A DNA stretch of 64,000 nt, taken from positions 1 to 64,000 of the forward strand of contig NZ_ACLR01000088.1 in assembly GCF_000174775.1 (NCBI RefSeq), written 5' to 3'. Position 1 is the stretch's first letter, and each line of letters starts with the position of its first letter. The notes beneath the pieces were generated by a model. That model saw only the letters and a list, made by a program, of their open reading frames with translations. It did not search any database and was not told the origin of the DNA. The position numbers and the translations under genes are program-made. Shown piece by piece: positions 1-64,000 of the stretch. The stretch comes from Porphyromonas uenonis 60-3 (lineage in GTDB: Bacteria; Bacteroidota; Bacteroidia; Bacteroidales; Porphyromonadaceae).

Positions 1-38
1 TCTAGCATCTAATCTCTAACGTCTAATCTCTAATTTTG

Positions 39-46
39 TACCTTTG
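39..46 (+). promoter_or_regulatory. Bacteroidetes -7 promoter element, TACCTTTG
   Basis: The octamer TACCTTTG matches the Bacteroidetes -7 consensus TAnnTTTG and lies 88 bases before the transporter start. No clear -33 TTTG is visible. Bases 1-35 before it are degenerate TCTAATCTCTAA strings of the kind seen at several other places in the window. Confidence 0.55.
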
Positions 47-133
47 CGTTAGTATTGGAGCGTTTAGTTTGGATGATGCGCTCCTACGTTGTATGGCTCC
101 TGTGGAGGAGCCTCACTTTACTAAGATACATGT

Positions 134-1813
134 ATGGATAGTCTGCGAGCATTTTTCAACGAGCTCTTCGTCATACCTTCGGTGCCTCAATCGATTATTG
201 TGATCTCACTGGTCTCACTGGTGGGGTTGCTCTTGGCACGCATTCGCATAGCCCGTATCTCTCTCGGGGTGACCTTTGTCTTTTTCGTCGGTATCCTGCT
301 CTCTTACTGGGGTATCACGCTAGAGGCTAGGACGCTAGACTTTGGGATGAACTTCGGGCTGATTCTATTTATCTATGCCCTAGGTCTTCAGGTGGGTCCA
401 GCTTTCTTTCCCTCGCTCAAGAAGGGTGGTATACAAGACAATATAGACTCGCTCCTATTGGTCGTGGTGAATATTGCCTTGGTCGTGGGACTCTTCTACG
501 TCTCTGAGTTGCCTATGAGTGAGTGGGTCGGTATCCTGTCGGGTGCTACGACGAATACGCCTGCCCTAGCAGCAGCGCAGAGTAGCTTGCCGAGTGTCGG
601 GCCTGATGGACAGAGCGTGCTCGCGGAGATGGCGCTGGCGTGTGCGATCACCTACCCCTTTGGTGTGGTAGGGGTCATACTAGCGCTCTACGTACTGGCT
701 CCCTTGGCGAAAAAGCGTGCCAAGAGTCAGTCTGACGAAGAGGAGCATGCAGCTTTCTTTAGCGAGTATGAGGTGAAGAATATGGGGGTCGTGGGCAAGA
801 CGATCTCTGAGATCTCTCGGGTGGCTGAGAGCTCCTTTGTGATTAGTCGCATATGGCGTGATGGCAAGGCTCTGTCTCCCGACTCGTCGACGCAGCTCCT
901 GGAGGGTGATCGCCTGCTGGTCGTTTCGGATGAGCGGGAGGTGCCGAAGCTGGAGCTATTCTTTGGCAAGAAAGTTGAGAAGGACTGGAACCGCTCCGAC
1001 ATTGACTGGGATAGTGTGGACCAAAGCCTTGTCTCTAGGCGCCTTGTCCTCACCCGCAAGGAGTACAACGGTGTGCGCCTCAGTGCCCTACACCTGCGCA
1101 ATGACTACGGGGTCAATGTGACGCGCATCGATCGTGCGGGCATCGAGCTACTCACCTCACCAGACCTGCACCTGCAGCTAGGAGACCGTATGACGGTCGT
1201 GGGGACTAAAGAGGCTACGGATGCAGTTGCAGCCAAGATCGGCAACGAGATCAAGGACTTGGACACGCCCAATCTACTGGGGCTCTTCATCGGTCTCTTT
1301 ATCAGTGTCTTCGTCGGTATGATCCCCTTCTACATCCCTGGTGTGAGCATGCCTATACGACTAGGACTGGCGGGTGGTGGTATCATCATCGGTATCCTGA
1401 TGGGAGCCTTCGGGCCTCGTATGCATGTGACCACTTACATTACCAATAGTGCTAGTCTGCTGATACGACAGCTGGGACTGATCCTCTACCTAGGCTGTCT
1501 GGGACTCTCGTCTGGGGCTGGCTTCTTTGACATCCTGCTGAGTACGCGTGGCTTGGTATGGCTTGGCTATGGTGCCTTGCTGACGGTCTTCCCTATCCTA
1601 CTGATCGGCTGGTATATGCTACGTCGCAAGCGTGGAGACTACGCTACCATGTGCGGTGTGATGTGCGGTAGCATGGCCAATCCGATGGCTCTGGAGGTGG
1701 TCGGTGACCGCCTGAGTGGCAGTAAGCACACGGTTGCTTATGCTACGGTCTACCCGTTGGGGATGTTCGTCCGCATTATCTTAACGCAGCTACTCATCTT
1801 ACTCTTTGTATAG
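134..1813 (+). CDS. AspT/YidE/YbjL-family transporter with two RCK_C domains
   Basis: This is a predicted inner-membrane transporter of the aspartate:alanine exchanger-like family (559 aa, the usual length). About five hydrophobic segments occupy residues 15-200. A soluble part at roughly 205-370 contains two TrkA-C/RCK_C-like domains, each with the pattern of a strand followed by a 'GDRL' or 'GDRM' turn (GDRLLVVSDE, GDRMTVVGT). A second membrane half follows with a glycine-rich stretch and 'CGSMANPMALE' near residue 520. The duplicated membrane halves round regulatory RCK_C domains are the family hallmark. The substrate cannot be told from sequence; acidic amino acids or dicarboxylates are known for relatives. 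The ATG at 134 is used because an earlier ATG at 130 runs into a stop after three codons. The gene ends 3 bases before lptB, so the two are probably co-transcribed. Confidence 0.85.
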   Translation: MDSLRAFFNELFVIPSVPQSIIVISLVSLVGLLLARIRIARISLGVTFVFFVGILLSYWGITLEARTLDFGMNFGLILFIYALGLQVGPAFFPSLKKGGIQDNIDSLLLVVVNIALVVGLFYVSELPMSEWVGILSGATTNTPALAAAQSSLPSVGPDGQSVLAEMALACAITYPFGVVGVILALYVLAPLAKKRAKSQSDEEEHAAFFSEYEVKNMGVVGKTISEISRVAESSFVISRIWRDGKALSPDSSTQLLEGDRLLVVSDEREVPKLELFFGKKVEKDWNRSDIDWDSVDQSLVSRRLVLTRKEYNGVRLSALHLRNDYGVNVTRIDRAGIELLTSPDLHLQLGDRMTVVGTKEATDAVAAKIGNEIKDLDTPNLLGLFIGLFISVFVGMIPFYIPGVSMPIRLGLAGGGIIIGILMGAFGPRMHVTTYITNSASLLIRQLGLILYLGCLGLSSGAGFFDILLSTRGLVWLGYGALLTVFPILLIGWYMLRRKRGDYATMCGVMCGSMANPMALEVVGDRLSGSKHTVAYATVYPLGMFVRIILTQLLILLFV

Positions 1814-1816
1814 CTT

Positions 1817-2620
1817 ATGACTGAGACTATAGATACCACAGAGGCACTCTCTCCTGATCGCCACAAAGGTGAGACGGGACTCTTGCGTACGGAGCATCTG
1901 GTGAAGCGCTACCGCAGTCGTACGGTGGTCAATGATGTCTCTATTGAGCTACGCCAAGGAGAGATCGTCGGACTACTCGGTCCTAATGGTGCGGGCAAGA
2001 CGACGACTTTCTACATGACAGTGGGGCTGGTCGTGCCGAATGGAGGAAAGATATACCTCAATGAGCAGGACATCACGAAGCTCCCAGTCTACCAGCGGGC
2101 CCGCCTCGGCATCGGCTATCTAGCGCAGGAGGCTTCGGTCTTTAGAAAGCTCTCGGTAGAGGACAATATCAAGGCGGTGCTAGAGATGACACCACTCACG
2201 CCAGAGCAGCAACAAGAGCGACTGGAGATGCTGATCGCGGAGTTTGGTCTGCACAAGGTACGCACCAATCAGGGCAATAGGCTCTCGGGAGGTGAGCGTC
2301 GACGTGTCGAGATAGCTCGCTGTCTTGCCATCGATCCGAAGTTTATCATGCTGGACGAGCCCTTCGCTGGTGTCGACCCGATTGCTGTGCAGGACATACA
2401 GTCTATCGTGGCTAAGCTCAAGCAGCGCAACATCGGCATCCTGATCACGGATCACAATGTCAATGAGACGCTTAGTATCACGGATCGCGCCTACCTACTC
2501 TTCGAGGGTAAGGTGCTCTTTCAGGGTACGGCCGAACAGCTTGCAGACAACGCTCTCGTGCGTGAGAAGTACCTCGGACGCGACTTCGTCTTGCGTCGTA
2601 AGAGCTTCGTAGATCTGTAG
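1817..2620 (+). CDS. lptB: LptB, ATPase of the lipopolysaccharide export ABC transporter
   Basis: This is the cytoplasmic ATPase that powers LptB2FG, which lifts lipopolysaccharide out of the inner membrane onto the Lpt bridge. The 267-aa protein shows the Walker A motif GPNGAGKTT, the signature [13 protein letters not shown], Walker [14 protein letters not shown], and the H-loop in [10 protein letters not shown]. The Q-loop region and '[21 protein letters not shown]' are typical of LptB rather than of other ATPases. An N-terminal extension of about 22 residues precedes the conserved core ([11 protein letters not shown]). The gene follows the transporter with a 3-base gap. No lptF/G genes are nearby, which is usual in Bacteroidetes. 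Identification is firm. Confidence 0.93.
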
Positions 2621-2629
2621 CCTTTGGCG

Positions 2630-2650
2630 CTATTGTCGTGAGGACAATAG
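2630..2650 (+). terminator. Weak hairpin after lptB
   Basis: CTATTGTC, a five-base loop, then GACAATAG form an 8-bp perfect stem 10 bases after the lptB stop. There is no T tract, so termination is only a suggestion. Confidence 0.35.
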
Positions 2651-2682
2651 GCTTAGGTGACGCTCTATTGAAGAGAAATTTT

Positions 2683-2690
2683 TATCTTTG
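2683..2690 (+). promoter_or_regulatory. Promoter -7 element for mutAB, TATCTTTG
   Basis: TATCTTTG matches the Bacteroidetes -7 consensus and lies 100 bases before mutA, giving a leader of about 95 bases. I see no good -33 partner. Confidence 0.55.
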
Positions 2691-2790
2691 CGGATAGCAA
2701 CACGGTCGACTAGCTTCTATCGGATAGGAGAGAGTCCTCATTGTTGCACCTTTTGCGTAATCAATTCACACAACACACACATAATACGAT

Positions 2791-4662
2791 ATGGCAAATA
2801 AAAGAGAACGGCTCTTTGGGGACTTTCCTCCCGTAAGCAAAGAGCAGTGGCTGGAGAAGGTCACGGTCGATCTCAAGGGTGCCTCCTTTGACAAGCGGCT
2901 CGTATGGCGTACGCCCGAAGGCTTTAGTCTACAGCCTATGTACAGACGCGAAGACATCGCTCAATATGCCTCACGTCTGGCACTACCTGGTGAGTATCCC
3001 TACGTGCGATCGACGAAGCTAGACAATGAGTGGCTCGTCCGCCAAGACATCAAGGTTTCGGATCCCGCTGAGGCAAATGCTAAGGCTCTAGATATACTCA
3101 ACAAGGGGGTCACTTCCCTAGGATTTAAGATCTCTAAGACGATACTCTCTGCTGAGACGCTGGAGACACTCTTCAAGGGAATAGACCTGACGGCTGTAGA
3201 GATCAATCTCTCAACCTGCATCTCTCGTACGGTCGAGCTGGCAGAGCTCTTCGTCGCTTACGTACAGAAGCATAAGGTCAATGGCGCAGCCGTAAGGGGC
3301 GCTATCGAGTACAACCCCTTCAAGATGGAACTGATGAAGGGTATGGTCAATGCACAGCGCTACGATATCCTAGAGCAACTCTACAACATTGCCAAGCCTA
3401 TTCCACAGATACGCCTTTACATCGTAGAAGCGTCTATGCTGAGCAACGCTGGTGCGGGCATCGTCAAGGAGCTCGCCTACGCTCTCGCTTGGGGTGCGGA
3501 AGTGCTCGACCAGATGGTGGCTCGTGGGCACAAGGTCGAGGAGATAGCTCGGAGGATCAAGTTCCACTTCGGCATTAGCTCAAACTACTTCCTCGAGATG
3601 GCGAAGTTTCGTGCAGCTCGCTGGCTATGGGCCGAGATCATCGGGGCGCATGGCGACCAGTACAAGAGCGATGCGGCTAAGATTTGCCAGCACGCTACCA
3701 CTTCGCAGTGGAATATGACCATCTACGATGCTTATGTCAACCTACTCCGCTCGCAGACGGAGACGATGTCGGCAGCCTTGGGCGGTGTTGACTCGATTAC
3801 GGTGCTACCGTTCAACATTACTTACGAGGAGAGCAACGACTTCTCCGAGCGTATCGCTCGCAATCAGCAGCTCCTGCTGAGCGAGGAGAGCCACTTCGAC
3901 AAGGTGGTTGACCCCGCTGCGGGTTCTTACTACATAGAGACCTTGACCAATGTGATTGCCGAGCAAGCTTGGCAGCTCTTTGGTGAGATCAGCGCTAGCG
4001 AGGGTGGCTTCGAGAGCTTTGTCACCACGGGCGCTCTACAGCGTGACCTCCAGGAGACCAATACGCAGCGCCACGGAGCTGTAGCAAAGCGTAAGGAGAC
4101 GCTACTGGGTACTAACGAATTTCCAAACTTCACGGAGACAGCTCACGAGAAGCTCGCGACACCCGCTGTCATCACCTCAGGATGTGGCTGCTCTGCTGGT
4201 GAAAAGCAGGAGGGACTACAGCCACTCAACTTCGACCGTGGTGCTAATGAGTTTGAGACGCTCCGCTTGACGACGGAGCGTGGCAAGCAGCCTGTCGTCT
4301 TCATGCTGACGATCGGCAATCTAGCGATGAGACTCGCTCGCTCACAGTTCTCGGGCAACTTCTTCGGTTGCGCTGGCTACAAGCTCATTGACAACCTGGG
4401 CTTCGAAACAGTCCAAGAGGGTATCGACGCAGCTGTCGCAGCTAAGGCAGACATTGTGGTGCTCTGCTCTAGCGATGACGAGTACGAGACCTTCGCTCCT
4501 GAGGCGTTCCGACTACTCGACGGCAGAGCGCAATTTGTCGTAGCGGGCAATCCTGCCTGCACGGAGCAACTACAGGCTCTCGGCATCGAGCACTTCATCC
4601 ATGTCCGTAGCAACGTGCTGGAGACGCTGCAACACTTCAACAAGATCTTCGGACTAGCGTAG
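2791..4662 (+). CDS. mutA: Methylmalonyl-CoA mutase small (beta) subunit
   Basis: This is the non-catalytic partner of the adenosylcobalamin enzyme that interconverts succinyl-CoA and methylmalonyl-CoA, used in this group to make propionate. The 623-aa length fits the bacterial small subunit. It carries the mutase TIM-barrel fold (for example 'HFGISSNYFLEMAKFRAARWLWAEI' and 'DPAAGSYYIETLT'). Its C-terminal Rossmann-like domain (from about residue 495) lacks the cobalamin-binding DxHxxG motif, as expected for the beta subunit. An unusual Cys-rich spacer, SGCGCSAGE, precedes that domain near residue 466. It sits 24 bases before mutB in the same operon. Identification is firm. Confidence 0.94.
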   Translation: MANKRERLFGDFPPVSKEQWLEKVTVDLKGASFDKRLVWRTPEGFSLQPMYRREDIAQYASRLALPGEYPYVRSTKLDNEWLVRQDIKVSDPAEANAKALDILNKGVTSLGFKISKTILSAETLETLFKGIDLTAVEINLSTCISRTVELAELFVAYVQKHKVNGAAVRGAIEYNPFKMELMKGMVNAQRYDILEQLYNIAKPIPQIRLYIVEASMLSNAGAGIVKELAYALAWGAEVLDQMVARGHKVEEIARRIKFHFGISSNYFLEMAKFRAARWLWAEIIGAHGDQYKSDAAKICQHATTSQWNMTIYDAYVNLLRSQTETMSAALGGVDSITVLPFNITYEESNDFSERIARNQQLLLSEESHFDKVVDPAAGSYYIETLTNVIAEQAWQLFGEISASEGGFESFVTTGALQRDLQETNTQRHGAVAKRKETLLGTNEFPNFTETAHEKLATPAVITSGCGCSAGEKQEGLQPLNFDRGANEFETLRLTTERGKQPVVFMLTIGNLAMRLARSQFSGNFFGCAGYKLIDNLGFETVQEGIDAAVAAKADIVVLCSSDDEYETFAPEAFRLLDGRAQFVVAGNPACTEQLQALGIEHFIHVRSNVLETLQHFNKIFGLA

Positions 4663-4686
4663 TAACCCTCTAAGTAACACACACAA

Positions 4687-6843
4687 ATGACAAAGCCATT
4701 ATATAAAGAGATTGACCTGAGTCACTCTCAGTTTGGACGCACCGATGCCACTAAGTGGGGCAAGGAGCATGCGCTCGAGGCGAACTGGACGACGCCTGAG
4801 CAGATCAAAGTCAAGCCTGTCTACACGGCTGACGATATAGAGGGTCTAGAGCATCTCGACTACGTGTCGGGGTTGCCTCCTTTCCTTCGTGGCCCATACA
4901 GCTTGATGTACCCGTTCCGTCCGTGGACGATACGTCAGTACGCAGGCTTCTCGACGGCAGAGGAGAGTAACGCATTCTATCGTCGTAACCTGGCGAGTGG
5001 TCAGAAGGGACTATCGGTCGCTTTCGACCTCCCGACACACCGAGGCTACGACGCCGACCACCCACGTGTCGTGGGCGATGTGGGCAAGGCGGGTGTCTCT
5101 ATCTGCTCGCTGGAGGATATGAAGGTACTCTTCGACGGTATACCCCTAGCCAAGATGTCTGTCTCCATGACAATGAATGGGGCGGTACTACCAGTCCTCG
5201 CTTTCTACATCAATGCGGGTCTAGAGCAAGGCGCTAAGCTCGAGGAGATGGCGGGCACCATTCAGAACGATATCCTCAAGGAGTTCATGGTGCGCAACAC
5301 ATATATCTATCCGCCCGAATTCTCAATGAAGATCATCGCCGACATCTTTGAGTACACCTCTCAGAAGATGCCGAAGTTCAACTCTATCTCCATCTCAGGC
5401 TATCACATGCAGGAGGCAGGCGCCACAGCCGACATAGAGATAGCCTTCACCATCGCTGACGGTATCGAGTACCTCCGCGCTGGTATCAATGCTGGTATCC
5501 CTGTGGACAAGTTTGCGCCACGTCTCTCCTTCTTCTGGGGCATCGGCGTCAACCACTTCATGGAGATTGCTAAGATGCGTGCTGCACGTATGCTTTGGGC
5601 TAAGGTGGTCAAGAGCTTTGGCGCTGAGAATCCTAAGTCGCTCATGCTCCGTACGCACTGCCAGACCTCTGGATGGTCGCTCACCGAGCAGGATCCCTAC
5701 AACAACGTCGGGCGTACCTGTATCGAAGCTATGGCTGCCGCTCTCGGACACACGCAGTCGCTACACACCAACGCGCTCGATGAGGCGATCGCCTTGCCGA
5801 CCGACTTCTCGGCTCGTATCGCTCGTAATACGCAGATCTACATTCAGAAGGAGACGCAGGTCTGCCGCTCTATCGATCCATGGGGAGGCTCCTATTATAT
5901 AGAGTCGCTCACCGACGAGATCGCACACAGAGCGTGGGAGCACATTCAGGAGGTTGAGAAGATAGGTGGTATGGCCAAGGCTATCGAGACTGGCCTTCCC
6001 AAGATGCGTATCGAGGAGGCAGCCGCACGTACGCAGGCCCGCATCGACTCCAACCAGCAGGTCATCATCGGTATCAATAAGTACCGCCTAGAGCACGAGG
6101 ATCCGATTGAAATCCTAGAGATCGACAACACCTCCGTGCGTCAGAGCCAGATAGCTCGTCTCAAGGAGCTCCGTGCCAATCGCGATGAGCAAGCCGTACA
6201 GGCAGCTCTCAAGGAGATCACCGAGTGTGTACGTACCAAGCAGGGCAACCTTCTCGAGCTAGCTGTCAAAGCAGCTGGTCTACGTGCCTCGCTAGGCGAA
6301 ATATCCGACGCTTGCGAAGCAGTCGTCGGACGATACAGTGCAGTAATTAGAACGATCAGTGGCGTGTATTCAAAAGAGTCAGGACACGACAAGCAGCTGG
6401 AGTATGCCAAGCAACTTGCCGCAGAGTTTGCAGAGCGTGAGGGGCGTCAGCCTCGTATTATGATTGCCAAGATGGGACAAGACGGTCACGACCGTGGGGC
6501 TAAGGTTGTAGCCACTGGCTACGCCGACTGCGGTTTTGACGTCGATATGGGTCCTCTCTTCCAGACTCCTGAGGAGAGCGCTCGTCAGGCTGTCGAGAAC
6601 GACGTCAACATCCTTGGCGTCAGCTCGCTGGCAGCAGGACACAAGACGCTTATCCCACAGGTCATCGAGGAGCTACGCAAGCTCGGTCGCCCCGACATCA
6701 TCGTCACCGCTGGCGGTGTCATCCCAGCTCAGGACTACGACTTCCTCTACAAAGCAGGCGTGGCAGCTATCTTCGGACCAGGTACACCTGTCGCCTACTC
6801 AGCTGCCAAGTGTCTCGAGATACTTCTCGGCAAGGAGGCGTAG
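4687..6843 (+). CDS. mutB: Methylmalonyl-CoA mutase large (alpha) subunit
   Basis: This is the catalytic subunit of the cobalamin-dependent mutase (718 aa, normal length). The barrel domain includes the substrate-binding region '[18 protein letters not shown]', the '[18 protein letters not shown]' signature near residue 235, and '[15 protein letters not shown]' near 398. The C-terminal cobalamin-binding domain begins near residue 590 and has the base-off/His-on motif DGHDRG at about 599-604, followed by '[12 protein letters not shown]' and the terminal 'GGVIP...GPGT' elements. With mutA it forms the heterodimer that feeds the propionate branch from succinyl-CoA. No epimerase or decarboxylase genes are adjacent. 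Confidence 0.96.
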
Positions 6844-6901
6844 CTCAGCCAGCTAGTCACAACGCGAGACTAAGGCATCGCCACTAGTCTCCCCAATATA
6901 A

Positions 6902-6941
6902 GGAGAGCGAGTCTGTTCGTCACTGAGCAGACCCGCTCTCT
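6902..6941. terminator. Bidirectional hairpin between convergent mutB and lpxB
   Basis: GGAGAGCGAGTCTG pairs with CAGACCCGCTCTCT round a 12-base loop, with one mismatch. It lies between the ends of two convergent genes, 58 bases after mutB and 48 before the lpxB stop, and could end transcription from both sides. The T tract is poor. Confidence 0.6.
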
Positions 6942-6988
6942 GTGTTGATACTGTCGCAGCAAACTCTAGACAAAGCGACTAAGTAGGA

Positions 6989-8140
6989 TCAGTCTTCGGT
7001 AGTCCAGCGGGTCGGCTCCCACTGCGTCGTGAGTGCGTGGTAGATGGTCTCGGCTGCTACTTGCGAAGCGACACGTGACGGGTCTAGTCGCAGACGAATC
7101 TCGTCGTAGTGCGCTTGCTGCAGCTGATAGGCCGAGCCTTCACGCTCTAGGAGCGGGGAGAGCGCCTGAGCAAGTCGCCGTGGTGTCACCTTGTCGCCTA
7201 GTAGCTCCTCGACGACGGGACACTCTGCGATCAGGTTCACCAAAGAGAAGTAACGGATCGGCAGTAGATGGTCAAAAGCCCAGCGCGCTAAGCGACCTGC
7301 AGGGAGCCGATAGGCGACCACCTGTGGAGTACCTATGAGCGCCGTCTCGAGCGTTGCCGTCCCTGAGGTGACGAGCGCTGCGGAGGCGCCAGCCAATAGC
7401 GGTAGCGTCTCGTTGGTGACCAGCTCTATGCGCTCATTTATATAAGGAGTGTAGTGCGCTCGGTCAATGCTCGGCGCTCCTGCGATGACTGCTCGCCAGG
7501 GCGCTGGCAGGAGGTCGATCGCTTGGCACATGATCGGCAGGTTGCGCGCTATCTCCGCTTCGCGGCTCCCTGGGAGGAGCGCTATGTAAGGTCGTACCGT
7601 GTCGCATAGCTTAGCATTGCTCGCCAGTAGCTCGCCCACGCTCTGTATACTCGGGTTGCCCACGTAGCGAGCAAGGACACCACGCTGCGAGAGATAGTCC
7701 GCCTCAAAGGGAAGGATCGTCAAGCAGAGATCCGTGTAACTCCTAAGCTGCTTGATACGCCGTCGACGCGATGCCCACACCTTAGGCGGTATGTAGTAAA
7801 CCACAGGCACCCCGTGACGATGCGCCATCGGGAGCGTGTAGCGCAGGTTAAAGCCTCCGTAGTCGATCGGGATCACCACGTCAGGAGGATTCGAAGTCAT
7901 CTCCTCCCGCAAGAGTTGTGCTGCGTGACTTATCTTGCGCATACTACGCAGTACGCTTGTGAAGCCCATGACCGCTATCTCACGATAGTGGTAAAGCGGA
8001 GCGACACCCGCCTGCTGCGCCATCTTGTCCCCGCCAATAAAGGCAAAAGCGGCCTCCGTATCGACCGCTTTTAGTGAGGCGATGAGCCGTGCACCATGCT
8101 CATCGCCAGAAGCTTCGCCAGCTATGAGCAGATATTTCAT
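6989..8140 (-). CDS. lpxB: Lipid-A-disaccharide synthase
   Basis: LpxB (glycosyltransferase family 19) joins UDP-2,3-diacylglucosamine and lipid X to form the lipid A disaccharide at the inner face of the cytoplasmic membrane. The 383-aa protein has the family N-terminus 'LLIAGEASGDEHGARLI', the 'VVIPIDYGGFNLR' segment, 'YYIPPKVWASRRRRIKQL', 'LLPGSREAEI' and the C-terminal donor-site stretch 'LVTSGTATLETALIGTPQVVAYR'. Length is normal. It lies 21 bases downstream of surE on the same strand. Identification is firm. Confidence 0.95.
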   Translation of the reverse strand: MKYLLIAGEASGDEHGARLIASLKAVDTEAAFAFIGGDKMAQQAGVAPLYHYREIAVMGFTSVLRSMRKISHAAQLLREEMTSNPPDVVIPIDYGGFNLRYTLPMAHRHGVPVVYYIPPKVWASRRRRIKQLRSYTDLCLTILPFEADYLSQRGVLARYVGNPSIQSVGELLASNAKLCDTVRPYIALLPGSREAEIARNLPIMCQAIDLLPAPWRAVIAGAPSIDRAHYTPYINERIELVTNETLPLLAGASAALVTSGTATLETALIGTPQVVAYRLPAGRLARWAFDHLLPIRYFSLVNLIAECPVVEELLGDKVTPRRLAQALSPLLEREGSAYQLQQAHYDEIRLRLDPSRVASQVAAETIYHALTTQWEPTRWTTED

Positions 8141-8161
8141 AGCTTACATGAGAGGCTTACG

Positions 8162-8926
8162 CTAGAGCTGTAGAGGCCACTCCTTAGTAGCCCGCTCTAG
8201 GAAGGGGTGATCCGTCATATCGATCTGTAGAGGCGCTATCGTAGCGTAGCCCTCGACGAGCCAGTAGTGATCCGTCCCCGTACGGTGATCAGGATCCACC
8301 TGGTCGCCCTGCATCCAGTAGACAGGCGTGCCGTGAGGCGTCTCCGACCGCATGTATTCATTGACGAAGCGTCCCGTCCCTTGGGGAGCCCACTTGATCC
8401 CCTTGGCGGGAGCCTTCGGGAAGTTCACATTGAGCATCGTCGTGCGAGGTAGTCCATGCTCCATCACCTGCGGGATAAATTGCTTGGCAAAGGCACACAC
8501 CTCGCTAAAGTCACACTTGTCGCTGTGGTCAGCAAGCGAAAAAGCGACCGCAGGTATACGAGCTATGGCAGCCTCTATGGCAGCGCCCGCCGTACCTGAG
8601 TAGATCGCGCAGATGCCATCGTTGCGCCCATGGTTAATCCCCGACACCACAAGGTCAGGAAGCGTAGTCGCAAAGATCGTGTTCAGTGCCAGCTTGACAC
8701 AGTCCACAGGCGTTCCCGAGCAACTGTACAGTTGATAGGGTAGCTGCTCGCTCTCCTCCATAAGGGTGATCCGTAGTGGCGTACGGGAGGTAATCTGCGA
8801 GGAGGCTCCCGAGCGGGGCTCCGTGGGAGCGACGACCGTGACCGTCGCTATCTGGGCGAGCGTCTCTGCCAGTTCACGGATACCCTGTGCGTGGACGCCA
8901 TCATCGTTAGTTAGTAGTATCTTCAT
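8162..8926 (-). CDS. surE: 5'-nucleotidase SurE
   Basis: SurE is a metal-dependent nucleoside 5'/3'-monophosphate phosphatase linked to survival under stress. The 254-aa protein begins with the diagnostic 'MKILLTNDDGVHAQGI', whose DD pair binds metal. It also has the 'RSGASSQIT' phosphate loop, 'SGTPVDCVKLAL' and 'VVSGINHGRNDG', whose Asn is a metal ligand. The order surE-lpxB is common in Bacteroidetes. The gene starts 32 bases after the FKBP gene ends. Confidence 0.95.
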   Translation of the reverse strand: MKILLTNDDGVHAQGIRELAETLAQIATVTVVAPTEPRSGASSQITSRTPLRITLMEESEQLPYQLYSCSGTPVDCVKLALNTIFATTLPDLVVSGINHGRNDGICAIYSGTAGAAIEAAIARIPAVAFSLADHSDKCDFSEVCAFAKQFIPQVMEHGLPRTTMLNVNFPKAPAKGIKWAPQGTGRFVNEYMRSETPHGTPVYWMQGDQVDPDHRTGTDHYWLVEGYATIAPLQIDMTDHPFLERATKEWPLQL

Positions 8927-8958
8927 AGGTTAGATTTAAGGTTGATAGTAGGACAAGT

Positions 8959-9504
8959 TTATTCGTGAGCCTCCGCTGCGCGCTGGGTCTCGGGGATGAT
9001 CTCCTCGAGCTTGACGCGAAACTTTAGCGCTGAGTAAGGACTGATCTCTTCAGTCCTTCTCTCGCCATAGGCTAAGTACCAGGGGATGATAATCTCCGCC
9101 TCGTCGCCTACGACCATCTGCTGGAGGCCGATGCGGGCTCCCTCCACGAGCTGTTTCTTCGGACCACGGTTGATCGTAAACTCAGCTGAACGCTCCGAGC
9201 CGTAGTTACCATCCACGACCTTATTCCCCACGAGCATGCGCATCTCGTAGTGGCACTTGATGCGAGAGGTCTCGATGGGGTACTCCTTACCCTCGCCATG
9301 GGCGAGCCACTTCATGTAGACATAGGCTGAGGAGCCTGGGATAGAGGCTTTCTTATAGTCCTCTTTTGAGGCGTACTCTTTGAAAGAGCTCTCATTGTTA
9401 ATGCGCCACTGAGTCGTGGCATCGATAGGGTCTTCGCAAGATGCTAAGAGAAGTAGAGAGAGCAGCATGACTAGGGAAGCCTTGAGGGATATACTATATT
9501 TCAT
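8959..9504 (-). CDS. FKBP-type peptidyl-prolyl isomerase lipoprotein
   Basis: This 181-aa protein begins with a lipoprotein signal peptide ending in LLLASC (lipobox Cys at residue 20), so it is probably anchored in a membrane facing the periplasm. The C-terminal half is an FKBP-like domain: 'FTINRGPKKQLVEGARIGLQQM', 'DEAEIIIPWYLAYGER' and 'LKFRVKLEEI'. It would speed proline cis-trans isomerisation or act as a chaperone during envelope protein folding. The ATG at 9504 is chosen because it directly precedes the signal peptide; longer reading would run far into glyS in another frame. The start overlaps the end of glyS by 11 bases, so the two are translationally linked. Confidence 0.85.
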   Translation of the reverse strand: MKYSISLKASLVMLLSLLLLASCEDPIDATTQWRINNESSFKEYASKEDYKKASIPGSSAYVYMKWLAHGEGKEYPIETSRIKCHYEMRMLVGNKVVDGNYGSERSAEFTINRGPKKQLVEGARIGLQQMVVGDEAEIIIPWYLAYGERRTEEISPYSALKFRVKLEEIIPETQRAAEAHE

Positions 9505-11047
9505 CTTCGATCTTCTTAAGTAGCGTATTGATACTGGTGCGCTGGGCGATGAGGTCGTGTAGCTCGGCGATAGCGATACGCTCCTGCTGCATCGTGTCGC
9601 GATCACGTAGGGTGACCGTGTTGTCCTCAAGCGTCTGGTGGTCCACGGTGATACAGTAAGGCGTACCGATAGCGTCCTGACGACGGTAGCGCTTGCCGAT
9701 GCTATCCTTCTCATCATACTGACAGGTGAAGTCCAGGTGCAGGAGACGTACCACCTCATGCGCCTTCTCGTCCAGTCCATCCTTGCGTACGAGTGGCAGG
9801 ACAGCCAGCTTGACTGGTGCTAGTGCCGGCGGTAGCGACAGGACCACGCGGGTCTCGCCACTCTCCGTCTGCTCCTCCTTGTAGGAGCCACAGAGCACCG
9901 AGAGGAACATACGATCCACGCCGATACTGGTCTCCACGACGTATGGGATATAGGACTCCTTCGTCTCGGGATCGTAGTAGCGGAGCTTCTTGCCCGAGAA
10001 CTCCTCGTGGCGCGATAGGTCAAAGTCCGTACGACTATGGATCCCCTCCACCTCTTTATAGCCAAAGGGCATGAGGTACTCAATATCGGTCGCAGCATTG
10101 GCATAGTGCGCCAGCTTCTCGTGATCGTGGTAGCGGTAGTCGCTCTGCGGGAAGCCTAGAGCGTAGTGCCAGTGCAGGCGCAGCTTCTTCCAGTACTCAA
10201 ACCACTCTAGCTCAGTGCCTGGCTGTACGAAGTACTGCATCTCCATCTGCTCAAACTCACGCATACGGAAGATAAACTGACGTGCCACGATCTCATTGCG
10301 GAAGGCCTTACCAATCTGCGCAATACCGAAGGGAAGCTTCATGCGTCCCGTCTTCTGCACGTTGAGATAGTTGACGAAGATCCCCTGAGCCGTCTCGGGG
10401 CGTAGGTAAATCGTTGAGGCACCATCAGCCGTCGAACCCACCTCCGTAGCAAACATCAGGTTAAACTGACGCACCTCCGTCCAGTTCGTCGTGCCACTGA
10501 TGGGGCAGACGATCTTCTCGTCTATGATGATCTGGCGTAGCTCCTCGAGGTCGTTGTCGTTGAGCGCCTTAGCCATCCGCTGGCGCAGAGCCTCAGCCTG
10601 CTCAAGGTAACCCTTGACACGAGGATTGGTCGTGCGGTAGAGCGACTCGTCAAAGGAGTCGCCAAAACGCTTACGCGCCTTATCTATTTCCTTCTCCGCC
10701 TTACCCTCGATCTTAGCGATCTGGTCCTCGATGAGGACGTCCGCACGGTAACGCTTTTTGGAATCTTTATTATCAATGAGTGGATCGTTGAAAGCATCTA
10801 TATGTCCCGAAGCCCGCCATATATCTGGGTGCATAAAGATCGACGAATCGATACCGACCACGTTAGGGTGTAGGCGCGTCATCGCCTCCCACCAGTAGCG
10901 CTTGATATTGTTTTTGAGCTCTACACCGTTCTGACCGTAGTCATAGACAGCGCTCAGCCCGTCGTAGATATCAGATGAAGGGAAGACAAACCCATACTCC
11001 TTGCAGTGGGATACAATCTTCTTAAAGAGATCTTCTTGTGATGCCAT
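9494..11047 (-). CDS. glyS: Glycine--tRNA ligase, single-chain class II type
   Basis: This enzyme charges tRNA-Gly. At 517 aa it is the homodimeric form found in Bacteroidetes, archaea and eukaryotes, not the alpha2beta2 form. The class II motif 2 region is seen in 'AFRNEIVARQFIFRMREFEQMEMQYF', and motif 3 in 'ETSIGVDRMFLSVL'. The C-terminal anticodon-binding domain includes 'LAPVKLAVLPLVRKDGLDEKA' and 'DEKDSIGKRYRRQDAIGTPYCITVD'. A promoter-like octamer lies 31 bases upstream. Identification is firm. Confidence 0.95.
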   Translation of the reverse strand: MASQEDLFKKIVSHCKEYGFVFPSSDIYDGLSAVYDYGQNGVELKNNIKRYWWEAMTRLHPNVVGIDSSIFMHPDIWRASGHIDAFNDPLIDNKDSKKRYRADVLIEDQIAKIEGKAEKEIDKARKRFGDSFDESLYRTTNPRVKGYLEQAEALRQRMAKALNDNDLEELRQIIIDEKIVCPISGTTNWTEVRQFNLMFATEVGSTADGASTIYLRPETAQGIFVNYLNVQKTGRMKLPFGIAQIGKAFRNEIVARQFIFRMREFEQMEMQYFVQPGTELEWFEYWKKLRLHWHYALGFPQSDYRYHDHEKLAHYANAATDIEYLMPFGYKEVEGIHSRTDFDLSRHEEFSGKKLRYYDPETKESYIPYVVETSIGVDRMFLSVLCGSYKEEQTESGETRVVLSLPPALAPVKLAVLPLVRKDGLDEKAHEVVRLLHLDFTCQYDEKDSIGKRYRRQDAIGTPYCITVDHQTLEDNTVTLRDRDTMQQERIAIAELHDLIAQRTSINTLLKKIEDEI

Positions 11048-11077
11048 AATGATTTCTTGTCCTAAGTATTATGCTTA

Positions 11078-11085
11078 CAAAGATA
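11078..11085 (-). promoter_or_regulatory. Promoter -7 element for glyS, TATCTTTG on the minus strand
   Basis: CAAAGATA on the plus strand reads TATCTTTG on the minus strand, matching TAnnTTTG. It lies 31 bases before the glyS start. Confidence 0.6.
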
Positions 11086-11225
11086 CGAAAAAGAGGTTAG
11101 AGACTAGACCTTAGAGATTAGAAGATAGAGATTAGAGGTTAGAAGTCCGATTATTCTGATGGTTCTGATGGCTCCGATGGTTCCGAGGCACTCCGATACC
11201 CTTCAGAGCCCCTGACACCACACCT

Positions 11226-11400
11226 CCGAGGAAATCGCAAATGCCTCGGTAGAAACCGAAAATCCCCCACCGAGGCATAAAAAAATTCTTCCGAACTTTG
11301 ATTTGCTTCTTCCGAAGTTTCATTTCATTCTTCCGAACTTTTATTTCCCGGTTCCGTGGAGAATTTTCGTTTTCTCCCTGGAGATTTCCGATTTCCTCGG
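11226..11400 (+). repeat. Intergenic repeat element R1 (inverted arms round a 3 x 21-bp core)
   Basis: This is one of six copies in the window of an element of about 175 bp. The outer arms of about 50 bases (starting CCGAGGAAATCG, ending CGATTTCCTCGG) are imperfect inverted repeats of each other. The core at 11286-11348 is three 21-base units that each begin TTCTTCCGAA. Open reading frames across it give low-complexity Lys/Arg-rich peptides that I do not take as genes. Degenerate TTAGAG/TTAGAA strings sit just upstream at about 11095-11145. The whole stretch 11048-11747 holds no gene. Confidence 0.8.
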
Positions 11401-11406
11401 GAGGTG

Positions 11407-11520
11407 AGACGAGTAACGAAGTGTATGGACGCACGACCTGTGCGTCCGTTCCCGTTAAAATCACGACGTTGTAACCTTTGACGCAACGGACACTGTAACC
11501 TTTGACACAACAGACTCCGT
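11407..11520 (+). repeat. GC-rich hairpin module H1 beside R1
   Basis: The stretch starts GACGAGTAACG, contains the hairpin GGACGCAC-gacct-GTGCGTCC (11427-11447), and continues with CCGTTAAAATCACGACG and two TGTAACCTTTGACRCAAC-like units. The same module recurs at 44796-44980 and 59475-59590, each time next to a copy of the R element. Confidence 0.7.
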
Positions 11521-11609
11521 CCTGCTAGACTATACTCTAGCCTGCTTACCACATGGTAGTCGTTTCAAAGGGCTTAGCCTAGTTTGCCAAGTTGAAGAAC
11601 AGCTCGCTG

Positions 11610-11641
11610 TTTGGTTTTGACAATCTATTTCTGTAAGTTTG
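11610..11641 (+). promoter_or_regulatory. Full Bacteroidetes promoter of the C5 methyltransferase island
   Basis: TTTG at 11610-11613, a 20-base spacer and TAAGTTTG at 11634-11641 match the -33/-7 consensus (TTTG...TAnnTTTG). It lies 107 bases before the methyltransferase start. The surrounding DNA is AT-rich. Confidence 0.65.
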
Positions 11642-11747
11642 CAGTCAAAATCAAGAGGATAAGAAGCAATAGAAATTAGCAGTCAAGTAAGCCGAACTGA
11701 TGGTGTCATCATATCCTAAAATGCAAAAGACAACACACTGAAATCTA

Positions 11748-12935
11748 ATGAGAGATCAAACTCTAGGTCTTTGGGAGCAGATTCTCGACTCTAAGGCGAA
11801 AAAGCTGAGCATGTCGTATGGAGAAGACTTTCAAGAGGATTCTCCTCTGACGTTTATAGATCTTTTTGCTGGGATTGGAGGATTTCACCTAGCTATGCAC
11901 AGTGTCGGAGCTCAGTGTGTCTTTGCGAGCGAGTGGGATCAGTATGCTCGACAAACTTATGAGGCAAACTATAGAAAGTTAGCCCCAGAGCTGTTTAGCC
12001 GAGGACTGTTTGCCGGAGACATCACCAAGGTTGATCCTGCATCCATCCCTCCGTTTGATATCCTTTGTGCGGGTTTCCCTTGTCAGCCGTTTTCTGTTGC
12101 TGGTTTAAGGAGAGGATTTGAAGATACTCGAGGAACGCTATTCTTTAACATTGCGAACATCGTTAAAAGCAAAATAGAAGAAGGTAATCCCCCTAAGGTC
12201 CTTTTTTTGGAGAATGTCCGCGGACTCAGAACACACGACAAAGGAAATACGCTCAGAGTGATTCTCAACACCCTTGAAGAGTTAGGATATAGGTACTCGT
12301 ACGAGGTTCTTAACGCTAAATACTTTGGTGTGCCTCAAAATAGGGAACGACTATTCATTGTAGCTTGGAGTAAGGACTTGATAAGTGCCGATAGGTTTCT
12401 ATTTCCCTATGGAATAGATGCCGAAGGCAATACGATATATGACAAGCAGATGGCAAAGAGATGTGCTATACGGACGAAAGTTTCTGACATCTTTGAGCCT
12501 CAATCTATAGAGAGAGACGGATTTACAATAAGCGATAGGATGTGGCTCGGACATCAAACTCGGAAAAAAAGAAATCGCTTGAACGGTAAAGGGTTTGGGT
12601 ATTCAAAGTTCACGGGCAATAGCGTCTATACTAGTACCATATCTGCTCGATATTGGAAAGATGGCAGTGAGATATTGATTGATCAATCCAATCGAGGGCT
12701 AAACCCTCGGATGCTAACACCTGTAGAGGCTGGTAGACTTCAAGGGTATAGAGTTATCGGGAGTGGATGGGAGCATACAGAAAGTGCATCTAATCTTGCT
12801 TACAATGAGAGCGATCCTGAGTTTAGAATAGTCGTATCTAAAAAAGAGGCGTACAGACAGTTTGGAAATAGTGTAGCTATCCCAGTCATTAAAAGACTGT
12901 CTCAAGAAATCATAAAGCAACTTATAAGACAATGA
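11748..12935 (+). CDS. DNA cytosine-5 methyltransferase of a McrBC/LlaJI-like restriction system
   Basis: This 395-aa protein transfers a methyl group from S-adenosylmethionine to C5 of cytosine in a specific DNA site, protecting host DNA. All main C5 motifs are present: motif I 'FIDLFAGIGGF' (residue 37 on), motif IV PCQPFS with the catalytic Cys at about 112, motif VI 'LFLENVRGL', motif VIII 'QNRERLFIVAW', motif IX 'RMLTPVEAGRLQGY' and motif X 'QFGNSVAIPVI'. The target-recognition region lies at about 235-310; the site cannot be read from it. The gene overlaps the next by 4 bases (ATGA), which shows coupling to the McrB-like gene. The DNA is more AT-rich than the flanking core genes, suggesting transfer. 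Confidence 0.92.
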   Translation: MRDQTLGLWEQILDSKAKKLSMSYGEDFQEDSPLTFIDLFAGIGGFHLAMHSVGAQCVFASEWDQYARQTYEANYRKLAPELFSRGLFAGDITKVDPASIPPFDILCAGFPCQPFSVAGLRRGFEDTRGTLFFNIANIVKSKIEEGNPPKVLFLENVRGLRTHDKGNTLRVILNTLEELGYRYSYEVLNAKYFGVPQNRERLFIVAWSKDLISADRFLFPYGIDAEGNTIYDKQMAKRCAIRTKVSDIFEPQSIERDGFTISDRMWLGHQTRKKRNRLNGKGFGYSKFTGNSVYTSTISARYWKDGSEILIDQSNRGLNPRMLTPVEAGRLQGYRVIGSGWEHTESASNLAYNESDPEFRIVVSKKEAYRQFGNSVAIPVIKRLSQEIIKQLIRQ

Positions 12936-14767
12936 AAGATTTATCCATACTAGAAGCGGAACTAGCTCAAAAGGTATCAGACTACAAGTCTGTACTGCAA
13001 GCTGACTGTCCTTTACCAGCAGAATTCAAGAAGCTTGTACCCAAGGTAGATAACTACACAATAAAGTACTTAAGGCACAGCTTTATTGTCTCTGGAAGGT
13101 TAGACATATATCTTCCCAATCAATTGTGGTACCTAGCTGCTATTTGTGTCCCTCTATACAAAGAGCTGAGCTTGTACAAACAGGCACTTCACGATGAGGT
13201 TGATATTTCTTCTTACAAGGGTAATAAGGCTAAAGCAGAAAAAGTAGTAAATAATCTTGGTTATGATGGACAAGAGAGAGAGCTGCTTGTTAAATTCTTG
13301 TCTGACTATGAGTGGTGGCGAGGAGGCAAGTCTATAGATAGAGGAGACTATTTTTACTCACCTATTCTGTCCGTATGTAATCTAGTAAATGTCTCTCAGT
13401 CCTATGTAGCTGAGATGTGTAAGTATCTTGCTTCGAAAGATGAAGCGACTGATCTCTTGAATCAAGCTTTGCTAGGGCTACACGGCACCTTAAGTGGGAG
13501 CGATAAGCTTCTTCAAACCATTTACTTTGGCGCACCTGGTAGTGGCAAATCTTACATAGTCAAAGAAACTATGCGGAAGGCGGGGGTGCCTGAAGAGAAC
13601 ATTTTTCGTACGACCTTCCACCCAGACAGTGACTATGCGAGCTTCGTAGGATGCTACAAGCCAGTTGTGAGATCAAAGGACGATACAAACTTGACTAAAG
13701 AGGAGCTTTTGCAGTGTTTTGAGACGCTTCGTTCAGAGACTGAATCCTACCCAGTAGATAAGTTTGCAGCAAGGTATCATGCCTCTCTTCAAAACATCTC
13801 AAAACCCGAAAAGAAGTGGCTAAGAGAAGAATTGCAAAACACAGCTGGCATTAGCTTTGACCCTTATGCCCAGATGAATACTGCTATCGCTGTCGGAGAT
13901 TATCTTGCCGAGCAAGGGCTACTCAACAGCGATGAGACTATCACATACGACTTCTCCCCGCAAGTATTTACGAATGCTTATGTACGGGCTTGGGAGGTGC
14001 ATTCTGAGTCTGAGTCTGAGCCTAAGCCTGTGTATCTCATTATTGAAGAGATAAACAGAGGAAACTGTGCTCAAATCTTTGGCGACCTCTTCCAGCTACT
14101 AGATAGAGATGGCGATGGTGTCTCTGAGTACAAGATTAAGGCGGACGAAGACCTCACTCGTTATCTACAGAGTAAGCTAGGAGTGACGCATGAGGGTATC
14201 AAAGGTGGTAATCTGTGCTTACCCTCCAACCTTCACATCATCGCTACGATGAATACATCTGATCAGTCGCTCTTTCCTATGGATAGCGCCTTCAAGCGTC
14301 GATGGAATTGGAAATATGTACCGATTAACTATAGCCCAGATATAGATTCTGGAAAATACACCATCACCATAGGCTGTAATAAATACCGTTGGGTAGACTT
14401 CCTTGAGAAGGTCAATGAGCGAATACTTGAAGTGACTGACTCTGAAGATAAGCAGATGGGCAACTTCTTTATCAAGGACTTTGTAGGTGAAGACGAGTTC
14501 AAGAGCAAGGTAATGTTTTACCTATGGCATGAGGTGTGCAAAGATGAGTTCCACACAAAGAATAATTTCTTTCGCTACACGACAAAAGAGGAACAAGAGG
14601 AGCAGGAGTTTAGCTTTAATGATCTCTACAAGGATTGCAGTACTGACCTCTTAAATGGCTTTATGAATTACCTTGAGGTACCTCCAGTGACTCAGGAAAA
14701 GACATCTACAGCAGAAGCTAGCACATCTGCAGCAACAGAGACTACCTCTACAGAGACAACGGCTTAA
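12932..14767 (+). CDS. McrB-like AAA+ NTPase subunit of a restriction system
   Basis: This is a AAA_5/McrB-type motor expected to bind nucleotide (GTP in McrB), translocate DNA and drive the nuclease encoded next. In 611 aa, the first 190 residues match nothing I recognise and are probably a DNA-binding or target-recognition part. Walker A is GAPGSGKS (about 200-207), Walker B is 'YLIIEEINRGNCAQIFGDLFQLLDR' (about 368-392), and the sensor/Arg-finger region is 'MNTSDQSLFPMDSAFKRRW' (about 446-464). The C-terminus ends in a low-complexity Thr/Ala/Glu tail. It overlaps the methyltransferase by 4 bases and precedes the nuclease by 26 bases, as in LlaJI-type systems. Confidence 0.87.
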   Translation: MKDLSILEAELAQKVSDYKSVLQADCPLPAEFKKLVPKVDNYTIKYLRHSFIVSGRLDIYLPNQLWYLAAICVPLYKELSLYKQALHDEVDISSYKGNKAKAEKVVNNLGYDGQERELLVKFLSDYEWWRGGKSIDRGDYFYSPILSVCNLVNVSQSYVAEMCKYLASKDEATDLLNQALLGLHGTLSGSDKLLQTIYFGAPGSGKSYIVKETMRKAGVPEENIFRTTFHPDSDYASFVGCYKPVVRSKDDTNLTKEELLQCFETLRSETESYPVDKFAARYHASLQNISKPEKKWLREELQNTAGISFDPYAQMNTAIAVGDYLAEQGLLNSDETITYDFSPQVFTNAYVRAWEVHSESESEPKPVYLIIEEINRGNCAQIFGDLFQLLDRDGDGVSEYKIKADEDLTRYLQSKLGVTHEGIKGGNLCLPSNLHIIATMNTSDQSLFPMDSAFKRRWNWKYVPINYSPDIDSGKYTITIGCNKYRWVDFLEKVNERILEVTDSEDKQMGNFFIKDFVGEDEFKSKVMFYLWHEVCKDEFHTKNNFFRYTTKEEQEEQEFSFNDLYKDCSTDLLNGFMNYLEVPPVTQEKTSTAEASTSAATETTSTETTA

Positions 14768-14793
14768 TCCGGGGTCATCATAGCTGGACTGTC

Positions 14794-16455
14794 GTGAAGA
14801 TACTATTTGAAGAGTATAGGTATAAGCCCGAAGAGCTCCCATCTCTAGAGGGCATTGACCCTATCGAGCTAAAAGATGGGGATGTCAAGCTTCCTTATGT
14901 GGGGTACTACTATGATGTGGCATCGGCAGAGACGATTTTCATATTGCCTAAGGTCTTTATTGTAGATAACCTTGCTTTCAAGAGGTATGACCCCAAGCGC
15001 TTATGTAAGTCACAGAGTGAGAAGGAACCACTTTCTGCAGATGATCAAGCTTTTCTCTTCAGGCTCTCAGCATGGCTCTATCAGGCTATTGCACTTTTCA
15101 ACGAGCGACACCCTAGCAATGAGATTACTTCGCAGCGTAGCCTAGCGGGTGTCGTAGGACACAAGGGCAAAGATGGGGTCACGTTACTAGACCATGTACT
15201 GTCTCTCTTGCGCTTCAATAGGGAGCATCAGTCGCTTTTTACTTATATAGCGACTATTAAGCATACGGGTCAGCATAGGATACACTGGACCAAGACTATA
15301 CGTACGACCACTCCTCTAGTCAACGGTAAGACCCCTTACTATCTAGAGTGCAGGACTAAAGATAAGACCATCGACTATGACGAAGAGCTTATCTGCCTCT
15401 TCTACTCCACGCTTGATTACTTGAAGCAGAGCTACCACTTTGTAGTGCAGCGACACCTAAACTACAAGACAGAGAAGCCTCACCGCATAGCTAATATGAT
15501 AGAGTGTGGTAAAGGAACTAGATATCTACGCAAGATACGAGGTAAGTACTTCAAAGATGAGCTGGTGCAACTGTGGAACCTGCTCTATGCTTTTTACGAG
15601 CGAGCTGAGGAGGTAGCACAGAAGAGAGTCCCGAATGAGCGACTGCTCGTCCGCAACTTCAACATCGTCTTTGAGGATATGATCGACTGCTTGATAGGCG
15701 ATTCAGAGCTCCCGAAAGGTCTGAAAGAACAAAAAGACGGCAAAATCATAGACCACATCTACCGAGACAAGTCTCTTGTCGATGACGATGACATTTATTT
15801 CATAGGTGATAGCAAGTACTACAAAGAGGGCAACAGCTTTGACGAAAACTCACGATATAAGCAGATAACCTATGCTAAGAATGTTATCCAATACAATATA
15901 GACCTCTTCAACAGACAAGAGGAAAGCGGGTATCTGCGCTATCGAGATGAGCTGACGGAGGGATACAATCCTACACCAAACTTCTTCATCCGTGGATTTA
16001 TAGATCCAGAGGATTTGTCTTATGCTGACAGCAAGCTCACAAAGGAGGATAAGGAGCACTACAGCTATCACTTTGAGAATCGACTTTTCGATAGAGACAC
16101 ACTCCTAGTGCTCACCTACGATATCAACTTCCTATATGTCCTCTCCGCTTATGTCCAGAGCCGTGGATATAGTGCAAGCGTAGATCGCTTCCTCCGTGAC
16201 CTGTTTAGGCAAGACATCATTGCTGCATACAAAGATAAGTACGAGTTCTATCAAATAGAGTTAGAGGGGATCTCTAAAGAGGAGTTTGTAGCGTCGAACT
16301 TCAAGCTACTCATCGGTAAGATGTTCCAAACAAAAGAGGGCAAGCTTATTCTAGCACTTGAGAAGGAAAACGAGGAAAGCAAGCTTATTAAAACTCTCTC
16401 AGAGAAGACTATTCCGCGTCAAGAGATCGACCTGAAGTACCTTGGATCACACTGA
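14794..16455 (+). CDS. LlaJI/McrC-family restriction endonuclease subunit
   Basis: This 553-aa protein is the likely nuclease partner of the McrB-like NTPase. It has an N-terminal domain of beta-rich appearance, then a PD-(D/E)xK-like site in the C-terminal half: 'NIVFEDMIDCLIGDSELPKG', 'IIDHIYRDKSL' and 'IYFIGDSKYYKEG' (about 335-347), where D...DxK are the expected metal and catalytic residues. LlaJI-type enzymes cut DNA only together with the McrB-like subunit. Translation starts at GTG 14794; no better ATG precedes the conserved region. A 170-base non-coding gap follows. Confidence 0.8.
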   Translation: MKILFEEYRYKPEELPSLEGIDPIELKDGDVKLPYVGYYYDVASAETIFILPKVFIVDNLAFKRYDPKRLCKSQSEKEPLSADDQAFLFRLSAWLYQAIALFNERHPSNEITSQRSLAGVVGHKGKDGVTLLDHVLSLLRFNREHQSLFTYIATIKHTGQHRIHWTKTIRTTTPLVNGKTPYYLECRTKDKTIDYDEELICLFYSTLDYLKQSYHFVVQRHLNYKTEKPHRIANMIECGKGTRYLRKIRGKYFKDELVQLWNLLYAFYERAEEVAQKRVPNERLLVRNFNIVFEDMIDCLIGDSELPKGLKEQKDGKIIDHIYRDKSLVDDDDIYFIGDSKYYKEGNSFDENSRYKQITYAKNVIQYNIDLFNRQEESGYLRYRDELTEGYNPTPNFFIRGFIDPEDLSYADSKLTKEDKEHYSYHFENRLFDRDTLLVLTYDINFLYVLSAYVQSRGYSASVDRFLRDLFRQDIIAAYKDKYEFYQIELEGISKEEFVASNFKLLIGKMFQTKEGKLILALEKENEESKLIKTLSEKTIPRQEIDLKYLGSH

Positions 16456-16566
16456 CTCTACGCTGATCGAGAGCTAGCTGCCACCCAGCAAGTGATCAAC
16501 CAATAGTCCCCCTGACGAGTAGTGAGCTGAGTGAATAGCCTGCCGAGAGCTGTGGAAAATTAGTCC

Positions 16567-16574
16567 TATCTTTG
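16567..16574 (+). promoter_or_regulatory. Promoter -7 element for the PepSY-like lipoprotein, TATCTTTG
   Basis: TATCTTTG lies 63 bases before the start at 16638. I see no convincing -33 element. Confidence 0.55.
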
Positions 16575-16637
16575 CGGTTGGGGGAAGGATCTTTCTTCCC
16601 TCCAATACGACTAATCTAATAAGCCTATAACGAACCT

Positions 16638-17090
16638 ATGAAAAGAATCCTATTTATGGCGCTACTGCTAACTTGCAGTGCTGCACTTTTTGCTTCTTGC
16701 GGACCAACGAAGGATTGGCACCTTAGTGAGCAGTGCTCGAAATTCCTAAATGAGCGCTACGCTAACGCGCGTATCCTAGAGGTGGACTACGACAAAGGCA
16801 TGGTCGAGGTGGAGATACGGCACGACAAGAAGGATAAGGAGGTGCTCTTCACGAATTCCTGTGAGTGGGTCTCCACGAGCTGGGATGTCGCTCGGAGAAA
16901 TGTCCCCGCTGTCGTCATGAAGGCGCTCCAAAAGAAGTATCCTAATGCGCGCATTGACGATATTGACTTTGTAGAGATGCCTCGTGGCTCTTACTATTGC
17001 TTTGAGATAGAGCGGAGAGGTCAGCAAGATGAGTACGTCTACATCACGCCTCAGGGGGTGATCACCGAGGTCCGCGCCTATCACAAGTAA
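16638..17090 (+). CDS. PepSY-like (beta-lactamase-inhibitor-like) lipoprotein
   Basis: A 150-aa protein with a lipoprotein signal peptide (LFASC, Cys at residue 21) and two similar halves. Each half has the pattern 'L..RY.NA.I...D...G..EVEI' or 'LQKKYPNARIDDIDF...FEIE', which is typical of the PepSY-like family common in Bacteroidetes envelopes. Function is unknown; relatives are thought to bind or inhibit envelope proteins. It has its own promoter and stands alone after the restriction island. Confidence 0.75.
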   Translation: MKRILFMALLLTCSAALFASCGPTKDWHLSEQCSKFLNERYANARILEVDYDKGMVEVEIRHDKKDKEVLFTNSCEWVSTSWDVARRNVPAVVMKALQKKYPNARIDDIDFVEMPRGSYYCFEIERRGQQDEYVYITPQGVITEVRAYHK

Positions 17091-17106
17091 TCCGCTATCT
17101 AGCACA

Positions 17107-17283
17107 TGAGACTGTTGCAAAAGTCAACAGTCTCACAATCTTGCGTGCAAGATTGTCTAGACTTTGCAGAAAGGATGAAGCGCAAGGCGCTGAGGGTGAG
17201 GTCTGAAGGGAGCATACCTCCGTATGTGACCGAAGCCGAATCCCGAAAGCAACACAGCGATTCGCCTTTATGCAACAGTCTCA
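17107..17283. mobile_element. MITE-like element with 13-bp terminal inverted repeats
   Basis: The ends TGAGACTGTTGCA (17107-17119) and TGCAACAGTCTCA (17271-17283) are perfect inverted repeats, 177 bp apart end to end. The left end also folds on itself: TGAGACTGTTG pairs with CAACAGTCTCA at 17125-17135. A second perfect 10-bp hairpin (ACAATCTTGC-gt-GCAAGATTGT) follows at 17135-17156. No transposase frame is present and no clear target duplication is visible. The terminal sequence resembles those of some insertion sequences, so a non-autonomous element is likely. Confidence 0.6.
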
Positions 17284-17299
17284 AATAGCAATAACGCGC

Positions 17300-17333
17300 A
17301 AGGCGGGCTAGACGACAGTGTCTAGTCCGCCTT
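17300..17333 (+). terminator. Hairpin after the PepSY-like gene, beyond the MITE
   Basis: AAGGCGGGCTAGAC pairs with GTCTAGTCCGCCTT round a 6-base loop (14 bp with one G-T pair). It may be the original terminator of the PepSY-like gene, now separated from it by the MITE-like insertion. The T tract is weak. Confidence 0.5.
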
Positions 17334-17367
17334 GATCTATTCTATCCGGCATGCGCCACGCTCCGAT

Positions 17368-17493
17368 ATGTACCCAAAAGTGGCAAAACGGGTACATGTT
17401 TTCTCTTATATGTACCCGAAAACGCCAAAACGGGTACACGTTGTCTCGGATATGTACCCGAAACGGGCAAAATGGGTACATGTCTTCTCCGAT
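17368..17493. repeat. Three tandem 42-bp hairpin repeats
   Basis: Units start at 17368, 17410 and 17452 with an exact 42-base period. Each has ATGTACCC, 14 A-rich bases, GGGTACAY and a 12-base tail like GTYTTCTCCGAT. ATGTACCC and GGGTACAT are inverted, so each unit is a hairpin. A partial tail (CTCCGAT) precedes the first unit. The array is too short and its units too alike for a CRISPR array. Confidence 0.8.
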
Positions 17494-17718
17494 AGACCCT
17501 TGGTTAGCTCAGAAGATTTTACTCCATAATAATAGGAGAGGGTGTAGCGTGATGACCTTTGCTCTTTCGGGATATAAGCCATTCGGGGTGGTGGGCTGTC
17601 ATTGAGGCGTGCTCGTGACCTTTGACAGCAGTAGAGGAGGAGCTCCCGTGGGGTGTGTAGTACCTTTGCAGCGCTTCCTCCCCTAGCTCTAGTGAGCCGA
17701 GCCGATGTGAGTGCGAGC

Positions 17719-18143
17719 TTACTCGGTGAGGAGGGTGATGAGGCGGGATCCGTCGGGCTGCGCCTCGATGTGGATGACGGCGGTGTCCTCGGGGATAGGG
17801 GGGCGATGACGTCGGGCCACTCGATATAGCAGCGAGCGCCTGAGCGGATATACTCGGCTAGCCCTATCTGGTCGGCATCTGCGAGGCTCTCCAGGCGGTA
17901 GCAGTCTATATGATAGATGGTGTCGTCGGACTGTGTCGTGTAGACGTTGACAATGGCAAAGGTGGGACTATTGACGACCTCCTCTTCGCTGGCGCCATCG
18001 AGACGGCAGAGCTCGTGAACAAGTGTCGTCTTGCCCGCTCCTAGATCCCCCTGTAGGGCGATAACGGGGTAGTCGGCAAGTCGTGTGTGCACCTCCTGGG
18101 CTATGCGTGGGAGGTCGGCAAGGGATTGTAGTGTGAGACGCAT
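17719..18143 (-). pseudogene. tsaE: tsaE, tRNA threonylcarbamoyladenosine ATPase, frameshifted
   Basis: TsaE is the P-loop ATPase needed with TsaB and TsaD to make the t6A37 modification of tRNA. From ATG 18143 the protein has Walker A 'GDLGAGKTTLVHELCR', 'VNSPTFAIVNVY', 'IYHIDCYRLES' and 'GARCYIEWPDVIAP'. After that the frame is lost at a run of six G (17798-17803 on the plus strand). With one extra base there, the reading continues as 'IPEDTAVIHIEAQPDGSR...' to a stop at 17719, giving 141 aa, the normal length. As it stands, translation runs on in the wrong frame for about 100 codons into the 42-bp repeats. Because tsaE is usually essential, a base-calling error in the homopolymer is at least as likely as a real mutation. 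It lies 13 bases after porX. Confidence 0.85.
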
Positions 18144-18156
18144 ATAGTTAGTGGTA

Positions 18157-19701
18157 TTAGCGAGGCGTGAGCGTGATGCAGGGCACGAGCATCTCCTCCA
18201 TAGAGATGCCTCCGTGCTGGAGCGTGTCACGGTAGTAGTTGACGTAGTAGTTATAGTTGTTGGGATAGGCGAAGAAGTTCTGCTCGTAGCAGAAGACGTA
18301 GCCGTCTGTCAGATGATTGACGGGGAGACCGATATCTTTAGGTTTGCGAGGAGCGTAGACCTCTTTAGCATTGAAAGAGAGGCTTTGGCCCAGCTTGTAG
18401 CGCAGATTGGTAGAGGTGTTGCGATTGCCAATGATCTGAACCGGCTTGCGCACGCGGACGGAACCATGGTCGGTGGTCAGAATGATCTTGGCGCCCATCT
18501 GAGCGACCTGCTCGAAGAGCCGATAGGTGGTCGAGTGGCGGAACCAACTCTGTGTCAGGGAGCGGTAAGCGGCCTCACTGCTGGCCAGCTCGCGGATCAT
18601 CTTGCTCTCGGTGCGAGCGTGCGATAGCATATCGACAAAGTTGAGGACGATGACGTTGAGCGGGTTGTCCTGTAGCTCGTTGAGCTGACCGAGGAGTCGC
18701 TCGCCGAAGGAGGTCTCGTAGACCTTGCGGTAAGCGAAGCTATAGGGCTTGCGATAACGTTTGAGAAGGCTTGCGATCATGGGCTCTTCGTTGAGATTTT
18801 TGCCCTCTTCGCTCTCCTCATCAACCCACAGCTCGGGAAAGGTTTTCGCAATCTCAAGGGGCATGAGCCCAGAGAAGATCGCATTGCGTGCATACTGCGT
18901 GGCTGTCGGCAGGATGGCGGTGTACATGCCGTCGTCGAAGGTGAAGAGTCCGCTCAGCATCTCCTGCACGGCAAGCCACTGATCCCAGCGGAAGTTGTCG
19001 ATGAGGATTAGGAAGATACGCTCGCCACGATCGAGCAAGGGGAAGACTTTGTCGCGCATCAGCGTATGGCTCATCAGCGGAGCGCACTTCGGATCTTGTA
19101 TCCACCCTTCGTACTCCTTAGTAATGTACTTGGCGAAGAGTCTATTCGCCTCGTCACGCTGCGACTGCAGCGTCTCGGCCATGTCGGGAAGGTAGTTGTC
19201 CACCTGCATGACCCACTTGGAGATCTCCTTATGAATGGACATCCACTCATCAATGGTACCAGCGCTATTGATCCGTAAAGATAGCTCCCGGAAGGCTTGT
19301 ATGTAGTTTTGCTGTGTGGCCTCGGTGACGATCTGCTCTCGGTGCAGTACTTTCTTGAGCGATAGGAGCAGTTGGTGCGGATTGACTGGCTTGATGAGGT
19401 AGTCGGCTATCTGACGGCTGATGGCTTCATTCATGAGGTGCTCCTCCTCGCTCTTGGTGACCATGACGACGGGGAGGTAGGGGTAGAGCGGAGCGATGCG
19501 AGCGAGCGTCTCTAGTCCCGACAATCCTGGCATCTGCTCATCGAGGAAGACTAAGTCGTAGGACCGCTCCTCTAGCAGGTCAAGGGCATCGGCGCCACTC
19601 ACACAAGGGGTGACCTCATAGCCGTGCTGCTCGAGGAATATGATGTGCGGTCTCAGGAGATCTATCTCGTCATCGACCCAAAGTATCTGTATTGCGGACA
19701 T
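18157..19701 (-). CDS. porX: PorX, response regulator with PglZ/alkaline-phosphatase-like output domain
   Basis: PorX controls the type IX secretion system in Porphyromonas, acting with the histidine kinase PorY and the sigma factor SigP. The 514-aa protein begins with a receiver domain: acidic pair 'VDDE', phospho-acceptor D54 in 'LVFLDEQMPG', and K104 in 'LIKPVNP'. A helical linker follows, then a PglZ-type metal-dependent phosphodiesterase-like domain with 'LILIDNFRWDQW', 'AILPTATQYARNAIFSGLMP' (Thr as likely nucleophile) and the metal-binding 'ILTTDHGSVRVRKP'. The C-terminal 'GGISMEEMLVPCITLTPR' is typical. The gene lies between a restriction-modification pair and tsaE, all on the same strand. 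Confidence 0.93.
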   Translation of the reverse strand: MSAIQILWVDDEIDLLRPHIIFLEQHGYEVTPCVSGADALDLLEERSYDLVFLDEQMPGLSGLETLARIAPLYPYLPVVMVTKSEEEHLMNEAISRQIADYLIKPVNPHQLLLSLKKVLHREQIVTEATQQNYIQAFRELSLRINSAGTIDEWMSIHKEISKWVMQVDNYLPDMAETLQSQRDEANRLFAKYITKEYEGWIQDPKCAPLMSHTLMRDKVFPLLDRGERIFLILIDNFRWDQWLAVQEMLSGLFTFDDGMYTAILPTATQYARNAIFSGLMPLEIAKTFPELWVDEESEEGKNLNEEPMIASLLKRYRKPYSFAYRKVYETSFGERLLGQLNELQDNPLNVIVLNFVDMLSHARTESKMIRELASSEAAYRSLTQSWFRHSTTYRLFEQVAQMGAKIILTTDHGSVRVRKPVQIIGNRNTSTNLRYKLGQSLSFNAKEVYAPRKPKDIGLPVNHLTDGYVFCYEQNFFAYPNNYNYYVNYYRDTLQHGGISMEEMLVPCITLTPR

Positions 19702-19712
19702 AGATGCGTAGC

Positions 19713-20792
19713 TTATTGTGTGAATAGCGTGGATTGAGTCATAGACCTTTGGGATTGTTGCTCTACAAAGGGTTCGCTCTTATGTATTTCAAGACCAGCT
19801 TGCTTGAGAGCCTGTTTGATACTCAGAGCCACGTGGTAAGCAAGATTCACAGGGACTGCGTTACCGACCATTTTATACCCATCATTGACTTGATCATAGA
19901 TGAAGAGAAAGTCATCTGGGAAGGACTGTACTCGAGCCACCTCTCTGACAGTCATACGACGATATAGCTTTTCATTAAGCGGGTCAAAGATATGCTTGTT
20001 TGTTTCTATCTTTTGCATCTTAGGAGCTTGGGGGTGCAACTGACATTGCCTGCCACTAGCTTGGACTGTAAAGCCTGGCTCATCCCATGAGCGAACTCTA
20101 TTGCGAGACATATAGATAGGAGAGTAGCTACCCGTGAAGTATTCATGGTTCGGGACTAGACAAGCATCTTCGTTACTCTTATTAGAGTCCCTAGCAGAAA
20201 TTGCAGTGTCTCTCAGATCCCATATCGCGTCACGTAGCGTCAATCGCTTAGGTATAGGAACTGGGAACTCAAACTCTTTGATGTCAAGATCTTTTCGAAA
20301 TCCAATATAAAAGACACGCTTGCGGTCTTCTGGGACTTCGTAGTCATAGGCGTTCAGTAACTCAACGAAGACATTGTATCCTGCTTGATCAAAGAGATTA
20401 ATGAAGTTTTGCACCGCTTCTTGATGGCGTTTAGACAACATGCCAGACACGTTCTCTGCGACAAAGAACTTCGGCTGTGTATACTTGAGGATGCGTATGT
20501 AATCAAAGAAAAGCTGTCCACGAGCATCTTCAATACCCTTTAAGGCTCCTGCTTCACTCCAAGATTGACATGGAGGACCTCCGATAATACCATCTATATG
20601 GCGAGGGAATAATCTCTCTGGGATTTTACGGATATCACCCTCTAGTAGGGGCACATCAGGAAAGTTGTGCTTGAAGGTAGGACAGATTGTCTTGTCATAC
20701 TCATTGGCAAGTATGGTGGTAAATCCAGCCTTATGAAATCCTAAATCCATCCCCCCCGCACCAGAAAACAGGCTAATCAGCGTCATACTCAT
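19713..20792 (-). CDS. C5 cytosine methyltransferase, HaeIII/NgoPII-like (predicted GGCC)
   Basis: This 359-aa enzyme shows the C5 motifs: I '[15 protein letters not shown]', IV '[12 protein letters not shown]' (catalytic Cys at about 75), VI '[10 protein letters not shown]', VIII '[14 protein letters not shown]', IX '[18 protein letters not shown]' and X '[16 protein letters not shown]'. The target region '[22 protein letters not shown]' with '[20 protein letters not shown]' closely resembles, from memory, M.HaeIII, which methylates the inner cytosine of GGCC. Two ATGs (20792, 20786) are possible. The start overlaps the end of the endonuclease gene by 20 bases. The region is AT-richer than its neighbours and was probably acquired. 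Confidence 0.9.
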
Positions 20793-21639
20793 GAGAGATA
20801 CTATAGGTAATTAGTTTGACATTCTTGAGGAGAGCAGGATTATTTGGCTCTCTTACTTTGGCATCCTTGATAGATAGTCCTTTGAGACTCTTCGAAAGAG
20901 ACTCAAGCTTGTACCTATTGTCAAATGATAGATACTTATTCTCTTCTACTACGGCAATTAGGTCAAAGCAATCTTCCTCTTTAATCTTGTATAAGTCTTG
21001 AAAGAGAGTAAATGGGTTTTCAATCCCCCACATTCCTCTGACACGTAAATAAGTTATCCCAAGAGGATCGACACGATTGACTTTCCCTAATTCTTTTGTC
21101 TGAGCAAACTCAATGCCCTCTATCTGCTCTACTCCTTCTTTAATGTGTCTCTTGATTTTTGTGTATGTTTCAGCATCTGCACAATATAGATCTCCATATA
21201 CCATCGCCAACGCACGAAGATGATTTTTCTTTACGAAGCCAACCGAATAGATAAGGTCTTTTGTCGTCCATTCTTCACAATTGCGACATGCAGTACTAAG
21301 CATTGGATCGGAAGAGTGTAATTGTCGCTTAGGATAGCTACTGTTTAGAGCTAAGAAAGAGCTGACACTTTCGATCTTCTTAATTTCTAGAGCATCTCCA
21401 TTAAGCAAAATCGCATCAGGCGGATTGTTCTGATTTCCTAGATAGCTGAAAGTATTTGCCAGTAGCTTTGTTCGCTTACTTGAACTGCTTGTATTATAGC
21501 TTCCAGCAAATAAATCTTTGACAAACATCTCTAGGCTCTCACCCATCGAGTTCGCTCTATTCTTCGAATTCGACAGGCTAGTAAGCTCCAAAGAGGTAAG
21601 GGAGGTTATGTTGCAGATAGCATCTATTATATTTGCCAT
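20773..21639 (-). CDS. Type II restriction endonuclease, NgoPII-like (predicted GGCC)
   Basis: A 288-aa protein beginning '[11 protein letters not shown]' with '[23 protein letters not shown]', the N-terminal pattern I associate with the NgoPII restriction enzyme family. A likely PD-(D/E)xK site is '[20 protein letters not shown]', where D and ExK fit. A Cys-rich patch with 'CRNCEEW' follows. ATG 21639 is chosen because it begins the family-like N-terminus and lies 15 bases after the fcl stop. Its pairing with a HaeIII-like methyltransferase supports GGCC as the site, but this is inference. The endonuclease is transcribed before the methyltransferase. Confidence 0.8.
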
Positions 21640-21653
21640 AGTTTTCTTTGTTT

Positions 21654-22736
21654 TTAGTGCTGGCAGTACCAGTCGTAGAGGCGGGGGATGCCGACGGCGA
21701 GGGGCGTCGTGGCGGTGTAGCCGAGGGAGGTGAGACGCGTCAGGTCGAGGAGCTTGCGAGGGGTGCCGTCGGGCTTTGTGCTGTCCCACTCGATGCGTCC
21801 CTCGTAGTGCGTCGCCTCAGCGACGAGCGTGGCAAGCGTGCGAATGGAGACCTCTTCGCCAGAACCAATGTTGATGTGCGTGTTGCGGATCTCCTGCTCG
21901 CCAGCTGGATATAGCTCAGCAAAGGAGACCCGCTCGGCAATGGTTATGCAAGCCTCGGCTAAGTCATCGCTCCACATGAACTCACGCAGTGCCGACCCGG
22001 TGCCCCACAGCTGCAAACTGGTGGGCGTGATGCCGTAACGTGCTAGCTCTGCCGTGAACTCCTCCAGACTACTTTGCTCTGTCAAGCCTGCCAACGGACG
22101 CTGCGCCACGTCCCGTCGTAGTGCGGCTAGGTCGCCACGAAGCAACGCTCCCGCTAGATGTAGCTTACGAATCATAGCCGGGAGGACGTGGCTGTTGACC
22201 AAGTCAAAGTTGTCCCCATAACCATATAGATTGGTCGGCATGACCGAGAGATAGTTCGTACCGTACTGGAGATTCATACTCTCGCACATCTTCATTCCCG
22301 CTATCTTGGCGATAGCGTACGGTTCGTTGGTGTACTCCAGTGGCGAGGTGAGCAACGCATCTTCACGCATCGGCTGAGGCGCGAGCCGAGGGTAAATGCA
22401 ACTACTGCCGAGGAAGAGCAACCCCTCGACCCCATTGCGTAGCGCAGAGGTGAGGACGTTTTGCTGGATTCCCAGATTGTTCATGATAAAGTCGGCACGA
22501 TAGGTCTGGTTTGCCATAATCCCGCCCACATGCGCCGCTGCGAGGAATATGTAGTCGGGTCTCTCCTCACGCATGAACTGCTCCACCGCCACCGCATCCA
22601 GTAGGTCTAGCTCTTGATGCGTGCGGGTGATCAGCTGTTGGTAGCCACGAGCTTGCAATTGGCGGAGTATCGCCGATCCCACCAAGCCTCGATGTCCAGC
22701 CACATAGACGCGGCTCTCAGGTGTCAATTGTTTCAT
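21654..22736 (-). CDS. fcl: GDP-L-fucose synthase
   Basis: This NADPH-dependent epimerase/reductase turns GDP-4-keto-6-deoxymannose into GDP-L-fucose. The 360-aa protein has the Rossmann motif '[14 protein letters not shown]', the catalytic Ser region '[10 protein letters not shown]', and the YxxxK pair in '[13 protein letters not shown]'. '[27 protein letters not shown]' and '[12 protein letters not shown]' are diagnostic. It is about 40 residues longer than the E. coli enzyme because of an insertion at roughly 195-235, which is common in Bacteroidetes. Its start overlaps gmd by 4 bases. Confidence 0.95.
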
Positions 22737-23809
22737 AGCTTCTTACGCTCTTCTTGGGCAAATAGCTCTAGATCACTCTCGACCATACGTTTGATCAGTT
22801 CCTCAAAAGGAGTCATCCGTGGGTTCCAGCCGAGGAGCTGGCGCGCCTTCGTTGGATCGCCCAGGAGCGTCTCCACCTCAGCGGGACGGAAGAAGCTCTC
22901 GTCCACAGCAACCAGCACACGCCCCGTGGCACGGTCTACCCCTTCTTCGTGAAGCCCTTCGCCTCGCCACTCAAGGTCGATGCCGACATAGCGAAAGGCG
23001 AGCGTGGCAAACTCCCGCACCGAGTGCTGCTCGCCCGTAGCGATGACGAAGTCCTCGGGCTTTTCGTTTTGCAACATCAGCCACATACAGTAGACGTAGT
23101 CAGGCGCATAGCCCCAGTCACGGAGCGCATTGAGATTGCCTAGGTAAAGCTTGTCCTGCAGTCCCAGCTTGATACGCGCTGCCGCCATCGTAATCTTACG
23201 AGTGACGAAGTTCTCGCCCCGTCGCTCACTCTCATGGTTAAAGAGGATCCCGTTGACCGCAAACATACCGTAGCTCTCCCGATAGTTGCGAATGATCCAG
23301 TAAGCGTAGAGCTTAGCGCAGGCATAGGGCGAGCAGGGGCGGAAGGGGGTCAACTCATTTTGCGGTGTCTCCGCCACATGACCGTATAGTTCACTCGTGG
23401 AGGCCTGGTAGATGCGTACCGACTGGCTCATACCTAGTATGCGCACCGCCTCGAGTAGTCTGAGCGTACCGATGGCGGTTACGTCACCCGTGTACTCTGG
23501 CACGTCAAAGGAGACCTTGACATGGCTCTGAGCCGCTAGGTTGTAGATCTCCGTAGGACGCACCTCCTGAATGATACGAATAAGTGACGAACTGTCCGTC
23601 ATATCGGCCCAGTGAAGCTCTATCTTGCGTCGCTGCCCTTGGTCACGCACCCAATCGTCGAGGTATAGGTGCTCGATGCGAGCCGTGTTGAAGTAAGAGG
23701 CTCGGCGCAACGTACCGTGCACCTCGTATCCCTTGGATAGAAGTAGCTCAGCGAGGTAAGAGCCATCCTGCCCCGTGATGCCAGTGATGAGAGCTATAGG
23801 TCTAGACAT
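22733..23809 (-). CDS. gmd: GDP-mannose 4,6-dehydratase
   Basis: Gmd makes GDP-4-keto-6-deoxymannose, the precursor of GDP-fucose and other deoxyhexoses for surface glycans and glycoproteins. In 358 aa it shows the NADP motif '[18 protein letters not shown]', '[14 protein letters not shown]', and the catalytic Thr/Ser-Tyr-Lys set in '[12 protein letters not shown]' and '[11 protein letters not shown]'. The C-terminal '[22 protein letters not shown]' is typical. It is the first gene of the minus-strand run gmd-fcl-restriction pair-porX-tsaE and has a promoter-like octamer 26 bases upstream. Confidence 0.96.
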
Positions 23810-23834
23810 AGTCGTGTCAATATCAATTTACTCC

Positions 23835-23842
23835 CAAAGGTA
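23835..23842 (-). promoter_or_regulatory. Promoter -7 element for gmd, TACCTTTG on the minus strand
   Basis: CAAAGGTA on the plus strand reads TACCTTTG on the minus strand, 26 bases before the gmd start. It may drive the whole run down to tsaE. Confidence 0.6.
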
Positions 23843-23940
23843 CGAAAATAGAGGTTAGAGATTAGAGTTAGAGAGAGTCTCTAACCAATTGCGACCAGCC
23901 AGCCGTTGACAGCCGATCACCGCCACTCAGCCCACACCCT

Positions 23941-24114
23941 CGAGGAAATCGAAAATCTCTTCGGAGGAATTTGGGATTCTCCACGGAGGAACAAAAAAAT
24001 TCATCGGAACTTTGATTTGCTTCTTCCGAAGTTTCATTTCATTCTTCCGAACTTTTATTTCCCGGCTCCGTGGAGAATTTTAATTTGCTCCCTGAAGATT
24101 CCGAATTTCCTCGG
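23941..24114 (+). repeat. Intergenic repeat element R2
   Basis: This is the second copy of the arm/core/arm element. The core is at 24000-24062 and its first 21-base unit is altered (TTCATCGGAA). Degenerate TCTAATCTCTAACC strings flank it on both sides (about 23855-23885 and 24148-24187). It fills the gap between the divergent gmd and mnmG. Confidence 0.8.
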
Positions 24115-24191
24115 GAGGAACGTATTGGCGGGTGGAATGTACGCGTTCTAATCTCTAACCTCTAATCTCTAAGGTCTAACCTCTAAATTCG

Positions 24192-24199
24192 TACCTTTG
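24192..24199 (+). promoter_or_regulatory. Promoter -7 element for mnmG, TACCTTTG
   Basis: TACCTTTG lies 41 bases before the ATG at 24240. The earlier ATG at 24201 is only 2 bases after this element and so would be at or before the transcription start. This supports 24240 as the real start. Confidence 0.65.
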
Positions 24200-24239
24200 C
24201 ATGAGGCTGACGTGCGTCAGCCGTGGCTACGTATCTACA

Positions 24240-26117
24240 ATGACTACTCACTTTGACATTATCGTAATCGGTGCAGGGCATGCTGGCTGTGAGGCAGCGT
24301 GCGCTACGGCTCGCATGGGCGCCTCCACGCTACTCATCACGGGAGACATGAACAAGGTGGCGCAGCTGAGCTGCAATCCCGCCATGGGTGGCATCGCCAA
24401 GGGACAAATAGTGAGGGAGATAGATGCACTCGGTGGCTATACGGGTCAACTATCCGATGCGGCTACCATACAGTGGCGCATGCTCAACCGCAGCAAGGGC
24501 CCTGCCATGTGGAGCCCACGAGCGCAGCTAGACCGCATGCGCTTTATGGAGCTGTGGCGTGGTCAGCTAGATAGGACGGACGGGTTGGATCTTTGGCAAG
24601 ACTTCGTCGTAGACATCAAGTTTGGCGCAGCGGATGGCAAACATCTGGTAGTGACGCAATTGGGCATGACCTTTACAGCTGCAAAGGTGATCGTCACGGC
24701 TGGAACTTTCCTCGGGGGGCTGATGCACTTCGGCAGGACGATGATCCCAGGTGGACGCATCTCGGAGCCAGCTAGCCACGGCCTCACGGAGTGTCTTGTA
24801 GCGGCGGGACATCATGCCGACCGCATGAAGACGGGGACACCAGCTCGTATCGACGGACGCTCCGTGGATTGGTCGCTCGTAGAGGAGCAACCAGGCGATG
24901 ACGAGACGGGACACTTTAGCTTCCTCCCGATGCAAAGGAAACCGCTACGACAGCGCTCCTGCTATATTCTCTATACGAACGAAGCTTGCCACGACATACT
25001 CCGCGCTTCGCTCAGCGACTCGCCACTCTACAATGGTCAGATACAGAGCATTGGACCCCGCTACTGCCCCAGCATAGAGACTAAGATCGTCAACTTCGCC
25101 GACCGCACACGACATCAGCTCTTCCTCGAGCCCGAGGGTGAGGAGACGAACGAGTACTACCTCAATGGCTTTAGTTCGTCGCTTCCTATTGACACGCAAA
25201 TCAGAGCTTTACAGACGATCCCCGCACTGCGACATGTGCAGCTTTACCGCCCGGGCTATGCGATCGAGTACGACTTCTTCGACCCTCGTGACCTGCACCA
25301 CACACTCGAGAGCAAGGTAGTCTCTGGCCTATACTTAGCAGGACAGGTCAACGGAACCACTGGCTACGAAGAGGCGGCTGGACAAGGCCTCCTCGCAGGC
25401 ATCAATGCAGCCCTAGCTCTACAAAAAAAGGCTCCGCTCATCCTAAGACGAGACGAAGCCTACATAGGCGTCCTCATTGACGATCTCGTAACCAAGGGGG
25501 TTGACGAACCGTATCGCATGTTCACCTCACGTGCTGAGTACCGTATACTCCTGCGTCAAGACAATGCCGACCTGCGACTGACACCCTATGCGGAGCGACT
25601 GGGACTAGCGACTGCAGAGCGACTAAGTCGCCTCGAGCAGATCAAGCAAAGGATGGCCGAGCTAGAGCAGCTCTGCGCCAACTACTCCGTTAAGCCTGAG
25701 TCGGTTAACGGCTACCTTAGCAGTCTAGGCGAGAACCCATTGGACTTTGGCACCAAGCTCACTACCCTACTCCTTCGTCCACACGTTTCGATCAGCGGCT
25801 TGATTGCCCATCTAAACGATTTCGCCACGCAGGTGGCAAGTATCATTGGCGACGACACAGAGGTCCTGACCCGCACCGAAACCTCCATCAAGTATCAGGG
25901 CTACATCGAGCGAGAGGAGCAAGCCGCTCAGAAGCTTCACCGACTGGAGTCGCTAACGCTGGGCGACAAGTTCGACTATCAGCAGATCTCTGCGCTCCCC
26001 ATAGAGGCTCGCGAGAAGCTCTCCCGCATCCGCCCCGCCACCATCGCTCAGGCGGCCCGCATCCCTGGCATCTCTCCGAGCGACATCAATATACTCCTTG
26101 TCTTATTGGGACGATAA
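24240..26117 (+). CDS. mnmG: tRNA uridine-5-carboxymethylaminomethyl synthesis enzyme MnmG
   Basis: MnmG is the FAD enzyme that, with MnmE, modifies U34 of certain tRNAs. The protein (625 aa from ATG 24240) begins '[27 protein letters not shown]', the FAD-binding fold. It then has '[23 protein letters not shown]', the family signature '[18 protein letters not shown]', '[14 protein letters not shown]', and the second FAD motif '[22 protein letters not shown]'. The C-terminal helical domain that binds MnmE is complete ('[18 protein letters not shown]'). An in-frame ATG at 24201 would add 13 residues but overlaps the promoter zone. uvrC follows after 27 bases. Confidence 0.95.
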
Positions 26118-26144
26118 GCGTCCGTTTCACGTGAAACAACCAAA

Positions 26145-27953
26145 ATGAACCGAGACGAAATCAAAGCTATCCTCCCAACCATCCCGCAAGAGCCAGGATG
26201 CTATCAGTACCGCAACAAGAACGGGACGATTATTTACGTAGGCAAGGCGAAGAACCTACGTAATCGTGTCTCTTCGTACTTCAACAATTCGCCAAAGAAC
26301 CCGAAGACGACGAGGCTGGTCAGCGAGATTCGCCAGCTAGAGTACTTTGTGGTCAACACGGAGGCGGAAGCTTTAGTCTTGGAGAACAACCTTATCAAGA
26401 CCCACCTGCCGAAGTACAACATACTACTCAAGGACGACAAGTCCTACCCTCGTATTGTCATCACGGACGAGCCGTTTCCCCGTATCTTTGCCACGAGAAA
26501 AGAGGTGGGCAAGGGGGATTACTTCGGCCCCTACCCCAACGTGGCGATGGCTCACACGGTGATTGATCTAATTCATCGGGTCCTTCAGCTACGTTCGTGT
26601 CGCTATGCTTTGACCCCTGAGGTGGTTCGAGAGCGGCGGGTGGACCTTTGCCTGCAATACCACATTAAAAAGTGCGGTGGCCCGTGCCAAGGCTTCGTAT
26701 CGGCGGAGGAATACGACCATTCGGTGCAACTGGCACGCCGCATCCTCAAGGGGGAGATCAGCATCCTCATAGAGGAAGAGGTGGAGGAAATGAATCGTAT
26801 GAGCGAGCGTCTGGAGTTCGAGCGAGCTGAGCAGCACCGTCAGAACATTGAGGTGCTACGTCGCTATTCGGGCAAGCATGTCGTCGCACCAAACATTCGC
26901 GAGGCAGATGTCTTTGCTTACGATGAGGACGACGTCAACGGGTTCGTCTGTATGATGCAGGTGCGCCACGGGGCGGTTGTTCTAGCGCACAACTTGACCT
27001 TCAAGAAGACGGTCGACTCCTCTCGGAGCGACCTGCTCGCCTACCTGATCGAGGAGCTGAGGCAACGCTTCGGCAGCACGGCTCGTGAGGTGATTCTCGC
27101 AGAGCCTGGCGAATGGGAGAGCGACAGCTATCGGATCACGGTGCCACAGCGGGGCGAAAAGAAGCATCTCCTCGACCTGGCTCAGGTCAATGTATCAGGT
27201 TATCGCTGGGACTGCTACAAGCGTCAGGAGAAGCTCAACCCCGAGCAACGAGCCACGCGCCTCCTCACCACGATGAAGAAGGATCTCGGCATCGATCGCC
27301 TACCCCGCCATATGGAGTGCTTTGACAATTCAAACATTCAGGGCACGAACCCTGTGGCTGCGTGCGTGGTCTTTAAGAATGGAAAGCCGGCGAAGAGCGA
27401 GTATCGTAAGTTTCATGTGAAAACAGTGGTCGGCGCTGACGACTATCGGACGATGCGTGAGATCATCTACCGGCGCTATCGGCGTATGCTGGACGAGGGA
27501 CAATCGCTTCCCGATCTGATCATCATAGATGGTGGCAAGGGTCAACTGCATGTCGCCTGCGATACGCTCAAAGAGCTGGACATCTACGACAAGGTATGCG
27601 TCTTCGGTCTTGCGGAGCGCTTCGAAGAGCTCTATCGTCCAGGCGAATCGGAGCCGTTGGTCTTGGATCGTCGGTCGGAAACGCTCAAGGTGGTCTGTCA
27701 TATACGTGACGAAGCGCACCGCTTTGGCATCACTTTCCACAGAGACAGTCGCTCGAAGCAGCAAACGAAGAGCATCCTGGACGAGATTCCAGGCATTGGC
27801 GCACGTAGTAAGGAGACTTTGATGCGAGCCTTCAAGACGCCTCAGCGGGTCGTCAAGGCTAGCCGTGCCGAACTGATCGAGACTCTCGGAGCTAGCAAGG
27901 GAAGCAAGCTATACAATCACCTACATCCTGACGAAAACATAGAAACAACCTAG
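26145..27953 (+). CDS. uvrC: Excinuclease ABC subunit C
   Basis: UvrC makes both incisions in nucleotide excision repair. The 602-aa protein has the GIY-YIG nuclease domain at the N-terminus ('PGCYQYRNKNGTIIYVGKAKNLRNRVSSYF'), a Cys-containing region 'CGGPCQGFVS', the UvrB-binding UVR segment near residue 205-235, the RNase H-like second nuclease ('MECFDNSNIQGTNPVAACVVFKNGKP', 'LIIIDGGKGQL') and a C-terminal helix-hairpin-helix ('LDEIPGIGARSKETLMRAF'). Domain order and length are normal. It is the second gene of the run mnmG-uvrC-dtd-mazG-like-deoC. Confidence 0.96.
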   Translation: MNRDEIKAILPTIPQEPGCYQYRNKNGTIIYVGKAKNLRNRVSSYFNNSPKNPKTTRLVSEIRQLEYFVVNTEAEALVLENNLIKTHLPKYNILLKDDKSYPRIVITDEPFPRIFATRKEVGKGDYFGPYPNVAMAHTVIDLIHRVLQLRSCRYALTPEVVRERRVDLCLQYHIKKCGGPCQGFVSAEEYDHSVQLARRILKGEISILIEEEVEEMNRMSERLEFERAEQHRQNIEVLRRYSGKHVVAPNIREADVFAYDEDDVNGFVCMMQVRHGAVVLAHNLTFKKTVDSSRSDLLAYLIEELRQRFGSTAREVILAEPGEWESDSYRITVPQRGEKKHLLDLAQVNVSGYRWDCYKRQEKLNPEQRATRLLTTMKKDLGIDRLPRHMECFDNSNIQGTNPVAACVVFKNGKPAKSEYRKFHVKTVVGADDYRTMREIIYRRYRRMLDEGQSLPDLIIIDGGKGQLHVACDTLKELDIYDKVCVFGLAERFEELYRPGESEPLVLDRRSETLKVVCHIRDEAHRFGITFHRDSRSKQQTKSILDEIPGIGARSKETLMRAFKTPQRVVKASRAELIETLGASKGSKLYNHLHPDENIETT

Positions 27954-27965
27954 AGAAGAAACAGT

Positions 27966-28418
27966 ATGAAAGCACTTTTACAGCGAGTAACCCACGCCTC
28001 TGTGTCGATCAAAGGCGACTGCGTTGGGAGCATTCAGCAGGGCATCGTCCTACTCCTCGGCATCGGTTACGAGGATGGCTCCGAGCAGATCGAGAAGCTC
28101 TGCCAGAAGGTGTGCAAGCTACGCATCTTCGACGACGAGGAGGGCGTGATGAACCGTTCGTTGCTGGACATTGGTGGCGAAGCGCTCGTCGTAAGTCAGT
28201 TTACGCTCATGGCAAACTGTCGCAAAGGTAACCGTCCGAGCTACATCGAAGCTGCCAAAGGTGAGGTTTCGGAGCCACTATACGAGCAGTTTGTCGCTAA
28301 GATGCGCCTTCTCATGGGCGCAGATTCAATTAAAACTGGTAAATTTGGAGCCGATATGCAGGTAGAGATACATAATGACGGACCTGTGACCATCATCCTA
28401 GACACCGATACGCTCTAA
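27966..28418 (+). CDS. dtd: D-aminoacyl-tRNA deacylase
   Basis: Dtd removes D-amino acids wrongly attached to tRNA. The 150-aa protein has the full set of family motifs: N-terminal 'MKALLQRVTHASVSI', the active-site 'SQFTLMANCRKGNRPSY', and the Gly-cisPro motif in 'IHNDGPVTIILDT'. The length is exact for the family. Its TAA stop shares one base with the ATG of the next gene (TAATG), so translation is coupled. Confidence 0.96.
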   Translation: MKALLQRVTHASVSIKGDCVGSIQQGIVLLLGIGYEDGSEQIEKLCQKVCKLRIFDDEEGVMNRSLLDIGGEALVVSQFTLMANCRKGNRPSYIEAAKGEVSEPLYEQFVAKMRLLMGADSIKTGKFGADMQVEIHNDGPVTIILDTDTL

Positions 28419-28792
28419 TGGAAGCTACTGACAAGGCAAAGCAGACAACGCTAGACGAGCTACAGCAGTTGGTCGATGAGTGGATACGCACCTACGGCGT
28501 ACGCTACTTTGATCCGCTGACCAATATGGCGATCCTCACGGAGGAGACGGGCGAGGTGGCTCGTGTTATGGCACGGCTCTATGGCGAGCAGAGCGCCAAA
28601 GCGTCCGATCATCTCGACCTTGCGGACGAGCTGGCGGACCTGCTTTGGGTACTCACCTGCATTGCCAACCAATGCGGGATTAACCTGCAGGAGGCACTTG
28701 AGAAGAACCTCCAGAAGAAGACAAAACGCGACGCAACTCGCCATTTAAACAACAGCAAGCTGACCGCTCACCCCATAGACACAATAGAATAA
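28418..28792 (+). CDS. MazG-like nucleotide pyrophosphohydrolase
   Basis: A 124-aa all-helical NTP pyrophosphatase that would clean out non-canonical nucleotides. The metal-binding motifs are 'LTEETGEVARVMARLYGE' (ExxE) and 'DLADELADLLWVLTCIANQCGI' (ExxD), as in MazG and dCTPase-like enzymes. It overlaps dtd by one base and lies 24 bases before deoC. The exact substrate is not predictable. Confidence 0.87.
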   Translation: MEATDKAKQTTLDELQQLVDEWIRTYGVRYFDPLTNMAILTEETGEVARVMARLYGEQSAKASDHLDLADELADLLWVLTCIANQCGINLQEALEKNLQKKTKRDATRHLNNSKLTAHPIDTIE

Positions 28793-28816
28793 TAAACAAT
28801 CAAACAATAGAAACTG

Positions 28817-29683
28817 ATGCATCAGATAGACAAGTATCATAAAGCAATCTCGCTCTACGAACCTATCGAGGGCGATGTAACCGCCAAGGTACAAGCAATC
28901 ATCGACAAGCACTATAAGGAGTGCTACACACCAGAAGTCCTCAAGCTACTTTACAGCTGTATCGACCTAACCACGCTGATGGGAGGTGATACCGACGAGA
29001 GCGTCACCAAGATGGTCGCTGGCGTTAACGACTTCGAGACCAATCATCCCGACATCCCCAACGTAGCCGCTATCTGCGTTTATCCCGCTCTGGTGCCTAC
29101 AGTCAAGGCTACGCTCACCTGTCCCGATGTACGCATCGCTTCGGTAGCTGCAGGCTTTCCCGCCAGTCAGACCTTCCCAGAGATCAAAGTCGCTGAGGTC
29201 TCTATGGCTGTCGCTGAAGGAGCCAACGAAGTAGACGTTGTTCTCAACCTAAACCGCTTCCTCTCAGAGGACTACGACGGAGTCTGCACTGAGATCGAGG
29301 AGCTCAAGGACGCAGCTCGTGGGGCGCACCTCAAGGTAATCATCGAGTCCGGTCTGCTCGCTGACCCACGTCAGATACAGATCGCATCGATCCTGTCGCT
29401 CTACTCAGGCGCCGACTTCATCAAGACCTCCACAGGCAAGGAGTACCCAGGCGCTTCACTGGAGGCCGCTTATGTTATGTGTCAGACGCTACGCAAGTAC
29501 TACGAGCTCCACGGTGAGCGTCGTGGCTTCAAGGCGAGCGGTGGTGTCCGCACGCCAGAGGACGTGGTCAAGTATTACTGCATCGTCAAGGAGATCCTTG
29601 GCGAGGAGTGGCTCACCCCTGAGCTCTTCCGTCTAGGTGCTAGCAGTCTTGGCAAGAATCTCCTCAAGGCGATCGAGGGATAA
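28817..29683 (+). CDS. deoC: Deoxyribose-phosphate aldolase
   Basis: DeoC splits 2-deoxyribose-5-phosphate into glyceraldehyde-3-phosphate and acetaldehyde, allowing use of deoxynucleosides. The 288-aa protein contains 'VAAICVYPALVPTVKATL', 'VAAGFPASQTFPEIK', 'VDVVLNLNRFL', and the Schiff-base lysine in 'ADFIKTSTGKEYPGASLE'. The second lysine is in 'FKASGGVRTPEDVVKY'. The length suits the longer class. A strong terminator follows. Confidence 0.95.
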   Translation: MHQIDKYHKAISLYEPIEGDVTAKVQAIIDKHYKECYTPEVLKLLYSCIDLTTLMGGDTDESVTKMVAGVNDFETNHPDIPNVAAICVYPALVPTVKATLTCPDVRIASVAAGFPASQTFPEIKVAEVSMAVAEGANEVDVVLNLNRFLSEDYDGVCTEIEELKDAARGAHLKVIIESGLLADPRQIQIASILSLYSGADFIKTSTGKEYPGASLEAAYVMCQTLRKYYELHGERRGFKASGGVRTPEDVVKYYCIVKEILGEEWLTPELFRLGASSLGKNLLKAIEG

Positions 29684-29693
29684 GAGACAAATT

Positions 29694-29748
29694 AAAAAGC
29701 TATGCCCCGCCACACGGATGAAAAGGTGGAGAGGGGCATAGCTTTTTT
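29694..29748 (+). terminator. Strong Rho-independent terminator after deoC
   Basis: AAAAAGCTATGCCCC and GGGGCATAGCTTTTTT form a stem of about 14 bp, with an inner CCAC/GTGG pairing. The six-T tail follows directly. It ends the mnmG-uvrC-dtd-mazG-like-deoC run. Confidence 0.9.
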
Positions 29749-29832
29749 GCCAAATCTCCTCACCGCACAGCCCAAGAGAGAGACAAAAGAGCCGAAGAGC
29801 CCGAAACTAGCCAAAACGAGAAACTATAGAAG

Positions 29833-30988
29833 ATGCCTCCAATATCGACAGAACAACTTAACTATCAAGGCGTTTACCCATCACAAGAGGCGATTAAAGC
29901 GCAAATTCCTGACGATTTTCTGACCGACTCGGGACTTTGTACGGGATTTGAGCAAGCATTCCGCCGTTTGTTGGGAGTCGAGCGCACGATCCATCTGACC
30001 TCTTCGCCACAAGTAGCACTTACCGCTGCACTGCGCATGCTGCAAATGCGGGAAGGCGAGTCTCTTTTCGTACCAGCTTATTGGCGCAAGGAGTACGTCG
30101 ACTGTTTGCTCGCGATGCGGTTGCGTCCGATCTTTGTAGAGGTCACCTCCTTCAACATGGCGATGGACCCGCTCCTCCTCGGTAAGCATCTCGAGCGTAT
30201 GGTCAATGCGGGCACTCCCCTACCCCGCGCCATCATCGTGGCGCATGCTCACGGCATCCCCGCCAATATGGAGCTCCTCTGCGAAGTGGCGCAGCGGTAC
30301 AATATGACCATCATCGAGGACTGCTCGCAGGCGCTTGGGAGTTCTATCGACGAGCGAGCCTGTGGCACCTGGGGACAGCTCTCCTTTTTCTCCTTCTCCA
30401 CGGGCGAGATCATACAGACCGGCATAGCAGGCGCTCTCACTTGGTCGGAAAATCGTAGCCTCTCCATCACCGCACCTTATCATAGCTGGAGTGCTCAGGA
30501 GAAGCTCTCCATCGAAGCCTGGCTACGTCCCTATCCGCTAGCCCCTCTGCAGGCAGCTGTCCTACTGCCTCAGATCGCGCATCTAGAGGAGGCCATAGAT
30601 AAAAAGACGCCTCATGGCTAAGCTTTACCGCAAGTATCTCACGCAAGCCTTCGGACTTCGCTATCTAGGCTGGCCAGAAGACGCATCGCACCGCTATCGT
30701 CCTAATTATAGTAGTCAGCCGATACATATCGAGCCCACGATGCTCCACTTCTCTCACCACGAGCTCGGGAGAGCTCTGCAGGAGAAGCAGTTCGTCCCGC
30801 TCCTACCGCCACTCGAGAGTCTCAGCGAGCTACCCGCACTTCAGTCCTACAGCAGTGTAGTCAGCGGCGTAGCTCAGAGCATGGCGCCCGATATGCTCTA
30901 CCTGCCCAACGATAGCACGCTGACAGGCGCCCGCACCTTAGAGGTTGTCGAGGTCATCCGTCAGCTCGTTTACAAGTACAATAGCTAA
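29833..30988 (+). pseudogene. DegT/DnrJ/EryC1/StrS-family protein, frameshifted and lacking the PLP lysine
   Basis: The two frames 29833-30621 (262 aa) and 30614-30988 (124 aa) together look like one PLP-fold sugar aminotransferase-like protein of about 384 aa. The junction is a run of five A (30601-30605). With four A the reading joins as '...EEAIDKRRLMAKLYRKYL...', so a one-base insertion or base-call error is likely. Family features are 'CTGFEQAFRRLLG', 'AIIVAHAHGIPANMELL' and 'IIEDCSQALGSSIDERACGTWG', which holds the Asp that contacts the PLP ring nitrogen. The segment where the catalytic lysine should sit reads 'SFFSFSTGEIIQTGIAGAL', with Glu at about 192 in the expected position. So even when repaired it may not be an aminotransferase. 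It lies after a terminator and just before prfC. Confidence 0.7.
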
Positions 30989-30998
30989 TCATCCTACG

Positions 30999-32586
30999 AT
31001 GTCCACCCCTTTAGAAAAAGAAATAAAGCAGTCGTCGCACCTTTGCCGTCATAGCGCACCCTGATGCTGGTAAAACAACCCTCACCGAGAAGCTACTCCT
31101 CTACGGAGGTGCCATCCACGTAGCTGGAGCCGTCAAGAGTAACAAGATCAAGAAGAGCGCCACCAGTGACTTCATGGAGATAGAGCGTCAGCGTGGTATC
31201 TCCGTGGCAACCAGCGTCATGGGCTTCAACTATAAGGACTACAAAGTCAACATCCTCGACACCCCTGGTCACCAAGACTTCGCCGAAGATACCTACCGCA
31301 CGCTCACCGCCGTGGATAGCGTCATTATCGTCATCGACCATGCCAAGGGCGTTGAGCAGCAGACCCGTCGCCTCATGGAGGTATGCCGTATGCGCCACAC
31401 ACCCGTCATCGTCTTCATCAACAAACTAGACCGTGAGGGACTAGACCCCTTCGACCTCCTCGATGAAGTCGAGCAAGAGCTCGGCATCGTAACCACACCG
31501 ATGGTTTGGCCTATAGGCATGGGCGACCGCTTCAAGGGCGTGTACAACATCTTCGACCACGAGCTCAACCTCTTTACGCCAAATAAGCAGCATGTTGTCG
31601 AGGACATCCACCATATCGAGAGCCTCGACTCGCCAGACCTCGTCCAGCATATCGGCGCTGCCGCTGCCGAGCGACTCGCCGAGGAGGTCGAGATGGTCGA
31701 GGGCGTCTACCCCAAGTTTGACCACGACGCTTATCTTGCTGGCGAGCAAGCACCCGTCTTCTTCGGCTCAGCGCTCAATACCTTTGGTGTGCGCGAGCTA
31801 CTAGACACCTTCGTACGTATCGCACCCTCACCCCAGCCCGTACAGGCCGAGGAGAGAGAGGTAAGTCCTTACGAAGAGAACTTCACCGGCTTCGTCTTCA
31901 AGATCCACGCCAATATGGATCCCAACCACCGCAGCTGTATCGCCTTCGTCAAGGTCTGCTCAGGACGCTTCGAGCGCAACGCTTACTACCGTCACACACG
32001 CCTCGACAAGCAGGTCCGCTTCTCCTCCCCCACCGCCTTTATGGCCAATAAGAAAGAGGTCATCGACGACGCCTATGCAGGCGACATCGTAGGACTCCCC
32101 GACACGGGTCTATTTCGCATCGGCGACACCCTCACTTCAGGCGAAATGCTGCACTTCAAGGGGCTACCCAGCTTTAGTCCTGAGTACTTCAAATATATCG
32201 AGAATGCCGACCCGATGAAGCAGAAGCAGCTCATCAAGGGTACCGACCAACTGATGGGCGAAGGCGTAGCACAGCTCTTTGTCAATCAGTTCAACGGCAG
32301 ACGCATCATCGGTACCGTCGGTCAACTTCAGTTCGAGGTGATCCAGTATCGACTGCTCCACGAGTATGGCGCTGAGTGTCGCTGGGAGCCGCTGCACCTC
32401 TACAAAGCGTGCTGGATCGAGAGCGACGATGCCGAGGAGCTGGCCAACTTCAAGCGTCGCAAAGCTCAGTATATGGCTCTAGATAGCGCAGGTCGAGACG
32501 TTTACCTAGCGGAGAGCAGTTACATCCTGCAGATGGCACAGCAAGACTTCCCGCACATCCGCTTCCACTTCACCAGCGAGTTCTGA
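30999..32586 (+). pseudogene. prfC: prfC, peptide chain release factor 3, frameshifted near the start
   Basis: RF3 is the GTPase that recycles RF1/RF2 after termination. From ATG 30999 the reading 'MSTPLEKEIKQ' is correct but then shifts. From base 31033 in the next frame it continues 'RRTFAVIAHPDAGKTTLTEK', the G1 motif, so one extra T lies near 31032. Downstream everything is intact: 'DFMEIERQRGISVATSVMGF' (switch I), 'DTPGHQDFAEDTYRTL' (G3), 'NKLDREGLDPFDLLDEV' (G4), and the C-terminal domain to 'FPHIRFHFTSEF'. The repaired product is 528 aa, the normal length. Without repair, a start at 31174 would lack the P-loop and be inactive. A base-call error or recent mutation are both possible. 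Confidence 0.88.
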
Positions 32587-32643
32587 CGCATCTCTGCTCG
32601 CAATCCGCTACCCAATCAGGGTCAAAAAAGGTCTCGTTCATAG

Positions 32644-32776
32644 ACCAGGCAAAGATACTATCGCAGGCTACAGACTCATGTTGAGCTCAGCACTCTAGAG
32701 CTCCCAACATTAGTCTGTAGCCTGCAAACACTTCAACGGATCCTAGACTCCGCAAATCTCACAAGTGACCCTTTGT
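32644..32776 (+). repeat. Long hairpin repeat, copy 1 (133 bp)
   Basis: This copy shares about 100 bases with 37051-37154. It has GCAGGCTACAGACT, a loop of about 35 bases, AGTCTGTAGCCTGC, then a conserved 3' part (AAACACTTCAACGG...CTAGACTCCGCAAATC...CCCTTTGT). It lies just upstream of the TonB receptor promoter. Stretch 32587-32876 holds only this repeat and the promoter. Confidence 0.75.
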
Positions 32777-32814
32777 AAGAACGAACAAACCACAGCAATT
32801 ACCCATCATTAGGT

Positions 32815-32846
32815 ATTGGTAAAGAGGAGAATAGCTAGTACTTTTG
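32815..32846 (+). promoter_or_regulatory. Promoter of the TonB receptor operon
   Basis: ATTG (32815-32818), a 20-base spacer and TACTTTTG (32839-32846) fit the -33/-7 pattern with one mismatch in the -33 box. The element lies 30 bases before ATG 32877. It overlaps an in-frame TTG at 32844, which rules that codon out as the start. Confidence 0.6.
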
Positions 32847-32876
32847 CGTGTATATAAAGTTTTGTTTAAGACACGC

Positions 32877-35261
32877 ATGAGTACCTATTCGCATCATAGC
32901 TCTTGGCTGGGTCGCACGGTATATAGCCTCATATTAGTCGCACTGTCATCGACCGTCTGCACGCTCGTCGCTCAGAGCAATCCTGGGCGACACACCTACA
33001 GCGGTGTGGTGCTAGACGCTACCTCACAGGAGCCACTCATCGGCGCCTCACTGTGGATTGAGGAGCTACATCAAGGCGTAGCTACGGATGCTGACGGTGC
33101 CTTCACCTTGTCTCTACCAACTAAGGGGGAGTATCATATCAAGGTAAGCTATGTAGGGTACAAAGACTACACCCTCCACTATAGTAGCAAGCGGGCAAGC
33201 CAAGCTCCTCAGCGTATCCTCCTCTCAAGCTCTACGGCGGAGCTAGGCACAGTCTTCGTTCATGGTAAGGGGCAGGCACAGCGACTGCGTGAGATCCCCT
33301 CGTCCATCACCGTCATTGACACACGAGAGCTGCACGGTACGGTCTCTTCGCTCAACGAAGTCCTCAATCGCTCTATGGGGGTCAAGGTGACCAGCACGGG
33401 TGGCATCGGGAGCACTTCCCGTATGATCATACAGGGGCTAGACGGCAAGCGCATTGCTATCTTTGTCAATGGGGTACCTATCGGGAGCTCTGATCAAACT
33501 AGTCTTGACGCCTTTGCGGTAGACCAAATAGATCATGTAGAGGTGTACAAGGGGATCATCCCCTCGTGGCTCGGTGGCGAGGGACTAGGCGGAGCAATCA
33601 ATATAATCTTGCGTCACGAGGAGCAACAAGACCATCTGACCGCCTCCTATGAGGTAGGCTCCTTCCATACGCACAAGGGGAGCTTGCGCGCCAATAAGTA
33701 CTTGCCCGCTCTCGGACTGAACCTTTCCCTTGCTCTCCAAGGGCTTTACACGGACAATGACTATACCTTTGACTCCCCCTTTGAGCAAGGACTGGTGGTA
33801 CGGCGAGATCATGACACCTATGCGAACTATGGAGGCTCTCTGTCCCTGTCCCTGCACAAGCCGTGGATAGACCATCTGTCGCTCTCGCTAGGTGCTGATC
33901 GCACCTATCAGGAGATACAGGGAGGTGTCCTCAATCTGCAAAACAACATCCAGCATGCCCACACCCACACGACGAGCCTACAGGGTGCGCTATCAGTCGC
34001 AAAGAGCATACTAGACGGCAAGCTCTATCTAAGCTCGACAAGTATCGTCGCGTACCAGTTACTGAACCATGTGGACACCTCGCACTACTGCTACGACTTC
34101 GCTGGGCGCACCTTCCCCAGTGGCTCCGGTCAAGGCGAGATAGGTGGCATGCCCAATGACTCACACGACCAGCTCATCAACATACAGGAGCAGCTAAACC
34201 TGCGCTACCAGCTGTCGCCCGCTCATCGCCTCCTAGGCAACATCTCTTACCGCTTCGCACGCCGTGATCCACACGATGAGCTTGCCAGTAAGTATACCAA
34301 ACTCGCTGTGGGTGGCTATCCTGGGCAGATCCACTCGCTTATCACTGGTCTGACACATGAGTGGAAGCTGTGGGACGAGCGCATTACCAATGAGCTAGGT
34401 GCCAAGCATGTCTACTTCTATTCCTCGGTACCTCCACTAGGCTTCACCATCTACGAGCAGGATGACGCTCCACTCACCAGCTCACGCTCCGTATGGGGCG
34501 GTAGCGAGGCTATCTCTATCAAGGCTCTCCCCAATCTTACGCTCAAAGGCTCTACGCAATACACCATGCGCACCCCTCGTGCCGAAGAGATCATCGGTGA
34601 CGGCGTACTCATCTACCCCTCGCCTAAGCTAGCCCCCGAGCGGAGCCTTAACTTCAACCTAGGCGTCAACTGGCTCTGCAACCCTGACGACTACCCCAAC
34701 TGCCGCATTGACCTCAACGGATACTATATGAATGTGAGGGATATGATCAAGCTAGTCATGGAGAGCCTTATCATGAAGTACACAAACTTCGGCCAGGTGC
34801 GCATAGCAGGCGTAGAGGCGGAGCTCTGTGCCAACCTCTTCCCCTGGCTAACCATTCGCTCCAACATCACCTATCAAGATGCACGTGATAGGATGAGGAC
34901 AGCGATCGGGGGCGGCCAGAACTTCCACTACAACTATCGTGTACCCAACATGCCTTACCTCTTTGGCAATGCGGAGATCCGTCTGCAGGGCGACCAGCTA
35001 CTCCTCTCCGATGATCATGGCGAGGGCTTTATAGCGTGCGAGTACACGGCACCCTTTAGCTATGGGTGGGAGGCGAGCAAGGTGAGCAGACTACAGGTAC
35101 CTCGCCGATGGAACTTCAACGTGGGAGTGCAGTACACGCTCTTCCAGCATTACCACCTAGCTCTAGAGGTCAATAACCTCTTCAACACAAGACAATGGGC
35201 CGAGTATCAGTACCCACTCCCGACACGCTCGCTACGTGCCAAGCTCAAGGTCACATTCTAA
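32877..35261 (+). CDS. TonB-dependent outer membrane receptor, XusA-like (probable siderophore/iron uptake)
   Basis: This 794-aa protein would import a bound ligand across the outer membrane using TonB energy. It has a signal-anchor-like N-terminus ending near 'CTLVAQS', a carboxypeptidase-regulatory-like domain (about 35-115: 'YSGVVLDATSQEPLIGASLWI...GVATDADGAFTLSLP'), a plug domain (about 125-240: 'IPSSITVIDTRELHG', 'RMIIQGLDGKRIAIFVNGVPIG', 'VEVYKGIIPSWLGGEGLGGAINI'), and a 22-strand-type barrel ending in Phe ('LRAKLKVTF'). The next gene encodes a DUF4374 lipoprotein, the arrangement of the B. thetaiotaomicron XusAB xenosiderophore system. The ligand is therefore inferred to be a ferric siderophore or similar. 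ATG 32877 is used. Confidence 0.88.
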   Translation: MSTYSHHSSWLGRTVYSLILVALSSTVCTLVAQSNPGRHTYSGVVLDATSQEPLIGASLWIEELHQGVATDADGAFTLSLPTKGEYHIKVSYVGYKDYTLHYSSKRASQAPQRILLSSSTAELGTVFVHGKGQAQRLREIPSSITVIDTRELHGTVSSLNEVLNRSMGVKVTSTGGIGSTSRMIIQGLDGKRIAIFVNGVPIGSSDQTSLDAFAVDQIDHVEVYKGIIPSWLGGEGLGGAINIILRHEEQQDHLTASYEVGSFHTHKGSLRANKYLPALGLNLSLALQGLYTDNDYTFDSPFEQGLVVRRDHDTYANYGGSLSLSLHKPWIDHLSLSLGADRTYQEIQGGVLNLQNNIQHAHTHTTSLQGALSVAKSILDGKLYLSSTSIVAYQLLNHVDTSHYCYDFAGRTFPSGSGQGEIGGMPNDSHDQLINIQEQLNLRYQLSPAHRLLGNISYRFARRDPHDELASKYTKLAVGGYPGQIHSLITGLTHEWKLWDERITNELGAKHVYFYSSVPPLGFTIYEQDDAPLTSSRSVWGGSEAISIKALPNLTLKGSTQYTMRTPRAEEIIGDGVLIYPSPKLAPERSLNFNLGVNWLCNPDDYPNCRIDLNGYYMNVRDMIKLVMESLIMKYTNFGQVRIAGVEAELCANLFPWLTIRSNITYQDARDRMRTAIGGGQNFHYNYRVPNMPYLFGNAEIRLQGDQLLLSDDHGEGFIACEYTAPFSYGWEASKVSRLQVPRRWNFNVGVQYTLFQHYHLALEVNNLFNTRQWAEYQYPLPTRSLRAKLKVTF

Positions 35262-35300
35262 CTACTCAAGATAATTATAAACCTAATAAATAATAGAACG

Positions 35301-36512
35301 ATGAAGCATCTTAGCTCACTAATCCTAACAGCCCTCTTAGGGCTAGTCACACTCAGCTCTTGCCAAAAGGAGGAAAGCACTCCGCAGCAGACTCAGGAAG
35401 CCAAGTTTATCTACGCCTCACAGGTGGAGAATGCCTTCCAGCTCACGCCCCTAGCAGACCTCGCAGAGGGAGTGCAGACCTCATTTGACAATTCTCAGAC
35501 CCTCCCCGTGGGGCACCTCTTCCTAGAGAAGTACGGAGACTACATCTATGCCATGTCGGGCAGTATGTATGGCTACGGAGGCGAGCAGACGCTACGCAAG
35601 TATCAGATGAGCGAGGGCAAGCTCAAGGAGGTTGCCACGCTCTCTTTCAAGGGCTCTCCCAATGTCATCGAGATTATCTTCGCCAGCGACACGAAGGCTT
35701 ACGGCGTGACCTGCGCTAGCCGTGGTCAGCTCGTCATCTTTAACCCCTCCACCATGCAGGAGATGGGCGAGATAGACCTCTCTCCTTATGCTGCTACAGA
35801 CCCCAAGGCTGAGGCTCCTGACAAAGATCCCGATGCTGGGACTGGTATCGTGCGAGATGGCAAGCTCTTCCTCTGTCTCAATCAGACAAAGTCTATGATG
35901 GAGCTATACGATGAGCCAGCCTCAGTGGCGGTCATTGATGTCGCCACGGACAAGGTCGAGAAGGTCATCAAGGACGCTCGCGTACAGAGCCTGGGTATGG
36001 TCGGACACACCAATGCCATCCTTGACGAAGCAGGTAACATATACTTCTATTCAGGACCTCGCAGTGCCATGTTTGGCAAGCATGAGGGTATCTTACGGAT
36101 CAAAAAGGGCGAGACCGACTTTGACAAGGAGTACTACGTCTCCGTGACCAAAGCTGATGGCGCAGAACCCACCTCTTATGGTATGACGATGACCTACTAC
36201 AAGGGCAAGGTCTACTTCTTCCTGGAGAAGCCTTCGCTCGTTGTTGATCCCAACGACAAGACTTTTACCAAAAACAAAGACTTCGTCCCCTATGAGCTAG
36301 ACCTCAAGAGTGGCAAGGGCAAGATACTCCCACTGCCCGCATCTAGTGGCTGGAGTGCTAATGCCACCATCGCCTACAACGGCAAGATCTACTTCGGCAT
36401 ACACGCTAAAGACGGTATGGGCTTCTACAGCTACGATCCAGCTACAGGGCAGGGCAGCAACAAGCCCGTAGTGACTACACCTGCTGGCATCTATAAAATC
36501 ATAAAGCTCTAA
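35301..36512 (+). CDS. DUF4374-family surface lipoprotein, XusB-like
   Basis: A 403-aa lipoprotein (lipobox LSSC, Cys at residue 21) with repeated beta-propeller-like blades: 'FIYASQV', 'DYIYAMSGSMYGYGGEQTLRKYQM', 'QLVIFNPSTMQEMGEIDL', 'VAVIDVATDKVEKVI', 'GILRIKKGE', 'KIYFGIHAKDGMGFYSYDPATGQ'. This matches my recollection of DUF4374. In Bacteroides thetaiotaomicron the DUF4374 protein XusB captures ferric enterobactin and works with the adjacent TonB receptor XusA. Here it follows the receptor by 39 bases. Family assignment is good; ligand is inference. Confidence 0.8.
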   Translation: MKHLSSLILTALLGLVTLSSCQKEESTPQQTQEAKFIYASQVENAFQLTPLADLAEGVQTSFDNSQTLPVGHLFLEKYGDYIYAMSGSMYGYGGEQTLRKYQMSEGKLKEVATLSFKGSPNVIEIIFASDTKAYGVTCASRGQLVIFNPSTMQEMGEIDLSPYAATDPKAEAPDKDPDAGTGIVRDGKLFLCLNQTKSMMELYDEPASVAVIDVATDKVEKVIKDARVQSLGMVGHTNAILDEAGNIYFYSGPRSAMFGKHEGILRIKKGETDFDKEYYVSVTKADGAEPTSYGMTMTYYKGKVYFFLEKPSLVVDPNDKTFTKNKDFVPYELDLKSGKGKILPLPASSGWSANATIAYNGKIYFGIHAKDGMGFYSYDPATGQGSNKPVVTTPAGIYKIIKL

Positions 36513-36519
36513 ACAACCC

Positions 36520-36924
36520 ATGAATAGACAAACTCGCACGGCCTTCCTATGGGCTTTCATCCCGATGGGATACATCTTCCACACGCTCTGTGAGCTGATG
36601 CCACTCTTTGCTGGTCTTAGCATAGCAACGGAAGAGATGACCACAGAGATGCTCCCAGCCATGACAACCTTCACGGGATCGGCACTCTACTTAGTACCAC
36701 TCGTCGGACTGCTCTGCAGCTGCTACGGCAAGCGACGCTGGAGCACTATCGTCAGTTTCGTACTCGCTTGTCTCACCCTACTGCTCAATATCTGTCACCT
36801 CTGCACAGACCTCCTACCCCACTTCACGTGGGCACAGGCAGCCATACTACCATTCGTCTGCGTCATCGCTGCCCTACTCGTCATAGATCTTTGGAAAGAG
36901 CTACGCACGAGCAAGGCTCAATGA
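36520..36924 (+). CDS. Small four-helix membrane protein of the XusAB-like locus
   Basis: A 134-aa protein with four hydrophobic segments at about 10-32, 50-70, 78-98 and 105-125, and a short basic cytoplasmic tail. It has scattered Cys and His ('YIFHTLCELMP', 'LLCSCYGKRR', 'NICHLCTDLLPHF') that could bind metal or heme. I do not recognise a family. It starts 7 bases after the DUF4374 gene, before a strong terminator, so it belongs to the operon. It occupies the place taken by the PepSY membrane protein XusC in Bacteroides but is much shorter. Confidence 0.7.
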   Translation: MNRQTRTAFLWAFIPMGYIFHTLCELMPLFAGLSIATEEMTTEMLPAMTTFTGSALYLVPLVGLLCSCYGKRRWSTIVSFVLACLTLLLNICHLCTDLLPHFTWAQAAILPFVCVIAALLVIDLWKELRTSKAQ

Positions 36925-36971
36925 GCGCAACGCTTTGACGGTTAGATAGAAGTTAGACAACAAGAACGAGA

Positions 36972-37004
36972 GGAGGCTGTCACACTAGTTGACAGCCTCC
37001 TTTT
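36972..37004 (+). terminator. Rho-independent terminator of the TonB receptor operon
   Basis: GGAGGCTGTCA, a 7-base loop and TGACAGCCTCC form an 11-bp perfect stem followed by TTTT, 47 bases after the small membrane protein gene. Confidence 0.88.
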
Positions 37005-37050
37005 GTATGCGCTTATACCGCTAGAGTGAATAAGATTCTGTACCATCTGA

Positions 37051-37154
37051 ACCTGGCAAAGATACTATCGCAGGCTACAGACTAACATTAGTCTGTAGCC
37101 TGCAAACACTTCAACGGACCCTAGACTCCGCAAATCTCACAAGTAGCCCTTTGT
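37051..37154 (+). repeat. Long hairpin repeat, copy 2 (104 bp)
   Basis: This copy has GCAGGCTACAGACTAA-CA-TTAGTCTGTAGCCTGC, a perfect 16-bp hairpin with a 2-base loop (37069-37102), then the same 3' part as copy 1. Compared with copy 1 the loop has lost about 29 bases. The two copies are direct repeats flanking the three-gene iron uptake block. Confidence 0.75.
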
Positions 37155-37218
37155 CAGAAGGGATAGCCCGCAGCCTGAATTCGTTACCTAGAGAGGGGGA
37201 TATTTTTGAGAAACTTAT

Positions 37219-37226
37219 TAACTTTG
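37219..37226 (+). promoter_or_regulatory. Promoter -7 element for the large LRR protein, TAACTTTG
   Basis: TAACTTTG lies 51 bases before ATG 37277. It falls inside the longer open frame that starts at 37151, so the true start must be downstream. Confidence 0.55.
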
Positions 37227-37276
37227 CGAGCTTGCACATGTTTGTGCAACGAGACAACCAAACTAACAAGACTTTT

Positions 37277-40213
37277 ATGAAACGAAATCTATTATTCCTC
37301 TACAGCCTGCTCCTTGCACTGATACCGCTAGGTAGTGTGGCTCAGACTGCAACGAATGATGTGCTGACCTTTACGACAAGTAAGGCGGTCGGTGAGACTA
37401 TTCAAATAAGCCTTCAGTACCAAGGTCAGCTCAAGGTCGAGGGCCTTGAGAGTGTCCCTCCGAGCGCACCGTTTGAGCTCAGCATATCAACGGTCAAGCT
37501 CACGGCACAGACTGTCACTATCAAGGGGCAGCTCTTGCACCTTGCTATATACAACGACCAAAAGATAACCAGCCTCTCTGCGCCGAACCATACGACTCTA
37601 GAGAGGCTGCAATGCGTTAATAACCCTTCGCTCACAAGCCTCAACCTCTCTGGGTGTAATAAGTTGAACTATATATCCATCCTTGGTACAGGACTCAAGG
37701 ATACACATCTGACTCAGTTTATAGGGTCACTCCCCAAGGTAAAGGAGGGGAAGCTCAACTTCTATAATGCATACCAGAAGGCAACCCATGCTTACTGGAC
37801 TATTCAAGACATCCGAGATGCCAATGCTAAGGGGTGGCACGTTACTACCCTTGTAGGGCACGATAATGTGGAGCTTTACCCAGACGAGATCACTATCGGG
37901 GTCGATCCCGCAGTCAGTGAGGTGCTGAGTCTCTGGATCATCGGAGAGGGTGAAAATATCCCGCTCATCTCAAATATAGAAGGAAATCCCGTCATTGAGA
38001 GCGGAGATAAATTCACCCCTTATACCGTAACGCAGAAGTCAGTCGTCATCGGAGGCAATGTGAAGCTTTTTAAGGTGGAGGAGCTGAAGAACATCACCAG
38101 TATCAATCTAGGTAAGAATCGTAGCCTAACACACTTAGTCTGCACTAAGGGTAAGGTCAAGGAGCTGGGACTGTCGGAGTGCTCGTCCTTGAATCTCGTA
38201 GAGTGCTACGGTAATGGCATGCGAGGTGAGGCAACTACACGACTGATGTCTACACTGCCAGACCGCACCTCAGCGAAGGAGCCTGGCAAAATCTACTTCG
38301 TAGACGAAGCCTCCTCTGAAGCTCAAAAGAACAGCTACAGCGATACAGACCTCTTCCTCGCCAAGAACCGTGGCTGGGTCGTCTATCGTCGTCTCTCAAG
38401 TGGCAAATTCGAAGAGATCAAGCCCACTGGCACCTCTTACGATCAGATAACCTTTACCACGGCCAAAAAGGTCGGAGAGGGCTTCTTTATCCTCACAAAT
38501 CCCTCTAAACCTATAAGTGTACGTGGACTCAAGCTACTCTCTCAGAGTGAGAGTACGCCAGACAAGAATGCCATCGTCACGGCACAGGATATAACGCTCG
38601 TGGGTAATGTGCTGAGTCTCGTTCTTGCAGATCAGCAGATCACCGCTTTTGAGTCAAAGGACAACAAAGAGCTTCGGTCGCTAGTTATCTCAGGTAATAA
38701 GCTCACCAAGCTGGATCTCTCTACTTTCGAAAAGCTCGAAAGTGTGGTCTGTTTCGATAATCCGTTTGATAAGGAGGGCTCCGCTTTTACCTTATCACAC
38801 CTGCCTAATCGTACGAAAGAGGAGACACCTGGGGCTATCTCCTTTGTCTCTACTGCCAAGGGAGACCTTACGCCCACATACAGCTCAGCTGCCATCGCTG
38901 CTGCCAACGCGCTCAACTGGAAGGTGATGCAACGTGATCACGAAGGTAATGAGTCTGAGATCGTCCCCAAGATCAATGTCATCACCCTCGTTACGGACAA
39001 AGCTGTAGGTAGCGAGGTGACGATAGAGGCCAAGCTGGCCGATGCCCTTCCCGTCAAAGTAACGGGACTATCCGTTGCTGAGATTACTGCTGCCAATGCG
39101 GCTGGCAAGTTCACCCTAACGGCACAGACCGTCACCCTGACGGGCGATATTATCTCTCTAAGCCTCCCCGATGGCGAGTGGACGAAGATTGAGACCACGA
39201 CTGACTACGACAACCTCGAGTCTCTCGCTTACCCAAGGAATAAGGTGGTAGCTCCTGTTCTAAATACCCCTCGTCTCTCTATGCTGGACTGCCGCAATAA
39301 TGGAATGAGTGAGGCTGAGGTCAAGGCACTTATAGCCACTCTCCCTAACTTATCTAATGAGTCAGCTCAGATGTCAGAGAGAAAGGGTACGCTCCTCATA
39401 GCTGATGAGGCAAACGATACGCACGCAAATGTCTGCCCCGACGAAGCTATCCTGGCTGCTCAGACGAAAAACTGGGAGTCTACAGTACATCTAGGAGGTG
39501 AGGTGAGAGGCAAACTCTTTACCTCGGACAAGAACACCCTGCGCTTTGAGACAAAGCTCCCGATGAAGAGCAAAGTGCGCTTTACCCTTCATTACGCTGG
39601 CACCCTCCTTGCAGCTGATGGTCTTAGTACGCAGGACTATCTACCCGAGAGCTCAGACAGTGAGCAGGAGTGCGAGCTGACCGCGACCTTTGTTCGTCTT
39701 GTGGGTGACGTTGACCAGCTTAACATCACCGCTCAGCAGGTCACCCGCCTTGCTCTGCCTGGGCACAAGAGCATCGCAAAGATTGATTGTGCTGACAATG
39801 CGATCACCACGTTTGACCTCGCTGGCTGTGCGAAGCTACTCTTCCTCAACATGACGAAGAATGGGCTGACAGCAGAGCTCGTGTCGCAGCTGATCGCTCA
39901 ACTGCCTGATCGCTCTGCTGAGACAGACAAGGGTGAGCTACGTCTCTTCAACACCTACAAGGGTGCAGGCGAGACGAACGAAATAACCGCCGAGCATCTC
40001 AAGGCGGCTAAGGCTAAGGGCTGGCGTATCACAGACAGTAAGGCGGAGATTACAGAGCAACAAGTAGCTACGGATCTCGTCTTACGTCCCGACAGCACGG
40101 ATGATACGGTATACACACTCGAGGGTATCCGCCTCTTTATCCCAGCTAACGAGCTACCTGAAGGTATCTACATCATCGGCGGTAAGAAGGTAATCATCAA
40201 TCGCACTAAGTAA
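37277..40213 (+). CDS. Large secreted leucine-rich-repeat surface protein
   Basis: This 978-aa protein starts with a signal peptide ('MKRNLLFLYSLLLALIPLGSVAQ') and contains about four modules of 190-250 residues. Each begins with a strand-rich part ('LTFTTSKAVGETIQISLQYQGQ', 'ITFTTAKKVGEGFFI', 'ITLVTDKAVGSEVTIEAK', 'LRFETKLPMKSKVRFTLHYAG'), continues with short leucine-rich repeats ('LERLQCVNNPSLTSLNLSGCNKL') and ends near 'GW.V'. The C-terminus ('YTLEGIRLF...ELPEGIYIIGGKKVIINRTK') resembles the tail of type IX secretion substrates. It is probably displayed on the cell surface. Ligand or adhesion role is unknown. ATG 37277 is chosen for the signal peptide and the promoter position. Confidence 0.8.
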   Translation: MKRNLLFLYSLLLALIPLGSVAQTATNDVLTFTTSKAVGETIQISLQYQGQLKVEGLESVPPSAPFELSISTVKLTAQTVTIKGQLLHLAIYNDQKITSLSAPNHTTLERLQCVNNPSLTSLNLSGCNKLNYISILGTGLKDTHLTQFIGSLPKVKEGKLNFYNAYQKATHAYWTIQDIRDANAKGWHVTTLVGHDNVELYPDEITIGVDPAVSEVLSLWIIGEGENIPLISNIEGNPVIESGDKFTPYTVTQKSVVIGGNVKLFKVEELKNITSINLGKNRSLTHLVCTKGKVKELGLSECSSLNLVECYGNGMRGEATTRLMSTLPDRTSAKEPGKIYFVDEASSEAQKNSYSDTDLFLAKNRGWVVYRRLSSGKFEEIKPTGTSYDQITFTTAKKVGEGFFILTNPSKPISVRGLKLLSQSESTPDKNAIVTAQDITLVGNVLSLVLADQQITAFESKDNKELRSLVISGNKLTKLDLSTFEKLESVVCFDNPFDKEGSAFTLSHLPNRTKEETPGAISFVSTAKGDLTPTYSSAAIAAANALNWKVMQRDHEGNESEIVPKINVITLVTDKAVGSEVTIEAKLADALPVKVTGLSVAEITAANAAGKFTLTAQTVTLTGDIISLSLPDGEWTKIETTTDYDNLESLAYPRNKVVAPVLNTPRLSMLDCRNNGMSEAEVKALIATLPNLSNESAQMSERKGTLLIADEANDTHANVCPDEAILAAQTKNWESTVHLGGEVRGKLFTSDKNTLRFETKLPMKSKVRFTLHYAGTLLAADGLSTQDYLPESSDSEQECELTATFVRLVGDVDQLNITAQQVTRLALPGHKSIAKIDCADNAITTFDLAGCAKLLFLNMTKNGLTAELVSQLIAQLPDRSAETDKGELRLFNTYKGAGETNEITAEHLKAAKAKGWRITDSKAEITEQQVATDLVLRPDSTDDTVYTLEGIRLFIPANELPEGIYIIGGKKVIINRTK

Positions 40214-40276
40214 CCGACTCCCGCCCAAGGAGCTACGAGGCATCTCTGTCTAGCTAAGGACAGAACCCTCATACAG

Positions 40277-40321
40277 AGCGGACTCAATCACTCCATCGTA
40301 GTGGTTGAGTCCGCTTTTTTA
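40277..40321 (+). terminator. Rho-independent terminator after the large LRR gene
   Basis: AGCGGACTCAATCACT pairs with AGTGGTTGAGTCCGCT round a 7-base loop (16 bp, one G-T pair), followed by six T. It is 63 bases after the stop codon. The rest of 40322-40472 holds no gene; it contains a short direct repeat (ATTGCTRTCCGATAA) and a 31-base match to 36994-37024. Confidence 0.9.
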
Positions 40322-40472
40322 TCCCTCAATCTCTTCTGGAGACATTATTGCTATCCGATAATATTGCTGTCCGATAAAAGTCAGAAAGGGCTTATCAAGG
40401 GGCTAAACCGTAGAATTGAGACCTAAAGGTCAAACTTTTTCGGATAGCCTCCTTTTGTATGCACTTATTATC

Positions 40473-41429
40473 CTAGAGGACGACGAGACCGGCGAGGAGG
40501 AGTTGCAACGTCGTGACGAGGAGGACTAGGAGCGGAAGCAGATAGCGCCACGCATAGCGAGAGAGTTGACCCGCCCAGGGAGTGATCGGTATGATGACCA
40601 GCGGCACGGCGAGGAGAAGCGTGGAGCGCATCGTCTCTGTCTGTACCAGTGCCAGCAGGAGGACGAGGGTCGTCATCAGAAGTAGCGCTCTCTGTCGGTA
40701 CCAGGTGACGACGTGACTGCCTCCACGAATGCTTTCCAGCCCGATACGCGCTATAATAAGCAGCAGGGCTATGATGCCCCACCCTATCCACTCAAAGGGC
40801 GTAGCGGGGCTTAGAAGCGTCTCTACGCTGATCTGTAACTGTGCGTAGAGGTTTAGCAGTGGCGTAGCACCTTGCCAGAGATAGAGCGTAGGCAGTACGA
40901 GCCAAAGGATCGCTATGAAGCCACAGAGATAAGCGAGGTAGGCACGCAGGCGACGCACTTTCATCAAGGCGAGGAGCGACAAGCTCAGCGGTACGATCAG
41001 AAGTAATGGAGGATAGAGCAGGACGGCTATGCCCATCATGAGTCCTGCGAGGGTGAGCGTCTGAAGCTGGTCAGGACGACTGTAGCAGAGCATCTGCAGG
41101 TATAGCGCTATGAGCAGTGCGGGGAGCGCCCAGACGGACCAACTAAGCGTAAAGAATGCGGTGAGTGGCACCAAGAGCATCGTCTGCAGGAGTAGTAAGA
41201 GCGCTCGCTGACGGGGTGTGATGAGGAGAAGCTGTATGGCTATGCGGTCTGACAGTCCGAGTGTAGCGACAAGCGCTAGAGAGTGAGAGACAAAGCCCAC
41301 GAGCAGTGCTGTACTATCAAGCTCTAGAGCGAGCAAGTACCACTGTATGACGGCGCAGAGCAGCCAGACGACTACCATCGTAAGGAGTGCCAGTGGCGCA
41401 GGGAGCGAACTTCTATAGCGTTGTATCAT
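40473..41429 (-). CDS. Polytopic membrane protein, DUF6427-like
   Basis: A 318-aa integral membrane protein with about nine or ten hydrophobic segments and very high leucine content. It has no obvious catalytic motif; 'YPPLLLIVPLSLSLLALMKVRRLRAYLAYLCGF' near the middle is the most distinctive stretch and resembles Bacteroidetes proteins of the DUF6427 type. It starts 4 bases after the glycosyltransferase gene, so it is the last gene of the run pth-S4-glycosyltransferase-membrane protein. A role in surface glycan handling is only a guess from context. Confidence 0.7.
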   Translation of the reverse strand: MIQRYRSSLPAPLALLTMVVVWLLCAVIQWYLLALELDSTALLVGFVSHSLALVATLGLSDRIAIQLLLITPRQRALLLLLQTMLLVPLTAFFTLSWSVWALPALLIALYLQMLCYSRPDQLQTLTLAGLMMGIAVLLYPPLLLIVPLSLSLLALMKVRRLRAYLAYLCGFIAILWLVLPTLYLWQGATPLLNLYAQLQISVETLLSPATPFEWIGWGIIALLLIIARIGLESIRGGSHVVTWYRQRALLLMTTLVLLLALVQTETMRSTLLLAVPLVIIPITPWAGQLSRYAWRYLLPLLVLLVTTLQLLLAGLVVL

Positions 41430-41433
41430 CTAC

Positions 41434-42585
41434 TTACTTATAGCGCTCAGCGATCAAACTGTCTAGATAGCCATCTAGCTGCGACATATATTGGTCGAAG
41501 GTGTAGGGCAGTAGCGAATGCCTCGTGGCTCCATCTCGGCGCTCCCCTATCAATCTATAGAGATGCCGCAAAGCTCGTGCTATATCCTCCTTATCTAGCG
41601 GGTTCAGTCTATAACCCTCCCGCTCAGAGCGAATGAGTGTGCAGGAGCCGGCCACCTCGCTCACCGCTACGGGTATGCCAAGAACGAGCGCCTCGGCGAC
41701 CGTCGCACCAAAAGGTTCGTACGTACTAGGCAGTATCAGCGCATCCCCGAGGCCGTAGTGCGCATAGAGGTCACTCCCCTGCTGCTTTCCTGCGAAGGTA
41801 ACCCGCTCCTCTAGCGATAGCGTCGTAGCTTGTTGGCGTAGCTCCGCATCCAGCGGTCCATCGCCCACCATCAGTAGTTGAAGGTCTAGATCTTCGTCAA
41901 TAACTATTCTAAAAGCCTCTAGGAGGCGTGGCAAGTTCTTCACCTTGTCAAGTCGCCCCACGTAGAGGATCACCGCCCGCCCGTCAGGGATAGCGTAGCG
42001 AGAGCGCAGTGCTGCGGTCTCTGCCTGCGCTAGAGCCACCTGTCGCTGCAAGTATTGCTCATCTTGGACGATCGGTAGGTAGTGCCACTTCGATAACTCC
42101 CCACGGTACCTATCTCGGTACAGATCTTTCGCCTGCTCGTTGCAGAGTATCACCCCATCAATGCGATCTAGCATCCATCGCTTTGGCGAGAAAGATGAAC
42201 CCCGCAATGTCTCCTCAGCCATGATCAAGTTGTCATCGCACATAGAGACCAGCCGTGGTAGGGGACGTGCGGAGAGTCCACGCAGTAGGTAGAGCATCCC
42301 TGTCAGGAGATTGAACTCGCTACAGAGGATCAGATCATACGGCTTGCGCAAGATGCGTAGTAGCTCGGGGCGCAGATTGGGTAGGAGACGACTCCCAGGG
42401 GCTAATAGCTTATAGTCAAACTGTATGCGCCCGCCTTGCAGTGAGAGGTTGAAGTCTTGCTCCAACGGCTGACCATACTCCAGGTATAGCTCGGTGTCAT
42501 ACCGCTTCGTCAGGTGAGAGAAGAGGTCTATCCGATAGGGAGCCAGCGCTCTGTGGATGATCAGTATGCGAGGCGTGTGCTGCAT
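41434..42585 (-). CDS. GT4-family glycosyltransferase
   Basis: A 383-aa GT-B fold enzyme that would transfer a sugar from a nucleotide donor onto a surface glycan or lipid. The C-terminal donor domain shows 'AVILYVGRLDKVKNLPRLLEAFRIV', 'LMVGDGPLDAELRQ', and the E-x7-E motif 'EPFGATVAEALVLGIPVAVSEVAG'. The N-terminal acceptor domain begins 'RILIIHRALAPYRIDLFSHL'. The donor and acceptor are not predictable. It lies 15 bases after the S4-domain gene. Confidence 0.87.
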   Translation of the reverse strand: MQHTPRILIIHRALAPYRIDLFSHLTKRYDTELYLEYGQPLEQDFNLSLQGGRIQFDYKLLAPGSRLLPNLRPELLRILRKPYDLILCSEFNLLTGMLYLLRGLSARPLPRLVSMCDDNLIMAEETLRGSSFSPKRWMLDRIDGVILCNEQAKDLYRDRYRGELSKWHYLPIVQDEQYLQRQVALAQAETAALRSRYAIPDGRAVILYVGRLDKVKNLPRLLEAFRIVIDEDLDLQLLMVGDGPLDAELRQQATTLSLEERVTFAGKQQGSDLYAHYGLGDALILPSTYEPFGATVAEALVLGIPVAVSEVAGSCTLIRSEREGYRLNPLDKEDIARALRHLYRLIGERRDGATRHSLLPYTFDQYMSQLDGYLDSLIAERYK

Positions 42586-42600
42586 CTTGTCCTAAGGTGC

Positions 42601-43101
42601 TTACCAGTTGTCCCAGTCGAGGAGATCTGATGAGGGATTGTCTTGCTCCTCATCATAGTCGAGAGACTCATCATAGTCTAGAGGCTCATCGCTCCAATCC
42701 TCTAGGGGCGCTGTCTCGACGACAGGCGCTTGAAGAAATTGCTCTAGATCACGTCGCTCACGCTTGGTTGGTCTGCCAAGCCCTTGGGCACGATCCACAT
42801 AACCCGACATGCGCTTGAGCTCCAGTAGCTCATATTGCTCAGGTGGCGTCACATTAAGGATATACTCGGGGACGAGTTTGGCACCCATACGGTTGGCTGT
42901 GGTCTGTAGCACCTTAAAGGATAGCGTCACTGGAGGCTTGCGCACCGATATGATGTCGCCCATCATGACCATCTTAGCGGGCTTGGCGGTCACATCATTG
43001 ATCGCCACCCTACCCTTCCGACAGGCATCCTGCGCTATGGAGCGCGTCTTGAAGAGACGCACCGCCCAGAGGAAGCTGTCGATCCGTACAGGTCTGCTCA
43101 T
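42601..43101 (-). CDS. S4-domain RNA-binding protein, HslR (Hsp15) family
   Basis: A 166-aa protein with an N-terminal S4 domain: 'RIDSFLWAVRLFKTRSIAQDACRKGRVAINDVTAKPAKMVMMGDIISVRK'. This is the pattern of Hsp15, which binds stalled 50S subunits with peptidyl-tRNA. The middle 'AQGLGRPTKRERRDLEQF' is also typical. The last 40 residues are strongly acidic (Asp/Glu runs), longer than in E. coli. It sits 7 bases downstream of pth, which fits a shared role in dealing with peptidyl-tRNA. Confidence 0.87.
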   Translation of the reverse strand: MSRPVRIDSFLWAVRLFKTRSIAQDACRKGRVAINDVTAKPAKMVMMGDIISVRKPPVTLSFKVLQTTANRMGAKLVPEYILNVTPPEQYELLELKRMSGYVDRAQGLGRPTKRERRDLEQFLQAPVVETAPLEDWSDEPLDYDESLDYDEEQDNPSSDLLDWDNW

Positions 43102-43108
43102 GGCTTGA

Positions 43109-43669
43109 CTAGTTAAAGCTATTCATCGTCCGCTCCACACCTACTAGGCAGAAGCTCTGAATCATCTCATCGGTACGCTCTAGGAGCCGCGGCATGTCCG
43201 CCAGCTCCCCCTCGGGAAACTGCGCCAAGACATACTCTATCTGCTTACCTCTCGGGTAGTCATGCCCTATACCAAAGCGTAGTCGTGGATAGCGATCCGT
43301 GCCGAGTAGTTCGGTGATATGCTTCAGACCATTGTGTCCGCCTGCACTACCGCCAGGCTTCATACGAAGCGTGCCGAAGGGAAGTGCCAAGTCATCGAGA
43401 CAGATAAGGATGTTTTCTATCGGCACCTTCAACTCCCTCATCCAGTAGCGCACAGCTGTGCCACTAAGGTTCATATAAGTGGATGGCTTGAGGAGCGTCA
43501 GCTGGACATTCTTAATGCGTCCCGAGGCTATCTCCCCATGGCGAGCTGTAGACCAGGTCCATCCCTGCTGGTCAGCAAGGTGACTCACCATACGAAAGCC
43601 TATGTTGTGTCTCGTGCCACGATACTCCTCCGTAGGATTACCGAGCCCGACGATTAGATATTGATTCAT
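43109..43669 (-). CDS. pth: Peptidyl-tRNA hydrolase
   Basis: Pth frees tRNA from prematurely released peptidyl-tRNA. The 186-aa protein has 'LIVGLGNPTEEYRGTRHNIGFRMV' with the catalytic His, 'KPSTYMNLSGTAV', 'LICLDDLALPFGTLRMKPGGSAGGHNGLKHI' with the catalytic Asp, and 'RLRFGIGHDYPRGK'. Length is normal. It is the first gene of the run leading to the S4 protein, glycosyltransferase and membrane protein. Confidence 0.96.
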   Translation of the reverse strand: MNQYLIVGLGNPTEEYRGTRHNIGFRMVSHLADQQGWTWSTARHGEIASGRIKNVQLTLLKPSTYMNLSGTAVRYWMRELKVPIENILICLDDLALPFGTLRMKPGGSAGGHNGLKHITELLGTDRYPRLRFGIGHDYPRGKQIEYVLAQFPEGELADMPRLLERTDEMIQSFCLVGVERTMNSFN

Positions 43670-43725
43670 ATTGCGATAGATATCAATGAGCGCGAGACCG
43701 CATCGCCCAGTCTCTCATAGGGATC

Positions 43726-44445
43726 CTATCTGTGCCACTGTATAGGACCACCTACAGATATCTCTGGTAGGAGGTTCTCTCGGTCTATCTCTACAGGATT
43801 GACCTTGTTATTGTTATTAGGCGCAATAGGCGAGAGCTTCGGCTCGGGCACCATCAGCGTACCCTTCTCGATCAAATCATTCATCTCAGGCACACGCCCA
43901 GCGCTCAGATAGCGACTAGAGAAGTATGCGCTACGTCCGAGACGCTCTATGACGATACCACGACTATTGGTACTGTGCATCATGACGGGGTCGCCATCGA
44001 CAATGTCAATGACCATCGCCACATGTCCTACACGACCGCTACCACGATTACGTCCCTTGAAGAAGAGCAAGTCTCCTGGCAGTATCTCTTCCCTCTTGAT
44101 CTTCTTGACATATCCAGCCTGCGTAGCAGAGCCACGTGGCACCGTGATGCCATATCGTGAGTAGACGTATGATACGAAGCCCGAGCAGTCCATTCGCCAG
44201 GGCAGATTACCTCTATAGCCGTACGGCTTGCCTAGTAGTTCCTTGCCTGTGTCGATCAAGTCAGCGACCAATTCTTCGTGAGCCGTCTGAGCCTTGCTCC
44301 CCACCACACGCTGTATGGGAGGACGCTTCAGTATAGGGCGCTTAGAGGTCATACCGCTGGGGCTCTTGGCTGCACATTGACTTAGGAGCAATGCGAGCAG
44401 GAAGGTGCTTAGGAGCAGTCTGATAGATCTAGGTTTATAACTCAT
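43726..44445 (-). CDS. NlpC/P60 peptidoglycan endopeptidase lipoprotein
   Basis: This 240-aa lipoprotein (lipobox LLSQC, Cys at residue 24) would cut peptide links in peptidoglycan. The C40 domain runs from about 60 to 180: 'GKPYGYRGNLPWRMDCSGFVSYVYSRYGI' holds the catalytic Cys at about 87, 'GRVGHVAMVIDIV' holds the His at about 141, and 'MMHSTNSRGI' supplies the third polar residue at about 157. ATG 44445 is chosen because it precedes the signal peptide and lies 41 bases after a full promoter; a longer frame to 44550 would cross that promoter. Confidence 0.9.
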   Translation of the reverse strand: MSYKPRSIRLLLSTFLLALLLSQCAAKSPSGMTSKRPILKRPPIQRVVGSKAQTAHEELVADLIDTGKELLGKPYGYRGNLPWRMDCSGFVSYVYSRYGITVPRGSATQAGYVKKIKREEILPGDLLFFKGRNRGSGRVGHVAMVIDIVDGDPVMMHSTNSRGIVIERLGRSAYFSSRYLSAGRVPEMNDLIEKGTLMVPEPKLSPIAPNNNNKVNPVEIDRENLLPEISVGGPIQWHR

Positions 44446-44486
44446 CCAGTATGTCGTTGTAGCTACGGATAGCTGTACATTCGGGA

Positions 44487-44518
44487 CAAAGGTACTAATT
44501 TCTCTCAGCAAAAACAAA
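44487..44518 (-). promoter_or_regulatory. Full promoter of the NlpC/P60 gene
   Basis: On the minus strand TTTG (44518-44515), a 20-base spacer and TACCTTTG (44494-44487) match both Bacteroidetes promoter boxes exactly. It lies 41 bases before the start codon. Confidence 0.75.
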
Positions 44519-44578
44519 TGACCCGTTACCGACCGCCTACAAAAGCCCACGAGTAGTCCCGTCTAATTTCGACTTCTA

Positions 44579-44753
44579 CCGAGGAAATCGGAAATCTCCA
44601 GCGAGGAAACGAAAATTCTCCACGGAGCCGGGAAATAAAAGTTCGGAAGAATGAAATGAAACTTCGGAAGAAGCAAATCAAAGTTCGGAAGAATTTTTTT
44701 ATTCCTCCGTGGAGGATTTTCGTTTTCTACCGAGGCAATTTTGATTTCCTCGG
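44579..44753 (-). repeat. Intergenic repeat element R3, reversed orientation
   Basis: This is a full copy of the R element in the opposite orientation to R1. The three 21-base core units read TTCGGAAGAA on the plus strand (about 44632-44695), and the arms begin CCGAGGAAATCG and end TTTCCTCGG. Confidence 0.8.
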
Positions 44754-44795
44754 AGGTGTGGTGTCAGGGTCCTCGAAGAGCGTCGGAGTGCCTTG

Positions 44796-44980
44796 AGACG
44801 AGTAACGGCTGTAGGGACGCTCGGTCGAGCGTCCGTTCCCGTTAAAACCACGACGCTGTAACTTTTGATACAACAGATGCTGTCTCTTTTGACACAACGG
44901 ACGCACGACCGTGCGTCCCTACAACCGTTACACGTCTTGTCGTTCGGGGACGGACGCTCGACCGAGCGTCCCTATACAGG
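44796..44980. repeat. GC-rich hairpin module H2 with three hairpins
   Basis: Three 9-bp perfect hairpins with 2-base loops: GGACGCTCG-gt-CGAGCGTCC (44815-44834), GGACGCACG-ac-CGTGCGTCC (44899-44918) and GGACGCTCG-ac-CGAGCGTCC (44952-44971). Between them are the GTTAAAACCACGACG and TGTAACTTTTGATACAAC units seen in H1 and H3. Confidence 0.75.
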
Positions 44981-45004
44981 GTTACTCGGCTAATTCTGAC
45001 TTCT

Positions 45005-45136
45005 ACCGAAGAATCGGCAAGCTCCACAATGCGAATAAAAATTCTCCATGGAACCGAGAAATAAAAGTTCGGAAGAATTTGTTAGTTCCTCCGTAGAAAA
45101 CGAAAAGGCACCACCGAGGAATCCTTCGATTGCCTC
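45005..45136 (-). repeat. Truncated repeat element R4
   Basis: This is a shortened reversed copy: both arms are recognisable (ACCGAAGAATCGG...; CACCGAGGAATCC) but only one of the three 21-base core units remains. It lies downstream of the LRR gene at 45200 and separates it from H2. Confidence 0.65.
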
Positions 45137-45199
45137 AATGGTGCCCTTTAGAGAGCTAATGCCTATTAGTGCGACTAGCACCATAGGCGGTGAGATATA

Positions 45200-46879
45200 T
45201 TACCTCTTGACAAACTTGTAGGTGGTGTCTCCTAGCTGTACGATGTAGACACCCTGTGGTAGGTAGCCTAAGTAGATAGAGCCGTCCTCCTGGTCGTACA
45301 CTTCACTCAGGAGCTCCTCTCCAGAGGCTGCATAGACTCTGAGTAGGGTAGCGGGAGTATCCTCAGCAAGACGTGCGTAGAGACGCTGATCTGCTGCATT
45401 GTAGTAGATAGCTGTCTCAGCCGTAGAGAGTTGTGTCACGGAGACGGTACTTCTACCAGGGTATGGCTGTGGATCACCAGCATTACCATTCATGAGCACC
45501 CAGCCCTTGTCGGTAGCAACCTTTACTTGTCTATCGGTGATACCGTTTTTCTCTTCGCCCTCTGCTATGTCAATGGCGATGAATCGACCAGCTGCAAGGA
45601 AGTTCGCATCTAGTAGCTCAAACTTAGGGATAGACTCTACAATCACCTGCATAGCTGGCTCAGCGATTTCATTGACGGATATGTCAGTATACTGAAGCTC
45701 CTTACAAGCTGAGAAGTCTAGCTTGGTAAGTTTGTTTTCAAAGGCGATGAAGTCTCGCAGTAGGGGAGTCTTCGTCAGGTCTAGCTCTGTAAGCTCATTC
45801 CTCTCGCAGTAGAGTTTCTTTATCATAGGATTGTGCGAGAGATCTACCTTCTTAAATCCACAACTAGCCATATTGATATACTCCAGCTTGGTGTTCTTTG
45901 AGAAGTCTGGATCGACGGTAAGGTTTGTTTTCTTGATCGTAAGCATCTTTAGCTCGGGAAGAGTAGAGAGGAAGTCAAGCGAGGAGAGCTTCTTGTTATT
46001 ATTGAGATTCAGCTCCTCTAGTAGAGGATTCTTTGATAGATCTAGTGTAGTCAGCTTATTACCTCCGAGGTGTAGCTGCTTGAGCTTGGGGTTGTGAGAT
46101 ACGTCTATTGACTTCAGACCTATTAGGTCAGCCTTAAATACCTCTAGATTGGGTAGCATAGAGAGATCTACGGTCTTGAGATCATAATTCTGACTGCACT
46201 GTATGAGGGTAAGCTCGGGACACTTAGAGAGGTCTAGTGAGGTAAGCGCCATCTTTTCACCATGGAATACCTTTAGCTTAGGGTTGTGTGTTAGATCTAC
46301 TGAGCTGATTTTATTACCGCTGAGTACAACCACCTCAAGCTCTGGTAGATTAGAGAGATCTATCGCCTTGAGCATACAATTCTGCACACCAAGCTCTTTG
46401 AGCTTAGGACTCTTTGAGAGGTCTAGCTCCTTAATCACAGTTGAGTAGCAAAAGAGCTTCTCAAGATTAGGTTGGCCAGTTACATCAAGCTGCGTGATAC
46501 CTGTCTGGTAGCACCATAGCTCCTCAAGTGTATTGATCTCTCCAAGATCAATAGAGGTGAGGGCTGTCTTATTGAGATTGAGATAAGTAATCGGACCGTA
46601 GATAGTTGCCTTGGTCAGATCCTTTGGGAGGTCGATAGCCCTCTTTTCGTCTCCCTTTTGGATCTTCTCGTTGTCTTGACACTGACCGTCACCATTGAGG
46701 TCTATCCAGCAACCGTCTGTAGGAGCGAGGACATGTATAACCAGAGAGGCGTTTTCGTCATCAGTGATGAAGGTGAGATTGATGCTGGGCTCCATGAGCG
46801 GTGCCTGAGCCTTCGTCTGTGTAGCTACTCCTAGCAGAGTCATAGCGAGGAGTAGAAGTAAAGTGTAGTTTTTCTTCAT
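45200..46879 (-). CDS. Secreted leucine-rich-repeat protein with type IX sorting tail
   Basis: This 559-aa protein has a signal peptide ('MKKNYTLLLLLAMTLLGVATQTKA'), then about fifteen leucine-rich repeats of roughly 20-22 residues such as 'LKELGVQNCMLKAIDLSNLPELE' and 'LKQLHLGGNKLTTLDLSKNPLLEEL' (about residues 80-430). The C-terminal 80 residues ('LRVYAASGEELLSEVY...YLPQGVYIVQLGDTTYKFVKR') form a type A sorting domain for type IX secretion. The protein is probably a surface-bound binding or adhesion factor. ATG 46879 directly precedes the signal peptide and lies 48 bases after a promoter octamer. Confidence 0.85.
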   Translation of the reverse strand: MKKNYTLLLLLAMTLLGVATQTKAQAPLMEPSINLTFITDDENASLVIHVLAPTDGCWIDLNGDGQCQDNEKIQKGDEKRAIDLPKDLTKATIYGPITYLNLNKTALTSIDLGEINTLEELWCYQTGITQLDVTGQPNLEKLFCYSTVIKELDLSKSPKLKELGVQNCMLKAIDLSNLPELEVVVLSGNKISSVDLTHNPKLKVFHGEKMALTSLDLSKCPELTLIQCSQNYDLKTVDLSMLPNLEVFKADLIGLKSIDVSHNPKLKQLHLGGNKLTTLDLSKNPLLEELNLNNNKKLSSLDFLSTLPELKMLTIKKTNLTVDPDFSKNTKLEYINMASCGFKKVDLSHNPMIKKLYCERNELTELDLTKTPLLRDFIAFENKLTKLDFSACKELQYTDISVNEIAEPAMQVIVESIPKFELLDANFLAAGRFIAIDIAEGEEKNGITDRQVKVATDKGWVLMNGNAGDPQPYPGRSTVSVTQLSTAETAIYYNAADQRLYARLAEDTPATLLRVYAASGEELLSEVYDQEDGSIYLGYLPQGVYIVQLGDTTYKFVKR

Positions 46880-46927
46880 ATGATTATAGTGTGTGGTGAA
46901 TAGTCTTCGGATTAGAACTAACCTCTC

Positions 46928-46935
46928 CAAAGATA
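46928..46935 (-). promoter_or_regulatory. Promoter -7 element for the LRR protein, TATCTTTG on the minus strand
   Basis: CAAAGATA on the plus strand reads TATCTTTG on the minus strand, 48 bases before ATG 46879. Confidence 0.6.
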
Positions 46936-46971
46936 CAAAAATAAATTGGAATAGAGACTGTTAGCTGAGAG

Positions 46972-48087
46972 CTAGGCGCGCTTGCGGTAGGTGAGGATGG
47001 CGGCGGTGGCGTTGACCACGGCAAAGACGGAGAGCGCCGTCAGCTCGCGCCACAGCTCGGTGAAGGCTACTGGCTTGAGGTAGTAGGTGCGCATCAAGAT
47101 ACTGTAGTGCGTGAAGGGATGCGACACGGCTAGGGCACGTGCCCACGACGGCATTCCCTCGATCGGTGTGAAGAGCCCTCCGAGCAGGATGAAGAACATC
47201 AAGACGAAGAAGAAGGAGAACATCGCCTGCTGCTGTGTATGCGCAAAGTTGGTGATAAAGAGTCCCAGCCCACTCATAGCGAGGACGTAGAGCATGGTGC
47301 CGACAATCATCATCCCGACATTGCCTTGGGGCCACAAGCCGTACAGCAGTCTGACGATCGGGTGCGCTAGGAAGACCATAAATATTGATATGACGATATA
47401 GGGGAGCGCCTTGGAGAGCATGAAGATGAGCGGGTGGATCGGCGTGACGTTCATCTGCTCGATGGTGCCGACCTCCTTCTCCTGCACCATATTAAGCGCT
47501 GGGAGGATGAATGCGGTCATCGTAATGAGCATGGCGACGAGACCTGGGATGATGTAGTTCTTGTAGTTTATCTGAGGATTGTAGCGATTGACCTCGACGA
47601 TGCGGATCGGTATGGTGGCTAGCTCCTCTATTCCCGTTGATTCGTTGAGCTGAGTGACGAATTGCTGTACAATCTGCTGCGTATAGCCCCCTGCGACGGC
47701 ACCTTTTGTAGCGTTAAAGGCGTTGATCCTTGCCTCGATCTGAGACTTTTGATAGCGCATGAGATGTTCCTCAAAGCGGGGCGGGATGGTGATGATGAGA
47801 TCCGCCTGACCGTCCTCTATGAGTTTCATACCTTCCTGAAGGGTGGGGGGAAGCTTTCCCTGCCAAGCATTGACAAAGTAACCTGAGCTGAAGAACTGCT
47901 CTTGCAATCTCTGCGACAGCGACGTGTGATCGTGGTCGATGACGACGGTCTGGAGGTTCTTGATATCCGTAGTCGTGGCAAAGGGGAGGAGCATCAAGAC
48001 GACGATAGGGTACATGACGACCATCCCGAGTAGCAACCTATTGCGGAGGAGGTTGTATATCTCTTTGCGTATGAGAGCTAGTAGCAT
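46972..48087 (-). CDS. ABC-2 type transporter permease (second of a pair)
   Basis: A 371-aa membrane protein with the ABC-2 plan: one N-terminal membrane helix (about 20-40), a large periplasmic domain (about 45-170), and five to six C-terminal helices. 'IIPGLVAMLITMTAFILPALNMVQEKEVGTIEQMNVTPIHPLIFMLSKALPY' is the characteristic 'EKE.GT.E' segment. Relatives pair with a second permease and one or two ATPases in drug or metabolite export. It follows its partner by 17 bases. No ATPase or membrane-fusion protein gene is beside them in this window. Confidence 0.87.
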   Translation of the reverse strand: MLLALIRKEIYNLLRNRLLLGMVVMYPIVVLMLLPFATTTDIKNLQTVVIDHDHTSLSQRLQEQFFSSGYFVNAWQGKLPPTLQEGMKLIEDGQADLIITIPPRFEEHLMRYQKSQIEARINAFNATKGAVAGGYTQQIVQQFVTQLNESTGIEELATIPIRIVEVNRYNPQINYKNYIIPGLVAMLITMTAFILPALNMVQEKEVGTIEQMNVTPIHPLIFMLSKALPYIVISIFMVFLAHPIVRLLYGLWPQGNVGMMIVGTMLYVLAMSGLGLFITNFAHTQQQAMFSFFFVLMFFILLGGLFTPIEGMPSWARALAVSHPFTHYSILMRTYYLKPVAFTELWRELTALSVFAVVNATAAILTYRKRA

Positions 48088-48104
48088 AGGATATCAGGGA
48101 GGGT

Positions 48105-49241
48105 TTACTCTAGTTTCTTCTTAAAGTTGAGCAGAGCTAGGATGACTAGCACGACGCTCATGCCGGTCATGATGAGGGCTTCCCAAAGGATTGAAGACCA
48201 GCCGAGCCCTTGTATCATCAGTTTCTTGACCGCTATGGAGTACCAAGTGGCGGGGATGGCTCGTGCGAAGTATTGTAGCAGTATCGGCATGCTTTCGATT
48301 GGGAAGAACATGCCCGAGAGCATCGCCACGGGGAGGAGTAGTCCGGCACCGCTGATGAGCATGGCGGCGGTTTGATTGTCCGTGATGGTGCTGATGAGCA
48401 TACCGAGGAGGAGCGACACGAGGATGAAGAGGAGCGACACGAAGAAGATAGCGCTCACTGACCCTAGCAGTGGCACCCCTAGCACGAAGCGTGACAAGAG
48501 TAAGATGGTGACCACGTTGAAGATGCTCAGCGTGAAGTAGGGAACGGTCTTGGAGAGCAGGATGGTGATCGGATTGACGGGAGAGGTGAGTAGGACCTCC
48601 ATAGAGCCAAACTCTTTCTCCCGAACAATTGAGACGGAGGTCATCAAGGCGCAGATGATCATCAGAACCAAGCTCATGACGCCTGGTACAAAGTAGTAGG
48701 GCGCCCGCATCTCGGGGTTGTAAAGTAGCGTCGTAAAGGTCTCTATCTGGTAAGGTCTTCGCTCTGCCATGCGCATAGCTATGAGCGCACCAAACTGCTC
48801 GAGGTACTGCTGCACGGTCGTGTAGATGATCCCCTGTATCTGCGCACTGATGAGCGCTGAGGTATTGGGATCGCTGGCATCCAGGCGGAGCTGGACCGTA
48901 GGCTCGGTGCCTGCGAGTAGCTCTTTGTCTATGTCGTTCGGAAGGACGACAATGACGTGCGCTGCGCCTGTGCGTAGCGCTTCGTCCATATCTTTGTGCG
49001 GTGTGATCAAGCTGACGGAGCCTACCGCATCGCTCTCGTCAAGATGCGTGAAGAGGCTCTCGACAAAGGGGGTGCGCGTCGGGGTCGCCACGACCACATC
49101 GATCTGCTTCACCTCGGAGGTGAGCGCAAAGCCGAAGGCTAGCACCAAGACGATGGGCATGCCTATCAAGAGCATCAGCGTGAGCGGATCCCTGAAGATG
49201 TGGATGAACTCCTTGCGGACGAACTTGAAGAAGACGCGCAT
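48105..49241 (-). CDS. ABC-2 type transporter permease (first of a pair)
   Basis: A 378-aa protein with the same plan as the next gene: N-terminal helix, periplasmic domain and C-terminal helices. It has 'FVPGVMSLVLMIICALMTSVSIVREKEFGSMEVLLTSPVNPITILLSKTVPY'. The two proteins would form the membrane channel of a YbhR/YbhS-like exporter. A 114-base gap with a long inverted repeat of TTAGAGATTAGAA strings separates it from the DJ-1 gene upstream, so I see no promoter octamer and no ATPase partner. Confidence 0.87.
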   Translation of the reverse strand: MRVFFKFVRKEFIHIFRDPLTLMLLIGMPIVLVLAFGFALTSEVKQIDVVVATPTRTPFVESLFTHLDESDAVGSVSLITPHKDMDEALRTGAAHVIVVLPNDIDKELLAGTEPTVQLRLDASDPNTSALISAQIQGIIYTTVQQYLEQFGALIAMRMAERRPYQIETFTTLLYNPEMRAPYYFVPGVMSLVLMIICALMTSVSIVREKEFGSMEVLLTSPVNPITILLSKTVPYFTLSIFNVVTILLLSRFVLGVPLLGSVSAIFFVSLLFILVSLLLGMLISTITDNQTAAMLISGAGLLLPVAMLSGMFFPIESMPILLQYFARAIPATWYSIAVKKLMIQGLGWSSILWEALIMTGMSVVLVILALLNFKKKLE

Positions 49242-49260
49242 GATGACTTAGAAGTTTGAG

Positions 49261-49359
49261 ATTAGAGATTAGAAATTAGAGATTAGAAGTTAGAGTGGTG
49301 GAGAGTCTCTTAGTCATTGCCTTAGTTCTAACTTCTAACCTCTAATTTCTAATCTCTAA
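49261..49359. repeat. Inverted repeat of degenerate TTAGAG/TTAGAA strings
   Basis: The left arm (about 49261-49294) and right arm (49327-49359) are inverted and match over about 32 bases with one mismatch, leaving a loop of about 33 bases. Both arms are built of 7-to-10-base units such as TTAGAGATTAGAA. The stop codon of the DJ-1 gene lies inside the right arm. Confidence 0.75.
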
Positions 49360-49913
49360 AGGCTATAGAGAAAGCCCGCAGCGACCTGCTCGGCGGTCTT
49401 ACGACCTGCTACTTCCTCGAGTAGTCTGAAGGCAAAGGGTAGCGCCAGCGCTGGACCACGTCCCGTGATAATGTGGCCGCACACCTCTACGTCGGCACCA
49501 GTCAAGACGAAGCCTGGCACCTGCTCCTCACAGCCTGGATAGCAGGTCGCACGCATCTTGCCATCGCCTATGCCAGCCGCACCTAGTACGCGTGGAGAAG
49601 CGCAGATAGCAGCGATCGTACCGCCAGCCTCGTGCTGACGACGTATCAACTCAAGCAGAGGCTCACACTCGTTGAGCTTGGTCAGTCCGCCAGGTAGTGC
49701 GATAGCCTTGGGAAGCGCTCCGCTCTGTAGCTCTTCAAGTAGCATATCCGCTTGGATAGTTACGTCATGTGAACCTTTTACGGCGAGAGAACCTGTTATA
49801 GATACGGTGGTAACGGGTTGATTGCCACGTCTTAGTACGTCAACGATGGCGAGCGCCTCAACCTCTTCGAAGCCTTCCGCGAGGAAGACTAGTATATTGT
49901 TCATGTTACTCAT
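49356..49913 (-). CDS. DJ-1/PfpI-family protein (YajL/ThiJ-like)
   Basis: A 185-aa protein of the DJ-1 superfamily, whose members act as glyoxalases, deglycases or chaperones. It starts 'ILVFLAEGFEEVEALAIVDVLRR' with the conserved Glu, and the nucleophile elbow is 'GGTIAAICASPRVLGAAGIG', with Cys in the A-I-C-A-S-P motif typical of the DJ-1/YajL branch. The C-terminal 'ITGRGPALALPFAFRLLEEVAG' also fits. It lies 60 bases downstream of tonB with no obvious terminator between. Confidence 0.88.
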   Translation of the reverse strand: MSNMNNILVFLAEGFEEVEALAIVDVLRRGNQPVTTVSITGSLAVKGSHDVTIQADMLLEELQSGALPKAIALPGGLTKLNECEPLLELIRRQHEAGGTIAAICASPRVLGAAGIGDGKMRATCYPGCEEQVPGFVLTGADVEVCGHIITGRGPALALPFAFRLLEEVAGRKTAEQVAAGFLYSL

Positions 49914-49973
49914 ACTGTTTGTTCTAAAAGTTCCTAGATAAATAAGAGTTTCTTGTCAAGATTGCTCAGGAAG

Positions 49974-50759
49974 CTAACCCTTGACATCAAAGTGATAGGT
50001 GATTGTCCCCTTTTGGTCAGGGACTCCTCCCACAGCGTTAAAGCGAGTCTTACGAGCCGCCTGAAGAGCTGCCGAGCGAAGCTTGCTATCGACCACGTTG
50101 GTACCACGCAAGCGCACCTCAGCGTTGGTCACCTGTCCAGCAGCATTGACCGTAATCTCGACAACAACCGTACCACGTATGTCGGGGACTCGTGTCGGCA
50201 TGACAGGACGTCCGCCATTGCCCACGATCGAGCGACCGTCCAGCGACCATCCAGCCGAGGAGCCCGCCTTTCCCTTGTCAGCGACACCACTACCCGCATC
50301 ACTCTTGCCCGTGCCAGACTCAGAGCCAGTCGGCTTCTTGCGGTCAAATAGTCCAGCCACCTTATTATCCACCTCACGCTTGGAAGGGGTTGCTGGCTTC
50401 TGTACAGGCTTTGGTGTCTCCTTGGTCGTTGTGGAGCGGACAGGCGTAGGCGTAGGACGTGGCGTAGGCGTAGCCTCAGGCGCTTTGGGTGCTTGTTGCT
50501 GCGGAGGTGTAGGCTGTGCGCTCTCAGAGGTGGCAGAGGCTGGACGAGCCGAGGTCGATGCTGCGACCAGGTCACCCTGCTGCTCGATCTTGTCGCCAAA
50601 GTCTGGATCTACGCCGACGGAGATCCATATCTCCTTGTCTCTCGTACGCTCTTGCTTAGAGATACCCATACTGAGCCAAAAGAGCAAGCCCACGACGAGT
50701 AGATGTAGCAGTAAGGCTACACCTCCAGCGATCCATCTATCATAGCGCACCTTAGACAT
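49974..50759 (-). CDS. TonB-like energy transducer
   Basis: A 261-aa protein with one N-terminal membrane helix (about 12-31), a Pro/Thr/Ala-rich periplasmic linker (about 70-135: 'PTPPQQQAPKAPEATPTPRPTPTP') and a C-terminal TonB-type domain ('RGTVVVEITVNAAGQVTNAEVRLRGTNVVDSKLRSAALQAARKTRFN'). It would pass energy from ExbB-ExbD to outer membrane receptors such as the one at 32877. It overlaps exbD by 8 bases. TolA-like function is possible but the domain reads as TonB. Confidence 0.85.
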   Translation of the reverse strand: MSKVRYDRWIAGGVALLLHLLVVGLLFWLSMGISKQERTRDKEIWISVGVDPDFGDKIEQQGDLVAASTSARPASATSESAQPTPPQQQAPKAPEATPTPRPTPTPVRSTTTKETPKPVQKPATPSKREVDNKVAGLFDRKKPTGSESGTGKSDAGSGVADKGKAGSSAGWSLDGRSIVGNGGRPVMPTRVPDIRGTVVVEITVNAAGQVTNAEVRLRGTNVVDSKLRSAALQAARKTRFNAVGGVPDQKGTITYHFDVKG

Positions 50760-51201
50760 CTGTCTCCGTACTGTTATCTTGTAAAGCTTCCGTTGCCAAG
50801 ATCATACGAAGCCCAGCGGTAGCCGAGGCGTTGAGTACCTTAACGATCTCACCATACGACACCGATTTGTCAGCGTAGAGGACTACGTAGGGATCCTCCT
50901 CCTCGTCGTGCGCAGCACCTATCTCGTAGAGTCTAGCCTCCAGCTCCTCGACAGGTAGTAGCGTCGTCTCAGGCGCACTCTCTGTGGATATGTAGTAGTA
51001 GCCCTCCGCATCAATTGTGACGCGCGCCACAGGCTCTTGCGTTGTGGCGGTAGACTGCGAGGAGGGTAGGTTCACCTTGATCGCATTGGGTACCACCAGC
51101 GTGCTGACCACCATAAAGAAGATCAGTAGCAGGAAGATGACATCGGTCATCGATGCCATGCTAAATACAGATATATGCTTACTGCGTCTCTTGATACTCA
51201 T
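50752..51201 (-). CDS. ExbD/TolR-family proton-channel subunit
   Basis: A 149-aa protein with one helix near the N-terminus ('ISVFSMASMTDVIFLLLIFFMVVSTLV'), which carries the conserved membrane Asp, followed by a periplasmic domain ('VTIDAEGYYYISTES', 'YVVLYADKSVSYGEIVKVLNAS'). With ExbB it forms the inner membrane motor for TonB. It lies 32 bases after exbB and overlaps tonB. Confidence 0.9.
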   Translation of the reverse strand: MSIKRRSKHISVFSMASMTDVIFLLLIFFMVVSTLVVPNAIKVNLPSSQSTATTQEPVARVTIDAEGYYYISTESAPETTLLPVEELEARLYEIGAAHDEEEDPYVVLYADKSVSYGEIVKVLNASATAGLRMILATEALQDNSTETDV

Positions 51202-51233
51202 GAGCTTAGCATTAAGGGGTGTAGCACGATCGC

Positions 51234-51908
51234 TTACAGTTCGTTGATTACGTCCATAAAGTCTAGCGTATTAGCCTCTAGACGATTGACGATGCGGTTG
51301 ATCTGTCCGACCAAATAGTTGTAGAGGAAGAGCGTCACGATACCGACGATCAGACCGCCCACCGTTGTGACCAGCGCTTGGTAGATACCGCTCGAGAGGA
51401 GCGATACATCGATACCGCCAGGTGCATTAGCTAGGTCAAAGAAAGCCTGTACCATACCAGTCACCGTACCGAGGAAACCAATCATCGGAGCCCCTGCAGC
51501 GATCGTCGCTAGCAGTGGTAGTCCACGCTCGAGACGTCCTACCTCGTAGGAGCCTACGTTTTCGATAGCGGGGAGTACCTCAGAGGCAGGTTGACCGAGA
51601 CGCTTGAGTCCCTTTTCGATCATGTGTGCCTCGGGGGTATTCTTCTCTTTGCACAGGGCTATCGCACTATCCTTGCGCCCCATCTGTAGATAGTCCTTGA
51701 TGCGTGCGATAAGGGAGTCGTCAGGACGATTGACCTTGCGCAGCTCGATATACTTAGCTACAAAAACGTAGATAGCAACGAGCGAGAGGAGCAGGAGGAC
51801 GATCATAATCCATCCACCCGCGCACGCCAGCTCCCATAGAGACATCGTAGCGGGTTCGGTAGCTGTCTGATCGGCTACTGTATTGGCAATCTGAAGTATA
51901 GGATACAT
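51234..51908 (-). CDS. ExbB/TolQ/MotA-family proton-channel protein
   Basis: This protein (224 aa from ATG 51908) has three membrane helices: about residues 25-48, 120-150 and 165-190. The family segment 'LPLLATIAAGAPMIGFLGTVTGMVQAFFDLA' and 'ISSGIYQALVTTVGGLIVGIVTLFLYNYLVGQI'-like stretch are clear. It begins the exbB-exbD-tonB group, 23 bases after pdxJ. ATG 51908 is preferred over a TTG at 51923, which lies inside the promoter octamer. Confidence 0.9.
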   Translation of the reverse strand: MYPILQIANTVADQTATEPATMSLWELACAGGWIMIVLLLLSLVAIYVFVAKYIELRKVNRPDDSLIARIKDYLQMGRKDSAIALCKEKNTPEAHMIEKGLKRLGQPASEVLPAIENVGSYEVGRLERGLPLLATIAAGAPMIGFLGTVTGMVQAFFDLANAPGGIDVSLLSSGIYQALVTTVGGLIVGIVTLFLYNYLVGQINRIVNRLEANTLDFMDVINEL

Positions 51909-51920
51909 AAGTGATTCTTG

Positions 51921-51928
51921 CAAAGGTA
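51921..51928 (-). promoter_or_regulatory. Possible promoter -7 element for exbB, TACCTTTG on the minus strand
   Basis: CAAAGGTA on the plus strand reads TACCTTTG on the minus strand, only 12 bases before ATG 51908, which would give a very short leader. It may be an extra promoter inside the pdxJ-exbB group. Confidence 0.45.
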
Positions 51929-51931
51929 TAT

Positions 51932-52660
51932 TTATGAGTTAGAGTGAGCCTGTTTGAGATACTGTGCGATGGTCTCCTCGAGGCCTAGGTAAAGGGCATC
52001 GCTGATGAGTGCATGTCCTATGGAAACTTCATCTAGTGGTGTCACATGCTGAACGAAGTAGGCAAGATTGTCACGATTTAGGTCGTGCCCCGCATTGACT
52101 CCTAGACCAACACGCTGAGCCACCCGAGCCGCCTCTGCAAAGGGAGCGACGATCACCTTCGGATCGCCACTCTGCGCCATCTGCGACGCGTAAGGCTCCG
52201 TGTATAGCTCCACACGATCAGCGCCAATCTCAGCAGCAGCCTCGATGTGTCGTGGGTCGGTCCCGACGAAGAGCGAGACACGTATGCCCGCCTGCTTCAG
52301 ACGCTCAACGATCGGCTTGAGGAGGTCACGACAATCAGCCACGGCCCAGCCACTATCGGAGGTGAGCGCGTCAGGCTTGTCTGGTACAAGCGTCACCTGC
52401 TCAGGACGTACCGAGCAGACGAGATCGAGGAAGGAATCGGAGGGGTAGCCCTCGATGTTGAACTCTGTGGTGACCACCTCCCTAAGGTCTCTCACATCTT
52501 GATAAGTGATATGCCGCTCGTCAGGTCTTGGGTGTACTGTGATCCCCTCGGCACCAAACTCCTGACAGCGTCTTGCTGCCAGTACCACATTGGGCGTGTC
52601 ACCGCCACGAGCATTGCGGAGGGTCGCTATCTTGTTAATATTAACGCTTAGTCTCGTCAT
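51932..52660 (-). CDS. pdxJ: Pyridoxine 5'-phosphate synthase
   Basis: PdxJ joins 1-deoxyxylulose-5-phosphate and 3-amino-2-oxopropyl phosphate to make vitamin B6. The 242-aa TIM barrel has '[23 protein letters not shown]', '[21 protein letters not shown]', '[19 protein letters not shown]', '[13 protein letters not shown]' and '[16 protein letters not shown]'. Length is normal. It is the first gene before exbB-exbD-tonB, an order I recall from other Bacteroidales. Confidence 0.96.
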
Positions 52661-52690
52661 CTATAATGTTCGTCTACATTTTCAATGCTA

Positions 52691-52698
52691 CAAATATA
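52691..52698 (-). promoter_or_regulatory. Promoter -7 element for pdxJ, TATATTTG on the minus strand
   Basis: CAAATATA on the plus strand reads TATATTTG on the minus strand, 30 bases before the pdxJ start. Confidence 0.55.
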
Positions 52699-52772
52699 TA
52701 GCTTTCTGACGAAATGGTCAGTATTAAGGCTGTTTGTAGCCACTTATACATCTCCGCTGATTGCAATTTCTA

Positions 52773-52946
52773 CCGAGGAAATCGAAAATCTCCACGGAGC
52801 AAATGAAAATTCTCCACGGAGCCGGGAAATAAAAGTTCGGAAGAATGAAATGAAACTTCGGAAGAAAGATTTCAAAGTTCCGAAGAATTTTTTTGTTCCT
52901 CCGTGGAGATTCGGCAATTTCCACCGAGGAATTGCTCGATTTCCTT
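52773..52946 (-). repeat. Intergenic repeat element R5, reversed orientation
   Basis: This is a full copy in the same orientation as R3, between divergent pdxJ and the porin gene. The middle core unit is altered (TTCGGAAGAAAGATTTC) and the third reads TTCCGAAGAA. TCTAATCTCTAACTTC strings lie downstream at 53040-53075. Confidence 0.8.
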
Positions 52947-53013
52947 GATAGTACCATAAATGAAGCCGTCCTATACGATCGTCACCCCAGCAGTCTATAG
53001 CAGTTAATATGAT

Positions 53014-53021
53014 TAACTTTG
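53014..53021 (+). promoter_or_regulatory. Promoter -7 element for the porin, TAACTTTG
   Basis: TAACTTTG lies 57 bases before ATG 53079; the leader consists largely of the TCTAATCTCTAAC repeat string. Confidence 0.55.
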
Positions 53022-53078
53022 CACTGATTTCACTTTAACCTCTAATTTTCTAATCTCTAATCTCTAACTTCTAGACTT

Positions 53079-54293
53079 ATGACTTCTACAATGCAACGGA
53101 GACTCATCTCTCTACTCGCTCTCGTCCTACTCCTCAGTAGTACGACTACTTACGCTCAGGAGCAGGTACGCTTTACCTTCACAGGCTTCGTGCAGGCTAT
53201 AGCGCAGTATGGCTCCGAGAGCGACTACATCAGGGTCGGTAACATCACGGCTCCTCACGATCAGCCCACCACGAGGATGGGCATACGTCGTGGACGACTC
53301 GCTGCCATCGCTACCTATGGAGACCTCGCAGCTAGACTTGAGGTCAACGCTACAGAGCAAAAGATCTCTATCTTCAACGTCTATGCCGAGTACAAGCCTC
53401 ATTGGGCTGAGGGAGCTTTCGTCAAGGGAGGACTGATGACGCCAAGCTTTGGCTATGAGCTACCTTACAGCTCTAGTAAGCGTGCTGCCTTCGAGCGGTC
53501 TCACTATATGGGCGATCTATTCCCTGGGGATATTGATATGGGACTAGCGATGGGATACAACGGCACTCTAGATCAGAGCAAGCGGTGGCGACTGGAGTCA
53601 ACTCTATCTATCCTATCGGGCAATGTGGACAAGGGAATGAATAAAAATCTCCCTAACCTAGCTCTACGCCTAGCTCTGACAGAGCAGGGCAATAACCACG
53701 CTATCAGCTTCGGGCTCTCGGGATATGCGGGCACTATGCCTACACCTGGTGGATACTACGCCTTTGACAAGGGGACGGCTACCCTTAAGAAAGATCGCAT
53801 GCTACGTACCTACGGGGGAGCCTTCCTCACGAGTACGATAAAGCATCAAGGCGGACAACTGATGCTCACGACTGAGGGGATCATGGGTCTACAGCCTGGA
53901 TGGCAACATGCGAACTTAGCGGTGGGTGCGAAGGCTAATCCTACACCTGGCAATGATCTCTTCATACAGCGCCCCTTCATCGCTGGCATGGCACAGATCG
54001 TGGAGCGTATCAAGCCTGTGGACCTAGAGCTCTTCGGTCGGTACGCCTACTATGACCGCAATAGACACTTTGACCCAAAGGCTGTGCAGGATGTCAAGCT
54101 GGGTCAACTGTCAGCTCGTACTGAGGGACGCTCACATCAGCTTTCGACTGGGGTCAACTATTTCCTCCAGGAGGATCACCTGCGCCTGTCGCTGCAATAC
54201 GACTGCTTCCTACGTCAGCAGATCGAGCAGCAGGCATTGGTCGCTGCTAAGCCACTACACATGGTGACCGTGGGAGCGCAGTACAAGTTCTAG
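53079..54293 (+). CDS. Outer membrane porin, phosphate-selective (OprP/OprO)-like
   Basis: A 404-aa protein with a signal peptide ('LISLLALVLLLSSTTTYAQ') and a barrel of alternating strands that ends in Phe ('LHMVTVGAQYKF'), as outer membrane proteins do. The N-terminal part 'RFTFTGFVQAIAQYG...RMGIRRGRLAAIATYGDLAARLEVN' and 'FNVYAEYKPHWAEGAFVKGGLMTPSFGYELPYSSSKRAAFERS' resemble phosphate-selective porin-like proteins of Bacteroidetes. The substrate is uncertain. A second ATG at 53091 is possible. The gene stands alone. Confidence 0.8.
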   Translation: MTSTMQRRLISLLALVLLLSSTTTYAQEQVRFTFTGFVQAIAQYGSESDYIRVGNITAPHDQPTTRMGIRRGRLAAIATYGDLAARLEVNATEQKISIFNVYAEYKPHWAEGAFVKGGLMTPSFGYELPYSSSKRAAFERSHYMGDLFPGDIDMGLAMGYNGTLDQSKRWRLESTLSILSGNVDKGMNKNLPNLALRLALTEQGNNHAISFGLSGYAGTMPTPGGYYAFDKGTATLKKDRMLRTYGGAFLTSTIKHQGGQLMLTTEGIMGLQPGWQHANLAVGAKANPTPGNDLFIQRPFIAGMAQIVERIKPVDLELFGRYAYYDRNRHFDPKAVQDVKLGQLSARTEGRSHQLSTGVNYFLQEDHLRLSLQYDCFLRQQIEQQALVAAKPLHMVTVGAQYKF

Positions 54294-54300
54294 TCACGCT

Positions 54301-54692
54301 CTCGACAGCCCATATATCATCATCTATATATGATATCTGTATAGCTTATTATCTATATATCCTCATGATGATGATGGTACGTCAAATCTGTTCATAACTC
54401 CCGCTGTGCAGGGGTTAATGACGCTAACATCTGAACTCCTCTAGCTGGCTCTGCTGGCTACTTAGAGGATATAAAAGAGCGAGACGATCGTGAGCAGTTA
54501 CGGTCGTCTCGCTCTTTATCTGTACCTGTTCATAACTTGATCAAAACTGGTTGATAACTCAGCGGTAACTTATTTGGATAATTGAAATCTTTTCGTAGCT
54601 ATACAACTTTCCGAGATAAGCAAATAAGTTAGCCTTGAGTTATTGACGAGTTATGAACAGCTTTTTCAACAGGAAAAAGAGGGTTATGAACA
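54301..54692. other. Candidate replication origin: AT-rich stretch plus cluster of DnaA-box-like sites
   Basis: Within 310 bases there are four copies of TTATGAACA: two on the minus strand (54389-54397, 54527-54535) and two on the plus strand (54651-54659, 54684-54692). There are also TTATCAACC (54549-54557, minus), TTATCCAAA (54573-54581, minus) and TTTTCAACA (54663-54671, plus). These are one or two bases from the DnaA box TTATCCACA. An AT-rich, TATATATGATAT-type stretch lies at 54311-54372. The last site overlaps the stop codon of the MATE gene. No dnaA gene is in the window, so this is a proposal from sequence pattern only. Confidence 0.5.
54476..54517. terminator. Bidirectional terminator-like hairpin
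   Basis: AGAGCGAGACGATCG and CGGTCGTCTCGCTCT pair over about 14 bp, with A-rich sequence before and TTTAT after. It could end transcription of the porin gene (+) or of the MATE operon (-). Confidence 0.7.
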
Positions 54693-56033
54693 GCTTGTTG
54701 ACACCCTCATGGGACGCTCGCACCAGATCCCTGTGAGGATCCCCGTACGTACGAGTAGATAGCTGTCGAAAGCGATCCACAAGGCGGTCATACCGAGTAA
54801 ATTATAGAGGAGATAATAGAGAGCGAAGAAGACAATACTTGATCCGATCATGGACCACTTGAGACCTGCCGAGCGGGTTGTGCCGGCGTAGATACCATCC
54901 CAGAGGAAGGCGCCGAAGCCTACTAGCGGGATGAGCGCTGCCCAGAGATGATACTGCTTAGCGTAGGCGACGATCTCGTCATGACTACTCAAGAAGCGGA
55001 GCAAGCCATCGGGATAGAGCGCGAAGAGGGTGGTGGCGAGGAGGGATAAGACGATGCCGATGGCAAAGAGACGAAGGATAACTGCCCTGAGTAGGTCCAT
55101 ACGACCGGCGCCGTAGAAGCGTCCTGAGAGCGATTCACCTGCATAGGCGAAGCCATCCATAAAGTAGCTGAAGATACTGAAGAACTGCATGAGCAAAGCA
55201 TTTGCTCCTACGGCTATGGCGCCTTCACGAACGCCCGCATAGGTGAAGAAGAGCGTGATACTGCTGAGCAGCAAGGAGCGGAGCATCAGATCCTTGCCGA
55301 GGATGAGGTAGCGTCCGTAACCTTTCGTATCGGTGAAGTGACCGAACCGCAGATGTCGCACGAGATAGCGATACTTAATGAGTAGGGTAGTGAGGAGTAT
55401 CAGAGCCTGGCTATACTGCGCCACACAGGTACCGATAGCAAGTCCCTCGACACCCATCTGGTAATGGACGACGAGGGTATAAGAGACAAGGAAGTTGACC
55501 ACCAGTGCACTCATGGAGGCAATCATCGGGACACGACTGTTTTGCATTCCGATGAACCATCCGTTGAGGGCGTAGATGAGCATTACGGCAGGGGCTGCGT
55601 AGAAGATGATTTGGATGTATTGCTCTGCCTCTACGCCTAGTCGCTCCGTAGCACCACCTGTGACGAGACCGCTCAGGAGCGTGGCGAAGGGAGAGACGAG
55701 TAGTACGACGATCGTGCAGAGGAGCGCCATGGTGATGCCACGAGCCAGCTGACGATTGATGTCAGAGCTGTCTTGTCGTCCGTAAGCCTGAGCCACGAGT
55801 CCCGTCGTGCCTAGGCGTATGAAGCCAAAGAGCCAGTAGATTGTGTTGGTAATCGTGGCGGCTACGGTGACTGAGCCGATGGCTTCGGGGTGAGCCATGT
55901 GTCCCGCCAGCCCTACATCGATGAGCGAGAGGAGCGGGACGGTGATATTGGAGATGATGTTTGGGATCGTGAGCCACAGGATCTGGCGATTGATCTGACG
56001 GCTCAGCTGTGGATCCTCTACCTTAGCGTGCAT
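54684..56033 (-). CDS. MATE-family efflux transporter (DinF-like)
   Basis: A 449-aa inner-membrane exporter with twelve hydrophobic segments in two halves, of the multidrug and toxin extrusion family, which exchanges cationic compounds for sodium or protons. The N-terminal half has 'PNIISNITVPLLSLIDVGLAGHMAHPEAIGSVTVAATI' and 'GTTGLVAQAYGRQDSSDINRQLARG'; the C-terminal half has 'MDGFAYAGESLSGRFYGAGRMDLLRAVILRL'. This pattern fits the DinF branch. It starts 1 base after rfbD ends. Confidence 0.92.
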   Translation of the reverse strand: MHAKVEDPQLSRQINRQILWLTIPNIISNITVPLLSLIDVGLAGHMAHPEAIGSVTVAATITNTIYWLFGFIRLGTTGLVAQAYGRQDSSDINRQLARGITMALLCTIVVLLVSPFATLLSGLVTGGATERLGVEAEQYIQIIFYAAPAVMLIYALNGWFIGMQNSRVPMIASMSALVVNFLVSYTLVVHYQMGVEGLAIGTCVAQYSQALILLTTLLIKYRYLVRHLRFGHFTDTKGYGRYLILGKDLMLRSLLLSSITLFFTYAGVREGAIAVGANALLMQFFSIFSYFMDGFAYAGESLSGRFYGAGRMDLLRAVILRLFAIGIVLSLLATTLFALYPDGLLRFLSSHDEIVAYAKQYHLWAALIPLVGFGAFLWDGIYAGTTRSAGLKWSMIGSSIVFFALYYLLYNLLGMTALWIAFDSYLLVRTGILTGIWCERPMRVSTSCS

Positions 56034-56034
56034 C

Positions 56035-56937
56035 TCAGTCTATAGCTATCTGTAGTTCGTCTTGCCACTGCGGAGGCGTGATGCCGTAGCAAGCGGTAAT
56101 CCTGTCAGTCGCCAGTACGCTGTAGGCGGGGCGCTCGGCTGCGGTGGGGTATTCAGCCGTTGGGATCGGAGTCAGTTGCGACAAGTCGTACGTAGGAACG
56201 TGCGTAGCGATCGCCTCATGGGCCAAGTCGTACCACGAGCAGATACCTTGGTTGGCATAGTGGAGTAGGGAAGTGCGAAAGCTTCGCTCCTTATCGTAGC
56301 AATCAATGATCTCGCAAATGGCTCGTGCCAGCGAAAGTGCCGAGGTCGGCGAACCTATCTGATCGTTGACGACACGTAGCGCCTTCCCCTCACGAGCGAG
56401 TCGTAGCATGGTGCGAACAAAGTTGTGTCCCCAGGGAGCCCAGAGCCACTGCGTACGAATGACTAGATGCTGCTCGGCGGGATGCGTCGGGTGCATCAGG
56501 AGAGCCAGCTCACCCTGACGCTTGGTGCGACCGTATAGGCTACGAGGATTGGTAGCGTCCTCCTCATGATAGGGCGTCCCCTGACACCCATCGAAGACAT
56601 AGTCGGTACTAATCTGTATGATCGGCAGACGACTCTCCGCAAGCTGTGCGGGTAGTAGCGCATTGAGCGCTAGAAGGTCACGATACTGTGCTTTATCCTC
56701 GGCAAGATCCACCTGTGTGAAAGCAGCGCAGTTGACTATCATAGTCCAATCGTGGGCTATAGCTTGCTCTTCCCAAAGCTTGATCGCTCGGGTTACGGAC
56801 TCCGTATCGGTATAGTCGAGCTGCTCGTGCGTATAGCTGACCAGTTCGTAAGGATTGCCCCGCTCTGCCAGCTCTCGTGTCAGACTTCTTCCCAGCTGTC
56901 CCGAAGCTCCGAGTAAGATGATGCGCCCTCTGCTCAT
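56035..56937 (-). CDS. rfbD: dTDP-4-dehydrorhamnose reductase
   Basis: RfbD carries out the last step of dTDP-L-rhamnose synthesis for surface polysaccharides. The 300-aa protein has 'IILLGASGQLGRSLTRELAERG', 'IVNCAAFTQVDLAEDKAQ', 'PIIQISTDYVFDG', and the YxxxK pair in 'RSLYGRTKRQGELALL'. The C-terminal segment 'YPTAAERPAYSVLATDRI' is typical. The other rfb genes are not adjacent. It overlaps the DUF4924 gene by 4 bases. Confidence 0.93.
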   Translation of the reverse strand: MSRGRIILLGASGQLGRSLTRELAERGNPYELVSYTHEQLDYTDTESVTRAIKLWEEQAIAHDWTMIVNCAAFTQVDLAEDKAQYRDLLALNALLPAQLAESRLPIIQISTDYVFDGCQGTPYHEEDATNPRSLYGRTKRQGELALLMHPTHPAEQHLVIRTQWLWAPWGHNFVRTMLRLAREGKALRVVNDQIGSPTSALSLARAICEIIDCYDKERSFRTSLLHYANQGICSWYDLAHEAIATHVPTYDLSQLTPIPTAEYPTAAERPAYSVLATDRITACYGITPPQWQDELQIAID

Positions 56938-57512
56938 GACCGTGTCTCTTCTTGTGACTCCTCCTGGTGATGCTTGCGATGATACTCCTGATCAAGTAGT
57001 GCAAAGAGTGCGCTAATCTGCTGGTAAATACGAGTATCGGTAGGGGAGTGCGCAGCACTCTCACCACTGCCCTGAGCCAGTCCACGTACCGTCGCATTAT
57101 ATAGTATGGTGCAGAGGATCTCTATCTCGCCCATCTCCTTCGCGTGTGGATCCTTCGCTCTAAAGGCAACGATCGTCGGCAGGACCAATATGTAGCACCC
57201 TTGGTAGACGATGTTGCGCTCGTCCTGGCTCACCTTCTTGTGTATCGCTTCGCACTCAGCCATCAGCTGCTTCGTGATAGGAGCGTGCTGACCGCTAAGG
57301 ATCTGCGCTACCGATGCCTCGCTGAGTAGCTCTTTCATCAAGTTTTGTCGCCAAGGGTCTGACTGCATCAGATGTTGCTGCAGTAGTTCAAGCGGTTGTT
57401 GCTGGCGAGTGAGGATACGTACACTCTCCTCGGCGATCCATAGATGTATAATCTGAGCGGTGTACTCAGGTACGTCAGGCAGTAGCCCAGGAGTATTGGC
57501 TTCGTTGGTCAT
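56934..57512 (-). CDS. DUF4924-like protein
   Basis: A 192-aa soluble, helical protein. Features such as 'EYTAQIIHLWIAEESVRIL', 'WRQNLMKELLSEASVAQILSGQH' and 'EIEILCTILYNATVRGLAQGSGES' resemble the Bacteroidetes family DUF4924, which is often next to rfbD. Its job is unknown. It lies in the middle of the rbfA-lolE-like-DUF4924-rfbD-MATE operon. Confidence 0.7.
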   Translation of the reverse strand: MTNEANTPGLLPDVPEYTAQIIHLWIAEESVRILTRQQQPLELLQQHLMQSDPWRQNLMKELLSEASVAQILSGQHAPITKQLMAECEAIHKKVSQDERNIVYQGCYILVLPTIVAFRAKDPHAKEMGEIEILCTILYNATVRGLAQGSGESAAHSPTDTRIYQQISALFALLDQEYHRKHHQEESQEETRS

Positions 57513-57522
57513 AATATCAGAA

Positions 57523-58731
57523 TTAAGCTTTGCGGTGAGCGATCAACTTGCGTACGGGGTAGACAGCCGCTAGGTAACCAACGGCAAAAACCAGCAAAAG
57601 CACGACGAGTAGATCCGTCAGACGTATAGCTACTGGATAAGGTTGCGACTCCAAAGCTAGATCCATCGTAAGCCACCCATAATGTATCTGTAGCAAGCAA
57701 AGGATGATGCCGATAGCTATGCCCGTGACGGCGCCAATGAGCGTGACCATAAGCCCCTCCAGCTGGAAGGTACGTCTGATCTCTCGTGGAGTCTCGCCGA
57801 GGGCGTGTAGGATCGCTATATCCTCCTGCTTCGAGATGAGGAGCATCGATATACTCGCCATCACATTGTAGGCAGCTAGTAGGAGGATAAAGGCAAAGAT
57901 AAGCGACGTGATCCACTTCTCAATAGATACGAGGCGCATCAAGTGCGGTTGCTGCTCAGGTCGGTTGCGAACGATGTATTCATCGCCCAGCGTCGTTGCT
58001 ATGGCTTTCTGTACGGCACCTTCGTCAGCTCCCTCAGCTAGCTGCAAAGCTAGACCGTGCGCTTGGTTTTCGTCCAGCATCAGCAGCGAACGTAGCTCAG
58101 AGAGCGGCATGAAGATAGAGTTGTCGTATACTACATTGTCCGTAAAAAGCACCGAAACGGGCACCCCCTGCGACCGCCTTAGCGAAGTCATCGGCATGAT
58201 CGGATTGATGTATCCCTTGCGCTTAGGGAGCGTGATGATGAGTGGGTCCGTGTCGTGCGCTATCGTGTTTAGGTTGATCGCTATCGAGGCACCCAGATTG
58301 TATTGCCCAGGATGTATCGCTATGTCGCCACTGTAGAGATATTTGTCCATCTGAGAGATGCGCAGATAAGAACTGTCTACACCGTAGAGATGCGCCGCCG
58401 AGAAGCTCTCCCCCTCGCTACGACTCACCAGTCCCTCGCCCCATACGAGCGGAGCGATGGCCTTTATCCCCTTTATCGTATGGATCTCTTGGGTTACCAC
58501 ACTTTGGTCAAAGGGCGCTTCGTCCCCCTTCGTGATCAGTAGCTGAGGATCCAGTCCGACCACCTTGTCCAGGATCATCTGCTCATAGCCATTGTATATG
58601 GATAGCACGCAGATCATCGTCATCGACACCACGGCAATCGCCAGCACGCTCACGCGGGTGACGATATTGATGGCACCCAGCTTCTTGTGGGCAAAGAGGT
58701 ACCGCCAGGCGATAAAGAAGGGCAGACGCAT
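57523..58731 (-). CDS. LolE/FtsX-family ABC permease (lipoprotein release)
   Basis: A 402-aa inner-membrane protein with the LolC/E plan: N-terminal helix ('INIVTRVSVLAIAVVSMTMICVLSIYNGYEQM'), a large periplasmic domain (about 45-270) and three C-terminal helices. The FtsX-type segment 'LLISKQEDIAILHALGETPREIRRTFQLEGLMVTLIGAVTGIAIGIILCLLQIHYG' is clear. Relatives extract lipoproteins from the inner membrane. The ATPase partner is not adjacent. It starts 22 bases after rbfA. Confidence 0.9.
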   Translation of the reverse strand: MRLPFFIAWRYLFAHKKLGAINIVTRVSVLAIAVVSMTMICVLSIYNGYEQMILDKVVGLDPQLLITKGDEAPFDQSVVTQEIHTIKGIKAIAPLVWGEGLVSRSEGESFSAAHLYGVDSSYLRISQMDKYLYSGDIAIHPGQYNLGASIAINLNTIAHDTDPLIITLPKRKGYINPIMPMTSLRRSQGVPVSVLFTDNVVYDNSIFMPLSELRSLLMLDENQAHGLALQLAEGADEGAVQKAIATTLGDEYIVRNRPEQQPHLMRLVSIEKWITSLIFAFILLLAAYNVMASISMLLISKQEDIAILHALGETPREIRRTFQLEGLMVTLIGAVTGIAIGIILCLLQIHYGWLTMDLALESQPYPVAIRLTDLLVVLLLVFAVGYLAAVYPVRKLIAHRKA

Positions 58732-58753
58732 CGTGTGGAGCTAGCGAATCAAT

Positions 58754-59095
58754 TTATTGCTCTAGTAGCTTGTCGATGCGCTCCAGATAGTCTAGCGAAT
58801 CATCTATATGGTACTCCATCTCGGGGATGACCCGTAGCTGCTGACCCGTGCGCTGACCCAGCTCGTAGCGGTAGCTACCAGCGTTGTCCTGTATGTACTT
58901 GAGTAGCTCGTCAGCACGCTCCGAGGGGAAGATACTCAGGTAAATGTGAGCTCTGCTCAGGTCGGAGGTAACCCGTACGAGGGTGACGCTCACCAGTACG
59001 CCACGCAACTGCTGCGTGAGCGGACGAAAGATCTCTCCCATCTCTTTCTGTATCAGTCGTGCTATCTTTTGTTGTCTTCTTGTATCCATAGTCAT
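58754..59095 (-). CDS. rbfA: Ribosome-binding factor A
   Basis: RbfA assists late maturation of 16S rRNA in the 30S subunit, mainly in the cold. The 113-aa KH-type protein reads 'RRQQKIARLIQKEMGEIF', 'VSVTLVRVTSDLSRAHIYLSIFP' and 'MEYHIDDSLDYLERIDKLL', all family traits. It is the first gene of a five-gene operon and has a promoter octamer 16 bases upstream. Confidence 0.94.
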   Translation of the reverse strand: MTMDTRRQQKIARLIQKEMGEIFRPLTQQLRGVLVSVTLVRVTSDLSRAHIYLSIFPSERADELLKYIQDNAGSYRYELGQRTGQQLRVIPEMEYHIDDSLDYLERIDKLLEQ

Positions 59096-59110
59096 CTGTA
59101 GTTATGCATA

Positions 59111-59118
59111 CAAAGATA
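59111..59118 (-). promoter_or_regulatory. Promoter -7 element for the rbfA operon, TATCTTTG on the minus strand
   Basis: CAAAGATA on the plus strand reads TATCTTTG on the minus strand, 16 bases before rbfA. TTAGAAGTTAGATATTAGATG-type strings lie just beyond it at 59145-59215. Confidence 0.6.
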
Positions 59119-59295
59119 GCAATTAGTGAGGAGAGAGGTGAGACTTTAGAAGTTAGACTTTAGAGATTAGAGGTTAGAAATTAGATGTTAGAAGTTAGAT
59201 ATTAGATGTTAGAAGTTCGATTATTTCGATGGTTCTAATGGCTCTGATGGCTCCGAGGCACTCCGATACCCTTCAGAGCCCTTGACACCACACCT

Positions 59296-59474
59296 CCGAG
59301 GAAATCGAAAATATCTCGGTAGAAAACGGAAATCCTCCACGGAGGCATAAAAAAATTTATCGGAACTTTGATTTGCTTCTTCCGAAGTTTCATTTCATTC
59401 TTCCGAACTTTTATTTCCCGGCTCCGTGGAGAAATTTAGTTTTCCACCGAGCTATTCGCAAATTCCTACCGAGG
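59296..59474 (+). repeat. Intergenic repeat element R6
   Basis: This full copy is in the same orientation as R1 and R2, with the core at about 59356-59418 (first unit altered to TTTATCGGAA). The upstream flank (GATGGTTCTAATGGCTCTGATGGCTCCGAGGCACTCCGATACCC) also matches the flank of R1 at 11156-11205, so the repeated unit is longer in these two copies. Confidence 0.8.
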
Positions 59475-59590
59475 CGAGTAACGGCTGTGGGGACGCTCGG
59501 TCGAGCGTCCGTTGTATCAAAGGTTACAGCGTCACGGCTTTAACGGGGACGGACGCACGACCGTGCGTCCCTACAGCCGTTACACGTCTC
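59475..59590. repeat. GC-rich hairpin module H3
   Basis: It contains GGACGCTCG-gt-CGAGCGTCC (59491-59510) and GGACGCACG-ac-CGTGCGTCC (59551-59570), with GTTGTATCAAAGGTTACAGCGTC between them, which is the reverse complement of units in H2. It follows R6 directly. Confidence 0.75.
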
Positions 59591-59610
59591 CCTCTAACTT
59601 CTAACCTCTA

Positions 59611-59655
59611 AATAAATAAAGAGCTCCGCAGGACTAGTCCTACGGAGCTCTCTCG
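59611..59655 (-). terminator. Terminator of the InlB-repeat protein gene
   Basis: On the minus strand GAGCTCCGTAGGAC-ta-GTCCTGCGGAGCTC forms a 14-bp hairpin with one mismatch, followed by TTTATTTATTTA. It lies about 45 bases after the stop at 59698. Confidence 0.85.
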
Positions 59656-59697
59656 TATTATAGTCTGACAAACTTATCGTCTGTCAGATCGTGCGCA

Positions 59698-61863
59698 TTA
59701 GTGCTTGACGACGAGGCGCTGTGCAGCTCCCTCGGTGACTACGAGATAGGTACCATCGCTCAGTGCGGTGAGGTCTATCTGTAGGTGACCTGAGCGGTCA
59801 GCAGCTAGGCGCGTGATCAGCTGTCCATCCAGCGTGTAGAGTGCTACGGCTGCCTCGGGTGCTAGACCTGTGATGGTAGCAGACTCGCTAGCAGGATTAG
59901 GATAGATGACAAACGCATCTGCAGCGACTGCGTCAATGCCTGTGTGGTCGACAAACTCAGCAATGACCTCCGTGTCCTTGGTGACGGTGAAGGTCTTATC
60001 CTTGAGGATGTCCACACCATTTGCCGTAAGCTTGGTGAGCTCGCACTTATCGTTGGCACCCTTAGCTACGACCGTCAGCTTCGTACCCTCGGGAACAGCG
60101 TTGAGATCGAACTTCTCCTTGATGGAGATCGTGCCGTGCTCGTTGCTCTTCAGGGTAACCTTGTAGTTTGCTACATTAGCCTTCTTGGTAAAGGTAGCGG
60201 CAACCTTCGTGTCACCCTTCATCTCAAAGGACTTGGCAGCTAGGATATCCTTATCGTTTGCTGTCAGAGCGGTGAGCTCGTAGCCAGCGTCTGGTATAGC
60301 CTCAATGGAGACATTCTCGCCAAGAGCTACGTCAGCACCGTTAGAAACTTCCTTATCGCCCACCTTAGCGACTATCTTACCACCCTCAGCATCAGCGATC
60401 GTCAGCTTGGGCTTTCTGAAGGTAACCTTGACCTCACTGGTCTCCTCGAAGGTTGCGTCGTAGGAGTTCACCTCTCTACTGTGTACCTCATCACCATTGA
60501 CGAACCACTTGTCTACGATGTAACCCTTGTCAGGCTCTACGGGGAAGACGATGTAAGAGCCTCTGTCTACCTCAGCACCTGATTCGATAATCACATCCTT
60601 CTCGCCATCCTTCTGAACCTTTACCTTGGTGAACTTACCGTGCTCCCCAGCGGAGTAGGTGATTTTGATCTTGGAGGCGACCTTCTTGAAGTGAGCTACG
60701 ACGTTCGTATTGTCAATAATCTGGACAAAGGAGAGCTTATTTGGCTCACCAAGCAGATTTTTCTTTTCAGCACCATTGTACATCCACTTCTCAAACTCAT
60801 AGCCCTCGTTTGCCGTGGCCTCAAAGTCTAGATAAGAGTTCTCGGGAACGACCTCACCATCAGTGATGGTCTTGAACACATCATTGACATAGCCAGTCGC
60901 CTTGATCGTACCACCCTCAACAGGGGTAACGGAGAGGTTGATGGTACACTTCTTTGCTTCCTTCTGGAAGACGAGCTGCACTTCGGTATCCTCATCTAGG
61001 GTTATGGTTAGGGTAGTGCTTTGACCAGCCTTTTTATCCTTCGTACCATTGACGAGCCACTTCTCGACTTCGTAGCCAGCCGCTGGCTTTGCGGTGAAGG
61101 TAACGCTCGAACCACGAGCCACCTTTTTGCCACTCTCGACAGAGACGGCATCACCACCACCCTTTGGTGTGACAGCGACGGCAATCTGGCCAGCCTCAGC
61201 TGGTTCAGCAGCGACACTATACTTCAGCGTCACCTCGTTGGGCTTAGTCGTGAAGACCACCTTCACATCAAGGGCTTCCTTGAGCTCAATCTCATGCTTA
61301 TTGGGGTTGCTAGGCATCTCAATGGCGGTTCCATTGACGAGCCACTTCTCGACCTTGTAGTCTGCGCCTGGCTTAGCGTTGAAGGTGACCCAGATACCAT
61401 CCTCGATCTCATCGCCCGAATTGAAGGGGATATCCTTTTCAGAATCACGATCGTAGCGCGTAGCTGTGAGCGTACCATATTCGGCAGGCTCAGCGGTAAA
61501 GGTCACTGCGTACTTCTTAGCGGGAGCGAGAGCCTTGAAGATAGCGACAACGTTGAGATCTCCAGAGAGCTCGGTAGCGTACTGACCTGGGTTGGTAAAG
61601 TCCTCGGGGGCGTCTAGTCCATTAACCGTAAACTTCTCGAACTCATAACCTTCATTTGCCTCAGCCTTGAAGGTTACGTATTTGCCTGCAGGAACTTTGG
61701 CTCCAGAGGTTATGACAACGTTTTTGAAGCCCTCGGCGTAAGTCGCCTTGACGGTTCCTCCATCGGCAGGCTGGGCGGAGAAGGTCACGGTGTGATCCTG
61801 ACCATAGAGTCGTGGCACGGCTAGTGCCAAGAGACATAGTAAAATAGGTAATAGTCTTTTCAT
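59698..61863 (-). CDS. Secreted InlB B-repeat protein with type IX sorting domain
   Basis: A 721-aa surface protein. A signal peptide ('LLPILLCLLALAVPRLYGQ') is followed by about seven beta-rich repeats of 75-95 residues resembling InlB B-repeats ('VTFSAQPADGGTVKATY...GYEFEKFTVNGLDAPEDF', 'KWLVNGTAIEM', 'GYEVEKWLVNGTKDKKAG'). The last 75 residues ('FVIYPNPASESATITGLAPEAAVALYTLDGQLITRL...LSDGTYLVVTEGAAQRLVVKH') are a textbook type A sorting domain for type IX secretion. The repeats suggest an extended stalk for adhesion, but no ligand is known. I see no promoter octamer just upstream; 61864-62130 holds no gene. Confidence 0.88.
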   Translation of the reverse strand: MKRLLPILLCLLALAVPRLYGQDHTVTFSAQPADGGTVKATYAEGFKNVVITSGAKVPAGKYVTFKAEANEGYEFEKFTVNGLDAPEDFTNPGQYATELSGDLNVVAIFKALAPAKKYAVTFTAEPAEYGTLTATRYDRDSEKDIPFNSGDEIEDGIWVTFNAKPGADYKVEKWLVNGTAIEMPSNPNKHEIELKEALDVKVVFTTKPNEVTLKYSVAAEPAEAGQIAVAVTPKGGGDAVSVESGKKVARGSSVTFTAKPAAGYEVEKWLVNGTKDKKAGQSTTLTITLDEDTEVQLVFQKEAKKCTINLSVTPVEGGTIKATGYVNDVFKTITDGEVVPENSYLDFEATANEGYEFEKWMYNGAEKKNLLGEPNKLSFVQIIDNTNVVAHFKKVASKIKITYSAGEHGKFTKVKVQKDGEKDVIIESGAEVDRGSYIVFPVEPDKGYIVDKWFVNGDEVHSREVNSYDATFEETSEVKVTFRKPKLTIADAEGGKIVAKVGDKEVSNGADVALGENVSIEAIPDAGYELTALTANDKDILAAKSFEMKGDTKVAATFTKKANVANYKVTLKSNEHGTISIKEKFDLNAVPEGTKLTVVAKGANDKCELTKLTANGVDILKDKTFTVTKDTEVIAEFVDHTGIDAVAADAFVIYPNPASESATITGLAPEAAVALYTLDGQLITRLAADRSGHLQIDLTALSDGTYLVVTEGAAQRLVVKH

Positions 61864-62130
61864 AAGCTTAATGTATTTGTTTATGTAGTGTGCGTAGCCT
61901 AGAGAGGGGACTCAGAGCGTAGCTCTCTCCTCTACAACTCACGATGCTACGGACTGGTGAGACACGACCGAAAGTGCAAGGTGGCGGAGAGGAGTTTCCT
62001 CTTTGCAGGCGAAATTAAGCATTCTTTTTCTAAATAGCAAATCTTCCCCCTCTCCGAGATACCGCAAAATCGGAGAAATCGCTAGACACAACCCTTGCAT
62101 CCCTACTACACTGCTAGAATAAGAGAAGAA

Positions 62131-62161
62131 GCTCCCGACGGGGCATAGCCTCATCGGGAGC
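62131..62161 (-). terminator. Terminator after the succinate-semialdehyde dehydrogenase gene
   Basis: GCTCCCGA (62131-62138) and TCGGGAGC (62154-62161) form an 8-bp stem with further GGGC/GCCT-like pairing inside. On the minus strand it is followed by the T-rich CTTCTTCTCTT. It lies about 57 bases after the stop. Confidence 0.8.
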
Positions 62162-62217
62162 ATGTCTGTGTGCGCTTTAGGTTAGGGTGAGCGCAGATAG
62201 CCTATGGATGTGCGGAT

Positions 62218-63576
62218 CTAGTTCATCGCCCAGATCTCCTCGTCTGTCGGTACGTGGACGTGTGGCGACATACGAGCGATGCGGGAGATGTTGAGTAGAT
62301 GCTTGTAGGTGAGGTTCTCTGAGATAGAGTTGTTTCCCCAGCTACCGCAGCCTAGGGTTGTGGTTACGGAGAGACCGTTTTGTATAGAACCACCAGCTGT
62401 GATCGAGCAGGGAGCGTTGACGATGAGACGTGAGATGGTGATCTCGTCGCCAGCCTTGATGATGTTACCCTGATTGTTTGAGTGGATGCCAGCTGTGTGA
62501 CCACTACCCTCCATCTTGAGGTTGGTATTAGCCAGTTCGATAGCTTCGTCAAAGTGCTTGTAAGGCAGACAGGTCATCACGGGGCACATCTTCTCCTTGC
62601 AGATAGGATCGGCAGTACCGACACCCTTGGCAGGCACGATGAGCATGCGGGTACCCTCGGGTATAGAGATGCCAGCGAGCTGAGCGATGTGCTTTACGCT
62701 CTTGCCGACGACGTCACGGCTGATGGTGCCGTTGACGAAGAGGGTATTGACCATCTTGTCATGCTCCTCAGCAGGTACGAAGTAAGCTCCGTGATCCTTG
62801 AAGGCCTGGAAGATCTCCTCCTTATGCTGCTCAGGATAGATGAAGCACTGCTCACCAGAGCAGATGATGCCGTTGTCGAAGATACGTCCGCGGATGATGG
62901 TCTCGGCAGCCTCGTTGTAGTCGATATGCTCGTCGAGGATAACCTGTACATTGCCAGCACCGACACCAAAGGAGGGCTTGCCTGAGGAGTAAGCTGAGTG
63001 TACCATGCCCATACCACCCGTAGCTACTACGACGTCGACGGCAGCCATGAGGTCTTGCGTGGCTTGGATAGAGGGCTCGGTGACACACTGGATGAGGTTC
63101 TCAGGTACGTTGAACTCCTTGAGGCGCTCCAGTATGAGCTGGATGGTATGTGCTGAGCAGTTCTTAGAGCGTGGGTGTGGAGATACGATGATCGCATTGC
63201 GAGTCTTGAGCGCGAAGGCGATATTTGCCATCGGTGTGACGATCGGATTGGTCGTCGGGGTGATAGCAGCGACGACACCTACGGGCTTAGCGATCTTGAT
63301 GAGACCGGTCTTCTCGTCGATGTCTAGTACGCCCATACTCTTCTTGCCCTGGAGGTTGCTCCATACGCCTTTTGACTTGTTGCGGCACTTAGCCACTTTG
63401 TCTTCGTAGACGCCCATCTCGGTCTCGTCGATAGCTTCACGAGCGAGCATCTCAGCATTGTCATAGACGACACGACAGAGAGCCTTGACCACCTGGTCTA
63501 CAGCGTCCTGGTCGAAGCGTGCTTGGTAATCCTTCTGTGCCTCTCGTGCTAGAGAGACCATTTCTTTAATATCCAT
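62218..63576 (-). CDS. sucD: CoA-dependent succinate-semialdehyde dehydrogenase
   Basis: This enzyme reduces succinyl-CoA to succinic semialdehyde and CoA with NAD(P)H, the first step of the succinate to 4-hydroxybutyrate to butyrate route in Porphyromonas. The 452-aa aldehyde-dehydrogenase fold has 'PVGVVAAITPTTNPIVTPMANIAFALKTRNAIIVSPHPRS', 'VVVATGGMGMVHSAYSSGKPSFGVGAGNV', and the catalytic Cys at about 239 in 'DNGIICSGEQCF'. The C-terminal 'GCGSWGNNSISENLTYKHLLN' is typical of the acylating group. CoA-acylating acetaldehyde dehydrogenase is the alternative, but the neighbour upstream points to the semialdehyde enzyme. It lies 41 bases after that gene. Confidence 0.88.
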   Translation of the reverse strand: MDIKEMVSLAREAQKDYQARFDQDAVDQVVKALCRVVYDNAEMLAREAIDETEMGVYEDKVAKCRNKSKGVWSNLQGKKSMGVLDIDEKTGLIKIAKPVGVVAAITPTTNPIVTPMANIAFALKTRNAIIVSPHPRSKNCSAHTIQLILERLKEFNVPENLIQCVTEPSIQATQDLMAAVDVVVATGGMGMVHSAYSSGKPSFGVGAGNVQVILDEHIDYNEAAETIIRGRIFDNGIICSGEQCFIYPEQHKEEIFQAFKDHGAYFVPAEEHDKMVNTLFVNGTISRDVVGKSVKHIAQLAGISIPEGTRMLIVPAKGVGTADPICKEKMCPVMTCLPYKHFDEAIELANTNLKMEGSGHTAGIHSNNQGNIIKAGDEITISRLIVNAPCSITAGGSIQNGLSVTTTLGCGSWGNNSISENLTYKHLLNISRIARMSPHVHVPTDEEIWAMN

Positions 63577-63617
63577 AGATATGGTTGTTTATAAATTGAA
63601 TTGTGTGATAGCGTTGT

Positions 63618-64000
63618 TTAGTAGAGAGCCTTGTAGATGTCTCTGATCTCGTCCCGTGTGAGGGGGGTGTAGTTGTTTGCTAGGAGGCGCTGCTGTGTAG
63701 CGATGACCGCATCGGCAAAGCCTTCGATCTCCTCCTCCTTCATGCCGTAGGTGTGAAGTGGGTTCTTGGCAATCAAGGCTGAGAGTAGTGTGTCGATCTC
63801 GTCAAAGAGCGTGGCGGGTGTGCAACCCATCAGCTTGGCGAGCTTCTCCTTGAGGAGCTGCATCTGACCAGCTGGAGCTTTGCGCTCGTAAGCCTTAAAG
63901 ACCTCGGTGAAGAACTGATAGTTTGCCTCTCCGTGGGGTACGTGATAGGTACCACCGAGCGGATAAGAGAGCGCATGGACGGCACCAACGCCTGCATTGC
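63618..64000 (-). CDS. 4hbd: 4-hydroxybutyrate dehydrogenase, C-terminal part (cut by window edge)
   Basis: The last 126 codons of an iron-containing alcohol dehydrogenase are present; the rest lies beyond the right edge. The visible part starts 'NAGVGAVHALSYPLGGTYHVPHGEANY', where the His residues of 'H.LS' and 'VPHG' bind the metal. It ends 'TPLTRDEIRDIYKALY', with the usual C-terminal helices. Placed directly before the CoA-dependent semialdehyde dehydrogenase, it most likely reduces succinic semialdehyde to 4-hydroxybutyrate. The exact substrate rests on context. Confidence 0.8.
   Translation of the reverse strand, partial: NAGVGAVHALSYPLGGTYHVPHGEANYQFFTEVFKAYERKAPAGQMQLLKEKLAKLMGCTPATLFDEIDTLLSALIAKNPLHTYGMKEEEIEGFADAVIATQQRLLANNYTPLTRDEIRDIYKALY

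Follow-up and report, generated by a model that had tools for sequence, protein, structure and literature searches.

The closest described counterpart of the locus reported here is the XusABC system of Bacteroides (BT_2065-2063), in which a XusA receptor, a DUF4374 lipoprotein (XusB) and, as the product of the third gene, an inner-membrane protein of the PepSY type (XusC) are encoded in one operon. The locus of the ferrichrome-binding B. fragilis lipoprotein BfXusB (structures 9hqe and 9hqk) includes a PepSY gene as well (PMC13142918). In the HiuABC system of Caulobacter crescentus, the 61-aa membrane protein HiuC is a predicted binder of the PepSY protein HiuB and is required for the use of ferrioxamine (PMC13001220). 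How electrons are supplied to PepSY_TM reductases is stated to be unknown in recent work (PMC13038864).

The DNA analysed, hereafter called the window, is a stretch of 64,000 nucleotides of Porphyromonas uenonis 60-3. Three genes, all on the + strand and separated by gaps of 39 and 7 bases, occupy positions 32877-36924, and the features of the locus are as follows:

32816..32846, + strand: promoter-like site TTGG-N19-TACTTTTG, of the Bacteroidota -33/-7 type (TAnnTTTG), read in the sequence
32877..35261, + strand: TonB-dependent receptor, XusA-like, 794 aa (CarbopepD_reg_2, Plug and beta-barrel by Pfam; 9gbc_A)
35301..36512, + strand: DUF4374 lipoprotein, XusB-like, short type, 403 aa (Pfam, profile, Foldseek)
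36520..36924, + strand: membrane protein with four helices, 134 aa, from a family without a name, hereafter called M134 (AF2 helices, alignment of 29 relatives)
36971..37004, + strand: terminator-like hairpin AGGAGGCTGTCA-CACTAGT-TGACAGCCTCCT, followed by TTT (sequence and hairpin scan)

The sequence TAnnTTTG is the -7 promoter consensus of the Bacteroidota type, and this core is preserved in three sibling loci, with differences in the two variable bases (TACTTTTG / TACCTTTG). A terminator-like hairpin, with a G-T replacement in the stem, also follows the same gene in three siblings; matches in the hairpin scan as such were no commoner than in shuffled sequences. Since the promoter-like site at the 5' side and the hairpin at the 3' side are both kept in the three siblings, the genes for the receptor, the lipoprotein and the membrane protein appear to form a single transcription unit. 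The order of the operon is preserved in three related Porphyromonas species (G017, G020 and G018), so that the third gene is linked to the receptor-lipoprotein pair in all four species of the group to which the window belongs. The Rfam matches upstream of the operon were miRNA models on a hairpin, far below the gathering score, and were regarded as meaningless.

An earlier note on this DNA had proposed a XusAB-like pair, and this was borne out for both genes. The receptor matched XusA of B. thetaiotaomicron (9gbc_A, E 2e-57) nearly from end to end, residues 36-793 of its 794 aligning with residues 24-792, and is thus of the XusA type. The adjoining lipoprotein belongs to DUF4374 with 37.2 bits in Pfam (cut-off 25), a membership without which the earlier reading would have been abandoned. 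It has a lipobox, LSSC, ending at C21 and followed by QKEE, which resembles a surface-export signal, and the protein may on this ground be surface-exposed. A profile of eight relatives of the lipoprotein reached BfXusB (9hqe) at E 5e-16 and XusB of B. thetaiotaomicron merely at 2e-3. The best Foldseek match of the AF2 model, a low-confidence model built from two sequences with a pLDDT of only 57, was BfXusB with ferrichrome (9hqk, E 1e-13), and BtuG-type B12 lipoproteins were the next matches of the same model. By profile and by fold BfXusB is thus the nearest solved relative, and it is of similar length, but the identity is about 18 %. Lipoproteins of the short type have been described as hookless and linked with hydroxamate siderophores (PMC13142918). 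The ferrichrome contacts of BfXusB that could be aligned in the profile alignment, W235, W323 and D352-G354, are not conserved in the lipoprotein studied here, and the ligand therefore stays a candidate only.

The operon thus shares with XusABC the receptor, the DUF4374 lipoprotein after it and an inner-membrane protein as the product of the third gene. It differs in that the lipoprotein is of the short kind, far from that of B. thetaiotaomicron, and in that, unlike the B. fragilis locus, it contains no gene for a PepSY inner-membrane protein, for which reason it is classed here as an operon of the XusAB type whose third component differs, and not as XusABC. HiuABC is similar in that a TonB receptor goes together with a small protein of the inner membrane, one that is connected with the processing of ferric hydroxamates by a PepSY-type protein. 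HiuC, with 61 residues compared to 134, is however likened to the window protein by kind alone and is encoded together with HiuB, and no surface lipoprotein has been described for HiuABC.

The earlier note had taken the third gene to encode a four-helix membrane protein that is not a PepSY protein, and had recommended structure prediction and search. Four helices were predicted with AF2 (residues 3-30, 45-69, 72-97 and 104-133; pLDDT 74, pTM 0.65), and neither a PepSY or PepSY_TM domain nor any other family of Pfam or NCBIfam matched the protein. The fold matches of the model (Foldseek, VIA-align) were generic four-helix bundles: TARP, ROP, a pectin methylesterase inhibitor and maquettes, the heme maquette among them not being evidence for heme. 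The best of the weak Pfam matches, fumarate reductase subunit C (E 0.007, found in 4/17 members), was below the cut-off and was not adopted.

The gene is under purifying selection, with dN/dS of 0.11-0.25 across four species. In the alignment of 29 sequences the only fully invariant columns are H21 and H93, W11 is invariant wherever the sequence is complete, and G17, four residues ahead of the first invariant His, L110 and L120 are nearly invariant. In 26 diverged M134 sequences W11, H21 and H93 are again invariant. Apart from the members of its own group, the aligned sequences have 17-32 % identity with the window protein. Thus, of the several Cys and His to which attention had been drawn, two His are conserved but no Cys, the Cys residues being scattered. 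According to the AF2 helices and the alignment the His pair sits in helices 1 and 3. The charges at the N-terminus, in the loop of residues 71-74 and at the C-terminus suggest that both termini are cytoplasmic, which would bring H21 and H93 close to the periplasmic ends of these helices. The two His could bind metal or be structural instead of holding heme.

About 25 further relatives of M134 were found by profile searches in about 1,100 Bacteroidota genomes; a scan of the genome collection with degenerate patterns gave relatives from Porphyromonas solely, the others coming from the whole-genome profile searches. Members were present in 17/395 genomes of the phylum sample, 7/395 of the class sample and 14/393 of the order sample, the samples partly overlapping and a few matches being weak, and none were found in viral contigs. 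Within the genus, 6 of the 26 genomes have a member, four in an operon of the window type and two in a TetR-MMPL-LolA-DUF1302-ABC locus, and the receptor-lipoprotein pairs of three genomes (G001, G008 and G021) are without it. The Porphyromonas relatives of the window genome include P. macacae and P. crevioricanis, the homologs of which fall in another clade of the tree, so that orthology with the third gene of the window is improbable.

In four genomes (loci L054, L056, L057 and L058) the M134 domain forms the C-terminal ~135 aa of a PepSY_TM protein of ~685-710 aa (PepSY_TM in L056, Pfam 6e-51), and a TonB receptor is close by in all four cases, the fusion suggesting close functional contact between the two domains. 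PepSY_TM proteins belong to the superfamily of XusC and FoxB, and the window protein resembles these reductases in its predicted intramembrane His, but its kinship is just with the additional domain that some of them carry at the C-terminus. Searching with the PepSY portion of the fused protein as a single sequence did not lead to FoxB.

Standalone members adjoin a TonB receptor and HmuY (L053 and L094) or a TonB receptor with DUF4876 and DUF6850 (L064), flavodoxin and PepSY_TM genes being found within a few genes of M134 in L053. Others are in further TonB loci or in MMPL-LolA-DUF1302-ABC loci (L018, L117 and L124), of which L117 has a cation efflux gene; a ZIP permease is directly downstream of M134 in L121, and several relatives (L095 and L118-L120) are in loci with no obvious iron genes. 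A TonB receptor is near 6 of the 14 standalone loci, compared to about 10 % expected (binomial p about 0.0015), a p value which is rough, as the loci were taken as one per taxonomic family and context and their independence is a judgement. The expectation follows from the frequency of Plug domains in six genomes, one per about 120-155 kb, so that the 6-kb surroundings of these domains make up about 10 % of a genome.

The fused domains form a single clade (support 100/99) and the MMPL and TonB contexts are spread over several, suggesting that the associations of M134 with uptake loci probably arose more than once; several deep branches of the tree are weak. Linkage in relatives, on which the earlier note had also relied, holds among the near relatives, but the distant ones are unlinked from DUF4374 and mostly beside other iron or heme loci. 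The recurrence in such loci, together with the fusion to a reductase, suggests that the family helps in the release of iron within the cell envelope.

In P. gingivalis two sets of genes of the same kinds, by annotation, as two of the M134 locus kinds are strongly induced in low iron, PG1019-22 by 21-214x and PG1175-81 by 13-136x (PMC10434189), and among the hemin-regulated genes of the species a TetR/MMPL/LolA locus ranks first (PMC10470040). Loci of such kinds are among those that respond most to iron or hemin in P. gingivalis. Most genomes of the genus lack M134, and these iron and hemin loci are tied to the window by locus kind alone.

We prefer to regard the locus as a XusAB-type operon for the import of iron on a xenosiderophore in which the 134-aa protein performs an inner-membrane step of reductive iron release in the periplasm, and consider the chances of this to be about even. 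The operon would import carrier-bound iron, the carrier most likely being a xenosiderophore. From the homology with the solved XusAB we infer that the lipoprotein traps the ferric complex at the cell surface and passes it to the receptor, which would bring it in, powered by TonB. Reduction in the periplasm would then free the iron, a step ascribed in Bacteroides to XusC, with the 134-aa protein taking part from the inner membrane. H21 and H93 would most likely hold b-type heme or a metal, from which electrons might reach either the ferric complex or a PepSY_TM reductase whose gene is at another locus, and Fe(II) would enter via FeoB, which the window genome encodes. Both the fusion of M134 with PepSY_TM and its recurrence in iron and heme loci strengthen this reading, and the most economical view of the protein is that it aids the reductive release of periplasmic iron, for which XusC and FoxB serve in other systems. 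It might do so as a heme protein, with a cofactor of another kind, or in partnership with a PepSY_TM protein.

The last of these could also mean that the protein is itself not redox-active and assists, like HiuC, a PepSY_TM reductase encoded at another place in the genome, as a partner that provides structure or specificity. The fusion and the HiuC precedent (PMC13001220) agree with such a role, and the window genome has two PepSY_TM genes, on other contigs, that could act in trans. We nevertheless consider it unlikely, since two invariant His at such low identity would hardly be needed for a purely structural role, and since P. crevioricanis (G019) has a member of the family but no PepSY_TM match in its whole genome, so that a PepSY partner is not obligatory across the family. 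Four helices with a His pair as a metal site, found in siderophore-type and heme-type loci alike and in two cases with the ZIP permease or cation efflux gene, could belong to a small permease or metal chaperone, by which Fe(II), heme or some other metal would cross the inner membrane or be held for FeoB. However, 134 aa and four helices are small for a permease, FeoB is already present in the genome, and the fusion to a reductase-type protein suits a redox-linked role better, making transport or chaperoning distinctly improbable.

The earlier suggestion of an inner-membrane partner for iron or heme is thus supported indirectly, by the fusions, the locus recurrence and the His pair, but its corrinoid option found no support. 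A locus importing corrinoid or heme in place of a ferric siderophore would be consistent with the rank of the BtuG-type lipoproteins next after BfXusB in structure, with the HmuY found beside some relatives of M134, and with the heme auxotrophy of Porphyromonas (PMC12106395). The receptor and the lipoprotein are nevertheless nearest to XusA and XusB, the Rfam search found no cobalamin riboswitch upstream of the operon, and a separate locus in the genome, with a TonB receptor, a 208-aa lipoprotein and PepSY_TM, is HmuRY-like in look, all of which leave this very doubtful. The earlier interpretation is on the whole partly supported, with the class of the locus right, the role plausible and the family wider than one locus.

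Returning to reductive iron release, M134 might more generally be a di-His, heme-b, quinol-fed electron-input subunit common to several iron and heme uptake systems of Bacteroidota, a tentative proposal that we consider unlikely. If true, M134 would supply the electrons so far unaccounted for in the reduction of ferric iron in the periplasm, acting alone here and fused to PepSY_TM reductases elsewhere. The wider point is that a di-His membrane family without a name is associated with several of the iron and heme systems of Bacteroidota, and its fusion to a PepSY_TM reductase makes it a candidate in the question of electron supply. For loci without XusC, M134 is a testable candidate for how iron is freed after import, and sorting DUF4374 loci by the presence of PepSY alone is inadvisable.

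DUF6326 (PF19851) is a remote homolog of M134. The DUF6326 model of Pfam matched none of the 17 members scanned, and in profile comparison the two families were matched with a probability of 94 % (E 1.5e-7). DUF6326 proteins are without both His, and in both cases seen they are encoded away from iron genes, but helix 1 begins with Leu-Trp in both families.

The XusAB-like operon is bordered on both sides by a repeat and is followed by a gene for a leucine-rich-repeat protein:

window 32644-32781 and 37050-37160: hairpin-forming inverted repeat GCAGGCTACAGACT...AGTCTGTAGCCTGC, either side of the operon
window 37280-40213: gene for a large leucine-rich-repeat protein, separating the operon from the next conserved gene

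The inverted repeat is embedded in approximately 110 bases common to both operon flanks, and no other full-length pair was found when the window genome was searched. The upstream copy is also present in the loci of the sibling species. The leucine-rich-repeat gene was missing at the corresponding place in siblings G017 and G020 (locus comparison) and the second repeat copy sits immediately upstream of it, so the gene and the repeat may have arrived together.

PepSY_TM genes were found in the following settings:

L100 7636-12785 (G020): TonB receptor, lipoprotein and PepSY_TM gene, the last adjoining cobalamin-type genes
L096 8337-9812 (window genome): PepSY_TM gene adjoining cobalamin-type genes
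L097 3664-8075 (window genome): TonB receptor, HmuY-like lipoprotein of 208 aa and PepSY_TM protein, in a single run
L056 6432-7062: a pair of small membrane proteins, of 113 and 101 aa, between the receptor and a fused PepSY_TM protein

The order in G020, TonB receptor, 432-aa lipoprotein and then the PepSY_TM gene, resembles a XusABC operon. At L096 the PepSY_TM gene stands alone, with no receptor or lipoprotein adjoining it. The L097 run is likely a heme locus. The two small proteins, the second of which has the N-terminus MPANRKYL, are arranged in the same way at L057 and L058, and had no family match in Pfam or NCBIfam.

A further genome, G001, has the receptor-lipoprotein pair without the 134-aa protein gene:

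L021 18-9207: ABC-ABC-LolA-DUF1302-like run, then TonB receptor and DUF4374-like lipoprotein

Here the run lies immediately upstream of the pair, an adjacency which connects MMPL/LolA-type with Xus-type loci.
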